A DNA stretch of 47,686 nt, taken from Phycisphaerae bacterium. Lineage in GTDB: Bacteria; Planctomycetota; Phycisphaerae; JAAYCJ01. Made by a program: the position numbers and the translations under genes. Each line of letters opens with the position of its first letter. Position 1 is the stretch's first letter. This document shows positions 1 through 47,686 of the stretch, in pieces. The stretch lies in NCBI GenBank assembly GCA_012729815.1, contig JAAYCJ010000183.1, forward strand, positions 1 to 47,686, read 5' to 3'. The notes beneath the pieces were generated by a model, which worked only from the letters and a program-made list of their open reading frames with translations, had not been told where the DNA came from and made no database searches.

Positions 1-1305
1 GCCGGGCCGTTTTTCCTGCTGATGCCGATGAACACCCAGTGCTGCGTGATCGAAGGGTTCAACCTCGACGAGTTGCCGGTTGGATCGCCGCCGCGACTCG
101 GACCGGCGGCGGACGACGGACGCTACGGCGAGGCGGTTGAGATCCTGCGCACCGCCGACCGCGTGGTGGTCAAGGTCGGCGGCGGCGCCCGTCACGCCGG
201 CCGTGAAGTTCAGGAACTGCTGGAGCTGACCGACGGCGTGGCTGTCACCAGTCCGCTCGTCTCCGGCGTCATCCCGTACGCCCACCCGCGCAACATGACG
301 GTGGGCGGATCCAAAGGCAGCTTGTGCGGCAATTGGGCGATGGATCAAGCGGACGTGTTGGTCGCGATCGGAACGCGCTTCGTCTGCCAGTCGGACTGCT
401 CGCGCACCGGATACCCGAAGGTGCGGCGTGTGATCGCCATCGACGCGGACGCCGAAACGGCCATGCACTACGGCCGTACCATCGGCATGGTGGGCGACGC
501 CAAGGCGACGCTGGAAAAGCTGTGCCAGACTCTCCTCGCAAAGGGTGTCAACAAGGGCAGCCGCTCCACGCCGTGGTTCCAAGCCTGCGCCGAAAAGAAG
601 CGGGAGTGGGAAGCGTTCAAAGCCCAACGCTACGGCGCCGCGCGGCTGTTCGATCCGGTCTGGAAGCGAGAGGTGCTCACCCAGCCGGCGGCGATCAAAG
701 CCGCCACCGACTGGGCGCGATCGGCCGGAGCGGTGACGTTCTTCGACGCAGGCGACGTTCAGGCCAACGGCTTTCAGATCGTCGAGGATGAGCGCCTTGG
801 CCAGACCTTCACCGAGACCGGGGCCAGCTACATGGGCTTTGGCGTCTGCGCCCTGCTGACCACCGCAGTGGCCGACCAACCATTCTTCGGCCTGGCCCTC
901 TCCGGCGACGGCTCGTTCACCATGAACCCGCAGATCCTGATCGACGCCGTCGAGCACGGCGCGATCGGCTGCATCGTCCTGCTGGACAATCGGCGGATGG
1001 GCGCGATCAGCGGCTTGCAGACGGCCCAGTACGGCAACGTCTACGCCAGCAGTGATTCGGTCGAAGTGGACTACGCCGCGTGGGCCCGCTCGGTCAAAGG
1101 CGTCCGCGGCGTGACCGTGGACGGCGGCACGGACGAACTGGTCAAACAACTGAACGAGGCAAAGGCGTACAAAGGCCTGACGTTGATCCACGTGCCGGTC
1201 TACTTCGGCGAAGACGAACTCGGCGGCATGGGAGTCTTCGGACGGTGGAACGTCGGCAACTGGTGCCACGAGGTCCAGGCCCTGCGCCACCAGATCGGAA
1301 CGTAG
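1..1305 (+). CDS. TPP-dependent enzyme, IolD/acetolactate synthase type (5' partial)
   Basis: The reading frame is open from base 1, so the gene starts upstream of the window. The visible 434 residues begin at the end of the PYR domain (GPFFLLMPMNTQ, matching the usual GPVxLxxPxDVQ). They continue through a central Rossmann-like domain (VAIGTRF) into the C-terminal TPP domain, where GDGSFTMNPQ followed by LLDNRRMGA is the GDG-(x)-N ThDP/Mg motif. Overall arrangement and motifs are closest to trihydroxycyclohexanedione hydrolase (IolD) and its acetolactate-synthase relatives. The reaction cannot be assigned from sequence alone: IolD, a 2-oxoacid decarboxylase or a carboligase are all possible. 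It is the first visible gene of an operon with a split transketolase, an aldehyde dehydrogenase and an RpiB-like isomerase, so a role in cleaving a sugar- or cyclitol-derived intermediate is inferred. Confidence 0.8.
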   Translation, partial: AGPFFLLMPMNTQCCVIEGFNLDELPVGSPPRLGPAADDGRYGEAVEILRTADRVVVKVGGGARHAGREVQELLELTDGVAVTSPLVSGVIPYAHPRNMTVGGSKGSLCGNWAMDQADVLVAIGTRFVCQSDCSRTGYPKVRRVIAIDADAETAMHYGRTIGMVGDAKATLEKLCQTLLAKGVNKGSRSTPWFQACAEKKREWEAFKAQRYGAARLFDPVWKREVLTQPAAIKAATDWARSAGAVTFFDAGDVQANGFQIVEDERLGQTFTETGASYMGFGVCALLTTAVADQPFFGLALSGDGSFTMNPQILIDAVEHGAIGCIVLLDNRRMGAISGLQTAQYGNVYASSDSVEVDYAAWARSVKGVRGVTVDGGTDELVKQLNEAKAYKGLTLIHVPVYFGEDELGGMGVFGRWNVGNWCHEVQALRHQIGT

Positions 1306-1336
1306 CAACCAAAACCACAAACGCGAGGCTCACGCG

Positions 1337-2194
1337 GTGAAAGGTCTATCGGAAAAGGACAAGCAGTCGGCGCAGCGGACGGATGAACTGAAAAGCATCT
1401 GCCGCGAAATCCGTCGGATGATCATCAACACCGTCGCGGACGCCGGGGCTGGCCACACCGGTGGCTCGCTCTCGGAGGTCGAAATCCTGGTATCGCTGTA
1501 TTTCGAGCTGATGCGGATCGACCCAGCCCGTCCGGAATGGCCGCAACGCGACCGCTTCATCCTCAGCAAGGGCCACGCCAGTCCGGGCTACTACTGCACG
1601 CTGGCCCGACGCGGCTACTTCCCGCGGGAACGGCTTCGGGAATTCGACGGGATCGACTCGATGCTCCAGGGCCATCCGTGCATGCTCAAGACGCCGGGCG
1701 TGGACATGTCCACCGGCTCGTTGGGGCAAGGACTCTCCGCCGGGATCGGCATGCGCCTTGGCGGCGAACGACGCAGCCTGGATTTCAACGTCTACGTGCT
1801 GCTCGGCGACGGCGAGTGTCAGGAAGGGCAGGTCTGGGAGGCGGCGATGTGGGCCGGAGCACGCAAGCTGCGCGGACTGATCGCGATCGTCGACTGCAAC
1901 GGCGTCCAACTCGCCGGCACCGTGGCCGAGACTCTGGGTCTCGAACCGTTCGCCGCCAAGTGGGAGGCCTTCGGCTGGCGGGCGCTGACCTGCGACGGCC
2001 ACGACATGCAGGAGGTCGTCTCAACCCTGGCACAGGCGAAGCAATCGGCAGCCGACGGACCTGTGGCGGTGATCGCCCGAACGGTCAAGGGCAAGGGCGT
2101 TTCGTTCATGGAAGGCAAATACGAATGGCACGGCAAGGCGCCCAATGATGACGAGAGGCGAAAAGCCCTCGCCGAAATCGAAGGCAGTGCATAG
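1337..2194 (+). CDS. Transketolase, N-terminal (ThDP-binding) subunit
   Basis: This 285-residue protein covers the pyrophosphate-binding half of transketolase. Visible motifs are GHTGGSLS, SKGHASPGYY, the Gln-Gly region STGSLGQGLSAGIG, and the ThDP motif GDGECQEG...IVDCNG. The start is a GTG with GAGG about ten bases upstream; it lies 31 bases after the preceding stop. The C-terminal half is the next gene, 15 bases downstream, so the enzyme is a two-subunit (split) transketolase. The family moves a two-carbon ketol unit between sugar phosphates using thiamine diphosphate. The neighbours (an aldehyde dehydrogenase and an RpiB-like isomerase) argue for a dedicated catabolic transketolase, not the housekeeping pentose-phosphate enzyme. 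The substrate is not readable from the sequence. Confidence 0.92.
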   Translation: MKGLSEKDKQSAQRTDELKSICREIRRMIINTVADAGAGHTGGSLSEVEILVSLYFELMRIDPARPEWPQRDRFILSKGHASPGYYCTLARRGYFPRERLREFDGIDSMLQGHPCMLKTPGVDMSTGSLGQGLSAGIGMRLGGERRSLDFNVYVLLGDGECQEGQVWEAAMWAGARKLRGLIAIVDCNGVQLAGTVAETLGLEPFAAKWEAFGWRALTCDGHDMQEVVSTLAQAKQSAADGPVAVIARTVKGKGVSFMEGKYEWHGKAPNDDERRKALAEIEGSA

Positions 2195-2209
2195 GAAGGG
2201 TCTCCAAGC

Positions 2210-3160
2210 ATGGCGATGAACGTTGGTGACATGGTGGCGCCGCGAGCGGCCTTCGGCGAAGCGATGGTCGAACTCGGCAAACAAAACGCCGAAGTGGTCG
2301 TCTTCGACGCCGACGTCTGCGCCAGCACCCAGACCGTCGCCTTCAAAAAGGCGTATCCCGGCCGCTTCTACCAGATGGGCATCGCCGAGCAGAACATGGT
2401 GAGCGCCGCCGCCGGCATGAGCACGCTGGGCTTTGTTCCGTGGGTTTCGACCTTCGCGGTGTTCCTGGCCAAGCGAGCGGTCGACCAGGTGCGGGTGAGC
2501 GTCGCCTACCCGCGGATGAACGTCAAACTCAACGGGGCCTACGGCGGCATTCCCACCGGTAAAGCCGGCGCCACCCACCAGTCGGTGGAGGACATCGCGG
2601 TGATGCGGTGCATGCCTAACATGACCGTGATCTGCCCGGGCGATCCGTACGAAACGCAACTGGCGGTCCACGCCGCGACTGCGTTCAAAGGCCCGGTGTA
2701 CGTGCGGACGATACGCTGCCCGGTCCCGGTCATCTTCGACGCAGCGCACCGGTTCGAGATCGGCCGGTCGTACCGGTTGCACGAGGGCAGCCGCCTGACC
2801 ATCATCGGGACCGACATGATGACGCCCAAAGCCCTGACCGCGGCGAGGGAACTGGACAAGGAAGGCATCGCGGTCCGAATGATCCACATGCCCACGATCA
2901 AGCCGATCGACGAGGCGGCCATCGTCGCCGCCAGCCGCGAAACCGGCCGGGTCATCACGGTCGAGAACCACAGCCGCCTCGGCGGCCTCGGCGGCGCGGT
3001 CGCCGAAGTCCTGACCGAATACGCACCATGCCGCCTCACGCGACTCGGCTTTCCCGACTGCTTCGGCGAATCGGGCGACAACGAGGCGATCTTCAGCAAA
3101 TTCGGCGTCAATGTGGAGAACATCATCGCAGCGGCCAAGCAGGCCGTCGCCGACCAATGA
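2210..3160 (+). CDS. Transketolase, C-terminal (pyrimidine-binding) subunit
   Basis: This 316-residue protein supplies the second half of the split transketolase. It has the Pyr domain with the catalytic glutamate in QMGIAEQNM and the following TFAVFLAKRA segment. A transketolase C-terminal domain follows (residues about 190-310, GRVITVENHSRLGG). A GGAAGG Shine-Dalgarno sequence sits about eleven bases before the ATG, and the gene follows the N-terminal subunit by 15 bases, so both are expected from one transcript in equal amounts. DXS-like C-terminal halves look similar, but the paired N-terminal subunit is transketolase-like. Together with the upstream TPP enzyme, the operon encodes two different thiamine-dependent C-C bond enzymes, which is unusual. 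Confidence 0.92.
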   Translation: MAMNVGDMVAPRAAFGEAMVELGKQNAEVVVFDADVCASTQTVAFKKAYPGRFYQMGIAEQNMVSAAAGMSTLGFVPWVSTFAVFLAKRAVDQVRVSVAYPRMNVKLNGAYGGIPTGKAGATHQSVEDIAVMRCMPNMTVICPGDPYETQLAVHAATAFKGPVYVRTIRCPVPVIFDAAHRFEIGRSYRLHEGSRLTIIGTDMMTPKALTAARELDKEGIAVRMIHMPTIKPIDEAAIVAASRETGRVITVENHSRLGGLGGAVAEVLTEYAPCRLTRLGFPDCFGESGDNEAIFSKFGVNVENIIAAAKQAVADQ

Positions 3161-3239
3161 CAACGGCCGTCTGAGTTAGCGATGCCGACCGGCTGTGCAT
3201 TCATCATGGCTCCAACGACCATCCAGAAAAGGACAAATC

Positions 3240-4724
3240 ATGGCTCCAACGCGAATGCGAAATTACGTCAACGGCAAGTGGATCGACCCGGAGAACTCAG
3301 GTTACATTCCGGTCGAAAACCCCAGCACCGGCCAGACCCTGGCCGAGACCCCGCTCTCGACGGCGGCTGAGACCAACCGCGCCATCGACGCCGCGGCCGA
3401 GGCCTACAGGTCGTGGAGTCAGACTCCGGTCTCGCGCCGCGTTCAGCCGCTCTATAGGCTCGTGGAACTGCTGCGGGATAACGAGGAAACCATCGCCCGG
3501 ACGCTCGTCGCCGAAATGGGCAAGTCCCTCTCCGACGCCCGCGCCGAAATGAAGCGCGTCCTGGAAAACTGCGAAGTCGCCTGCGGCATGCCGGTGCTCC
3601 AGCAAGGTGACAAACTGGTCGGCTGCTCGTTCGGCATCGACGGCGAAGTGCTACGGCTGCCGCTGGGCGTCTTCACCATGATCGCCCCGTTCAACTTCCC
3701 CGCCATGGTGCCGTTCTGGTTCCTGCCCTACGCCCTGGCCACCGGCAACACGTTCGTGGTCAAAGCCTCCAAGCAGGTGCCGATGACGATGCAACTCATC
3801 ACCGACTACATTGACCGAACCGGCCTGCCGCCGGGCGTCTACAACCTGGTCAACGGCGATCGGACGGTCGCGGACGCGTTCATGGACCATCCAAAGGTGC
3901 GCGGCGTCTCGCTGGTCGGCTCGACTCCCACGTGCCGCCAGGTGGCCGAAAAGTGCGCTAAAGCCAACAAGCGATTCCAGGCGATGGGCGGGGCCAAGAA
4001 CCACCTGGTCGCCATGCCCGACGCCAAAATCGACGAGGTTGTCCGCAACATGATCACCTCGTGCTACGGCTGCGCTGGCCAGCGGTGCATGGCGTCGTCC
4101 GCCATCATCGGAGTCGGCGAGGCGACCTACCAGACGATCTGCCGGAAGTTCATCGAGGACTCCAAGAAAATCATCATGGCCAACCCGCTCGACCCGAAAT
4201 ACGCCGAGGAACCGATGCTGATGGGCCCGGTCATCTCCGCCAGGGCCAAGCAGTTCATCCTCGAGATGATTGACAAGGGCGTCAAGGAAGGGGCGACCCT
4301 CGCCCTCGACGGCCGCAACGTCAGAGTCGCCGGCTGTGAGAACGGCCACTTCGTCGGACCGACCGTCTTTACCGACGTCAAACCGGGCATGGAAATCCAC
4401 CGCACCGAAATCTTCGGCCCCGTCGTGGTCATCCTCAAAGCTGACAGCCTTGACGAAGCGATCGAAATCATCAACAATCATCAGTACGGCAATGGCGCCT
4501 CGATCTACACCCAAAACGGCTACTGGGCCCGCAAGTTCAAGCTGGAGGCCGAGTGCGGCATGATCGGCGTGAACGTCGGCATCCCCGCGCCCGTCGCCTA
4601 CCTGCCCTTCGGTGGCATGAAGGCCTCCCAGTTCGCCGACATCAAAGCCCAGGGCAAAGCCATCATCAACTTCTTCACCGAGGACAAGACCATCACCGAA
4701 CGCTACTGGCCCGAGGAATCATAA
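3240..4724 (+). CDS. CoA-acylating aldehyde dehydrogenase, methylmalonate-semialdehyde dehydrogenase type
   Basis: This is a 494-residue aldehyde dehydrogenase superfamily protein. The segment GCAGQRCMASS around catalytic Cys283 is characteristic of the MmsA/IolA branch, which oxidises (methyl)malonate semialdehyde with NAD+ and forms an acyl-CoA. Further landmarks are APFNFPAMVPFW in the N-terminal domain and FGPVVVILKAD with PFGGMKAS near the end. The ATG at 3240 is preferred because AAAAGGA lies seven bases upstream; an in-frame extension to 3195 has no such site. Next to an IolD-like enzyme it could serve inositol breakdown. Next to a split transketolase and an RpiB-like isomerase it could instead oxidise another short aldehyde, such as sulfoacetaldehyde, to its CoA ester. 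The family assignment is firm and the substrate is open. Confidence 0.88.
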   Translation: MAPTRMRNYVNGKWIDPENSGYIPVENPSTGQTLAETPLSTAAETNRAIDAAAEAYRSWSQTPVSRRVQPLYRLVELLRDNEETIARTLVAEMGKSLSDARAEMKRVLENCEVACGMPVLQQGDKLVGCSFGIDGEVLRLPLGVFTMIAPFNFPAMVPFWFLPYALATGNTFVVKASKQVPMTMQLITDYIDRTGLPPGVYNLVNGDRTVADAFMDHPKVRGVSLVGSTPTCRQVAEKCAKANKRFQAMGGAKNHLVAMPDAKIDEVVRNMITSCYGCAGQRCMASSAIIGVGEATYQTICRKFIEDSKKIIMANPLDPKYAEEPMLMGPVISARAKQFILEMIDKGVKEGATLALDGRNVRVAGCENGHFVGPTVFTDVKPGMEIHRTEIFGPVVVILKADSLDEAIEIINNHQYGNGASIYTQNGYWARKFKLEAECGMIGVNVGIPAPVAYLPFGGMKASQFADIKAQGKAIINFFTEDKTITERYWPEES

Positions 4725-4751
4725 AGAGCCGCCACCAACGAAAGGACCGTC

Positions 4752-5381
4752 ATGAACATCGCCGTCATCTGCGAAACCAGCGCCGCCGACAGGAACAAGG
4801 ACATCCTGGCCGCCCTCGACGGCCGCGGCCATCGAATCATCAACGCCGGCATGACCCAGAACGGTGCCTCGCCCGAACTGACCTACATCCACACCGGCTT
4901 GCTGGCCGGATTGCTGCTGAATGCGGGCCGCGCCGACCTCGTCGTCGGCGGCTGCGGCACCGGCCAGGGGTTCCTCAACGCAGCCCTCCAGTATCCCAAC
5001 GTCTGCTGCGGTTTGATCCAGAACCCGCTGGACGCCTGGCTCTTCGGGCAGATCAACGGCGGCAACTGCATCTCGCTGGCCCTGAATTTCGGCTACGGCT
5101 GGGCCGGTGAAGTGAATCTGCGGTTCATCTTCGACCGGCTCTTCTCTCTGGAGCAATTCGGCGCCGGCTATCCGCCTCACCGCCGCGAATCCCAGCAGCA
5201 AAGCCGCCGCACGCTGGCCAAGATCTCAGCCGATACGCACAAGCCGATGGCCGAAATCCTCCGCACGCTGGACGAATCCGTGGTGCGACCGGCCCTCTCT
5301 TACCCCGGCATTGCCGAACTGCTCGACGTGGACTCGATCGCCGACCCCACGCTGCAAGCGGCGCTCCGGTCGCGAATGTAG
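4752..5381 (+). CDS. RpiB/LacAB-family sugar isomerase, long form
   Basis: This 209-residue protein of the RpiB/LacA/LacB isomerase family has the expected Rossmann-like start (MNIAVICETSAADRN) and the core motif GGCGTGQGFLNAA. It is longer than canonical RpiB (about 150 residues): after the isomerase core it has a helical tail from about residue 140. Such long forms occur in sugar-catabolic operons and need not act on ribose 5-phosphate. An AAAGGA ribosome binding site lies seven bases before the ATG, 27 bases after the dehydrogenase stop, so it is the last gene of the operon. It probably interconverts an aldose and ketose made or used by the transketolase. A 4-carbon substrate, as for erythrose-4-phosphate or sulfoerythrose isomerases, is one possibility but is inferred from context only. 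Confidence 0.85.
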   Translation: MNIAVICETSAADRNKDILAALDGRGHRIINAGMTQNGASPELTYIHTGLLAGLLLNAGRADLVVGGCGTGQGFLNAALQYPNVCCGLIQNPLDAWLFGQINGGNCISLALNFGYGWAGEVNLRFIFDRLFSLEQFGAGYPPHRRESQQQSRRTLAKISADTHKPMAEILRTLDESVVRPALSYPGIAELLDVDSIADPTLQAALRSRM

Positions 5382-5507
5382 CCTCGCGCCGCGGCGAACT
5401 AAACAGCCGAATCGCCCCTGCCCGGCTTGCCTCTTTACATATCGCCCACCGCCGTCTATACTTACGTCAGTCGCAGGAACCAAGGCCCCTGCGGCCGGGA
5501 GAAAGCC

Positions 5508-5663
5508 ATGAGGCTCACCAGAATCAGGTTCTACATGGCGGCGATGATCGCCTTTCTGCTGGGCGTACCGCTGAGTGAAAAAGCGGTCGCCGGCGTCGGC
5601 GATGTCATCACCGGCTCGCTGCAACTGGGACTGGGCATCGCGGACCTCGCCGACACCAGCTAG
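5508..5663 (+). CDS. Small secreted peptide (51 aa), unknown function
   Basis: This short frame has a GGGAGAAAG ribosome binding site just before its ATG. The product has a clear signal-peptide shape: basic start MRLTRIRF, hydrophobic stretch YMAAMIAFLLGVPL, then a probable cleavage region (VAGVGD). The remaining about 20 residues are small and hydrophobic (GSLQLGLGIADLAD). No family is recognised. Its stop codon overlaps the stop of the convergent acyltransferase gene by three bases (shared CTA/TAG). The 126 bases before it (5382-5507) show no terminator or other gene. It may be an exported peptide of a kind often seen as tiny hypothetical proteins in planctomycetes, but the function is unknown. 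Confidence 0.5.
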   Translation: MRLTRIRFYMAAMIAFLLGVPLSEKAVAGVGDVITGSLQLGLGIADLADTS

Positions 5664-6646
5664 GCGTTCGCCGGTGCGATATCGCCGAGCAGTCGGGCCA
5701 GCCGGTCCTGACCCCAACGCGGAATCCCCCACGGATACTGGCTGGGATCCTCCAGTACGATCCGCTCCAGACCGCGCAGATACCGTCGCGTGATGTACTC
5801 CACCGGATCGCTCTGCCCGGACCATTCCTCTTTCTCTATGGTTTCGCCCACCACGATCTCGAAGCGGAACGGCCGACCCGTCCGCCGAATGCCCGCCACC
5901 ACTACGTCGGCTCCATGGCGGACGGCCAGAATCCCCACCGTCCGCCTCGCCACCGTCGGCAGCCCCAAAAACGTCGTCTCCACCCCATGCCGCGGCGCCT
6001 GATGGTCCGCGACCAGCGCGAACATCCCGCCGGACCCCAACACCTGCTCCGCCCGGGCCAAAGCGTCCGGAACCTCGACCAGCCGGCATCCGCTGCGGGC
6101 GCGGATGCGGCGCCGGTACGCGTCATAGCTCCGATTCTCGTGCGGCCGATACACCGCCGTCGCCCGCACCCCGTTGTACCCCAAAAAAACCGGCAGAAGA
6201 TCGTAAGGCCCATAGTAGCACGTGACCAGGATCGCCGCCTGTCCCCGCCGGTGGGCATCGAGCAACTCCGATCGATGCGGCTCCGCCAACTGCCCGCCGT
6301 ACCGCCGGTACGTTCCCGGATGCAGCAGCCGATCCGCCAGCATCAGATCCACCAGGTTCCACACCCGATGCACTACCGACCGCCGGGCGATCCGATCGAT
6401 CTGATCCGCTGATAATCGATCACCCAACGCCGCCCGCGCCTGGGCCTCCACCGTCAACCGCAGCGGATCCAAAAGCCGATAGAGCCACAACGACATCCGC
6501 TCGGTAATCGCATACGCGACCTCCGGCCCAAGCACCCCCAGAACCGCCGCCAGCGCCCGGCGGTACACGTTTCCCGCCGACACCACCAGCCGCGGCAGTC
6601 GCGCCGATACGCCCATCGCCTTCCCGTCCATCGTCGTGCGGCCCAT
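5660..6646 (-). CDS. LpxL/HtrB-like lysophospholipid (lipid A) acyltransferase with altered HX4D motif
   Basis: This 328-residue protein has the layout of the lauroyl/myristoyl acyltransferase family that adds secondary acyl chains to lipid A. The conserved blocks are present: AILVTCYYGPYDLLPVFLGY (motif I), a YRPHENRSYDAYRRRIRA region, VADHQAPRHG, and a TFLGLPTVARRTVGILA block. The catalytic HX4D motif should read H-x4-D, but here it reads YYGPYD: the His position is Tyr (codon TAC) while the Asp is kept. The protein may therefore be inactive or use another chemistry, or the base may be wrong. The gene is convergent with the 51-residue peptide and divergent from the GT4 gene. Envelope biogenesis is inferred. 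Confidence 0.8.
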   Translation of the reverse strand: MGRTTMDGKAMGVSARLPRLVVSAGNVYRRALAAVLGVLGPEVAYAITERMSLWLYRLLDPLRLTVEAQARAALGDRLSADQIDRIARRSVVHRVWNLVDLMLADRLLHPGTYRRYGGQLAEPHRSELLDAHRRGQAAILVTCYYGPYDLLPVFLGYNGVRATAVYRPHENRSYDAYRRRIRARSGCRLVEVPDALARAEQVLGSGGMFALVADHQAPRHGVETTFLGLPTVARRTVGILAVRHGADVVVAGIRRTGRPFRFEIVVGETIEKEEWSGQSDPVEYITRRYLRGLERIVLEDPSQYPWGIPRWGQDRLARLLGDIAPANA

Positions 6647-6896
6647 AGCACCATTCTACGCCCGTACCTTACGCTTTGCAGCCCCGCTCCGATGGTTCAA
6701 GGCGTCAACCTCCACTTGAGCCGCCGCGATCTTCCATAAGTGCTCACGCCCAAAATCCTTAACACACGGCGCATCCCGTCGCGTTCCACCGCCAACCCGG
6801 CATGTTTTTCATTGTGTCGGCGCAATTTCCGCGCATAATGGTGGTCAACGAGGTGCAAAAGAACACCAGGCTCGGGTCTCTGTGGGTTTGGCGCCA

Positions 6897-8174
6897 ATGA
6901 ATGTATGCTTGCTGACGCCGACGTTCTTGCCCAAGATCGGCGGGGTGGAAACCGTAGTCGCATCGCTGGCCAGGCACTACTGGCGGATGTCGGTGCGCAC
7001 GTGCGTGGTCACGCAGTGGCCGCGGCGTGGCAAAGGCACGCCGGCTGACGACCAGCAGCCCTACCCGATCTTCCGCTACCGCCGGCCCTGGTCGTTCCAC
7101 TTCTCGCTGGGCATGCGCACCATCCATCAGGCCCTCGAACGGGCCTGGCGCGAGACCGGCTTCGACCTGATCCACTGCCACCTGGTCTACCCAGCCGGTT
7201 ACGTCGCCACCCAATTCGGCCAGAAGCACGGCGTGCCCGTGGTGATCACGCCGCATGGCAGCGACGTCCGGCCGACCTGCCGCTACCGCCAACTGCCGGT
7301 CATCTGGGAACGGATTACCTCCTGCCTGCGCCAGGCCTCACGGGTCACCGCCATCAACTCGCACATGCATCGGCTGGTCCAGGACATCCTCGCCGGCCGA
7401 ACCGACCGGATCGCGATAATCCCCAACGGTGTGGACATCGAGGAGCTCAACGCGCCGACTCCGCACCAGGACGATTGGCCCGTTCCTTACGGTCAGCCGT
7501 TCGTGCTCTACCTGGGCGGCCTGACCCATAAGAAGGGCGTCGACGTCCTGCTGCGGGCGATGGACCGAATTCGTAGCGAAGGCCGAAGCGATCTGCGACT
7601 GGTTATGGCCGGCGACGGCCCGCTCCGCGACCAGCTTCAGGGCTACATCCGCAGCCGCGACCTCGACGCATCGGTCAACATGGTCGGCTTGGTCTGCGGC
7701 GAGTTCAAACAGTGGCTGCTGCAGAACTGCCGCTTCCTGGTGATGCCGTCGCGCACCGAATCGATGCCGCTGGTGGCGCTGGAGGCCTTCGCCTGCGGCA
7801 AGCCGATCCTCGCGTCCGGCGTTGGAGGACTCTGCGAACTGATCGCCGACGGCCGCACCGGACGGCTGATCCCGCCCGATCAGCCCGACCGGCTCGCCCG
7901 CGAATTGATCCGCTTCGCCGACGGCGATTATCTGCTGATGGCCGCCGCCGCCCGCGCCGAGGCCCAGCGGTTTGACTGGCCCAATATCGCCCGCGACTAT
8001 CTCGACCTGTACCGCCAGATCCTCGCTGCCCCGCATCCCGCGCCGGCCCCGGTCGCGTCCGCCCCTAGCCCAGCGCCGAGACAATCGCTTCCTGCAGTTG
8101 TCGATCCCTCCCCGCTGCATACGACGTGGCGTTCCACCGATAGCCGAGGCCGTCACCCGATGTCCTGGGAATGA
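6897..8174 (+). CDS. Glycosyltransferase family 4 (GT-B fold)
   Basis: The product (about 425 residues) starts with the standard GT4 N-terminus, MNVCLLTPTFLPKIGGVE, whose glycine loop binds the acceptor or phosphate. It has HGSDVRPT in the middle and PFVLYLGGLTHKKGVDVLL at the start of the nucleotide-sugar domain. The catalytic-site EX7E motif is ESMPLVALE, followed by ACGKPILAS. ATG 6897 is preferred over a GTG 15 bases upstream because it gives the canonical N-terminus. The last about 40 residues after DYLDLYRQILAAP are Pro/Ala-rich and lie antisense to the 3' end of the HIT gene, so the C-terminus looks like run-on. It probably builds an envelope polysaccharide or lipopolysaccharide core; donor and acceptor are unknown. 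Confidence 0.9.
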   Translation: MNVCLLTPTFLPKIGGVETVVASLARHYWRMSVRTCVVTQWPRRGKGTPADDQQPYPIFRYRRPWSFHFSLGMRTIHQALERAWRETGFDLIHCHLVYPAGYVATQFGQKHGVPVVITPHGSDVRPTCRYRQLPVIWERITSCLRQASRVTAINSHMHRLVQDILAGRTDRIAIIPNGVDIEELNAPTPHQDDWPVPYGQPFVLYLGGLTHKKGVDVLLRAMDRIRSEGRSDLRLVMAGDGPLRDQLQGYIRSRDLDASVNMVGLVCGEFKQWLLQNCRFLVMPSRTESMPLVALEAFACGKPILASGVGGLCELIADGRTGRLIPPDQPDRLARELIRFADGDYLLMAAAARAEAQRFDWPNIARDYLDLYRQILAAPHPAPAPVASAPSPAPRQSLPAVVDPSPLHTTWRSTDSRGRHPMSWE

Positions 8175-8475
8175 TGTGGAAGTGCACGTGCCCGACCGCC
8201 TGACCGGCCACCTCGCCGTTGTTCTGCAGCACGTTGTACGCCCCAGCCCCGGTCGCCTTCAGCACCGCCTTGGCCAGCACCGGCAGATGCCGCGTTACCG
8301 CGCCGACCTCCTCAGCCGGCATCTCCTCCAGCCGCTCGTAGTGCCGCTTGGGAATCACCAGCACATGGCCTTCCGCCAGCGGACCGATATCCAGAAACGC
8401 CAGCGCCGAGTCGTCCTCGTAGACCTTCAGCGAAGGAACCTCGCCCGCGACAATCCTGCAGAAAATACACGCCAT
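8065..8475 (-). CDS. HIT-family (histidine triad) nucleotide hydrolase
   Basis: This 136-residue HIT protein has the catalytic triad HVHFHI near its C-terminus. It also has the N-terminal ACIFCRIVAGEVPS with CxxC, the usual metal-binding element of HinT-like proteins, and the VIPKRHYERLEEM segment. The family hydrolyses purine-nucleotide phosphoramidates or dinucleoside polyphosphates. The ATG at 8475 is chosen because GGGAGG lies eight bases upstream and the protein then begins MACIFC, as in relatives; a longer frame to 8532 adds only a low-complexity leader. The 3' 110 bases overlap, antisense, the end of the GT4 frame. It lies 83 bases downstream of the ABC exporter gene on the same strand, so the two may be co-transcribed. 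Confidence 0.92.
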   Translation of the reverse strand: MACIFCRIVAGEVPSLKVYEDDSALAFLDIGPLAEGHVLVIPKRHYERLEEMPAEEVGAVTRHLPVLAKAVLKATGAGAYNVLQNNGEVAGQAVGHVHFHIIPRTSGDGLGYRWNATSYAAGRDRQLQEAIVSALG

Positions 8476-8558
8476 GGCACACCTCCCGTTTCCTCGGAGC
8501 GACCCTCGCCCCAACCCCTTATCACCGCCCACACCGCCAAAGTCAACAGCCTCCCGTC

Positions 8559-10754
8559 CTATTGCTCCTGCAGACCGTGAAGCTGCGTCTGGTAGAGCTG
8601 CTGATACAGCGGCGACGCCTCGATCAACTCCTGATGCGTGCCCGACGAGACGATCTTGCCGCGGTCCATCACCACGATCATGTCCGCGTGCTTGATCGTG
8701 CTGAACCGGTGCGCGATCACCAGCGCCGTCCGGCCCGGCATGAAGTGGTCGATCGCGTCCTGAATCTTCTTCTCGCTCTCCGCGTCGATCTGGCTGGTCG
8801 CCTCGTCGAAAATCAACACCGGCGCATCGCGCAGAATCGCCCGCGCGATCGCCAACCGCTGGCGCTCACCGCCCGACAGCGTCGCCCCGTGCTCGCCCAC
8901 CACCGTGTCATACTTCCGCGGCAGCCGCTCGATGAACTCATCCGCGTGCGCCTGCCGGGCCGCCGCCATGACGTCCTCACGCAAGGCGCCGGGCCGCCCA
9001 TAGGCGATGTTGTTGGCGATGGTGTCCGCGAAAATCACCGTCTCCTGCGATACGTACGAAATGTGCCGGCGCAACGACCGAAGGGCGAAGTTCTCAAGCT
9101 TCTCGTCATCCCAGAGCACCTGGCCGCTCTTCGGCTCATAGAACCGCAGCAGCATCGAAACCAGCGTCGTCTTGCCCGATCCGTTCGGCCCGACCACCGC
9201 CACCACCGATCCCGACGGCACCTCGAGCGTCACGCCGTCCAACGCCGCATGCTCCGAACCGTCGTAGCGGAACACAAGGTCCTGGAACAGAATCCGGCGC
9301 TTCGGCGGAAACGCCTCTTCGGTGCCCGAAGCCAGATCGAACTCCGACGGCTGATCGATCAGCTCGAAAATCCGCTTGGCTCCGGCGTTGGCCCGCTGGA
9401 GCTGCGTGTAGACGTTCGACATCTTCCGCCCCGAATCCAGCACGATGCCCAGCGCTACCAGCAGCGTGAACAGCTCCTCCTGCCGCACGCTGCCCCGCAT
9501 GATCATCAGCATCACGATGTACACCGCGATGCATCCGGCTCCGATCCCGAGCACTTCCAGCGCCGGACTGCTCGTCGCGTTGACCTTCTCGATCCGCAAC
9601 TGGTTCTTGAGGATGTGACGCTCGACCTTGAAGTAACGCTTCCGCTCCTGGTGCTCCATCGTGTACGCCTTGACCACCCGGATGCCCAGCAGCGTGCTCT
9701 TGAGCGCCGAAATCAGCATCCCGTAACCGGCCAGCATCTTCTCGTTCGCCCGCCGAATCCGCTTGCCGAACTGTCGGAACAGCAGCACCGCGATCGGTGC
9801 GATCACGATCAGCATCAGCGTCAGCCGAGGCTCCAGCACCACCGCCACCCCCAACGCCCCGATCGCCTTGAGCGGCTCGCGAAGCACCTTGCCGAACACC
9901 GTGTTCAGCGCCCGCAGCACGTCCTGCGTGTCCTGCGTGAACCGGCTCATCGTGTCCGAAATGCCGCGGGTCTGGAAGAACCCCACCGGCAGCGTCATCG
10001 CCTTGGCGTACATCATCCGCCGCAGGTCGATCATCGTCCGGCCGCCCACCACCGCCCCGTAGTACTCGCCCACGAACCGGCACAAATTGCCGAGCAATTG
10101 AATGCCGAAGAACACCAGCAGGATGATCGCCAGAATCCGCCGGCGGTCCGCCATCCGGGCCTCCAGAGTCTGCTCCGCCCGATCGGCGAAATTGAACTTC
10201 GCCAGCCCCCAACGCAGCCACTGGTACTGGATCGCCGCCTCACGCAGCGCCACCGAGACCGGCCGGCTCGCCGACGTGCCCGGCGTCCAGACCAAAAGAC
10301 GCACCTGTTCCTCTGTCGGCGTCTCGGCCAGCCGGCGGATCAGATCGCGACCCCGCACCGTCGGCGCCTCCGCCAGCCCGTTCAGGTAGTCGTCCGGCTG
10401 AACCCCCGCCTCCATCAGCGGACGGCCCGGCTTGACCTTGACCACCTTGGCCGCCCGTTCGCCCACCATCTTCGCAATATCCAACCCCTGCGTGTCGCGA
10501 ACCGCCAGATCGGCCCCCAGCCGGTCCTGGACGTAAAGCCGGTCCACGAATTCCGGGATCGACTCCTGCCCGATGATCACCGTCAGGATCGGATACAGCG
10601 AAAACAAACTCGCGGTCAGACTGATCGCCACCCCGATCATCGCCACCACGGCGATAAACAAATACTTGCGATGGGGCCACACCAGCCGGAGCACCCGGCC
10701 GAAATACCGCATCTCCCGAAGCTCTCTCCACCGCGTCTTCTTCTCTTGACCCAT
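8559..10754 (-). CDS. MsbA-like ABC exporter with a PDZ-like domain inserted after TM1
   Basis: This 731-residue half-transporter has a permease followed by an ATPase domain. The ATPase is complete: Walker A GPNGSGKTT, Q-loop SYVSQETVIF, signature LSGGERQR, Walker B VLIFDEATSQID, and H-loop IAHRFS. TM1 lies at about residues 32-60. Before TM2 (about 205-228), where the family has only a short periplasmic loop, there are about 130 extra residues. Residues about 100-172 read like a PDZ domain: PLMEAGVQPDDYLNGL, then RGRDLIRRLAETPTEEQVRLL and a final beta strand VSVALRE. ATG 10754 is preferred over TTG 10757 because AGGAAAGG precedes it. The transporter may flip lipid A or another lipid-linked molecule; the extra domain should face the periplasm. 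Confidence 0.9.
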   Translation of the reverse strand: MGQEKKTRWRELREMRYFGRVLRLVWPHRKYLFIAVVAMIGVAISLTASLFSLYPILTVIIGQESIPEFVDRLYVQDRLGADLAVRDTQGLDIAKMVGERAAKVVKVKPGRPLMEAGVQPDDYLNGLAEAPTVRGRDLIRRLAETPTEEQVRLLVWTPGTSASRPVSVALREAAIQYQWLRWGLAKFNFADRAEQTLEARMADRRRILAIILLVFFGIQLLGNLCRFVGEYYGAVVGGRTMIDLRRMMYAKAMTLPVGFFQTRGISDTMSRFTQDTQDVLRALNTVFGKVLREPLKAIGALGVAVVLEPRLTLMLIVIAPIAVLLFRQFGKRIRRANEKMLAGYGMLISALKSTLLGIRVVKAYTMEHQERKRYFKVERHILKNQLRIEKVNATSSPALEVLGIGAGCIAVYIVMLMIMRGSVRQEELFTLLVALGIVLDSGRKMSNVYTQLQRANAGAKRIFELIDQPSEFDLASGTEEAFPPKRRILFQDLVFRYDGSEHAALDGVTLEVPSGSVVAVVGPNGSGKTTLVSMLLRFYEPKSGQVLWDDEKLENFALRSLRRHISYVSQETVIFADTIANNIAYGRPGALREDVMAAARQAHADEFIERLPRKYDTVVGEHGATLSGGERQRLAIARAILRDAPVLIFDEATSQIDAESEKKIQDAIDHFMPGRTALVIAHRFSTIKHADMIVVMDRGKIVSSGTHQELIEASPLYQQLYQTQLHGLQEQ

Positions 10755-10757
10755 CAA

Positions 10758-11096
10758 AAGCCTTTCCTACTCGCCGTCGATCCGGACATTCTCCATCCGG
10801 CCAAAACTATCCATTTTATCTTGCCGCTGGATAATCTTGCAGATTCTAAGCCGCAACCCGACAAATTGAAACCCCAAAAGACCCCGCTGGCCCCCCGGAC
10901 CCGGCCAGGAAACCGATAGAGTTTTCTACGGCCGACACCGAAGCCCGCAGACTTTTGCAGCCCTTTCCTCCAGGACTCTCCACGCCCGTCGCTCCGCCAA
11001 AGCAGGCCGATCCCAAGTGGTTGCGCAGGCCGTGGTTATAAAACCCCCACCGATCCCGAAACGTGTGCTATCTTTATTAGAAAAGGAGGGGCCAAG
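10758..11096. other. Divergent intergenic region with a possible promoter
   Basis: These 339 bases separate the ABC exporter (minus) from the ABC-ATPase gene (plus). No gene is seen. TGCTATCTT at 11066-11074 resembles an extended -10 element (TGnTATAAT) for the plus-strand gene, and a similar TGCTATCCT occurs at 42517-42525. No good -35 element is evident. AAAAGGAGGGG at 11081-11091 is a strong Shine-Dalgarno sequence for the TTG start at 11097. Confidence 0.45.
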
Positions 11097-11816
11097 TTGA
11101 CAACGACCAAGTCAGTCCGAACCGCCGATCAGCGGACCGATGCCGTCGCCGCCTCGCCGTGGCTGTCCGTCAGCTCTCACCTGACCGTCGATCCGCCCGC
11201 CTCGCCCGCCGCCGTCCAGATCGCAGCCGCCTTCGGCCTGACCTGCGACGGCGCCCGGACGCTGCGCCTGTTCGACAACCTGCAACTCGGCCTGGATCCC
11301 GGTCGCATCGTGCTGGTCACCGGGCCATCCGGCTCGGGCAAATCGACCCTGCTGCGGATCGTCCGCCGCCGGGTCCGGCCGTGCGTCGACCTTAACCGTC
11401 TCCGCCTCCGTCGCGACCGCATCCTGCCCGAGCACTTCCGCCTGTCGGTGCCCCGCGCCCTGCACTACCTCTCGCTGGCCGGTCTGGCCGACGCCTTTAT
11501 TCTCCTCCAGACCCCCGACCGCCTTTCCGAAGGCCAGCGCTACCGGTTCCGGCTGGCCCTGGCCCTCGCCCGCCGCCCGCGGCTGATCGTCGCCGATGCG
11601 TTCCTCGAGAACCTCGACCCGGTCACCGCCTTCGTGGTCGCCCACAACACCCGCCGATTCGCCGACCGCTTCGGTAAGACATTTCTCCTCGCCGCCACCC
11701 GCGACGACTTCATCGACGCCCTCAAACCCGACCGACACATCCGGCTTGGCGCCGCCGATCCGAATCCCGCTCAACCACGCGCTCAGCCGCCGCCGGCAAG
11801 GAACCGGCCTCGCTGA
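11097..11816 (+). CDS. ABC-type ATPase, COG2401-like (partner of a GNAT protein)
   Basis: This is a 239-residue stand-alone ATP-binding cassette without membrane segments. It has Walker A GPSGSGKST, an unusual signature LSEGQRYR, and a Walker B region LIVADAFLENLD. The catalytic glutamate that normally follows the Walker B aspartate is alanine (codons GAT GCG), so ATP hydrolysis may be impaired. The short cassette with a degenerate signature, plus a GNAT protein 1.5 kb downstream, resembles COG2401, an ABC-type ATPase normally fused to a predicted acetyltransferase domain; that link is from memory of the family. The start is TTG, supported by AAAAGGAGGGG five bases upstream. Its last 95 bases overlap, antisense, the 3' end of the GT87 gene. 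Function is unknown. Confidence 0.7.
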   Translation: MTTTKSVRTADQRTDAVAASPWLSVSSHLTVDPPASPAAVQIAAAFGLTCDGARTLRLFDNLQLGLDPGRIVLVTGPSGSGKSTLLRIVRRRVRPCVDLNRLRLRRDRILPEHFRLSVPRALHYLSLAGLADAFILLQTPDRLSEGQRYRFRLALALARRPRLIVADAFLENLDPVTAFVVAHNTRRFADRFGKTFLLAATRDDFIDALKPDRHIRLGAADPNPAQPRAQPPPARNRPR

Positions 11817-13200
11817 CCACCGACAACCCAAGCTGCCGGGCCCACGCCCAGACCACCGCCGCCCCCAGCACCGCCAGCACAACCCAATGCACACCATACC
11901 ACCGGACATCGCGCCAGCCGATACACGCCTCGCCGACCACCCACGCCGCCAGGCCCACAATGGCCAACCAGCGGCCCGGCGTCTTCCGCCGCGAGCGGAC
12001 CAGCTCCAGCCACACCACCGCCATCGCTGGAAACGCCAGCACCAGGTAGTAGTTCATCATCAGCGGCGTCAGCCAGAACATCGACAGCATCCAGGCCGCG
12101 CTCGCCGCCGGCCAGTCGCGCCCCTGCCCGATCCGCCCGGTCCACCACGTCCATACCGCCAGCAGCCCCATGCCCAACCCCACACTGGCCGCCCAAACCC
12201 ACCAGACCCGCTCAGCCGGCCAGCGCGCCGCCGACCACCGCGGTACGCTCCGGCTGATCGGCAAAACCTGCCGGGCCCACGGTTTGCCGTCCAACGGCAA
12301 CGGATCGACCACCAGCGCCTGGTTCCCCCTCAGACCCGCCCGGGCCGCCTCAACCGCCTCCGCCGGCGGATCGCCCCGCAACACCACCATCTCCTCGACC
12401 TCCGGCAGACCCCGCAGCCACCGGACCAGCACCGATGGATACGAAAAGTTCGAACGATGGTGATAAATGCCCAGCCGCAGCGGCTCGTAAATCTGCGCCG
12501 TCGGCGAATACCACCCGCTCCGCTCCCGCCACGCCCGATGCTCCACCGCTGCTCCGTCGTATCCGAGGAACAGGACGCTTGGAACCACGTCGAGGGCGAT
12601 CACGCCCGCTGCCACGCCCAGCAACGCCCGCCATTGGCCCCGGCAGCCGAAGTACCCCAACAGCACCAGCGGCATTACCTTGATCGCCACCGCCAGACCG
12701 ATCAGCGCCCCGCCCCAAAACGGCCAGCCGCGGCCCGCCAGCGCCAACCCGCCCGCGCACAAAACCAGCACCCACAGCGACAACTGGTTCATCTGCAAGA
12801 CCTGCTGGATATTGATCGCCACCAGCAGCACCGGCCAGACGATCCCGCCGCCCAGCCGCCCGCCGGTCCACCAGCGGTGCACCACCCACACCGACCCGAT
12901 CGCCGCCGCCGCGTTGCCCGCCACGTGCAGCAACAGCCCCCACGGCGAGGTCAGCCACACCGTAAACGGCATCAAAAAGAAGAACCCGCCCGGCGTATAG
13001 CCGAACATCCACCCCTGCCCGCCGAAGCCCCGATGCTCCCAGAAGTACCGGCAGCCCTCAACAAAGAGCTTCCAGTCAAATCCCGGATTCAGCCCGCGAA
13101 TAAACAACCCGCCCCATATCCCGCTGAACACCACCACCCCGACAGCCAGCCACGCCGTCCGCTCCATAAGAATGCGCCGTCGTTGATGCAATTCGTCCAC
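11722..13200 (-). CDS. GT87-like polytopic membrane mannosyltransferase (DUF2029 type)
   Basis: The 492-residue protein has roughly ten hydrophobic segments. The first extracytoplasmic loop contains GLNPGFDWKLFVEGCRYFWE and GYTPGGFFFLMPF, the layout seen in GT87/DUF2029 polyprenyl-phosphate-mannose-dependent transferases (early Asp in loop 1, then a YTP-type segment). A central extramembrane stretch (residues about 230-330) separates two membrane blocks. It probably adds a sugar to a lipid-linked glycan in the periplasm. The start is uncertain: GTG 13200 gives the longest form and ATG 13167 also fits; neither has a strong ribosome binding site. The gene lies opposite to, and between, the ABC-ATPase and GNAT genes and overlaps the former by 95 bases. 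Confidence 0.75.
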   Translation of the reverse strand: MDELHQRRRILMERTAWLAVGVVVFSGIWGGLFIRGLNPGFDWKLFVEGCRYFWEHRGFGGQGWMFGYTPGGFFFLMPFTVWLTSPWGLLLHVAGNAAAAIGSVWVVHRWWTGGRLGGGIVWPVLLVAINIQQVLQMNQLSLWVLVLCAGGLALAGRGWPFWGGALIGLAVAIKVMPLVLLGYFGCRGQWRALLGVAAGVIALDVVPSVLFLGYDGAAVEHRAWRERSGWYSPTAQIYEPLRLGIYHHRSNFSYPSVLVRWLRGLPEVEEMVVLRGDPPAEAVEAARAGLRGNQALVVDPLPLDGKPWARQVLPISRSVPRWSAARWPAERVWWVWAASVGLGMGLLAVWTWWTGRIGQGRDWPAASAAWMLSMFWLTPLMMNYYLVLAFPAMAVVWLELVRSRRKTPGRWLAIVGLAAWVVGEACIGWRDVRWYGVHWVVLAVLGAAVVWAWARQLGLSVVSEAGSLPAAAERVVERDSDRRRQAGCVGRV

Positions 13201-13277
13201 GTGACTACTCGCAATTCCAGATACTCATTCCATCCGCCCGCAACGTCATCCTATCACCCGCACCGGACAGCCAACAA

Positions 13278-14030
13278 ATGAAAACCGTCCACCTCGGATC
13301 GAACCTGCCGTTTCGCTTCGCCATCCGGCCCTGCCCGTTCAGCGACTACGCCAAGCTCGCCCGCTTCCACTACCGAAGCGGCAATCCCGGTCCCGTCGCC
13401 CGATGCTTCGGCCTTTACGCAACCAACCTGCCTCGCGGACCCGACTCGAATACGCTGGTCGGCATCGTCGTCTACGGCCTGCCCCCGGTCAACAGCCCGC
13501 TTCGCGACCTGGCCACCGCCGACCGCTTCCGCATCGCCGACCGCGCTGCCCGAGCCAAGAAGCTCAACCGCGAACTGCGCACCATCGCCCGCGTAATCAT
13601 CGACCCGCGATTCCGATCGCTCGGTCTGGCCGCCGCCCTCGTCCGACACACCCTGCCCCACGCCGGAACGCCCTGGGTCGAAGCCTCAGCCGTCATGGGC
13701 GCAATCAACCCCTTCTTCGAAAAGGCGGGCATGAAAAGGATCGACGGCCCGCCCAGCCGCAACCGCGCCGCGCTCCAAGCCGCCCTCACCCACGTCGGCC
13801 TCACCCCGCCAATCCTCCTCGACACCCCGCGGGCCATCCGCCACGTCGAGTCCCTCCCGCCGATCGAAAAACGCTTCATCCTCCGCCGCATCCACGAACA
13901 TTTCCTGAACCCCCGCCAGGGCGCCTACTCCTCCGCCGTCAAACATGACCTCCCCTGGATTCTCCCCCGCCTCGCCCAACACGCCCTCGCCCAACCCGCG
14001 TACTTCATTTGGAAAAGAACGCGGGTGTAG
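13278..14030 (+). CDS. GNAT-like acetyltransferase domain protein, COG2401-type partner
   Basis: This 250-residue protein has a GNAT fold signature. The stretch LRTIARVIIDPRFRSLGLA resembles motif A (beta strand, then an R/Q-x-x-G-x-G/A loop that binds acetyl-CoA), followed by a helix and GAINPFFEKAGMKRI, typical of the last GNAT strands. The N-terminal part (FAIRPCPFSDYAKLARFHYR) and the HYRSG segment fit the acetyltransferase half of COG2401-like proteins. About 90 residues follow the GNAT core and are unassigned. The ABC-ATPase half appears to be encoded separately at 11097-11816. The substrate is unknown. No strong ribosome binding site precedes the ATG. Confidence 0.65.
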   Translation: MKTVHLGSNLPFRFAIRPCPFSDYAKLARFHYRSGNPGPVARCFGLYATNLPRGPDSNTLVGIVVYGLPPVNSPLRDLATADRFRIADRAARAKKLNRELRTIARVIIDPRFRSLGLAAALVRHTLPHAGTPWVEASAVMGAINPFFEKAGMKRIDGPPSRNRAALQAALTHVGLTPPILLDTPRAIRHVESLPPIEKRFILRRIHEHFLNPRQGAYSSAVKHDLPWILPRLAQHALAQPAYFIWKRTRV

Positions 14031-14032
14031 CG

Positions 14033-14275
14033 TTACTTCCCGGTTTCCGTTGATCGTGGCCCCGCAAACTCGGCCAGGAACAGGTAGAGTACTCCCAAGA
14101 TGAACGAAAAGCCACTAGCCCAGAGCATGCCACCGGTCTGAACCAGCGTGTGTGCAAATAGGTTTGGATCCCACGATTGGAGTCTGGATCCGACGAGCAA
14201 TGCGATGAAATACCGCAAGGAAAACACAAAGAAGGCCAGCGTACAAAACGCTACTCCCGCCGCGCGTCGAGTCAT
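14033..14275 (-). CDS. Small membrane protein (80 aa), unknown function
   Basis: The 80-residue product has two clear hydrophobic segments: VAFCTLAFFVFSLRYFIALLV and GMLWASGFSFILGVLYLFLA. It has no recognised motif. Its ATG overlaps the stop of the upstream gene by four bases (ATGA), so the two are translationally coupled and probably work together. It ends two bases after the stop of the convergent GNAT gene. No homologue is recognised. Confidence 0.6.
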   Translation of the reverse strand: MTRRAAGVAFCTLAFFVFSLRYFIALLVGSRLQSWDPNLFAHTLVQTGGMLWASGFSFILGVLYLFLAEFAGPRSTETGK

Positions 14276-14589
14276 TCAGAATCTCCTTGGACAATACGTT
14301 TGCTTTCAACTGCTGATGCGCAAGCCTCGATCAGCACGGAAACCCCGTGAAGGATCGCAGCCAGGACCACCAGGGGGAAGTACAACACCGCCAGTGTGGG
14401 CAGCCACCACATCTCCTGGGTGGCTCGAAATGGAAATGAAAGCGCCACGCCCACGACACACACGACCACCAGCCCGCCCAGCGCCCGGTTTCGCAGCTTC
14501 GGTACAAAGGCCGTCCAGGCAAAGGCCGGCGCAACCACCCCGCAGAGGATTACCAGAAACAGCAGGAAAAAGTACGCCTGATCGCTCAT
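14272..14589 (-). CDS. Small membrane protein (105 aa), unknown function
   Basis: The 105-residue product has about three hydrophobic segments: AYFFLLFLVILCGVVAPAFAW, ALGGLVVVCVVGVALSF and LPTLAVLYFPLVVLAAILHG. It ends in a short charged tail (ESKRIVQGDSE). The start at 14589 is preferred because GGAGG lies eight bases upstream; the alternative ATG at 14604 overlaps that site. It is the first gene of a two-gene unit with the coupled 80-residue membrane protein. Function unknown. Confidence 0.6.
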   Translation of the reverse strand: MSDQAYFFLLFLVILCGVVAPAFAWTAFVPKLRNRALGGLVVVCVVGVALSFPFRATQEMWWLPTLAVLYFPLVVLAAILHGVSVLIEACASAVESKRIVQGDSE

Positions 14590-14677
14590 GCCACCGTCCT
14601 CCACTTGTATCCAGAGAATATCTTACCGCTTTCTCGTTCAGACGGCAACCGTGTGGACAGTCACACGCCACAGTATT

Positions 14678-15448
14678 TCACAAACCTGTCCGCCACGCCT
14701 TCGGGTCCTGTTCGTAGAACAGGCTGAGCTGACGGTAGAGTTCCGGGTGCTCTTGCGACAGCTCCACCGGCTTCTCGTAGAAGTATTCGGTGGCGACGGC
14801 GAAGAACTCGGAGGGGTCCTCGGCTCCGTATTCGTCGAGCAGCGTCCGTCGGCCGCGGCGGACGTGCGCAGCGAAGCGCTCGTACTCCCGCCCGAGCACC
14901 GCCGCCCACGCGGCAAAGCCGCCGCCCTGGAGCACCGCGCTGCTGTCGCCCTGGCCGCCCGTCGCGTCGATCTGATGGGCGAACTCGTGGAGCACGACGT
15001 TAAACCCGTCGTCAATGTCGGCTGCGCCGTCGAGCACGTCGTCCCACGCCAGCACCACCGGACCGCGATGCCACGATTCGCCCGAAAACTCCGCCACGCC
15101 CTCCTCCACCAGCCCCCAATCCAGATGTCTCTCGTCCTCACGCTCGTAGACCCGCGGCGTAACCAGCACCGTTCGCATGCCCGGAAAGTAATCCGTCCGA
15201 CGATGCAACAGCAGCAGACACGCCTGGGCTGCGATGGTCACCCGCACCTCATCGGTGATCGCCTGGCCGTCAAGCCCTTCGAACGACTTTTCCGCCAGGA
15301 ACACCAGCACGTGCCGCTCCAACTCCGCGCGCTCCGCCTCCGGCAAAAGCCGCCGATACGGCACGTTCCGCTCGATGATCGCTCGCCACCCAGCGGGAAA
15401 CTCGCGGCCCGTCACCCGCGCCCGCCGCCAGCGCTTCAGCCATCCCAT
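14678..15448 (-). CDS. mtfA: MtfA-like zinc metallopeptidase (M90 family)
   Basis: The product is about 256 residues, the usual length for the M90/MtfA family. It carries the zinc-binding HExxH motif as VLHEFAHQID, followed by a helix with FAAWAAVLGREYERF, and the downstream ESxEFFAVATEYFYEKP block that carries the third ligand (Glu). It starts with GWLKRWRRARVTG and contains FPAGWRAIIERNVPYRRL, typical of the family N-terminus. E. coli MtfA is a cytosolic protease that binds Mlc and modulates the glucose PTS; that role is not established here. The start at 15448 is preferred because GGAG precedes it by six bases; several in-frame ATGs lie just upstream. Confidence 0.9.
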   Translation of the reverse strand: MGWLKRWRRARVTGREFPAGWRAIIERNVPYRRLLPEAERAELERHVLVFLAEKSFEGLDGQAITDEVRVTIAAQACLLLLHRRTDYFPGMRTVLVTPRVYEREDERHLDWGLVEEGVAEFSGESWHRGPVVLAWDDVLDGAADIDDGFNVVLHEFAHQIDATGGQGDSSAVLQGGGFAAWAAVLGREYERFAAHVRRGRRTLLDEYGAEDPSEFFAVATEYFYEKPVELSQEHPELYRQLSLFYEQDPKAWRTGL

Positions 15449-15647
15449 TACCATCTCCATCCATCCGTTTCGAGATGCTCCTGTCCGTCCGAATTGTACC
15501 GGTTCCCAGCCGTCCGAGGAACCCCATGCACGCCATTGACTTTCGATGCACAAGGACTACACTCAGTCTCGATGGAAGCATAGATCCATACGGCTGCCGA
15601 GTCCCTATCGGTCCCGATGAAGCCAAACGGCGAAGGGTGGAACGCAA

Positions 15648-17201
15648 ATGTCGGATCACGTAACCTTCAGCACCATCGACTGGATCATCGTCTTTGCCTA
15701 CCTAGCCGGGTCGGTGGTCATCGGGCTTTTGGTCAAACGCTACATCGCCAGCATGACCGACTACGTGGTGGCCGGCCGGGCCCTCAAGACCTATCTGGGC
15801 CTGGCCACCATGATCGGCACCGAAATGGGCCTGGTCACCGTCATGTACTCCGCCCAGAAAGGCTTTACCGGCGGGTTCGCCGCGTTCCACATCGCGGTGG
15901 TCGCCGCCATCGTCACGCTGGTGGTCGGCCTGACCGGCTTTATCGTCGTGCCCCTTCGCCGCCTCGAGGTCATGACCATTCCCGAATTCTACGAAAAGCG
16001 CTTCAGCCGCGGCGTGCGGGTCTTCGGCGGAATCGTCCTGGCCTTCGCGGGCATCCTGAACATGGGCATGTTCCTCAAGGCCGGCTCGTGGTTCGTCACC
16101 GGCATCACCGGCCTCGAATCGGTAACCTACCTCAACATCGTCATGACCGTTTTGCTGGCCCTGGTGCTCTTCTACACCATCCTCGGCGGCATGGTCTCGG
16201 TGGTCGTCACCGATTACATCCAGTTCGTCGTCCTGGCGGTCGGCATCTTCGTCGCCAGCGCCATGGCTCTCAGCACCCTCGGCTGGGACAACATCGTCAA
16301 CACCGTTCACGAGCTCAAGGGCGAAGCGGGCTTCAACCCGTTCCACGAGGAGGGCTTCGGCGCCGGCTACGTGGTCTGGATGATCTTCCTCGGCCTGGTC
16401 TCGTGCGCGATCTGGCAGACCGCGGTCCTGCGGGCCTGCTCAGCCGAGAGCGTCAAGGTTGTCAAACGCATCTACATCTGGTCGTCGGTCGGTTTCCTGA
16501 TCCGCTTCCTCGTCCCCTACTTCTGGGGCATCTGCGCGTTCGTTTTCCTCTATCAGCATCCGGACCTCAAAGCCGTCTTCTTCCCGGAAACCGGCAAGAT
16601 CAGCAGCGAGCTGAGTCTACAGGCCATGCCCGTCTTCCTGAGCATCATCCTGCCCGCCGGCCTCCTGGGCCTGGTGACCGCCGCCATGCTCGCCGCCTTC
16701 ATGTCCACCCACGACAGCTACTTACTCTGCTGGAGTTCCGTGCTTACCCAGGACGTATTGGCTCCGATCCTCGGCGACCGGATGACCACCAAGGCCCGCA
16801 TCGTCTGGACCCGCATCTTCATCTTTCTGATCGGCGTATTCCTGCTCGTATGGGGGCTCTGGTACGCGATGCAGCAGGACCTCTGGGACTACATGGCCAT
16901 CACCGGGGCGATCTACTCGACCGGGGCCTTCGCTGTGCTGCTGGCCGGGCTCTACTGGAAACGCGCCAGCACGGTCGGCGCCTACGGCGCCCTGGTCTGC
17001 GGCTTCGTCGCTCTGCTGGGGCTCAAGCCGCTCCAGACCTGGCTCATCATCCACTTGAATCTCGAATCCCTGGTGGCGGGCTTGGGTTTCCAGGACACCG
17101 TCGGCTCCGAGTGGGTGGGCCTGTTCACCATCGCCTTGGCGGTGACGGTCATGTTCGTCGGGTCGCTGCTGTTTCCCGACCGCCGAAAGGAGGCTGCGTG
17201 A
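15648..17201 (+). CDS. Sodium:solute symporter (SSS family)
   Basis: This 517-residue polytopic protein has about 13 membrane spans. Family landmarks include DYVVAGRALKTYLGLATMIG in the first core helix, VPLRRLEVMTIPEFYEKRF, TILGGMVSVVVTDYIQFVVL and GLVTAAMLAAFMSTHDSYLL. The STHDS element contributes to the Na+ site in this family. The likely substrate is a small organic solute such as a sugar, cyclitol or acid; the sequence does not decide. AAGGGTGG precedes the ATG by eight bases. The stop codon overlaps the start of a 50-residue membrane peptide by one base (TGATG), so the two are translationally coupled. It faces the LacI/propeller operon convergently. Confidence 0.93.
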   Translation: MSDHVTFSTIDWIIVFAYLAGSVVIGLLVKRYIASMTDYVVAGRALKTYLGLATMIGTEMGLVTVMYSAQKGFTGGFAAFHIAVVAAIVTLVVGLTGFIVVPLRRLEVMTIPEFYEKRFSRGVRVFGGIVLAFAGILNMGMFLKAGSWFVTGITGLESVTYLNIVMTVLLALVLFYTILGGMVSVVVTDYIQFVVLAVGIFVASAMALSTLGWDNIVNTVHELKGEAGFNPFHEEGFGAGYVVWMIFLGLVSCAIWQTAVLRACSAESVKVVKRIYIWSSVGFLIRFLVPYFWGICAFVFLYQHPDLKAVFFPETGKISSELSLQAMPVFLSIILPAGLLGLVTAAMLAAFMSTHDSYLLCWSSVLTQDVLAPILGDRMTTKARIVWTRIFIFLIGVFLLVWGLWYAMQQDLWDYMAITGAIYSTGAFAVLLAGLYWKRASTVGAYGALVCGFVALLGLKPLQTWLIIHLNLESLVAGLGFQDTVGSEWVGLFTIALAVTVMFVGSLLFPDRRKEAA

Positions 17202-17353
17202 TGGACTTCTGGCTGAACCTCTGGACGCTGACGTTGATCGTCGGCCTGGGCCTCTTCGCGGTGATCGCAATCGTGGTCGCCATCGGCGGCGCGTTTGACA
17301 TCCGCTCGCTGTTCCGCTCGCTCAACGCCCAGCACAACCGCCGCGAACCGTAG
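17201..17353 (+). CDS. Small accessory membrane peptide of the SSS symporter (50 aa)
   Basis: The ATG overlaps the symporter stop by one base and GAAAGGAGG lies a few bases upstream, so the frame is very likely translated. The product has one transmembrane segment (LTLIVGLGLFAVIAIVVAIGG), then an amphipathic tail (DIRSLFRSLNAQHNRREP). Small single-span partners encoded just after SSS symporters are known as symporter small accessory proteins. A stabilising or regulatory role is inferred. The gene ends two bases before the stop of the convergent propeller gene. Confidence 0.7.
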   Translation: MDFWLNLWTLTLIVGLGLFAVIAIVVAIGGAFDIRSLFRSLNAQHNRREP

Positions 17354-17355
17354 CC

Positions 17356-19587
17356 CTACTCGCCGACGAACACGCCCGTTCCGTGCGTGCCGGCGTAGAT
17401 CCGCTTGGGATTGTGCGGGTCCACCGTCACGCCCCAGACCCGCAAGCCGTCCAGCCCGTTCGACTTATCGCCGTACCTGGAAGCCTGCCACTTGCCCTCG
17501 GCATCCAGCGCCACCCGGTACACGCCGTCGCACTGGCTCGCCACGTATAGCACCGGCCGCTCGCCCGAGGCGTCCAGGTCCATCTCGAACGGAACCGGCA
17601 CGTGGGCGATTCTGCTCCATTTCTCGCCGCCGTCCTCGCTGAGGTAGACGCCTTCGATCGGATCGGTTCGAAAGCCTCTCATCACGGTCGCGTAGACCCG
17701 CCGGCTGTCGGCCGGGTCCGGCACGAGGCAGATCACATGCCTGGCTGCGCCCTGCGGCAACCCCTGAGCCGCCAGCGATTTCCAGGTGCTCCCGTCGTCG
17801 CTGCGAAACAGGCCGTCGTCCGTGGCCACGTACAGCGGCAACGCGCCGCGACAGGCGGTCATGAAGTTGAAGACCAACTTTCCTTCCTTTGGGAGGCCGT
17901 CGGCGACCTTCCGAAAATCATCGAACTTCTGAAAGTCCATCCGATAGACGCCGTGCTGGCCGGAGGTGGCGTAAAGGTATTTCTGGGCCTGTTCGCCCTC
18001 TTGCCATTTGACGATCGCCACGTCGAGCACGGCTGAGTTGGGAAGGGCGGCGGCATACTTCTTCCTTCCTCCGATGATCCACCAGCCCTGGCCGTTAAGG
18101 TTCGTCAGCACTCCGCCTTCGCCCGTCCCACCGTAGGCGTTGCCGCAGTAGACGATGTCGGGGTTGTCCGGGTCCAGCGCCACGCCGCGGGTCGAGCCGA
18201 TCAGTTCGGCGGCCACCCACGGCCCGAACGCCAGGCGCATCGACTTCCCACCGTCGACGCTCTCGAACAGCCCCCAGTCGTAGTACGAGAGCCACAGGTG
18301 GTTCGGATCGCGCGGATCGACCACGATCCGGCGCGAGCAGAGGAGCTCGATCTCGCCGCGTCCGGACCAGAACTCGTGTCCGTCGATGACCTTCCTGTCC
18401 GAGACGATCTGACGCCACGTCTTGCCGTTGTCCGAGGATTTTTTGATATCGCCCAAGTTGTCGCTGGCTGCGTAGATGACGTCGGATAACCCGTCCTTGT
18501 CGCCATCGACACCCGCTGGGCAGATATCGCAGCCGACCGAGGTGTGATTTCGGTCTCCATGCCAGATGGCATTGACGGCTGGGTCCACCATCTCGGGGCT
18601 CATGACGATCGCCCAACTCGCGCCGCCGTCGGTGCTTCGATACAGCGGCCGGCACCACTCGCGCGAGCCGGCGTAGATGACCTGCGGATTGACCGGATCG
18701 ACGGCCAGGGCGAACAGGTGCGGGTCTTCCGGTATGCCCTCGTAGGCGCCCGTCCACGTCGCGCCGGCATCGTCGGACCGATACACGCCCGGCCGCAGTG
18801 TGCCGCCGCCCACCGTGGCGTAGACGACCTTTGGCTTACCGGCCACCGTCAGCACCTTCCGCGCCCGCGACTCGCCGAGTCCCGCCTGGATCGACTCCCA
18901 GCGTACGCCGCCGTCAACGCTTCGATACAACCCGTAGTCCGTCGTCGCGTACATCAACGCTGTGTCCTCACGATCGACGGCTAGGCCCAACACGTGGGCA
19001 TCCGGCGGGATGTTGCGTTCTTCACTCGTATTGAGCACTTTCCACGAACCAGGCTCGCCCGATTCGCGGCTCACGTAGACACGCGGCCCGAACGCCGCCT
19101 TCCCATCCGCCGGCGGCGCAAACGTCTTGAGCTCGAAGTCCGCCGGCCGCCATTCGTAGTGCATTGAATTGGCGGCATAGACCGTTCTCGGTTCCTTCGG
19201 GTCGACAACCAGCAGGTTCAGCGCCCCGAGCTTCTCAGCCGCCTTCGTCCACGACCGGCCGTGATCGTCGGACACGCAGATCTGCCCGCGATCCGTTCCC
19301 ACGACCGCGCGTCCGGTCGGCAGCACGACGATGGCGTTGACGCAGTTGCCCGCCGTTTCGCCGGCTGTGCCGATGCCCGCGTTGGCGTTGGCCCAGCTCT
19401 TGCCGCCGTCGGTCGTCACGTGCAAGCCGCCGCAGTCCAGGCCGGCGTAGACAACGTCCGGATTCGACGGGTCCACCGCCATCGCCCCCATCGTCCCGCC
19501 GCCGCCCGGGCCGATGTTACGAAAAGTCACCGCCGAACCGATGCCCGTTGCCAACAACACGATCGCCGCGCACAAAACCTTGTTCAC
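17356..19587 (-). CDS. Secreted Asp-box beta-propeller protein (BNR/sortilin/GH74-like), copy 2
   Basis: The 743-residue protein has a signal peptide (MNKVLCAAIVLLATGIGSA) and repeated Asp-box motifs of the S-x-D-x-G-x-x-W type: TTDGGKSW, SDDHGRSW, SVDGGVRW, SDDAGATW, STDGGASW, SSDNGKTW, SEDGGEKW. Between them come DPxNPxxVYAG-type strands. The start, IGPGGGGTMGAMAVDP with VYAGLDCGGLHV, resembles two-propeller GH74 xyloglucanases and sortilin-like VPS10 folds. Whether it is an enzyme or a binding protein cannot be told. It is a diverged paralogue of the protein at 20456-22747 and the last gene of the LacI-led operon, 114 bases after the pilin-like gene. It probably acts at the cell surface or outside the cell. 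Confidence 0.85.
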   Translation of the reverse strand: MNKVLCAAIVLLATGIGSAVTFRNIGPGGGGTMGAMAVDPSNPDVVYAGLDCGGLHVTTDGGKSWANANAGIGTAGETAGNCVNAIVVLPTGRAVVGTDRGQICVSDDHGRSWTKAAEKLGALNLLVVDPKEPRTVYAANSMHYEWRPADFELKTFAPPADGKAAFGPRVYVSRESGEPGSWKVLNTSEERNIPPDAHVLGLAVDREDTALMYATTDYGLYRSVDGGVRWESIQAGLGESRARKVLTVAGKPKVVYATVGGGTLRPGVYRSDDAGATWTGAYEGIPEDPHLFALAVDPVNPQVIYAGSREWCRPLYRSTDGGASWAIVMSPEMVDPAVNAIWHGDRNHTSVGCDICPAGVDGDKDGLSDVIYAASDNLGDIKKSSDNGKTWRQIVSDRKVIDGHEFWSGRGEIELLCSRRIVVDPRDPNHLWLSYYDWGLFESVDGGKSMRLAFGPWVAAELIGSTRGVALDPDNPDIVYCGNAYGGTGEGGVLTNLNGQGWWIIGGRKKYAAALPNSAVLDVAIVKWQEGEQAQKYLYATSGQHGVYRMDFQKFDDFRKVADGLPKEGKLVFNFMTACRGALPLYVATDDGLFRSDDGSTWKSLAAQGLPQGAARHVICLVPDPADSRRVYATVMRGFRTDPIEGVYLSEDGGEKWSRIAHVPVPFEMDLDASGERPVLYVASQCDGVYRVALDAEGKWQASRYGDKSNGLDGLRVWGVTVDPHNPKRIYAGTHGTGVFVGE

Positions 19588-19701
19588 CGAAGTCCTCCAG
19601 AGATAGTGTGAATGCTCGACATAGGTTCATTCGATGGTAGGGCGGGTGGTTCCGCGGCGAAGCCGCGGGTTCACCCGCCATTTGTCAAACCAACTCCGTC
19701 A

Positions 19702-20466
19702 CTAATGCAAACCCGCGCCATAACGGCGCATGATCCACCAGTAGTCCGCGTCGTAGAATTGGCCCAGGCCCATGACCTCGATCGATCCATCCCAGTACAG
19801 GATGTTCATCATTCCCGAGTGCCGGCTGGCGAACCAGAAGAAGTCCGGCAGACAACTGTTGTTCTCCGACCAGCCCAGTCCGCCGCTCGCGCCGAAATAG
19901 CCCGGTGTCTGGTTCGGCACCACCTCGCCCCACAGGATGCAGTGGTTCGGATACCGGATCAGACTCAGGTTCCCACCCGGGGCTGGGTTGCCCCAGAGCC
20001 GGCTGTCGCTCACGGCTTGCCGATCGTAGAACGTCGCCACGCCGTTGATCGAATAACCCCCGCCGCCGTAGTATCCCGGCGTGGACGGACAGCGGAAGAT
20101 CGGCACGTACAGGTACGTTTCCCGCGGCTTGGGCGGATCGTAGTCGAACGTCCGGTACATTCCCTGCGCGTTCGCCCAATTCATCACCGCGCAGACCCGC
20201 GTTCCCGCGTAGAAGTTGTTTTCGCCGAACAAACCGTAGTTCACCGGCCCCGTGCTGAACACCCCGTGATTCTCGTCCATGTAGATCGAGACCATCACGT
20301 GCAACTGCCGCAGGTTGCTCTGGCATAGCGCCGTCCTGGCCGCCTCCCGCGCCTGCTGCAATGCCGGCAGCAGCATCGCCACCAGCACCGCGATGATCGC
20401 CACCACCACGAGCAGTTCGATCAATGTAAAGACCCGCTCAGTCCGTATCCGCCGTTCATTCCTCAT
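19702..20466 (-). CDS. Type IV pilin-like/pseudopilin protein, H-X9-DG type
   Basis: The 254-residue protein starts with a prepilin signal. A basic leader RRIRTERV is followed by [20 protein letters not shown], with the conserved Glu at position 5 of the mature protein. The C-terminal part has [19 protein letters not shown], the H...DG motif of the large pilin-like families of Planctomycetota and Verrucomicrobiota. Its start overlaps the end of the upstream propeller gene by 11 bases, so they are translationally coupled. The family is thought to be processed and placed at the cell surface, but individual functions are mostly unknown. Another, broken member lies at 37376-37705. Confidence 0.9.
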
Positions 20467-22747
20467 CGGGCACCGTACCTTCCTCGCCCACGAAGATGAA
20501 ACTCCCGTGCGTCCCCACGTAGATCCGTCGATGATTCGTCGGATCGACCGTCACCGTCCAGCACCGGGTGTTGACCAGGCCGTTGGACTGGTTCGCGAAG
20601 GGCTCGACCCGCCATTGCTTGCCGTCCGGTTCGCGCGTCACCTTCAGCACGCCGTGGCTCTGTGAACTGACATAGACCGATGGCGTCGGCGACGCCGGAT
20701 CGGCTGCGATCCCGAACGGGATCGGCACGTCCGCCGCCTTCGTCCAATGATCGCCGGCGTCCTCGCTGACGTACAGCCCGTCGGTCGCCACGAGCTGGAA
20801 GCTCTTCATCACGCTGGCGTAGATACGGCGGTGATCGGTGGGATCGACGTCCAGCGACTGCACTTCCACAATCACTTCGTACGGCGTGCCGGGTCCGGTC
20901 ACCCGCCGCCAGGTCGTCCCGTCCTCGCTACGAAACAGGCCATCGGAGGCGCCGGCCACCATACCGGGCGTTCCGGGTATGTTCAGCATCACGCGGAACC
21001 CCGTCTTCTCCGGCAGACCTTCCGAAACTCGCTCCCATTCCGTCGCGTTGGCGCCGATGTCAAGCCGGTACATGCCGTGCCCGTTCGAGGCGGCGTAGAG
21101 AAACTTGCGGATACGGCCGTTCTCGGTCCATCGCGCGAGCGCCACGTCGTCCACGTGGGCGTTGGGCAGGCCGCCCTTCTCCTTGCCGCGTCCGCCGATC
21201 ACGCGGAACCCTCCGCCGGTGTTGCCGCGGATCACGCCGGGTCCGGCGTTGGCGTACGCCACGTCCGGGTCGTCCGGGTCCAGGATCAGGTTGCTCGAAA
21301 CGCCGGTCAACTCGCCCTCGTACCACGGTCCGCCGACCAATGCCCACGACTCCCCGCCGTCGAGGCTCTCGTGCTGGCCCCAGTCGAAATCGCACGCCCA
21401 CAGGTGCTTCGAATTCCGCGGGTCCACCACGATCTTCCGCGCGCAGAGGAATTCGATCTCGCCCCGCCCGGACCAGAACGCCCGGCCGTCGACCACCTTG
21501 CGGCGCGACGTGATTTGCTGCCAATCCCTGCCCCCGTCGAGACTCCGCCAGATGATCCCGACGTTGTCGCCGAGGCAGTAGATCACATCCGACAGGCCAT
21601 CCTTGTCGGCGTCGGGCCCGCCGACCCAGATCGCGGTGCCCATGGTCGCGTGGTAGCCGGTCGGGTGCCAGGTCGAGTTGCGCTCCTTGTCGGGATACTC
21701 GCTGTTGAGCAGCGTGTTCGTGTCGTACACCAGTTCCCAGTGCGCTCCGCCGTCGAGGCTGCGATAGAGCCCGCCGGTCCAGTCCATCGACCCGAGGTAC
21801 AGGCAGTTGGGATTGATCGGATCGACCGCCAATGCGATGTAGGACAAACCCTGGTCGAGCCCCTTGACCATCGGCTTCCACGTCTCTCCGCGATCCAGTG
21901 ACCGGTACACCCCGGAGACGATGCCCTCGACGTCGGCGGTGCGCTCGCCGATCGACGTATAGACGACGTTAGGCTTGCCCGGCACCGTCAGCACCTGCTT
22001 GCCGACCGCCCGCTTGAGCAGGTACTGGACGGTCTGCCAACTCTTGCCGCCGTCGAGGCTGCGGTACATGCCGAAATCGGTGGCGGCGTACATCAGCTTC
22101 GGATCGTGATGGTCGGCCGCCACCGTGTAAACCTGCGCGGTCGGCGGGATGTTTTGCTCCGCCTCCGCGGTGTTGAGCTTCTCCCACGAACCGGCCTCGC
22201 CCGATCGGCGGCTCACGTAGATGTCGCCCGTCCACGGCACCCAGCCGACCACCGGCTGCTCCTGCAGCGGCCGGCCGCGCATCCAAACCCCCATCCCGCT
22301 GGCCGCGTAGACAGTGTTCGGATCGTGCGGATCGGCCAGCAGAAAGCCCAGTCCCCGCGCCCCGTCAAACACCTTGCTCCAGTTTCGCCCGCGGTCCTGC
22401 GAAACGTACACCTTGCCGGTCAGCGTCGTCGCCAACGCCCGCCCGGTCGGCAGCACCAGCACGCCATGCTGATTGTTCCAGTCCACCCGGCCGTCGAAGT
22501 CGATCCCGGTGTTCGCGTTCCGCCAGGTTTCGCCGGCGTCTTGCGTTACGTGCATGCCGCCGCAGTCGAGGCCCGCGAACACCACGTTCGGGTCGGTCGG
22601 ATCGGCGGCCAGACACCCAGCCGTGCCGCCGCCGCCGGGGCCAAGGTTGCGAAACTCGATCGCCGACCCGGTCGTCGTCAACGTCGCCGACAGCACCAAA
22701 CAGCCCAGAAGCATTCCCATCCGTTTCGTACCGCGCGATTTTGCCAT
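20456..22747 (-). CDS. Secreted Asp-box beta-propeller protein (BNR/sortilin/GH74-like), copy 1
   Basis: This 763-residue protein has a signal peptide ([20 protein letters not shown]) and many Asp-box repeats ([71 protein letters not shown]). The first mature residues ([15 protein letters not shown]) nearly match those of the paralogue at 17356-19587, as does the end ([19 protein letters not shown]). ATG 22747 is chosen because it follows the LacI stop by one base and has GAGGG upstream; the longer frame overlaps LacI. Two beta-propellers are expected. It may bind or cleave a polysaccharide outside the cell. Confidence 0.85.
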
Positions 22748-22748
22748 A

Positions 22749-23888
22749 CTATGCCCTCGCGGATTGCGACGAACCGTCACTGGATGACGGACCTTCCGCT
22801 ACGCCAGCGGCGGGAGGTCCGCACGAATTCCGATGCACCAGCCCGCATGGCTCTACCCGCGACATGCTCCCATCCAACCCCGCCCCCTCATCCAGGTGAT
22901 CGATCAGCATTTCCGCCGCCGTCCGACCATAGGCCTCCATCTCGTAGGCGATGGCCGTCAGCCGAGGCGACGAAAACTCGCACAACCGTGAATTGCACGT
23001 CGCGATCAGACTCACCTCGCCCGGACAGCTCACGCCGCGCCGCGACAACTCGGCCAGCAGCGCCACCAGCACCTGGTCCGAACCCAGAAGCATCGTCGCC
23101 CTCGCCTCGGGCGGTGTCGCCACCCAGTAATCGACCAGCCCCGCCGCACTGTCGTAGTTGCCCAGATACCCCTGAATCCGCGGCAGGCAAAGCCGGCATT
23201 CCCGCGTCCGGCTGTCCTGCCGCATCCGTTCCAGCAGCAGCTCCGCCACCTCCGCCGCCCGCCGGCTCTGCTCGTTGCCGTACAGAATCTTCCGGTGTCC
23301 CAGCGACGCCGCGTGCCATACCGCCTGAAACAACCCGTCCACGATATCGCAGGCCACCGTCGGAATAAGACCCGCCGTCTCGACGTTGTCGCCGACCGAC
23401 ACGCAGGGAATCCCGAACTCGTAGAACCGCTGCACCACGCCCGTCTCGACGTAGCCGGTCAGCACCAGCCCGTCCACGCTCCGTTGGCCCACCCGTTTGG
23501 GAAACACAAACGAATCGAGGTTCGACAGGTTGTACCGGCTGATGTTCAAGCCGTAGCCTCGATGGCGGCAGGCGTCCTCCACCCCGGCCAGCACCTGCGA
23601 ATACACCGCGTTGCCCCAGCCGTCGGCGATGTTGTCCGACAGGATGAACCCCAGATGCCCGGTCCGCCGCGTGGTCAACGCCTTGCCCACCGCGTCCGGA
23701 TAGTACCGGCAGTCGCGGATCACCTGCCGCACCCGCCGACGGGTATCCTCCGAAACGCGGATCGACCGGAAATTCTCGTTCAGCACCGCTGAGACCACCG
23801 CGTGCGAGACCCCCGCCCGACGGGCCACCTCGCGGATCGTCATCCGCCCCGGCCCGCGCGGCCCCGGCTTGTTTTCCTGACCGTTCAT
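22749..23888 (-). CDS. LacI-family transcriptional regulator
   Basis: The 379-residue protein has an N-terminal helix-turn-helix plus hinge helix (TIREVARRAGVSHAVVSAVL ... YYPDAVGKALTTRRTGHLGFIL), then a periplasmic-binding-like effector domain (VDGLVLTGY, GIPCVSVGDN, LLGSDQVLVALLAELSRRGV). The final about 20 residues (GPPAAGVAEGPSSSDGSSQS) are low complexity. It is the first gene of an operon, with the propeller gene one base downstream. Palindromes of the LacI operator type lie over and just upstream of its start (23887-23897 and 23906-23919), so autoregulation is likely. The effector is presumably a sugar linked to the downstream surface proteins. Confidence 0.92.
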   Translation of the reverse strand: MNGQENKPGPRGPGRMTIREVARRAGVSHAVVSAVLNENFRSIRVSEDTRRRVRQVIRDCRYYPDAVGKALTTRRTGHLGFILSDNIADGWGNAVYSQVLAGVEDACRHRGYGLNISRYNLSNLDSFVFPKRVGQRSVDGLVLTGYVETGVVQRFYEFGIPCVSVGDNVETAGLIPTVACDIVDGLFQAVWHAASLGHRKILYGNEQSRRAAEVAELLLERMRQDSRTRECRLCLPRIQGYLGNYDSAAGLVDYWVATPPEARATMLLGSDQVLVALLAELSRRGVSCPGEVSLIATCNSRLCEFSSPRLTAIAYEMEAYGRTAAEMLIDHLDEGAGLDGSMSRVEPCGLVHRNSCGPPAAGVAEGPSSSDGSSQSARA

Positions 23889-23919
23889 ACCCGGTATGGT
23901 ACCAGATTAACCGGGTAAT
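23887..23919. promoter_or_regulatory. Putative LacI-type operator pair at the regulator's own promoter
   Basis: ATTAACCGGGTAAT at 23906-23919 has ATTA/TAAT arms around a CCGG core, with one mismatched pair; LacI-type operators typically centre on CG. A second element, ATACCCGGTAT at 23887-23897, is a perfect palindrome around a central C and overlaps the regulator start codon. Both share CCGGT/ACCGG, so one protein could bind both. The assignment is inferred. Confidence 0.55.
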
Positions 23920-23930
23920 CACAAGCCCCT

Positions 23931-23947
23931 ACCCTGAATTTCAGGGT
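23931..23947. repeat. Short perfect palindrome between lacI-type gene and pyrG
   Basis: ACCCTGAA-T-TTCAGGGT is a perfect 17-base inverted repeat about 45 bases upstream of the LacI-type gene and about 100 bases downstream of the pyrG stop. Only four T residues follow on the plus strand and none on the minus strand, so it is a poor terminator. It may be another regulatory site. Confidence 0.35.
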
Positions 23948-24048
23948 TTTCCAAAAACGGGGGCAAAATCGCCCCAGGCAGGTGAACCTAAGTCGCTTAA
24001 CCATAACGACTTATAGTGGCAACGTGGTTTGCCGCCGGCAGATCCTGC

Positions 24049-25794
24049 CTACGAGCGGAGCTGCACCGTGCCGGACGACTGGCGGGCGTGCTCGATCGCC
24101 GCTTGGATGAACCCCAGGTACATCGGGTCCGGCCGCAGCGGCCGCGACGTGAACTCCGGATGCGACTGGGTGCCCACGAAGAATGGATGGTCCGGCAACT
24201 CCAGAATCTGCATGATCGGCTGGCCCGGAGCCTTGCCCGAAAACACCAAGCCGCTGGATGTGAGCTTCTTGATGTACTCCGGGTTCACCTCATAGCGATG
24301 GCGGAACCGCAGGCGCGTGGTCGCCGTATCGCCGTATAACCGCGAAGCCACCGAGCCCGGCGTCAACTCCACGTCCTGACCGCCCAGCCGCATCGTCGCC
24401 CCTAACTCCTTGATCCGCAACTGCTCCGGCAGCCGGTCGATCACCGGGTGCGGGGTGTGAGGGTCGATCTCCGTGCTGTTGGCCCGCTCCAGGCCGCACT
24501 CGTGCCGGGCGTACTCGATCACCGCCATCTGAAAACCGTAGCACAATCCCAGATACGGAATCCTGTTCTCCCGCACGTGCCGCACGCACGTGATCTTGCC
24601 CTCGGTCCCGCGGGCCCCAAACCCGCCCGGCACGATCACGCCGTGCATTCCAGCCAGCTTCTGGGCCGCGTTCTCGTCGGTGACGTCCGTGGTGTCCACC
24701 CAGTGCAGCGCCACTTTCGTGCCCGTCGCCGCCCCGCAGTGCTCCAACGCCTTGATGATGCTCGCGTAGCTGTCCCGCACCGCTGTGTACTTGCCCGTGA
24801 TCGCGATGTCCAGCGTCTGGTCCGCCTTGCGGATCTGTTCGGTGAACTCCCGCCAGGTCCGCCACTTCTGCTCCGTCCGCTCGCCGTCCACCTTTTCCTG
24901 CAATCCGAGGATGTCCACCACCGCGGCGTCGATCCGGCTCCTGCGGATCATCTCGGGCACAAAGTAGATGCTCTCGCAGTCGTGCATCGAGAACACCCGC
25001 TCCATCGGGACGTTGGCGTAGACCGAAATCTTCTGCCGCGCCGTCTCCCGCACCGGACTGCCCGCCCGGCAGGCGATGATCTGCGGCTGAATGCCCATTG
25101 CCATCAGGCTCCGCAGGCCCAACTGGGCCGGCTTGGACTTCTGCTCGCCCAGGCTCTGCGGCTCCAGGATGTACGTCAACGCCACGAAGCACGTCGAGCC
25201 CGGTCCCTCCTCCAACGCCAGCTCGCGGACCGCCTCGATGAAATACGCGTTCTCGAAGTCGCCGACCGTCCCGCCGATCTCCACGAACACCACGTCGGCT
25301 CCGCTCTCGAGGGCCAGCTCGCGAAGCCGCAGCTTCACCTCGCCGGTCACGTGCGGGATCATCTGCACGTCGCGCCCCTGATAGCGCCCCATCCGCTCCT
25401 TGTCCAGCACCCGGGTAAAGATCTGGCCCGACGTGCAGAAGTTCAGCTTCGAAAGGTCCTGGTCGAGCATCCGCTCGTACGTGCCCAGGTCCATGTCCGT
25501 CTCCATCCCGTCGTCCAGCACGAACACCTCGCCGTGACGGAACGGATTGAGCGTCCCGGAGTCGACGTTCAGATAACCTTCCAGCTTGATCGGGGCGACC
25601 TTTAAGCCTTTATCCTGCAGCAGCTTGGCCACGCCGGAAGAGAAGATCCCCTTGCCCAGCCCGCTCATCACGGTCCCCAGCACCACCACGAACTTGCACT
25701 GCCCGCGCTGGTAGCCCGGAGGCACCGGCGTGTACAACTCGTTGGCCGCCTTCGACGCGATCTCGTTCAAAATGTCCGTTCGTCCGATCTGCAT
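24049..25794 (-). CDS. pyrG: CTP synthase
   Basis: This 581-residue protein aligns with full-length CTP synthase (usually 530-560 residues), which aminates UTP to CTP with glutamine. The N-terminal synthetase domain contains KFVVVLGTVMSGLGKGIFSS (P-loop and substrate contacts), LEGYLNVDSGTLNPFRHGEV and EIGGTVGDFEN. The C-terminal class I glutamine amidotransferase domain has PGGFGARG (oxyanion loop) and the nucleophile elbow LGLCYGFQ; HPEFTSRP carries the catalytic His and Glu. About 25 extra residues (IGRTDILNEIASKAANELY) precede the usual start and are in frame with ATG 25794. The gene follows kdsB by five bases, a common kdsB-pyrG arrangement. The amidotransferase segment is intact. Confidence 0.97.
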   Translation of the reverse strand: MQIGRTDILNEIASKAANELYTPVPPGYQRGQCKFVVVLGTVMSGLGKGIFSSGVAKLLQDKGLKVAPIKLEGYLNVDSGTLNPFRHGEVFVLDDGMETDMDLGTYERMLDQDLSKLNFCTSGQIFTRVLDKERMGRYQGRDVQMIPHVTGEVKLRLRELALESGADVVFVEIGGTVGDFENAYFIEAVRELALEEGPGSTCFVALTYILEPQSLGEQKSKPAQLGLRSLMAMGIQPQIIACRAGSPVRETARQKISVYANVPMERVFSMHDCESIYFVPEMIRRSRIDAAVVDILGLQEKVDGERTEQKWRTWREFTEQIRKADQTLDIAITGKYTAVRDSYASIIKALEHCGAATGTKVALHWVDTTDVTDENAAQKLAGMHGVIVPGGFGARGTEGKITCVRHVRENRIPYLGLCYGFQMAVIEYARHECGLERANSTEIDPHTPHPVIDRLPEQLRIKELGATMRLGGQDVELTPGSVASRLYGDTATTRLRFRHRYEVNPEYIKKLTSSGLVFSGKAPGQPIMQILELPDHPFFVGTQSHPEFTSRPLRPDPMYLGFIQAAIEHARQSSGTVQLRS

Positions 25795-25799
25795 TGGAG

Positions 25800-26555
25800 T
25801 TAAGCCTTTCCCGACCGCGTATACCGTTCCACAAATCGCCGGTACTGCTCCGGCGTGTCCACCCCGCCGCTGCGGTGCTCCGTGACGCCCACCTGTATCC
25901 TATGCCCGTGCCACAGGGCCCGCAACTGCTCGAGTTTCTCGATCGCTTCGACCGGCGCCACCGGCAACTGCGTGAACGCCAGAAGGAAATCCCGCCGGTA
26001 GCCGTAGATCCCCAGGTGCAGCAGATAGCTGAAACCCGCGGGCAGGCCGGCCACCCCGTCCCGCGGGAACGGGATCAGGCTTCGCGAGAAGTACATCGCG
26101 TTTCCAAGCCGGTCGCAGACCACCTTGACCATGTTCGGGTTGGTCGGGTCGTCCTGCGGCCCGAACGGCGCCGCCAGCGTCGCCATCGGCGCTTCGCCAT
26201 CGGCCAGCAACTCGACCAACTGGTCAATGCTCGACGGCGAGATCTCCGGCTCATCGCCCTGGACGTTGACGATCAGTTTCCCTTCGTCCAGATCCCTGGC
26301 CACCGCCGCCACCCGATCCGTGCCGCTCGGCAGTTCCGGATCGGTCAACACCACCTCGCCGCCGAAGCTGCGCACCGCCTCGACCGTCCGAGGATCGTCA
26401 GCGGCCACGATCACCCGGCGGACGCGGGTCGCGCGGCTCACCTGGTCGTGAACGTGCTCGATCAGGTACTTGCCCGTCTCGCGGGCCAGGATCTTGCCCG
26501 GGAATCGCGACGACGCATACCGGGCCGGAATAATCACCACAGCGGCAGTCAACAC
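25800..26555 (-). CDS. kdsB: 3-deoxy-manno-octulosonate cytidylyltransferase
   Basis: This 251-residue CMP-Kdo synthetase activates Kdo with CTP for lipopolysaccharide assembly. Its motifs are IIPARYASSRFPGKIL (CTP-binding start), VNVQGDEPEI (metal/CTP site), HLGIYGYRRDFLL and EKLEQLRALWHGHRI near the end. GTG 26555 is the likely start, with GGACTCTTT just before it; a TTG three bases in is an alternative. Placement directly before pyrG makes sense because pyrG supplies CTP. The gene indicates a Kdo-containing, Gram-negative-type outer membrane. Confidence 0.96.
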   Translation of the reverse strand: MLTAAVVIIPARYASSRFPGKILARETGKYLIEHVHDQVSRATRVRRVIVAADDPRTVEAVRSFGGEVVLTDPELPSGTDRVAAVARDLDEGKLIVNVQGDEPEISPSSIDQLVELLADGEAPMATLAAPFGPQDDPTNPNMVKVVCDRLGNAMYFSRSLIPFPRDGVAGLPAGFSYLLHLGIYGYRRDFLLAFTQLPVAPVEAIEKLEQLRALWHGHRIQVGVTEHRSGGVDTPEQYRRFVERYTRSGKA

Positions 26556-26678
26556 AAAGAGTCCGTCTGCAAAAAGGGGTTTTTGAGGAATCTAACGACC
26601 AGACCACCGCTTGTCAACCATCCACCGCCCGCATTCGCCTTTATTCTGGCCTCTGACTTCCTGCTTCTGGCTTCTCCA

Positions 26679-27137
26679 TCAGTTCTCGTGTTCCACGAAC
26701 GCCCGATAGACCTCCTCGGACGTCTTCGCCTGGCTGATCTTCTCGCGGAACGACGGGGTGGTCATGAGCCGGCTTAGGCGGGCCAGGGCCTGGATGTGCG
26801 GACCGGTCTGGTCGATGTCCGACCCGAACAGCACCACGAAGTTCACCGGCTGACCGTCGATGCTCTCGAAGTCGATCGGCATTTTCGGCTTGCCCGCCGC
26901 TCCTACCAAGCCGCCCAGCCCGCCGCACTTGCCGTGCGGGATGGCCAGCCCTTGTCCGATCCCCGTGCTCCGGGTCGCCTCCCGGGCCAGAACCGCCTCA
27001 AGCAGCGGCTTGGGATCGGTGAGCCTGCCCGCGTCGCACAGGGCCTGAACCAACTCCTCGATCGCCGCCTGCTTGTCCGTCGCCGACATCGGCACGACAA
27101 TGCAGTCGGCACTAATGACCTCGCTAAGCTTCTTCAT
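26679..27137 (-). CDS. PTS system IIA component, PtsN/fructose type
   Basis: The 152-residue protein is a stand-alone EIIA of the mannitol/fructose type. The phosphorylated histidine lies in GIGQGLAIPHGKC, and VVLFGSDIDQTGPHIQALARL is the second conserved block. It lacks IIB and IIC domains, as in PtsN (EIIA-Ntr) proteins that act in regulation and not sugar transport. It lies 123 bases upstream of kdsB on the same strand. No HPr or EI gene is in the window. A regulatory role is likely but not proven. Confidence 0.88.
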   Translation of the reverse strand: MKKLSEVISADCIVVPMSATDKQAAIEELVQALCDAGRLTDPKPLLEAVLAREATRSTGIGQGLAIPHGKCGGLGGLVGAAGKPKMPIDFESIDGQPVNFVVLFGSDIDQTGPHIQALARLSRLMTTPSFREKISQAKTSEEVYRAFVEHEN

Positions 27138-27358
27138 ATCTGCTTATGGATAATGGATATAACCGGTAACCAATGTCCCAGTGCTAAGTATATTTCCCGC
27201 CCCGCCCGCCATCAAGGGCAATCGGATTCTCTTCCGCCCGGCCTCCGCCGCCCGCAGCGGCCAAAAACGCCCGCCTTTCCCGTTGATATTGGGCCGGTCC
27301 CTTCCTAAAATCTTGAAGGTAGCGAAAATCTTCCGACGCATGTCGGTCAACGAGTTTT

Positions 27359-27643
27359 GGCCGTGCTAGGCGGGGCGCTTGCGGTGCCCTCGTCCGCCTT
27401 CGGGCGGATGCCCGAAATCCGCCATATGCGGGGCTGAACGCTTTCCGAGGCCGTTAACTGCGGGTCGACTGTCGGTGCCGGGTGTTGAGGTTCAGGTCCT
27501 GCGCAACGGCGGATTTGGACAACGGGTCAGGTCCTGACGGAAGCAGCCCACCCAGACACCTCCGGGTGCCGCAGATCAACCTGGGCTGAGCCTGCAACGC
27601 CGGTGGCGGCTCGCAAGTGACGGTCGACGAGAGATGCACGGCC
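27359..27643 (+). ncRNA. ffs: Signal recognition particle RNA, long (Alu-domain) bacterial form
   Basis: The terminal strands GGCCGTGC (27359-27366) and GCACGGCC (27636-27643) are complementary and close a 285-nt RNA. The 5' part (GCCGTGCTAGGCGGGG, then GCGGTGCCCT) matches the Alu domain of the Bacillus-type long SRP RNA. The centre has TCAGGTCCTGCGCAACGG, and the conserved domain IV is GGTCAGGTCC...GGAAGCAGCC at 27525-27547, the Ffh-binding hairpin. The 3' part (GGGTGCCGCAG) also fits. The tetraloop at 27535-27538 is TGAC where most bacteria have GGAA. The RNA lies immediately upstream of dnaX, a very common arrangement. It works with Ffh and FtsY in co-translational targeting. Confidence 0.93.
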
Positions 27644-27728
27644 AATAATATTTATCGAATCAGCAGCGGCTCGGACGTCCGCTGCGATGGGCAGGTTCCA
27701 AACCGACGCAGGCCTCTGAAAGTCTGAT

Positions 27729-28934
27729 ATGAGCTATACCGTTCTCGCCAGACGATACCGGTCGCAGGACTTCGACGAACTGGTCGGTCAGGAAGCGGTG
27801 GCCACCACCCTCAAGAACGCCATCGAGGCTGACCGGGTCGCCCATGCCTACCTCTTCACCGGCACCCGCGGAGTCGGCAAGACCTCCGCCGCCCGCATCC
27901 TGGCCAAGGCCCTCAACTGCGAAAAGGGCCCGACCCCCAACCCCTGCGGCCAGTGTCCCATGTGCACCGACATCGCCCGCGGCGAGGACGTCGACGTGAT
28001 CGAGATCGATGGGGCCAGCAACACCAGCGTCGATGACGTCCGCGAGCTCCGCGGCAACGCCATCTACCGGCCGTCCCGCGCCCGATTCAAGATTTACATC
28101 ATCGACGAGGTCCACATGATCTCCACCAGCGCCTTCAACGCCCTGCTCAAGACGCTGGAAGAGCCGCCAAGCCACGTCAAATTCATCTTCGCCACCACCG
28201 AACCCAACCGGGTCCCGGTCACCATCCAGTCCCGCTGCCAGCGGTTCGACTTCCGCCCGATCGCCAAGGATAAGATCGCCGAGCAGCTCCGGATGATTCT
28301 CAAAAGCGAAAAAGTGCAAGCCGACGACCAGGTCATCGACCGCGTCGCCCGCCTTGCCAACGGCTCCATGCGCGACGCGTTGAGCCTGATCGACCGCCTG
28401 CTCTCGCTTGGGCAAAAGAAGCTCACCGCCGAGTTCGCCGAGCAGTTCCTGCCCGTCCACCCGGTGGATCAGTACGCTGAACTTGTCCAGACATTTCTCG
28501 ACGCCGACCCCGCCGCCGCCATCCGCAAGACCGAAGCCATCCTCGCCACCGGAACCTCGCCCAATGACTTCTGCTCCGCCCTGGCGGAGTACCTCCGCGA
28601 CGTGATGCTCGCCAGCGCCTGCGACGACGGGACCGATCTGCTGGCCAGTCCCGCCTCCGCCCACGAGACCATCCAGCGCCAGGGCAAGCACCTGCGGCCC
28701 CTGATCTGGGCCTACGGCATCACCGCCGTCGAGGAACTGGCCCGCGGAGTCCGCTTCTCCGAGCAGCCTAGGGCTCTGATCGACTCGGCCATGGTCACCT
28801 TGACCAGCCTGCCCCAACTGGTGGACCTGGCCGCCGCTGCACCGCCCGGCGGACAACCCGCCGCCTCCAGGCCCGAAACCGCCCAGGCGGATCGGGCAAA
28901 AAAAAAATCCGCCCCGGCCGCACGATCTAGCTAG
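27729..28934 (+). CDS. dnaX: DNA polymerase III gamma/tau subunit (zero-frame product)
   Basis: The 401-residue zero-frame product is the clamp-loader ATPase. It begins SYTVLARRYRSQDFDELVGQ. Walker A is FTGTRGVGKTSAAR, the zinc module is CEKGPTPNPCGQCPMC, and Walker B with the sensor region is IYIIDEVHMIS, followed by ATTEPNRVPVTIQSRCQRF. Domain III follows to about residue 370. The frame ends shortly after a run of ten A residues at 28898-28907, which encodes AKKK. A second frame downstream continues with a conserved-looking C-terminus, so two products are likely (see the entry at 28898-29088). The product forms the replisome clamp loader with delta and delta'. The gene lies 85 bases after the SRP RNA. 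Confidence 0.96.
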   Translation: MSYTVLARRYRSQDFDELVGQEAVATTLKNAIEADRVAHAYLFTGTRGVGKTSAARILAKALNCEKGPTPNPCGQCPMCTDIARGEDVDVIEIDGASNTSVDDVRELRGNAIYRPSRARFKIYIIDEVHMISTSAFNALLKTLEEPPSHVKFIFATTEPNRVPVTIQSRCQRFDFRPIAKDKIAEQLRMILKSEKVQADDQVIDRVARLANGSMRDALSLIDRLLSLGQKKLTAEFAEQFLPVHPVDQYAELVQTFLDADPAAAIRKTEAILATGTSPNDFCSALAEYLRDVMLASACDDGTDLLASPASAHETIQRQGKHLRPLIWAYGITAVEELARGVRFSEQPRALIDSAMVTLTSLPQLVDLAAAAPPGGQPAASRPETAQADRAKKKSAPAARSS

Positions 28935-29088
28935 CGACCAGACCCCGCCGACCCAGGACGAACCGGCCAGCCCCGAACCCGTCTCGCCCGCCACCTACCA
29001 AGCCGCCATGAACGAACCGATCGTGCGACGCCTCATCGACGTCTTCGAAGGCCGCCTCATGGACATTCGCCCCGCCAACCGCCGCTGA
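28898..29088 (+). other. dnaX: dnaX slippery A10 run and out-of-frame C-terminal extension
   Basis: The run of ten A at 28898-28907 is followed in the zero frame by a stop at 28932-28934. The +1 (equivalently -2) frame is open from the A-run through to TGA at 29086-29088. It encodes about 60 residues: a Pro/Asp-rich linker (DLASDQTPPTQDEPASPEPV), then YQAAMNEPIVRRLIDVFEGR and a final LMDIRPANRR. The last part resembles the short C-terminus often seen in full-length DnaX (xPLVxxALxLFxGxIVDV), so it looks coding. Joining the frames needs loss of one A or gain of two, by transcript slippage, ribosomal shifting or an assembly indel. Thermus dnaX uses slippage on an A-run in the same way. Confidence 0.75.
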
Positions 29089-29247
29089 GCCCCGTTCCGC
29101 AAGATTTCCCGCGATTTGCTTTTCTCCACGACATATTGAACACTTATAGCGAAGGACGCGGATTTGCGAACCTCAGTGAATACACGGACTTCGAACAGCG
29201 AATTGCTTTGGCGGTCGTAGGAGAAGGCCCCGATCTCCTAGTAGCGG

Positions 29248-29283
29248 CCGGGCGGCGCCGAAATGCGTCGCCCGGTCTTTTTC
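29248..29283 (+). terminator. Intrinsic terminator after dnaX
   Basis: CCGGGCG (29248-29254) pairs with CGCCCGG (29269-29275). Extended by a G-T wobble and CGC/GCG, the stem reaches eleven pairs with a six-base loop, and is followed by TCTTTTT. It lies 160 bases after the extended dnaX stop. A smaller hairpin AGGAGA...TCTCCT (29219-29239) precedes it. The stretch 29089-29247 holds no gene. Confidence 0.85.
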
Positions 29284-29542
29284 TATCTACCCAAGTCCGA
29301 TAATCGTGTCGCTATTGGTGTCATTTAACACTTATTATACCAGCTTGTCGATTGGCCGCTTCTCTGTCTACTTCCGCAAAAACTGAAAAACCCACCCCTC
29401 CGCTTCGTCATTATTATGAGGTCCCCGTTGCGGGCGAGGCCCGGGACTTTTGCGTTGACAAGGCCTTTGACACAAAGGTAATATTGACCCAGATTTATCC
29501 TTAGGGCTGCATGGCTCCCATCTGAGGAAGGAGGCCCCCGTC
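29284..29542 (+). promoter_or_regulatory. Promoter and leader of the clostripain-family gene
   Basis: TTGACA at 29455-29460 and TAATAT at 29479-29484, 18 bases apart, make a good sigma-70-type promoter. The leader is short and ends with GGAAGGAGG eight bases before the ATG. Just upstream, GGTCCC...GGGAC with TTTT (29430-29452) may be a weak hairpin terminator. An AT-rich element AACACTTATTATA lies at 29327-29339. No other gene is seen in this stretch. Confidence 0.65.
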
Positions 29543-32500
29543 ATGGGTTCTCAGAAATGGTGTGGCTTGGCGGCGGTGGTAGTGCTGTTGGCGGCGGCAG
29601 GCGCCTTGGCCCAATCCACTCCGAACGCCAAGTGGACGTTCATGGTCTATCTCGATGCGGACAACAACCTCGAGGAAGTAGGTATTGACGACTTTCTCGA
29701 AATGGCCGAGGTCGGAAGCACCGACAACGTTCAGATCGTCGTCCAGTTCGACCGCGTCGCCGGATACAGTTCCGAGTACGGCGACTGGACCGGCACCAAA
29801 CGATTCCGCGTCACCGCGGGTATGGAACCGACCACCGCCAGCGCCGAGGAAGATCTCGGCGAGGTCAACATGGGAGACTCCAACTCCCTGGTCGATTTCA
29901 TCGACTGGGCCAAGGACGAGTACCCAGCCGACAACTACGTCCTGGTCCTCTGGAACCACGGCAGTGGATGGCACAGCCCCGGCCCCGAAGCCGAGCCTCC
30001 GGCGAAAGCCGCTGAGAGTCCTGTGACCGCCCCAACCCGCGAGTCGCCCTTCACCGCCGTCTGCGAGGATGTTACCGACGCCGATACCCTCTACAACAAG
30101 GAGGTTCGCCAGGCCCTCGAAAGCGCCGGAGCTGACATCCGCATCCTCGCCTTCGACGCGTGCCTGATGGGCATGCTCGAAGTCGCCTACGAGATGCGCG
30201 ACGTCGCCGACATCCTGGTCGGCTCGGAGTTGACCGAGCCGGGGCCCGGCTGGGCCTACGACACGCTGCTGCAGGACCTCGTCGACGACCCCGAAATGAC
30301 CGGCAACGAGTTGGCCGCCGCCATGGTCGATCATTACATGGAAAGCTACGACAACTCCTCCGTCAACCTCTCAGCCATCGACCTGTCCAAGGTTGCCGCG
30401 CTGGCCGAGGCGACCTTCGATCTTGGCGATTCCCTCGTCGCCAACTGGGCTCACGACGATCACACCGAAATGGAGCAGGCCGCCACGCTGGTCCTCAACC
30501 GCCTTGACGAGGCCGTCATCGCCAACGGATTCGATCCGGCAACCACGCCGAACGCCAACGGCCTGGCCGTCTACTTTCCGCTCCAGGACGTCTGGTTCGA
30601 CGACGACTACAGCCCGGTCAACATCCTTTTCGCCTCCGGTTCGTGGGATGAGTTCGTCCAGCAATATTACATTGCCATGGAGAGTTCCTGGGTCCGCAAC
30701 ATTCGGCTGGTCGTCCAGTCCTTCGACGACGGCTACGGCAGCAACATCGACCTTGGGCACTTCGCCGAACTGGTCGTCGATCCGCCGGTGACCATCGACT
30801 ACTACACCCAGGAGATCACCAGCGAGACGTCTTTCGAGGAGGTCGGGACGCCTCGCGGCTGGCATGCCGACGACACCCATTGGGGCTACGACCTGCCCTT
30901 CCCCTTCACGTATTTCGGCCAGAGCTACAGTCGTATCTGCATCAGCTCCAACGGCTACATCCTTTTCCAAAGCTCCTGCGCCTCGCTCTCCGACTACACC
31001 AACAGCGAGGCGGAGTTCATCGCCCAACCCATGGTCGCCGCCATGTGGGACAACATCGTCACCGATGAAACCAACCAGGTCGGTGAGGATATCTACATCG
31101 AAGAGTCCGCCGAGCGCGTGGTCATCCGCTGGGTCGGCGAGCTCTACTCCAGCCGCCACCCGGTCAACCTTGAAATGGTTCTCCAGTCCAACGGCATTAT
31201 CGAGTTCCGCTACGGGTCGGGCAACATCAACCTGAGCCCCACCATCGGAATCTCCGCCGGCGACGGGGCCAACTACTATTTGGCGCCTTATAACAACGTT
31301 TCCAACCTCGGTATGGCCCAGACCGTCCGCTACGTTCCGGTCGGACTGATCGATCCACCCACCAGCGTCAGCGCCGCGCCGGGCGACGGATGCGGCAACG
31401 TGGTGCTCAACTGGACCGCCTCCGAGGGCGCCACCGGCTACAAGGTCTTCTACCGCGAAGACCAGGCCGGCCCGCCCTGGGCGCCGCTCAACGACGGCGA
31501 TCCCGCCAGCGGCGAGAGCGTCGGCAACGTCACTTCCGTCGCCATCAGCGGACTGGCCGCCGGCCAGACCTACCACTTCGCCGTCACCGCCTTCGACGCC
31601 GACTTCGAAAGCACGTACTCCGAGTCCGACTCCACCCTCACCGGCACCACCTGCGCGTTCCGCATCACCAGCCAGGTCGACGAAGGCGCCGGCGAACTGA
31701 CCTGCGATCCGCCCGGCCCCACCTACACCTACGGCCAGATCGTCAACCTGACCTTCAAGCCCACCACCTGTTACCGCCTGCGCGGATGGGTCGGCACCGA
31801 CGATGACTCCTCGACCAGCCTGAACAACACCATCCGCATGACCGACGACCGCGCCGTCGGCGTCGATACCGTCATCAGCACCCACGTGGTCAAGACCAAG
31901 ATCCTCGGCGGCCACGGCAGGATCTGCTGCGAACCGCAGCAGTACAGTTACCAGTGCGGGGAAAACATCGCCCTCACCGTTCAGCCGGAATGGGGCTACC
32001 GCGTCCGCGCCTGGCACGGCACCGACAACGACGCGTCCACCGACACCACCAACAGCTTCGTCGTGGACGACGACAAGGAGATCATCGTCGAACTCGAACC
32101 CGTCGCCTACAACCTGAACATCAACGTCCCGACCGGCCACGGCAAAGTCCTGACCCAGCCCGAAGGGTCCAACTTCGGACCCGGACAGACCGTCCTGCTG
32201 ATGGCTGTGCCCGACTGGGACTACCGCGTCAAGTCGTGGAGCGGCGCCCGATACGACAACACCACCGGCTACCTCAACGTCGTCCCCATGGACGGCCACA
32301 AGACGGTCACCGTCGAGTTCATGAAGATCCCCGAATTCAAGCCGCCGGACATCGTCACCTACACGCTGCAGGCCAACGTCGCCGACGGCGAAGGCCGCGT
32401 CGAACCCGACCTGAAGGTCTGCGCTCCCGGCGAGACCGTCACCCTTCTGGCCACCCCGGCCTCCGGGTGGCGGGTCAAGAGCTGGACCGGCACCGACGAT

Positions 32501-32740
32501 GACGCATCGACCGAGAACTTCAACGTCGTCACGGTCGACGCCGACACCGTCGTCAGCGTCGAATTCATGCCCGCCCCAACGCCCGAAGGCGATCCCAACG
32601 ATCCCAACAGCGGCGGGAGCGGCGGCAACCAGGATCCAATCAGCGCCGCCTGCGCTATGCTCGCCACCGTCCTCCTCGGCGCCGTCCTCCTCGGCTTCCT
32701 CGCCATCGCCGCACCGGGCCTGCGAGCCAAAGAGGACTAA
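29543..32740 (+). CDS. Secreted clostripain-family (C11) cysteine protease with Fn3 and InlB-type repeats
   Basis: This 1065-residue protein has a signal peptide (WCGLAAVVVLLAAAGALAQ). A clostripain-like peptidase domain follows (residues about 30-380); the catalytic His lies in LVLWNHGSGW and the Cys in AFDACLMG. Next come a nidogen-like/beta-sandwich region (FPFTYFGQSYSRICISSNGY), a fibronectin type III domain (about 605-705; VLNWTASEGATGYKVFYRE), and four divergent InlB B-type repeats (WVGTDDDSST, WHGTDNDASTDTT, WSGARYDNTTGY, WTGTDDDASTENFN). A Gly/Asn-rich linker precedes a C-terminal membrane segment (LATVLLGAVLLGFLAIAAPG) with an RAKED tail. This is a surface-anchored or sorted protease, probably cutting after Arg if it follows clostripain. 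It has its own promoter and terminator. Confidence 0.88.
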   Translation: MGSQKWCGLAAVVVLLAAAGALAQSTPNAKWTFMVYLDADNNLEEVGIDDFLEMAEVGSTDNVQIVVQFDRVAGYSSEYGDWTGTKRFRVTAGMEPTTASAEEDLGEVNMGDSNSLVDFIDWAKDEYPADNYVLVLWNHGSGWHSPGPEAEPPAKAAESPVTAPTRESPFTAVCEDVTDADTLYNKEVRQALESAGADIRILAFDACLMGMLEVAYEMRDVADILVGSELTEPGPGWAYDTLLQDLVDDPEMTGNELAAAMVDHYMESYDNSSVNLSAIDLSKVAALAEATFDLGDSLVANWAHDDHTEMEQAATLVLNRLDEAVIANGFDPATTPNANGLAVYFPLQDVWFDDDYSPVNILFASGSWDEFVQQYYIAMESSWVRNIRLVVQSFDDGYGSNIDLGHFAELVVDPPVTIDYYTQEITSETSFEEVGTPRGWHADDTHWGYDLPFPFTYFGQSYSRICISSNGYILFQSSCASLSDYTNSEAEFIAQPMVAAMWDNIVTDETNQVGEDIYIEESAERVVIRWVGELYSSRHPVNLEMVLQSNGIIEFRYGSGNINLSPTIGISAGDGANYYLAPYNNVSNLGMAQTVRYVPVGLIDPPTSVSAAPGDGCGNVVLNWTASEGATGYKVFYREDQAGPPWAPLNDGDPASGESVGNVTSVAISGLAAGQTYHFAVTAFDADFESTYSESDSTLTGTTCAFRITSQVDEGAGELTCDPPGPTYTYGQIVNLTFKPTTCYRLRGWVGTDDDSSTSLNNTIRMTDDRAVGVDTVISTHVVKTKILGGHGRICCEPQQYSYQCGENIALTVQPEWGYRVRAWHGTDNDASTDTTNSFVVDDDKEIIVELEPVAYNLNINVPTGHGKVLTQPEGSNFGPGQTVLLMAVPDWDYRVKSWSGARYDNTTGYLNVVPMDGHKTVTVEFMKIPEFKPPDIVTYTLQANVADGEGRVEPDLKVCAPGETVTLLATPASGWRVKSWTGTDDDASTENFNVVTVDADTVVSVEFMPAPTPEGDPNDPNSGGSGGNQDPISAACAMLATVLLGAVLLGFLAIAAPGLRAKED

Positions 32741-32779
32741 CGAACTACACCAACAAACAACAGACCCACAGCATCAAGC

Positions 32780-32818
32780 AAAGACCCACGGCCGGCCACC
32801 CCGGCCGTGGGTCTTTTT
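32780..32818. terminator. Strong intrinsic terminator after the C11 protease gene
   Basis: AAAGACCCACGGCCGG (32780-32795) pairs perfectly over 16 bases with CCGGCCGTGGGTCTTT (32801-32816), with a five-base loop and five T residues following on the plus strand. It lies 40 bases after the protease stop. The remaining sequence to 32983 shows no gene. Confidence 0.9.
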
Positions 32819-32983
32819 ACCGTGCCAAACCTCCACGCGAGCCGCCCACACGCATTGTCATCCGTCCTCCGACTCCGCTGCCCTCTGCCTGTATTCTGAG
32901 TTCCGACCGCCAAATTCCTTCTTCCTCCTTCCAGCTTGACCCGCTATATTCCTGGAAACTCGGGACAGAGCGAAAGGCGTTCC

Positions 32984-35173
32984 ATGACAGCACAATCGAT
33001 CGTTCGCGATGACGGATGCGTGGAGGTCTCGCACGGTTGGGGGATTCCGTTTGGCGGGATCGGGACCGGTTACAGCGTATTCGGCCAATACGGTTACATC
33101 CGGCAGAATTTCGATTCGACGCCGGACTACGGCTCAGCCGACTACAACCTCAACCCGCGCCACGAGTGGGATTACGCGGGCGACCCGCACGAGACGCCGG
33201 ACCTGGCCTTCTGCCTGACCGAGCAGGACCGCCGCTACGTCCTCCAGCAGACGCCGCTGCCGTGGCTGACCAGCGCCAAGCCGTTCGACCGCGTCCGGGC
33301 CTTCGCCCTGTTGCCCAAGGGGCTTTTCCTGTTCGAGCAGTCCGATCTGCAACTCGAGATCGCCCTGACCGCGTTCTCGCCGATGATCCCGCACGACCTG
33401 GACAATTCCAGCATTCCGGTGCAGGTCTTCGACTTTGTTCTGACCAACCGGGCTGAGCGGCCGCGGCGGATTCGCCTCGACCTTCGCCATCGCCGCCGCG
33501 TCTTTCCGCGCGAGGGTCATCTGCTCTACCACGACCCGCACGGCCAGATCGCCTTGGCCTGTGTCGGCGGCTTGGTCGATTATCCCACCGTCGGCCGTGA
33601 GGTCGAGCTTCAGCCTGGCGAATCGCAGACTGTCCGCTTCGTGGTCGCGTGGCACTACCCGCACTTCAAGACCAACTCACCCAACGCCGCGGCGATCCAC
33701 CGCCGCTATTACACCCGCGCGTTCGCCGACGCCGCTGCGGTCATCGAACGGGCTGTGAACTGCGCCGACGATTGGTCAGCCGCCATCGACCGCTGGCATC
33801 AAAGCTACCGCGTGCCGGCCCCGTTCAAGCGAGTCTGGCTCGCCTCGCTGGCGTCGGTGATGACATCGACCATGCTCAGCGACGATCCGTACTTCTACGA
33901 AGTCGAAACGCCGCACCGCCACGTCTGCACCATGGACGTCAACGTCTACAGCTCGTGGCTCTACATGATCAACTGGCCGCAAATCGAACGCATGGAGATG
34001 GACCAGTTCCTCTCCGCCATTCCCACCGAGGGCGAGCGCAAAGGCTACGTCTGGCACTCGCTGTGGGACGATCCGGCCCACTACGTCGAGGAGCCGACCT
34101 TCCTGGTCCGCGTGTGGCGCGACGCGCTGTGGTTCAACGATCAGCCGTGGATGGCCAAAGCCTTTCCGCACGCCGTCAACGCCGCCGAGTGCGTCTATCG
34201 CACCGGCAATCACCGGCGTCTGCTCGTCTCGACCCACGGTAACCAGAGCTACGACGTCTGGAAGATGCCCGGCATCAGCGCCTACGTCAACCTGCCGTGG
34301 CTCTACGGCCTTGGCGGCCTCGCCTGCATGGCCCAGCGCCTCGGCCGGTCGCCGCAGCTTGACGGCCAACCCGTCGGCGATTTCATCGAGGCCGCCGCCA
34401 AGAACTTCGATGAGCTTCTCTGGAACGCCAGCGGCGGCTACTGGAACTGCTTCCACCGCACACCGGACGCCAGCCGACTCAGCACGCCCGATTCGCTGTT
34501 CACCGATCAGCTATTCGGCCGGTGGGCCGTGCTGATCGACGCGAATGTGCCCGACCTGCTGCCGCGCGAGAAGGTCGAACAAGCCCTGCTGACCCTCTAT
34601 CGCCACAATCTCATTGAGGATCCGAAGGCCGGTTTCCGCGGCTGGGTCAACGGTCTGCTGCCAGGGCGGCGGCGCGATACCACCGGCTTCGACGCCGAAA
34701 CCGCCGGTTACCACGCCTACGTCTGCTGGATCTGCGCTCAGCTCGATCTCGGTTCGCTGCTCGGGCACGTCGGCCGCGAAGCCGAATCGCTCGACGTCTT
34801 CAACTCCTTCGAGGCCAGCCTGCACAACAATCACCTGGCCGTCGGCGAATACAACCAGTCCATCGACGACGACCTGAACACCCGAACGCTTCCCGAAGAG
34901 CCCGGCAAGGACACCCCGCGCTTCCCGCCGTACCCTCGCTACAAGTGCGCGTGGGAATACCTCGTCCGCATCCTCGGTCTGTCGATGGACTTCGAGCATT
35001 TGCACTTCGCCCCGTTCAGGACCATCGACTTCGCCGTCGACGGCCTCCGCATTGCCGAGACTACCGTCAACATCCGCGTTCAACGCGGCTGGACGAGAAT
35101 CCTCGTCGACGGCCGGCAAGGCGCCGCCGTCCCGCGCGACAACCAGACCCACACCGTCGAATGCATCATCTAA
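32984..35173 (+). CDS. GH116-like glycoside hydrolase (non-lysosomal glucosylceramidase family)
   Basis: The product is about 729 residues with no signal peptide. Its N-terminal beta-domain starts with GWGIPFGGIGTGYSVFGQYG, the 'G[IV]PxGGIGTG' start typical of GH116 (GBA2-like) enzymes. The C-terminal alpha/alpha barrel (residues from about 285) contains MDVNVYSSWLYMINWPQIE, FLSAIPTEGERKGYVWHSLWDD, DVWKMPGISAYVNLPWLYG and AYVCWICAQLDLGSLLG. ATG 32984 is preferred over 32936 because AAAGG precedes it and the protein then starts near the GH116 core. GH116 members cleave beta-glucosides, beta-xylosides or N-acetylglucosaminides; the substrate is open. The next gene follows by 17 bases, so they form an operon. 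Confidence 0.8.
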   Translation: MTAQSIVRDDGCVEVSHGWGIPFGGIGTGYSVFGQYGYIRQNFDSTPDYGSADYNLNPRHEWDYAGDPHETPDLAFCLTEQDRRYVLQQTPLPWLTSAKPFDRVRAFALLPKGLFLFEQSDLQLEIALTAFSPMIPHDLDNSSIPVQVFDFVLTNRAERPRRIRLDLRHRRRVFPREGHLLYHDPHGQIALACVGGLVDYPTVGREVELQPGESQTVRFVVAWHYPHFKTNSPNAAAIHRRYYTRAFADAAAVIERAVNCADDWSAAIDRWHQSYRVPAPFKRVWLASLASVMTSTMLSDDPYFYEVETPHRHVCTMDVNVYSSWLYMINWPQIERMEMDQFLSAIPTEGERKGYVWHSLWDDPAHYVEEPTFLVRVWRDALWFNDQPWMAKAFPHAVNAAECVYRTGNHRRLLVSTHGNQSYDVWKMPGISAYVNLPWLYGLGGLACMAQRLGRSPQLDGQPVGDFIEAAAKNFDELLWNASGGYWNCFHRTPDASRLSTPDSLFTDQLFGRWAVLIDANVPDLLPREKVEQALLTLYRHNLIEDPKAGFRGWVNGLLPGRRRDTTGFDAETAGYHAYVCWICAQLDLGSLLGHVGREAESLDVFNSFEASLHNNHLAVGEYNQSIDDDLNTRTLPEEPGKDTPRFPPYPRYKCAWEYLVRILGLSMDFEHLHFAPFRTIDFAVDGLRIAETTVNIRVQRGWTRILVDGRQGAAVPRDNQTHTVECII

Positions 35174-35190
35174 AACCAAAGGACTCGATC

Positions 35191-37209
35191 ATGACCGCCG
35201 ACACCAACATCGCCCAAGCCTCGATCAGCTTCCGCATCGGCACGCCGCTCTGGATGCCCGAGCCGCGCTTCCGCGAGTTGCTCGAACTGTTCCGCAAGTA
35301 CCGCGGCGTCACCGATGAGATCACCTTCTTTACCTCCGAGACGCACCCGCCGCTGCCGCTGGAGGTGATCCGCCGGCGCTCCGAACTGCTCGTTAGGCGC
35401 ATGGTCGACGCGCGGACGCTCGGCTGCCGATCCGGCATCAACATCCTCGCGACCATCGGGCACCACGAGGAAAACCTGCCCAACTCTCTCCAAGCCGACT
35501 ACCCGCGGGCCACCGATATCGACGGCCGCGCCAGTCTCGGCTCGTTCTGCCCGAGCGATGAGCCCTTCCGACGCGACTACGTCGTGCCCGTCTACCAGGC
35601 CCTCGCCGCCGCTGAGCCGGACTACATCTGGATCGACGACGACGTCCGCCAGTTCGGCCACCTGCCGATCCTCTACACCTGCTTCTGCGACGCCTGCATC
35701 GAACGCTTCAGCCGCGAAATCGGACAGGCCTTCACCCGCGAGTCGCTCAAGCAGGCCATCAACGACGCCCCGCTCGCCGACAAACTCCAACTCCGCCAAC
35801 AGTGGCTCGTCCACCAGCGCCGCATCATCCACGAGCTCTTCGCACTGATCGAGCAGACCGTCCACGCGGTCAAGCCCGGCCTGCCGCTTGGCTTCATGAC
35901 CGGCGACCGTTTCTGGGAAGGCTACGACTTCGACGGCTGGACCGACACGCTGGCTGGGCCCGAGCGGGCCGAGGTCCTCTGGCGGCCCGGCGGCGGCTTC
36001 TATCGCGATGAGTGCATGTCCGGCCTCGTCGATAAGTCTCATGCAGCCGGCCGCCAGTGCGCGTTCCTGCCGCCGACCGTCGTCCGCATCCAGTCCGAGA
36101 TCGAGAACTTCCCCTACCAGCGGCTCCGCAAAGCCGAGCACGTCACCGCCCTCGAAGCCGCCTCGCATATCGCCGCTGGATGCACCGGCGCTGCGTTCAA
36201 CGTCCTGTCGATGTACGACGAACCGCTCGACGAGTACCATCCGCTGGTCGCGACGCTGTTGCGCCATCGGCCTTTCTTCGACCGCCTCGCCGTCGCCTTC
36301 CAGCGGTCCGCGTGCCTCGGCGTCCGCACCGGCTGGAATAAGGACACCGCCGCCTGCACGAATCTCGACTCCGGCGACTGGTTTCACCCGGATGATCCGC
36401 TCGCCTGGCTGGGTCTGGGCCAGAACGAGTTTTTCGAACTCGGCATTCCCGCCGCCTACGCGCCCGACGGCGCCTGCGTCACGCTCCTTTCCGGCACCCA
36501 GCCGTACGCCTTCTCGCACGGCCAACTCGAGAAGCTATTATCCGGTGGCGTCATGCTCGACGGTCCCGCCTTGGAGAATCTCAATCGCCTCGGCTTCGGC
36601 GAATTGACCGGTTTTGCCGTCAAGGGTTCCTTCGACCGCGACGCCATCGAGCAGCTTGCCGACCACACACTCAACGCGCCCTTTGCCGGACGATGCCGCG
36701 ACGGACGACAGTCCTTTCATCCCGGCATCGCTTACGCCCTGGAGCCGACCGATGCGAACGCCCAAACCCTCTCGCGCCTCATCGACTACGCCGCCCGCCC
36801 GCTGGCCGGTTGCGCTGCCGGCGTCTTTGAAAATCGCCTCGGCGGCCGCGTCGTCGTCGCCGGCTATTACCCTTGGCAGCACCTCCAGAATCTTTCGAAG
36901 GCCACGCAGATCAAGACACTTGTCCGCTGGCTCTCGAAGGACGCGCTGCCCGCCCTGGTCCAAAGCTACCACAAGATCAACCTCTGGACCCGCCGCACCG
37001 CCGACGGCCGGATCGCCACTGCCCTGATCAACGCCAGCCTCGACCCCGCCGAAAACATCCAACTCCTGTTACAGACGCAGGATACGAAGATCGCCGCTGT
37101 GGATATGTCCAACCGTGAGCAATCGCTCGTCACTGAACCCGCCACCGGCCCATACCGCCGCCTCACCATCCCGCGCCTCGCGCCCTGGCACATGGTTTTG
37201 CTGCTATAA
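35191..37209 (+). CDS. Glycoside-hydrolase-like TIM-barrel protein, unassigned family
   Basis: This 672-residue protein has an AAAGGA site six bases before ATG 35191. The first about 370 residues look like a TIM barrel of the GHL6/GH42-like kind: PDYIWIDDDVRQFGHLPILYTCFCDACIERFSR, with acidic residues at strand ends and a CxCxxC cluster, and GLPLGFMTGDRF. Later parts (GGVMLDGPALENLNRLGFGELTGF, VFENRLGGRVVVAGYYPW) resemble the trimerisation and C-terminal beta domains of GH42-type beta-galactosidases. I do not recognise the exact family. The preceding GH116-like gene suggests that both act, intracellularly (no signal peptide), on one imported oligosaccharide. Confidence 0.65.
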   Translation: MTADTNIAQASISFRIGTPLWMPEPRFRELLELFRKYRGVTDEITFFTSETHPPLPLEVIRRRSELLVRRMVDARTLGCRSGINILATIGHHEENLPNSLQADYPRATDIDGRASLGSFCPSDEPFRRDYVVPVYQALAAAEPDYIWIDDDVRQFGHLPILYTCFCDACIERFSREIGQAFTRESLKQAINDAPLADKLQLRQQWLVHQRRIIHELFALIEQTVHAVKPGLPLGFMTGDRFWEGYDFDGWTDTLAGPERAEVLWRPGGGFYRDECMSGLVDKSHAAGRQCAFLPPTVVRIQSEIENFPYQRLRKAEHVTALEAASHIAAGCTGAAFNVLSMYDEPLDEYHPLVATLLRHRPFFDRLAVAFQRSACLGVRTGWNKDTAACTNLDSGDWFHPDDPLAWLGLGQNEFFELGIPAAYAPDGACVTLLSGTQPYAFSHGQLEKLLSGGVMLDGPALENLNRLGFGELTGFAVKGSFDRDAIEQLADHTLNAPFAGRCRDGRQSFHPGIAYALEPTDANAQTLSRLIDYAARPLAGCAAGVFENRLGGRVVVAGYYPWQHLQNLSKATQIKTLVRWLSKDALPALVQSYHKINLWTRRTADGRIATALINASLDPAENIQLLLQTQDTKIAAVDMSNREQSLVTEPATGPYRRLTIPRLAPWHMVLLL

Positions 37210-37230
37210 GCAGTAATCGCTTTTGCTCGC

Positions 37231-37284
37231 TAACTAAACTTTCAAGACCTGACCCCATGGGGTCAGGTCTTGAAAGTTTAGTTA
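37231..37284. repeat. 54-bp perfect palindrome (REP-like element)
   Basis: The 54 bases are a perfect inverted repeat centred on the CATG at 37256-37259; each 27-base half reads GGGGTCAGGTCTTGAAAG followed by TTTAGTTA when read outward. A third, diverged copy of the half lies at 38090-38115. Elements with a GGGGTCAGGTCTTGA core are, from memory, associated with REP-type tyrosine (IS200-like) transposases in many bacteria. No transposase is in the window. It lies 21 bases after the stop of the glycosidase-like gene and could also act as a terminator hairpin. Confidence 0.85.
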
Positions 37285-37375
37285 ATCGTCCGACTTCTCT
37301 GCCTGCTGACCTGAAGCGTTAGCGTCCCACCCCTCGAGCACGATGAAGGGACTTCGAGAACGCGCCGTAGCATTC

Positions 37376-37705
37376 TTACGGGGAGCCGGCGACCCAGAAG
37401 TCATTCGGGCCGTCGTCGTAGAGGTTCCTTCCCCAGATATCGCGATGATTAGCAGCCAGGTCGCGGATGTGCATGGGTTCGGTGTGGCCGTCGACGAAGG
37501 TAACGTTGGCTTGGCGGTGGTGGCGGGCGCCGACGCCGTTGTACGACTCGACTTCCGGGACGGCGGCGTTTACGTACGCGCTGCTGTCGGGATAGCCGTC
37601 GCCATCGGTGTCCAGATCGGCTGGAAACGTGACGAAGTCGTACAGCCAGGGGCTGCAGAGAGTCTCGCTCCGGGCGATGATGCCCGACGGATCCGGAATG
37701 CCAGG
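37376..37705 (-). pseudogene. Truncated pilin-like gene (C-terminal H-X9-DG part only)
   Basis: This open stretch encodes the C-terminal third of a pilin-like protein of the kind found at 19702-20466: DPSGIIARSETLCSPWLYDF, then ADLDTDGDGYPDSSAYVN, then RHHRQANVTFVDGHTEPMHI (the H...DG motif) and DIWGRNLYDD. The prepilin leader and N-terminal helix are missing: the reading frame runs into the end of the TM1266-like gene. It therefore looks like a remnant left by a deletion or rearrangement between the palindrome at 37231 and the repeat at 38090. It is unlikely to be expressed as a protein. Confidence 0.7.
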
Positions 37706-37706
37706 A

Positions 37707-37973
37707 TCACGGATGCCCGAACACGATCTTCTTGACCTCAACCCCTTCGACGGCGTTGAGCTTCTCGAAAAGCTCCTGGCACTTCGCCTCGTCGCCGAAC
37801 ATCTCCAGCACCAGCAACCCGTTCGGCGAGCAGGAGTTCTGGTCCACCTCGTGCAAACCCAGGCGGGTCTTGATGTAACAGCCGTACTCGCTCAGCAACT
37901 GCTGAACCGTCGGGACGTGCCGGATCCGCTCGGTGATGTGAACTCCGAAGATCAAGTGGTTTCTGACGTTCAT
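37707..37973 (-). CDS. TM1266-family [FeFe]-hydrogenase system regulator (ACT-like)
   Basis: The 88-residue protein matches in length and pattern the TM1266 family of putative iron-only hydrogenase system regulators: an ACT-like fold beginning HLIFGVHITERIRHVPTVQQ, a central RLGLHEVDQ, LLVLEMFGDEAKCQELFEKL and a final VEGVEVKKIVF. The ATG at 37973 has AAGGGTGG five bases upstream, better than the upstream start at 38006. The gene lies 248 bases downstream of hydA on the same strand, past a hairpin terminator and a repeat. It may therefore use its own promoter, although its function should be tied to the hydrogenase. The ligand of this family is not known to me. Confidence 0.78.
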   Translation of the reverse strand: MNVRNHLIFGVHITERIRHVPTVQQLLSEYGCYIKTRLGLHEVDQNSCSPNGLLVLEMFGDEAKCQELFEKLNAVEGVEVKKIVFGHP

Positions 37974-38089
37974 ATTCCACCCTTGCCTGAAAAGTCCTTC
38001 GCACAACTCCGCCCGGCCGCGCCGGCCGGAGACGCCGCCGCCATTGTACCGTTCATCCCGTTCCGCTGCGACCGCCGTTTCGGCGAATT

Positions 38090-38115
38090 TGGGGTCAGGT
38101 CTTGAAAATTAAGTT
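38090..38115 (+). repeat. Diverged half-copy of the palindromic element
   Basis: GGGGTCAGGTCTTGAAA matches one arm of the palindrome at 37231-37284 exactly; the next nine bases (ATTAAGTTA) differ at two positions. It lies between the TM1266-like gene and the hydA terminator, in the same orientation as the right arm. The two elements bracket about 800 bases that hold the pilin fragment and the TM1266-like gene. Confidence 0.8.
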
Positions 38116-38150
38116 AACGTGTCGCATCCGATCCGCCCCCCAAACAATTG

Positions 38151-38182
38151 CCCCGGACCGGAAATCGTTTCCCGGTCCGGGG
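38151..38182 (-). terminator. Hairpin terminator after hydA
   Basis: CCCCGGACCGG (38151-38161) pairs perfectly with CCGGTCCGGGG (38172-38182), giving an eleven-base stem and ten-base loop, 40 bases after the hydA stop in the minus direction. The following minus-strand sequence, CAATTGTTTGG, has only a short T stretch, so termination may be partial. Confidence 0.65.
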
Positions 38183-38221
38183 CCGTGGATGGATACTCAA
38201 CACTCGATTGTAAGCCCGCCG

Positions 38222-40141
38222 TCAGGCGATGTACTTGCCGCGCGGCGTGTAGCCGGTGTGCAGCAGCTTGTGGCTCAGGTGCCCGCACGGGCCGTCCTTG
38301 AGGAACTTCTGGTACATCATCAGCACGGCGGGGTTCTCGTGCGACTTGCGCACCTTGTACGCGGCGTCCTCGGCGTAGATCGCCTTGGCCCGCGCCGCCC
38401 GGATCGCCGGGCTCGTTGGGATCGGCTGACCGCCGCCGCCCAGGCACCCGCCCGGACAGGCCATGAACTCGATGAAGTGGCACTCGCTGAACTTGCCGCC
38501 CGCCTTGATGTCCTCGAGCACCTTCTTGGCGTTCGCGGTCCCGTGGCAGATGCCCACCTTCAGCGTGGCGCCCTTGAGCCAGTCCCAACTGTCGACCAAG
38601 CCCTTGAGAATCTCCGGCACTGGCCCGACCGCGGTGATCGGCAGCTCAGCGTACTTGACGCCCTCAAACCCGCGCACTGGAATGACGTTGGCGTGATCGA
38701 AAAGGTTCTCGATCTTCACGCCGCAGACCAGCTCGACCACCGTCCGGATCGCCGCCTCCATCACGCCGCCGGACGCTCCGAAAATCACGCCCGAACCCGT
38801 CGCCGACCCGAACGGATCGTCGAAGTCGCTCTTGGGCATCGCGGGCAGGTCGATCCCCGCCTCGCTGATCATCTGGGCCAGTTCGCGGCTGGTCAGGCCG
38901 TAGTCCACGTCCTTATAGCCGCTGTCCGTCATCTCCGGCCGGTTGCACTCGAACTTCTTCGCCGAGCACGGCATCAGGGCCACGCTCACGATGTTCTTCG
39001 GATCGATCCCCTTCTCCTGGGCGTAGAACGTCTTGATCAGCGCCCCGAACATCTGCTGCGGGCTCTTGGCCGACGAGACGTGTGCCAGCATCTCCGGATA
39101 GAAGTGCTCGATGTACTTGACCCAGCCGGGCGAACAGCTCGTAAACTGCGGCAGCGCCACCGAACTGTCCTTGTCCACCAGCGCCTTCTTCAGCCGGATC
39201 AGCAACTCCGTGCCTTCCTCGATGATCGTCAGGTCCGCTGTGAAGTTCGTGTCGAACACCTTGTCGAACCCGCAGCGGCGAAGCGCCGTGTTCAGCTCGA
39301 ACGTCACCGCCGTGCCCGGTTCGAGCCCGAAGCACTCGCCGATCGCCGCCCGCGGCGACGGAGCGGTCTGAATCACCACGTGCTTCTCCGGGTCGTCGAT
39401 CGCCGCCCAGACCTCGTCGGTCGGGTCGTTGGCCCGCAACGCCCCGGTCGGACAGCGGTTGATGCACTGTCCGCAGTTGATGCAGACCACCTCGCCCAGG
39501 GGCTTGTCCATGAACGTGCTCACCGTCGCGTGCGAACCGCGCTGCGTCACGTCCAGCACGCCGACTTCCTGGAGATCGATGCACGTCCGCACGCACCGCC
39601 GGCACATCACGCACTTGTTCATGTCGCGGACCACCGCGTAGCTCGACCGGTCCACCTCGTGCTCCGGCTTCGCCATCTGGCCAAACCGGAACGTATCGAC
39701 CCCGTACTCCTTCGCCAGCGCCTGCAGCTCGCAGTTGTTGTTGCGCAGGCACGTATAGCACTGCCCGTAATGCTTCGAAAGCAGCAGGTCCACCACGTGC
39801 CGACGCGCCCGCCGCACCTTCGGACTGTGCGTCCGCACCTTCAGCGGCGAGGTGATCGGATACGCGCACGACGCCTGAAGCGTCCGCTGGCCCTCGATCT
39901 CCACCACGCACACCCGGCACACGCCCGCGATGCACAGGTCCTCGTGATGGCACAACGTCGGAATGCGGATGCCCAACTGCTCCGCCGCCTCCAGAATCGT
40001 CGTGCCCAGCGGGACCTTGATCTCGTTGCCGTCTATCGTCACCGATACCTGGCCGCCGATCGCGCCGGGGTCCTTGGCCTTCGCCGACGGACCCGGCCGC
40101 TGGCTGACCGGAGCTCGTGTTTCCGCGGTTTTCTCTGCCAT
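38222..40141 (-). CDS. hydA: [FeFe]-hydrogenase catalytic subunit HydA/HndD type (M3 domain layout)
   Basis: The 639-residue protein carries, in order, a [2Fe-2S] ferredoxin domain (Cys64, 75, 78, 92), a His-Cys3 [4Fe-4S] site (His124, Cys128, 131, 137), two [4Fe-4S] clusters (Cys177/180/183/187 and 220/223/226/230) and the H-cluster domain. H-cluster ligands are Cys336 (L1), Cys392 (L2, MPCSAKKFE) and Cys562/Cys566 (L3, MACPGGC), and the small-subunit tail ends in SHKLLHTGY. L1 reads TSCSPGW: Ser337 replaces the usual proton-relay Cys. The enzyme takes electrons from the NuoF-like HydB subunit to make or consume H2 in the cytoplasm. AAGGAG precedes the ATG; the gap to hydB is 26 bases. No HydEFG maturases are in the window. 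Confidence 0.95.
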   Translation of the reverse strand: MAEKTAETRAPVSQRPGPSAKAKDPGAIGGQVSVTIDGNEIKVPLGTTILEAAEQLGIRIPTLCHHEDLCIAGVCRVCVVEIEGQRTLQASCAYPITSPLKVRTHSPKVRRARRHVVDLLLSKHYGQCYTCLRNNNCELQALAKEYGVDTFRFGQMAKPEHEVDRSSYAVVRDMNKCVMCRRCVRTCIDLQEVGVLDVTQRGSHATVSTFMDKPLGEVVCINCGQCINRCPTGALRANDPTDEVWAAIDDPEKHVVIQTAPSPRAAIGECFGLEPGTAVTFELNTALRRCGFDKVFDTNFTADLTIIEEGTELLIRLKKALVDKDSSVALPQFTSCSPGWVKYIEHFYPEMLAHVSSAKSPQQMFGALIKTFYAQEKGIDPKNIVSVALMPCSAKKFECNRPEMTDSGYKDVDYGLTSRELAQMISEAGIDLPAMPKSDFDDPFGSATGSGVIFGASGGVMEAAIRTVVELVCGVKIENLFDHANVIPVRGFEGVKYAELPITAVGPVPEILKGLVDSWDWLKGATLKVGICHGTANAKKVLEDIKAGGKFSECHFIEFMACPGGCLGGGGQPIPTSPAIRAARAKAIYAEDAAYKVRKSHENPAVLMMYQKFLKDGPCGHLSHKLLHTGYTPRGKYIA

Positions 40142-40167
40142 GCGTCAACTCCTTGCGGTTGAAAATG

Positions 40168-41358
40168 TCAGTTGGACCCGTTCGTCCGGCCCATGATCTC
40201 GTCCCGGAAATTCGCCACGATCGAAAGAAACGCGTTCGCGCTCGACTGGCCCAGGCCGCACTTGCTCGCCACCTGCATCGTCTCGCCCAGCGAGCACAGC
40301 TCGCGCAGGTAACGCGTCGAGCACCGCCCGCCCTCCAGCAGCTCCACGCCCTCCAGCAGCTTCGCGTTGCCTTCGCGGCACGGCGTGCACTGCCCGCACG
40401 ACTCGTCCACGAAGAACTCCAGGAAGTTCCGGGCCACCTTCAGCATGTCCCGCTCCGGACCGAATACGATGATCGAACCGCCGGTCGGAATGTCCTCGAA
40501 CGCGATCGTCCGTTCGAACTGCGAAGCCGGCACGCAATGGCCCGACGCCCCGCCGATCTGCACCGCCTTGGCCCCTTCGCCGCCCACCTCCTTGAGCAAT
40601 TGTGAGACCGTGATGCCCATCGGAAACTCGTACACGCCGGGTTTCGCGCAGTCGCCCGACACGCTGAACAGCTTCAAACCCGACGACTTGGCCGTCCCGA
40701 TGCCCTTGAACCACTCCGGGCCCTTGCCCAGAATGCACGCCACCCACGCGAACGTCTCGACGTTGTTGACGATCGTCGGACGTCCCTCAAAACCGGTGTC
40801 CACCGGGAACGGCGGACGGTTACGCGGCTCGCCGCGATTGCCTTCCATCGACTCGATCAGCGCCGTCTCTTCGCCGCACACGTACGCCCCCGAGCCCATC
40901 CGGATCTCGACGTCGAAGTCGAACCCTTCCTTGCCCATCACGTTGTGGCCGAGTGTGCCCTCCTTGCGGCGCTTGGCCAGACACGCCTCCAGGCCCTCCC
41001 GCAGATACGTGTACTCGGCCCGAAGGTAGAGCACGCCGCGGCGGGCCCCGATCGCATACCCGCCGATCGTCATCCCTTCAAACACCAGATCCGCATAGTC
41101 AGAGAGAATCACCCGGTCCTTGAACGTCCCCGGCTCGCCCTCGTCCGCGTTGCACACCACGTACTTCTCACCGCTCCGGGCCGCCGCCGCGAAGTTCCAC
41201 TTCACGCTCGTCGGAAACCCCGCCCCGCCACGGCCGCGAAGGCCCGATGCGTCCAGCGTCCCGATCACGTCCGCACGGCTCCGGCCCAGCGCAGCCTTGA
41301 GGCCCGCATCCGCCGCCACCGTGTCGTACGTCAACTTGCCCGTCGTTGTCTGCACCAT
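40168..41358 (-). CDS. hydB: NuoF-like HydB/HndC subunit, short form
   Basis: This 396-residue NADH:acceptor subunit resembles NuoF. It has the FMN/NADH-binding loop GLRGRGGAGFPTSVKW, the block CNADEGEPGTFKDR, MGSGAYVCGEETALIESMEG, and the [4Fe-4S] motif ESCGQCTPCREG with a later Cys (VASKCGLG). It lacks the N-terminal [2Fe-2S] thioredoxin-like domain and the C-terminal two-cluster ferredoxin present in the long HydB/HndC of classical electron-bifurcating hydrogenases. The gene starts one base after the hydC stop, and GGAGGGC lies eight bases upstream. It should pass electrons between NADH and HydA. Whether the complex bifurcates is doubtful (see findings). Confidence 0.93.
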   Translation of the reverse strand: MVQTTTGKLTYDTVAADAGLKAALGRSRADVIGTLDASGLRGRGGAGFPTSVKWNFAAAARSGEKYVVCNADEGEPGTFKDRVILSDYADLVFEGMTIGGYAIGARRGVLYLRAEYTYLREGLEACLAKRRKEGTLGHNVMGKEGFDFDVEIRMGSGAYVCGEETALIESMEGNRGEPRNRPPFPVDTGFEGRPTIVNNVETFAWVACILGKGPEWFKGIGTAKSSGLKLFSVSGDCAKPGVYEFPMGITVSQLLKEVGGEGAKAVQIGGASGHCVPASQFERTIAFEDIPTGGSIIVFGPERDMLKVARNFLEFFVDESCGQCTPCREGNAKLLEGVELLEGGRCSTRYLRELCSLGETMQVASKCGLGQSSANAFLSIVANFRDEIMGRTNGSN

Positions 41359-41359
41359 G

Positions 41360-41887
41360 CTAGTGGCCCTCCTTATGCGAAGCCGACGCCGCGCCCGCGT
41401 ACTGCGTCACCGTTCGGCGGCACGCCTCGATGATCGCGTGCACCTTCTCCGGCGTCACCTTCGTGTGCACCTCGTCGTTGACCAGCATCGCCGGCCCCTG
41501 GTCGCACATGCCCAGGCAGTTGGCCCACTCCAAGGTAAACATCCCGTCCCTGGTCGTCTGGCCGAAGTCAATCTCCAGGTCGTTCCGCAACTGCTGGGCC
41601 ACCCGCCCCTTGCCCGCCATGTCGCACGCAATCGTCTGGCACAGCCGGATCACGAACCGCCCCTGCGGCTTGGTGTCCAAGAAGCTGTAGAACGTCACCA
41701 CCCCGTAGACCTCCACCGGGTGGATGCCCAGCATGTCCGCGACCTGCTGCATCGCAAAGTCCGACACGCAGCGGTACTTCTTCTGAACATTCTGCAAAAT
41801 CGGCATCAGGGCGTCCCGCCCGCTGCCGTACTGCGACACCCATTCCTGGATGTCCTGTTTCATCCGTTCCTGTTCCGTCACCAGCAT
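41360..41887 (-). CDS. hydC: NuoE-like HydC/HndA subunit
   Basis: The 175-residue protein has the four-helix N-terminus (LMPILQNVQKKYRCVSDFAM, IHPVEVYGVVTFYSFLDT) and the thioredoxin-like [2Fe-2S] domain of the NuoE family. The cluster ligands are visible in RLCQTIACDMAG (CxxxxC) and WANCLGMCDQGP (CxxxC). It is the third component of the NADH-linked hydrogenase. Its Shine-Dalgarno sequence GGAGGG lies inside the last codons of the response-regulator gene, four bases away, so translation is coupled. A His-rich C-terminal end (SASHKEGH) is unremarkable. Confidence 0.93.
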   Translation of the reverse strand: MLVTEQERMKQDIQEWVSQYGSGRDALMPILQNVQKKYRCVSDFAMQQVADMLGIHPVEVYGVVTFYSFLDTKPQGRFVIRLCQTIACDMAGKGRVAQQLRNDLEIDFGQTTRDGMFTLEWANCLGMCDQGPAMLVNDEVHTKVTPEKVHAIIEACRRTVTQYAGAASASHKEGH

Positions 41888-41891
41888 GCCG

Positions 41892-42269
41892 TTAGCCCTC
41901 CTTCTTCAGTAGTTCGTCGACCTTCGAAACCAGCGTGGACGGATCCAACGGCTTGGCCAGGAATTCATCCACCGGAACCACGTCCTCGTCCTTCCCGAAG
42001 TCCATGCCCGTCACGTGCGAGAGGTTCGTCAACATCAGGATGGGAGCGGAAAAACCGCTGCGACGCAACTCCTGGGCCATCGCCACCCCGTCGTCCGGAC
42101 GGTCCATCATCACGTCCAAAATCAACAAATCGGGATTCTGCTTCGAAATCGCCGACATCCCCTCCTGCCGGCTGCCCGCCGATGAAATCTGGTGACCCGC
42201 TCGCTCCAGAGGGATCCGGCTCGCCTCCACCACGTCCGGATCATCGTCAATGATGAGTATCCTGGCCAT
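41892..42269 (-). CDS. Single-domain response regulator (CheY-like)
   Basis: The 125-residue protein is a lone receiver domain: the acidic pair and metal site in ILIIDDDPDVV, the phosphoacceptor Asp in LLILDVMMD, the Thr in ILMLTNLS and the Lys in EFLAKPLDP. There is no output domain. It is the first gene of the hydrogenase operon, with AAAGGAGACG before the ATG and a four-base gap to hydC. A receiver domain co-transcribed with a hydrogenase is uncommon; it may act on a partner kinase or output protein elsewhere. No histidine kinase is in the window. Confidence 0.92.
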   Translation of the reverse strand: MARILIIDDDPDVVEASRIPLERAGHQISSAGSRQEGMSAISKQNPDLLILDVMMDRPDDGVAMAQELRRSGFSAPILMLTNLSHVTGMDFGKDEDVVPVDEFLAKPLDPSTLVSKVDELLKKEG

Positions 42270-42287
42270 CCACGTCTCCTTTCGAAC

Positions 42288-42300
42288 TTATAGTCTATAA
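42288..42300 (-). promoter_or_regulatory. Palindrome close to the hydrogenase operon start
   Basis: TTATAG-T-CTATAA is a perfect 13-base palindrome 19 bases upstream of the response-regulator ATG. On the minus strand the TATAG/TATAA content could also serve as a -10 element. Either reading is inferred; no clear -35 partner is seen. Confidence 0.35.
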
Positions 42301-42392
42301 ACTAAAATCGCCACACAGGCGATCAGAAGACCGGATTGTTAAGTGTTATAATAGAAAACACCGTTCAGTTATACTCAACGCTCAGGCATTCG

Positions 42393-42410
42393 CTGTGAAA
42401 AAATTCACAA
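42393..42410 (-). promoter_or_regulatory. Rex-type redox operator upstream of the hydrogenase operon
   Basis: CTGTGAAAAAATTCACAA matches the Rex consensus TTGTGAAnnnnTTCACAA at 13 of 14 fixed positions. It lies about 125 bases upstream of the response-regulator/hydCBA start. Rex is an NADH-sensing repressor that leaves DNA when NADH/NAD+ is high, and hydrogenase and fermentation genes are classic targets. No rex gene is in the window. Confidence 0.7.
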
Positions 42411-42751
42411 CTACACCCTTAATTCTAGCCCCTCGCCCGTATTTTTCAACCCCTTTTCTCCCCGAATTCCTCAAAAAACACCCCGGTCGATAGGATTGGC
42501 GTCTCACGAAAACCTATGCTATCCTTGCATTTGGAAGAACGCAACAATTTCATACGAACAATGATCGTGCAAGAGGTGAGAAAACCCCAAACGCCACCAA
42601 ACGCCAGCGGAATTAAATGTTACTTATATTCACTTTCACTGCCCCATGACGGCAGTCTCCCCTTTGAACGGCCCAACCTGACATAAACCACCCCTTGGGA
42701 CCACTTCAAGTCCCCTCCGAAGGCCGGTAGAACCACACCAACGCCAGCAGC
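42411..42751 (+). promoter_or_regulatory. Promoter-like element in the intergenic region between the hydrogenase operon and mntP
   Basis: TTGGCG at 42496-42501 and TATCCT at 42520-42525, 18 bases apart with an extended TG at 42517, make a plausible plus-strand promoter. What it would transcribe is unclear. A 42-codon frame starting ATG 42562 has no strong ribosome binding site and no recognisable product, and mntP faces the opposite way. A short RNA is possible. No other gene is seen here. Confidence 0.35.
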
Positions 42752-43312
42752 CTAGCCCGCCAGGTGATTGACCAGCGTCTTGACCCCAAGCCCCGTCAGG
42801 GCCACCCCGCCCGCCAGCAGCGCCCATCGCCCAAGAATCCCACCAAGCCGGCGGCCGAACTCCAACCCCACGACCGCCAGCCCAGCCGTCATCACCGCCA
42901 GAACCACCGCCGCCAACCCGATCGGCTGGCCCGTCAACCCCAGCGACCCGCCGACCGCCAAAGCGTCGATGCTCGTCGCCACCGACAAGACAACCAGACT
43001 TAACCCCCGCGACGGATCCGAACTGTACGTCGGAAGTTTGCCCTCGTACCACTCCCACAGCATGTGCCCGCCGATCGCCCACAGCAACCCCGCCGCCAGC
43101 CAATGGTCGTAAGCCGACAGGTACTGGTTGATAAACGCCCCGGCCTCGTATCCCAAAACCAGGAGACCGACCTGAAACAGCGTGAAATGCCAGCCGATGC
43201 GAAATACCGTCCGAAACGTAATCGGCTGATACCCCATCCCCACCGCCGCCGCAATGGCCAGCGTGTCCATGCTCAGACCCAGGGCGACAATCACAATCGT
43301 AAAGTACGACAC
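42752..43312 (-). CDS. mntP: Manganese efflux pump MntP
   Basis: The 186-residue protein has the length and pattern of MntP (YebN). There are six hydrophobic segments in two repeats, each with the family's acidic motif: ALGLSMDTLAIAAAVGM in the first and LSVATSIDALAVGGSLGL in the second, where the Asp residues line the Mn2+ path. GTG 43312 is chosen because GGAG lies six bases upstream and the protein then starts SYFTIVIVALG, as in relatives; the frame is open to 43513 but reads as non-coding leader. No yybP-ykoY manganese riboswitch motif was seen upstream. Confidence 0.9.
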   Translation of the reverse strand: MSYFTIVIVALGLSMDTLAIAAAVGMGYQPITFRTVFRIGWHFTLFQVGLLVLGYEAGAFINQYLSAYDHWLAAGLLWAIGGHMLWEWYEGKLPTYSSDPSRGLSLVVLSVATSIDALAVGGSLGLTGQPIGLAAVVLAVMTAGLAVVGLEFGRRLGGILGRWALLAGGVALTGLGVKTLVNHLAG

Positions 43313-43478
43313 CGGTTCTCCATTCCTGCCGCAGCCAAATCCGACAACCAAGCCGATCTTAGCGACCCACGCGCCGCGCCTCAACCGTATTGCCCGCCCA
43401 CGCCGCAACGGATGGCTAATCAGCTCAATATGAGCCAGCCGTGATCCGATGAATCTCAGATGGACTGGAGCTGCGCCC

Positions 43479-45128
43479 ATGACTGAGCTGGCGAAAAAGC
43501 ACTGGCCGCCCATCGTTGCCGCAGCCGTCCTGCTGGCGACGGTGACGGCTTTTTATCTGACCTCCCTCGCCCAGAATGACGGCCGCTTGGTCTACGCCCT
43601 CGACGACGCCTACATCCACACCGCGATGGCCGCCAACTTCGCCGAGCACAGCGTCTGGGGCGTGACGCGCTATGGCTTTTCCTCCGCCAGTTCATCACCG
43701 CTCTGGACGCTCATGCTGGCCGGTACGTTCTATCTGTTCGGCGTGATCGAAGCCGCCCCGCTGGTGCTCAACGCACTGGCCGCGGTGGCCGTGCTGATCC
43801 TGACCTACGCCATCCTGCTTCGCCACACCGCTAATCGCCGGGCGATCTTCGCCGTCCTGCTGGTGGTGGTCTTCCTGATTCCGCTGCCGACCCTGATCTT
43901 CGCCGGCATGGAGCACACGGTGCAGGTGCTGATCAATGTGGCCTTCGCCTACCTGGCCGCCGAATTGCTCTCGCGAGAAAAGACCGGTGCCTCCCGCCGG
44001 TTCGGCCGGGGTGAACTGGCCCTGGCGATCCTGGCTGCCCTGGTCATAACCGTGCGATACGAGGGCATGTTCCTGCTCGGCATCGTCTGCCTGCTGGCGC
44101 TGCTGCGAGGACGGGTGTTGCTCTCAATCGTCGTAGCCGCAGCCGCCGCTGCGCCGATCGTCGCCTATGGCCTGATCTCGCTCGCCCACGGCTGGCACTT
44201 CTTTCCCAATTCGATCATCCTCAAGGGCCAGACTCCTGACCTCTTCACACCCTCCGGCGCGCTACACTTCCTTTTGCACGGCAGCGACGACTCGACCCTG
44301 AAAATCCCGCGCGTGGTCACGCTGATCGCCATGATCGGCCTGGTCGCCCTCTTCCGTTCGTCGCGGGCCGACGGCCTCTGGCGACGCCACACGCTGATGA
44401 TCGTCATCTTCGCCACCGCCGCGCTCCTGCAGATCCAGTTCGCCAAGGTCGGCTGGTTTTACCGCTACGAAGCCTACCTGCTCGCCCTCTTCATCGTGAC
44501 CGGCGCGGTCTGCGTGCTCGAGGACCTCGCGACCAAGGACGTGCGCCTCGACCGCCGGATCCTCGGGCAGCACAAGTTCGCCACCGCGGTCATCACACTG
44601 GGCCTCGCCGTCTTTCTGCTTCGCGGCGCGCTCGCCCTCAAGGAAACCACGCAGGCAATGCACGACCGCTGCCTCGAGCACATCGCGATGGCCCGGTTCG
44701 TCGAAAGGTACTACGACGGTCAACTGCTGATGGTCAACGACATCGGCGCGATCTGCCACTACACCAACGCCCGCGTGCTCGACATGTTCGGCCTCGCCAG
44801 CCTCGAACCGGTGGCGTTCCGAAAGAAACCCGACGGCTACACCGCCGCCGACGTCCACGCCTGGGCCGTCGAACAAGGCGTCCGAGTCGCCATACTCAGC
44901 GTCGAATGGGATGAGGTCGCGCCGCGGATACCAGAGCAGTGGACGCTGGTGGGCTTATGGCGCCTACCCCGAAACGTGGTCTTCGGCACCACCGCGGTCG
45001 GGTTCCTCGCTATCGATGCCGCAGCCGTCGATGAACTCGCGGCCAACTTCAAAGACTTCGCCGCCAACGTCTCGCCCGAAGTCGCCCAGAAAGGCCTGCG
45101 CCCGGACCCGGCCTACGTGAACCGGTAG
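43479..45128 (+). CDS. GT-C type membrane glycosyltransferase-like protein
   Basis: The product is about 549 residues with some ten hydrophobic segments. The first extracytoplasmic loop contains YALDDAYIHTAMAANFAEH, the double-Asp motif at which GT-C enzymes (ArnT/PMT/AftB-like) bind the lipid-linked sugar donor. A soluble C-terminal part (residues about 400-549; LLMVNDIGAICHYTNARVLD) follows. This layout, DDAYI early and a C-terminal NDIGAI-type domain, is seen in many uncharacterised bacterial GT-C proteins. ATG 43479 with GGAG upstream is preferred over 43449. It probably glycosylates an envelope component; the acceptor is unknown. It is divergent from mntP and convergent with the DUF4091 gene. 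Confidence 0.75.
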   Translation: MTELAKKHWPPIVAAAVLLATVTAFYLTSLAQNDGRLVYALDDAYIHTAMAANFAEHSVWGVTRYGFSSASSSPLWTLMLAGTFYLFGVIEAAPLVLNALAAVAVLILTYAILLRHTANRRAIFAVLLVVVFLIPLPTLIFAGMEHTVQVLINVAFAYLAAELLSREKTGASRRFGRGELALAILAALVITVRYEGMFLLGIVCLLALLRGRVLLSIVVAAAAAAPIVAYGLISLAHGWHFFPNSIILKGQTPDLFTPSGALHFLLHGSDDSTLKIPRVVTLIAMIGLVALFRSSRADGLWRRHTLMIVIFATAALLQIQFAKVGWFYRYEAYLLALFIVTGAVCVLEDLATKDVRLDRRILGQHKFATAVITLGLAVFLLRGALALKETTQAMHDRCLEHIAMARFVERYYDGQLLMVNDIGAICHYTNARVLDMFGLASLEPVAFRKKPDGYTAADVHAWAVEQGVRVAILSVEWDEVAPRIPEQWTLVGLWRLPRNVVFGTTAVGFLAIDAAAVDELAANFKDFAANVSPEVAQKGLRPDPAYVNR

Positions 45129-45160
45129 CGACGCCGTCGCCTCGACGCGATAACCGGCGC

Positions 45161-47674
45161 TCAATCGGCGCTCGTCCAGTACCGCGGCGGTTTGTGCCCT
45201 TGGTCGATCGTTGACTCTTCGAGATATCCCTTGCGATACGCCTCCTGCAGCGTCGCCGCCATCTCGCTCCGCAGACGATCCAGCTTCGACGCCAGCCACG
45301 GCATGCGCTCCGGCCGCAGGTTGTACGTCATCAGGATGTACTTGTCGTCCTTGCCGCGCGAAGCGCCGCGGTACACCCACTGCCGCGCATCCCACAGCAC
45401 GCGGTCGATCCGCTCCAACAGGTCGCTCTCCGTTGCCGCCCGCGCGTCCGACCGGCTGCGGATCACCTTCGAGGCGTGCCGCAGCAGCCACAGATACTCG
45501 TAATCCTCCATGCCCTCGCGCAGGTTCTCCGCCCGAATGCTCGTGAGGATCTGGTCCTCCGGCATCCCGTCCTTCGGCGGGTAGATGATGTTCCCGTCGC
45601 CCGGAACGCAGAAACCCTCGCTGTACCACTGCTCCGGCGGGTTCCACGGATCGCAGAACTGCCACCACAGGTTGCTGAAGTACTCCATCATCGGCAGATC
45701 GTCGTACCACGTGTGCCATGCGTCGAGCCGATGATTGATCGCCTCGCGGTCCATGCACAGGTTCAAACTGCCGTCGAGGGTCAATCCCAGCGCCTTGCCG
45801 TAACATCGCGCCTCAGCCACCGGCATCCGGTCCAACGGAAAGTCCGGACTGCAATACGCCCGCATCGTCCAGATGTCCACCGACGACAGCAGCGTCCGGT
45901 CGAACGGCCACGCGCTGGCCATCACCGCCATGTTCCCGACCACCGGCCGCACCGCACGCACGTAGTCGCGCAGCGACCGGATCGGCTCCTCGCGAGTCTC
46001 GTAGTGCGGACAGATCGGCTCGTCGCCCGCGTACCACACGTACCGCTCGCGCACCGGCCAGCCCTTCTCGTCGGCCAACTCCAGGAACAAACGCCACAGG
46101 TTCCGCTGATACTCCAGTTCCTTCTGACCCTCCTCCGTGTCGATCTGCGGGAAGTTCGTCCCGTAGCCGACCAATCCCGTCCTCAGCCACATGAACTGGA
46201 ATACGCCCGGAAATTCCTTCCAGAACTGCGGAAAATACTCCGCCACCACGTCGCGATTCGCAAACACCCACTCGCCGCTTGCGTCCTGCTCGACACGGAC
46301 CTCCGGCCACACCACGCCCGGCTGAAGCCGATGCTTCTGGTACCACCGGTAGTGCGCCCGGATCAGCCGGATCTGCCGCTCGATCGGCCACTCGTAAAAC
46401 CCTTTGTAGAAACTGCTCGCCGCGTTGCAGAGCCGAAACTCCACCAGCGACGCCAGGTGCGGAAGCTTCGGCATCGGAAAATCCCAAACCCGAACCGGCA
46501 GGCGAAACGAACCCAACTCCTTCGATCCCGCCAGCACCCGGCAGGCGAGCTCGAAATCGCCCGCCGCGGCGCCGCGCTCGCTCCGAAGCGTCAACCAGAA
46601 CGATCGGTTCCGCTCAGCCGGCACGTCGATCCGAGGGTCGTTCAAGAGCGGGTCCGGCGTCAGGCCCGTGCGTACCTTGCTCTGTTTGATGTCCACCAGC
46701 TCCGCCGGCTGGCACTGAAATGTCACGCCCTCCGGCAAACCCTCCGCCTCGACGGTCACATCCTCCAACGCCTCAGCCGACCGCAATGCAATCTGAAACG
46801 GCTCGTACTCCCCGCGGCACAACTCCAGCCGCGGCATCGCCTCGGGCGCAACCTCGAACGGATCCTCCGGATAGACCTTATAGTGCGGCGAAACCCGGTA
46901 AATGCTCAGTCCCTCCGACGCCAGCAGCGGATGACCCACAATCGTCGGGCCCGGCTCGGCCAACGCCGCAACCGCCTCATCCTCCACCGGCGACGCCAAC
47001 CCCAGATTGTCGTACGCCACCACACCACGCGACGTCAACCGCACGCTCGACGGAGCGCGATGATCCGTCTTCTCCCACTCCGTCCATGCGTAAAACCCGC
47101 CGCCCCGCGGACCATACCGCGCCCGCACCCGCCGCGCTGCCAGGTCCACCTCCAATTGCACCGTGTACCACGCGCTCACCCGCAACGCCGAACCGCCCGG
47201 CAGCGGAACCGTCTTGTACTGCTTCGGCGTCTCCTTGACCGACAGCTCCACCGCCGGCAGGCCATAGTCGCACGACAAGCTCACCCGTCCCAGCGGCGAC
47301 CACGGATGCTCCGTCCGATACTCGACCATCGCGAACGGACTATCGACCGTGCCGGTCTCCTCGAGGCGGACATCGATGCTCAGCCGCTGGACCGCCGCCG
47401 CCTCCTTCGACATCACCCGCGACCACTGAATCGACATGCTCTCGCCGCCCGCATCGTCCGCCCGCAACACCTTCGACCCGCCCGACTCAACGATGCCGAA
47501 CCCCCCCGTCGCCGCCGCGGTCGCCTCAAACCAGCCATCCCGCTCCGCATCCGGCGCCCACGACTTCGTCACGCCGTACTGCTCAAACTCCTCAATGCAC
47601 TCCGCTTCCGCATGCGCTACCGCGGGAAGCCACATTAACCACAACCCGACCGCCCAACAGGCGCAGTGTCTCAT
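45161..47674 (-). CDS. Secreted DUF4091-type glycoside-hydrolase-like protein
   Basis: The 837-residue protein begins with a signal peptide (CACWAVGLWLMWLPAVAHA). Residues about 25-230 form a jelly-roll-like module (WSPLGRVSLSCDYGLPAVEL, then RARYGPRGGGFYAWTEWE). A beta-sandwich (LELCRGEYEPFQIALRSAE) and a TIM-barrel-like catalytic region (YVWYAGDEPICPHYE) follow. The C-terminus carries the DUF4091 signature: VPGDGNIIYPPKDGMPEDQI, then SIRAENLREGMEDYEYLWLL. DUF4091 proteins are associated with glycan-degrading loci and some are glycosidases; the substrate is unknown. The gene starts near the right edge of the window with ATG 47674. It ends 32 bases from the convergent GT-C gene, with no obvious terminator between. 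Confidence 0.88.
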   Translation of the reverse strand: MRHCACWAVGLWLMWLPAVAHAEAECIEEFEQYGVTKSWAPDAERDGWFEATAAATGGFGIVESGGSKVLRADDAGGESMSIQWSRVMSKEAAAVQRLSIDVRLEETGTVDSPFAMVEYRTEHPWSPLGRVSLSCDYGLPAVELSVKETPKQYKTVPLPGGSALRVSAWYTVQLEVDLAARRVRARYGPRGGGFYAWTEWEKTDHRAPSSVRLTSRGVVAYDNLGLASPVEDEAVAALAEPGPTIVGHPLLASEGLSIYRVSPHYKVYPEDPFEVAPEAMPRLELCRGEYEPFQIALRSAEALEDVTVEAEGLPEGVTFQCQPAELVDIKQSKVRTGLTPDPLLNDPRIDVPAERNRSFWLTLRSERGAAAGDFELACRVLAGSKELGSFRLPVRVWDFPMPKLPHLASLVEFRLCNAASSFYKGFYEWPIERQIRLIRAHYRWYQKHRLQPGVVWPEVRVEQDASGEWVFANRDVVAEYFPQFWKEFPGVFQFMWLRTGLVGYGTNFPQIDTEEGQKELEYQRNLWRLFLELADEKGWPVRERYVWYAGDEPICPHYETREEPIRSLRDYVRAVRPVVGNMAVMASAWPFDRTLLSSVDIWTMRAYCSPDFPLDRMPVAEARCYGKALGLTLDGSLNLCMDREAINHRLDAWHTWYDDLPMMEYFSNLWWQFCDPWNPPEQWYSEGFCVPGDGNIIYPPKDGMPEDQILTSIRAENLREGMEDYEYLWLLRHASKVIRSRSDARAATESDLLERIDRVLWDARQWVYRGASRGKDDKYILMTYNLRPERMPWLASKLDRLRSEMAATLQEAYRKGYLEESTIDQGHKPPRYWTSAD

Positions 47675-47686
47675 CCCATTATCTCC

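Follow-up and report, generated by a model that had tools for sequence, protein, structure and literature searches.

A conserved A10 run and an out-of-frame tau tail in dnaX of a Phycisphaerae bacterium suggest two products by transcriptional slippage

The question raised by this locus is how a bacterium could make the long form of DnaX when the tail specific to that form is not encoded in the frame in which the gene begins. The gene is located in a 47,686-nt stretch of DNA from a Phycisphaerae bacterium, called the window here. The zero frame of dnaX (27729..28934, + strand) encodes a 401-aa gamma-like form comprising the AAA+ ATPase, the lid and part of domain III. The N-terminal gamma/tau region was recognized by TIGR02397 (E=3.3e-128; 427.9 bits against a cutoff of 250), by Pfam DNA_pol3_delta2 (4.6e-46) and by comparison with E. 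coli gamma/tau in the PDB (E=1e-81). Late in the gene there is a run of ten A (28898..28907, +), in the phase GC A_AAA_AAA_AAA_TCC. As originally predicted, the zero frame stops 24 nt past this run, at TAG 28932-28934. The -1 frame also closes early (KKKIRPGRTI*), and the two frames end 33 and 30 nt from the start of the run. With frame 0 and the -1 frame closed, the tail can be reached only through the +1 frame.

As had been claimed, the +1 frame stays open past the run, up to a TGA at 29088, and contains KKNPPRPHDLASDQTPPTQDEPASPEPVSPATYQAAMNEPIVRRLIDVFEGRLMDIRPANRR. The tau-specific tail that it encodes (28900..29088, +) is short, and consists of a Pro-rich linker and a C-terminal DnaX motif, MNEPIVRRLIDVFEGRLMDIRP (29008..29076, +; class consensus DPxVRxxxxLFxGxxxxV); the frame ends in ...NEPIVRRLIDVFEGRLMDIRPANRR. 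We searched all open reading frames of the window with a profile made from the last 36 residues of 104 DnaX proteins of the class that have a frame-0 tail, leaving the window gene out. The +1 frame matched with E=1.1e-10 and the next best frame had E=0.39, bearing out the resemblance to DnaX tails that had been noticed at first. Searching the PDB with the motif gave unrelated weak matches only. We also considered a separate microprotein starting from the ATG at 29008, and rejected it; a relative has no ATG at that position.

There is a large bacterial SRP RNA gene directly upstream of dnaX (27361..27641, +; Rfam RF01854, 114.3 bits, E=2.1e-18), which is probably part of the same transcription unit. 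A consensus scan gave a sigma-70-like promoter match (27283..27311, +) as a possible start of this unit. Downstream of the tail stop there is an inverted repeat resembling a terminator, a hairpin followed by a T-rich tract (29246..29277, +), although the count of such sites was not above that in shuffled sequences. Also downstream of dnaX, at 29543-32740 (+), is a gene for a peptidase of the clostripain family (Peptidase_C11), 1065 aa long and carrying InlB B-repeat-like and fn3 domains.

Runs of this length are rare in the genome. A pattern search of all 5.47 Mb found three A/T runs of at least nine, each exactly A10, and the run in dnaX is the only one inside any gene. Because there is no other such run within a gene, and because the +1 frame behind this one matches the tail profile, the A10 in dnaX is not a product of chance. 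The other two runs are intergenic (L230 1501-1510, G000:C130:11547-11556; L234 1501-1510, G000:C302:17907-17916), one upstream of dnaA and one upstream of a Rex-like regulator.

The run is also conserved in related bacteria. The best named matches were mostly Phycisphaerae/Planctomycetota MAGs, which is what places the class near Phycisphaerae. Among 139 dnaX genes sampled from the class, the longest run was A10 in 86, A9 in 26, A8 in two and A7 in six; 19 had no run of seven or more, and none had a run longer than ten. In 112 of the 139 genes, A9 or A10 fell within one 240-nt slot, at nt 1090-1330 counted from the gene start. The remaining 370,578 bp of these loci held only two runs of nine or more A or T. 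Elsewhere in the phylum, A9 or more was present in the slot in only 7 of 77 sampled dnaX genes, indicating that the run is a trait of the class rather than of the phylum. Eleven class members (L095, L096, L098, L099, L102, L105, L106, L118, L154, L179 and L204) have no A-run of seven or more and a single continuous dnaX frame; these may make tau only, or may use another signal. One gene from outside the class (L279) combines A10 with a short zero frame, and its other two frames both stay open for more than 300 nt.

We determined the frame of the tail in the 111 class genes that had A9 or A10 and a scorable tail. It was frame 0 in 91, -1 in 17 and +1 in two, the window gene and L101. In the remaining gene (L175), the tail was first scored as +1, and this was rejected because the tail is not continuous from the run. 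Genes with the tail outside frame 0 are thus a minority. Whichever frame held the tail, both other frames typically closed soon after the run, within 45 nt in 94 of the 111 genes, compared to 13% at control sites within the gene body and 14% within tails. A FastTree tree built from the N-terminal regions shows at least 18 switches between the in-frame and out-of-frame states, while the run itself is retained by most genes. The count takes in L175 and genes with the shorter or different sites described below, and assembly errors may account for some of the switches.

The nearest relative with a complete dnaX belongs to the same family and is 71% identical. The original prediction had suggested looking in relatives for the run and an out-of-frame tail, and this gene has both. 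Its A10 is in the same phase, its zero frame closes four codons past the run, and the conserved tail is encoded in -1. A continuous frame with no A-run, which had been named as one finding that would count against the prediction, was not what we saw in the nearest kin. The same contrast of a +1 and a -1 tail is seen in a second pair, L101 and L114. The third member of the family (G002) is represented only by a 23-aa piece of dnaX at the end of a contig. Comparison of the two family tails also bears on the idea that the gene is decaying, making gamma alone and carrying the tail as a relic. The shortness of the tail and the closed zero frame would fit such decay. Against this, the tail matches its profile strongly, is open to its own stop and has a high GC3 (0.82), and the relative has kept the motif, with 9 of 26 codons differing synonymously. 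The differences at the three codon positions (12, 7 and 17) are too few to prove selection alone. Taking these together, we regard decay as extremely improbable.

The length of the run in the window gene comes from one metagenome assembly (367 contigs), and a homopolymer error or a mixture of strains could have altered it. The real run would then be A9, with tau in frame 0 and gamma made from slipped transcripts, as in Thermus. Such genes are common in the class, where 17 have A9 in phase 2 with a frame-0 tail, and two genes from the same genus, L180 (A10) and L210 (A9), differ by one A and have opposite polarity. On the other hand, A10 is the commonest length and nothing longer occurs. The gene of the nearest relative, which has A10, is out of frame independently of this one; to bring its tail into frame the run would have to be A8, which is rare, or A11, which was never seen in the class. 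Inverted genes, with the tail outside frame 0, also occur in a genome assembled as a single contig (G142, L216). We therefore consider an error in the run unlikely. If the true run were A9, the gene would be a slippery dnaX of the Thermus type and not an ordinary gene.

Two DnaX forms could also be made by ribosomal frameshifting on the A-run. In E. coli, dnaX makes two forms from one gene by a -1 ribosomal frameshift at A_AAA_AAG, with a Shine-Dalgarno sequence and a stem-loop, and gamma is the shifted product. Stimulators of this type were not found in the window, where the A10 is followed by T, the sequence downstream has no excess of folding (z=+0.56) and no Rfam frameshift element matched dnaX. 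Nor were they a feature of the A9 and A10 sites of the class (n=112), in which the 60 nt downstream folded no better than shuffled sequences (mean z -0.08) and there was no excess of Shine-Dalgarno sequences. Ribosomal slipping on A-runs is mostly -1, and in the window gene a -1 slip would end in the closed -1 frame. This narrows the mechanism to transcription, and a tail in +1 suggests that transcripts slip to 9 or 12 A.

There are signs of ribosomal frameshifting in a few other families, in which the run has been replaced by A7-A8 (for example, A_AAA_AAA_G/C) or by G_GGA_AAA_G, many with a -1 tail. In this small set of 13 related genes, downstream folding was stronger than at A9/A10 sites (z -0.88 for A7-8 and -2.79 for G_GGA_AAA_G; combined -1.6, Mann-Whitney p=0.0005), and there was some excess of Shine-Dalgarno sequences. 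By these sequence features, both kinds of site look ribosomal. Five dnaX genes of sister families (L218, L219, L220, L225 and L221) have no A-run and instead have the G_GGA_AAA_G heptamer followed by a stop, with the tail in -1. Most of them also fold strongly downstream of the heptamer, and here a ribosomal frameshift likely replaced the slippage site. These families, together with E. coli, are what would favor a ribosomal origin of tau in the window gene. Given its +1 tail and its site, we consider that origin very unlikely.

We think it highly probable that the window dnaX gives two products by programmed transcriptional slippage at the A10, with gamma as the default and tau made from slipped mRNA. 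We infer slippage itself, and the ratio of the two proteins that would come with it, from features of the DNA. RNA polymerase would produce messages with varying numbers of A at the run. Those with the templated ten A, or differing from it by a multiple of three, would be read in frame 0 to the stop 24 nt later and would yield the clamp-loader ATPase subunit, a gamma-like protein of about 401 aa. A change of +1 (modulo 3) would lead to an immediate stop, and again to a gamma-like form. With a change of -1 or +2, translation would continue in the +1 frame to make the longer, tau-like form, which ends in the short linker and the C-terminal motif that is conserved. The probable role of this tail, judging from tau of E. 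coli and Thermus, is to connect the clamp loader with the polymerase. The proposal that one gene makes two forms of DnaX by slippage, the longer form needing the shift, is supported, with the evidence favoring transcription.

Similar arrangements have been described in other bacteria. Antonov et al. 2013 (PMC3711429) described 17 dnaX genes with recoding-dependent tau, nine of them with ten A, and proposed transcriptional slippage. As described there, these genes share with the window gene a zero frame that ends near the run (often exactly A10), a tail in another frame and a tau that needs the shift. They differ in that all 17 have the tail in -1 at the DNA level, whereas that of the window gene is in +1. 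The -1 direction is a property of the published set, and the proposed mechanism allows both directions. The window dnaX is a further case of these recoding-dependent genes, in the +1 direction.

In Thermus thermophilus, dnaX undergoes transcriptional slippage at A9 (Larsen et al. 2000, as described in PMC1088944 and PMC5009743). By that account, the two genes have in common a late A-run, two non-tail frames that close nearby and two products. The roles of the frames are reversed: in Thermus, frame 0 encodes tau and slippage is required for gamma, and in the window gene frame 0 stops at 28934. The majority of the class is arranged like Thermus dnaX. Atkins et al. 2016 (PMC5009743) noted that a single nucleotide can reverse the roles when the efficiency is near 50%. 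In the open literature that we searched, we found no description of dnaX slippage in Planctomycetota, nor of a run conserved across a class with free switching of polarity.

We lean toward the view that A9 or A10 makes dnaX of this class nearly frame-agnostic, with slipped messages supplying all three frames. The tail would drift among frames 0, -1 and +1 while the other two stay closed, and in some lineages a ribosomal frameshift site would have taken the place of the run. Selection would favor one open frame and two closed ones after the slip site, which is the Thermus design whichever frame holds the tail, and would not act on which product is the default. Annotation pipelines are likely to label such dnaX genes as truncated or frameshifted, and to miss the tau tail. 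The class amounts to a large natural recoding experiment, in which one essential gene has one conserved slip site and the long product is in 0, -1 or +1 among related species. A comparison of their tau:gamma ratios could reveal whether selection acts on the ratio and whether gamma is important.
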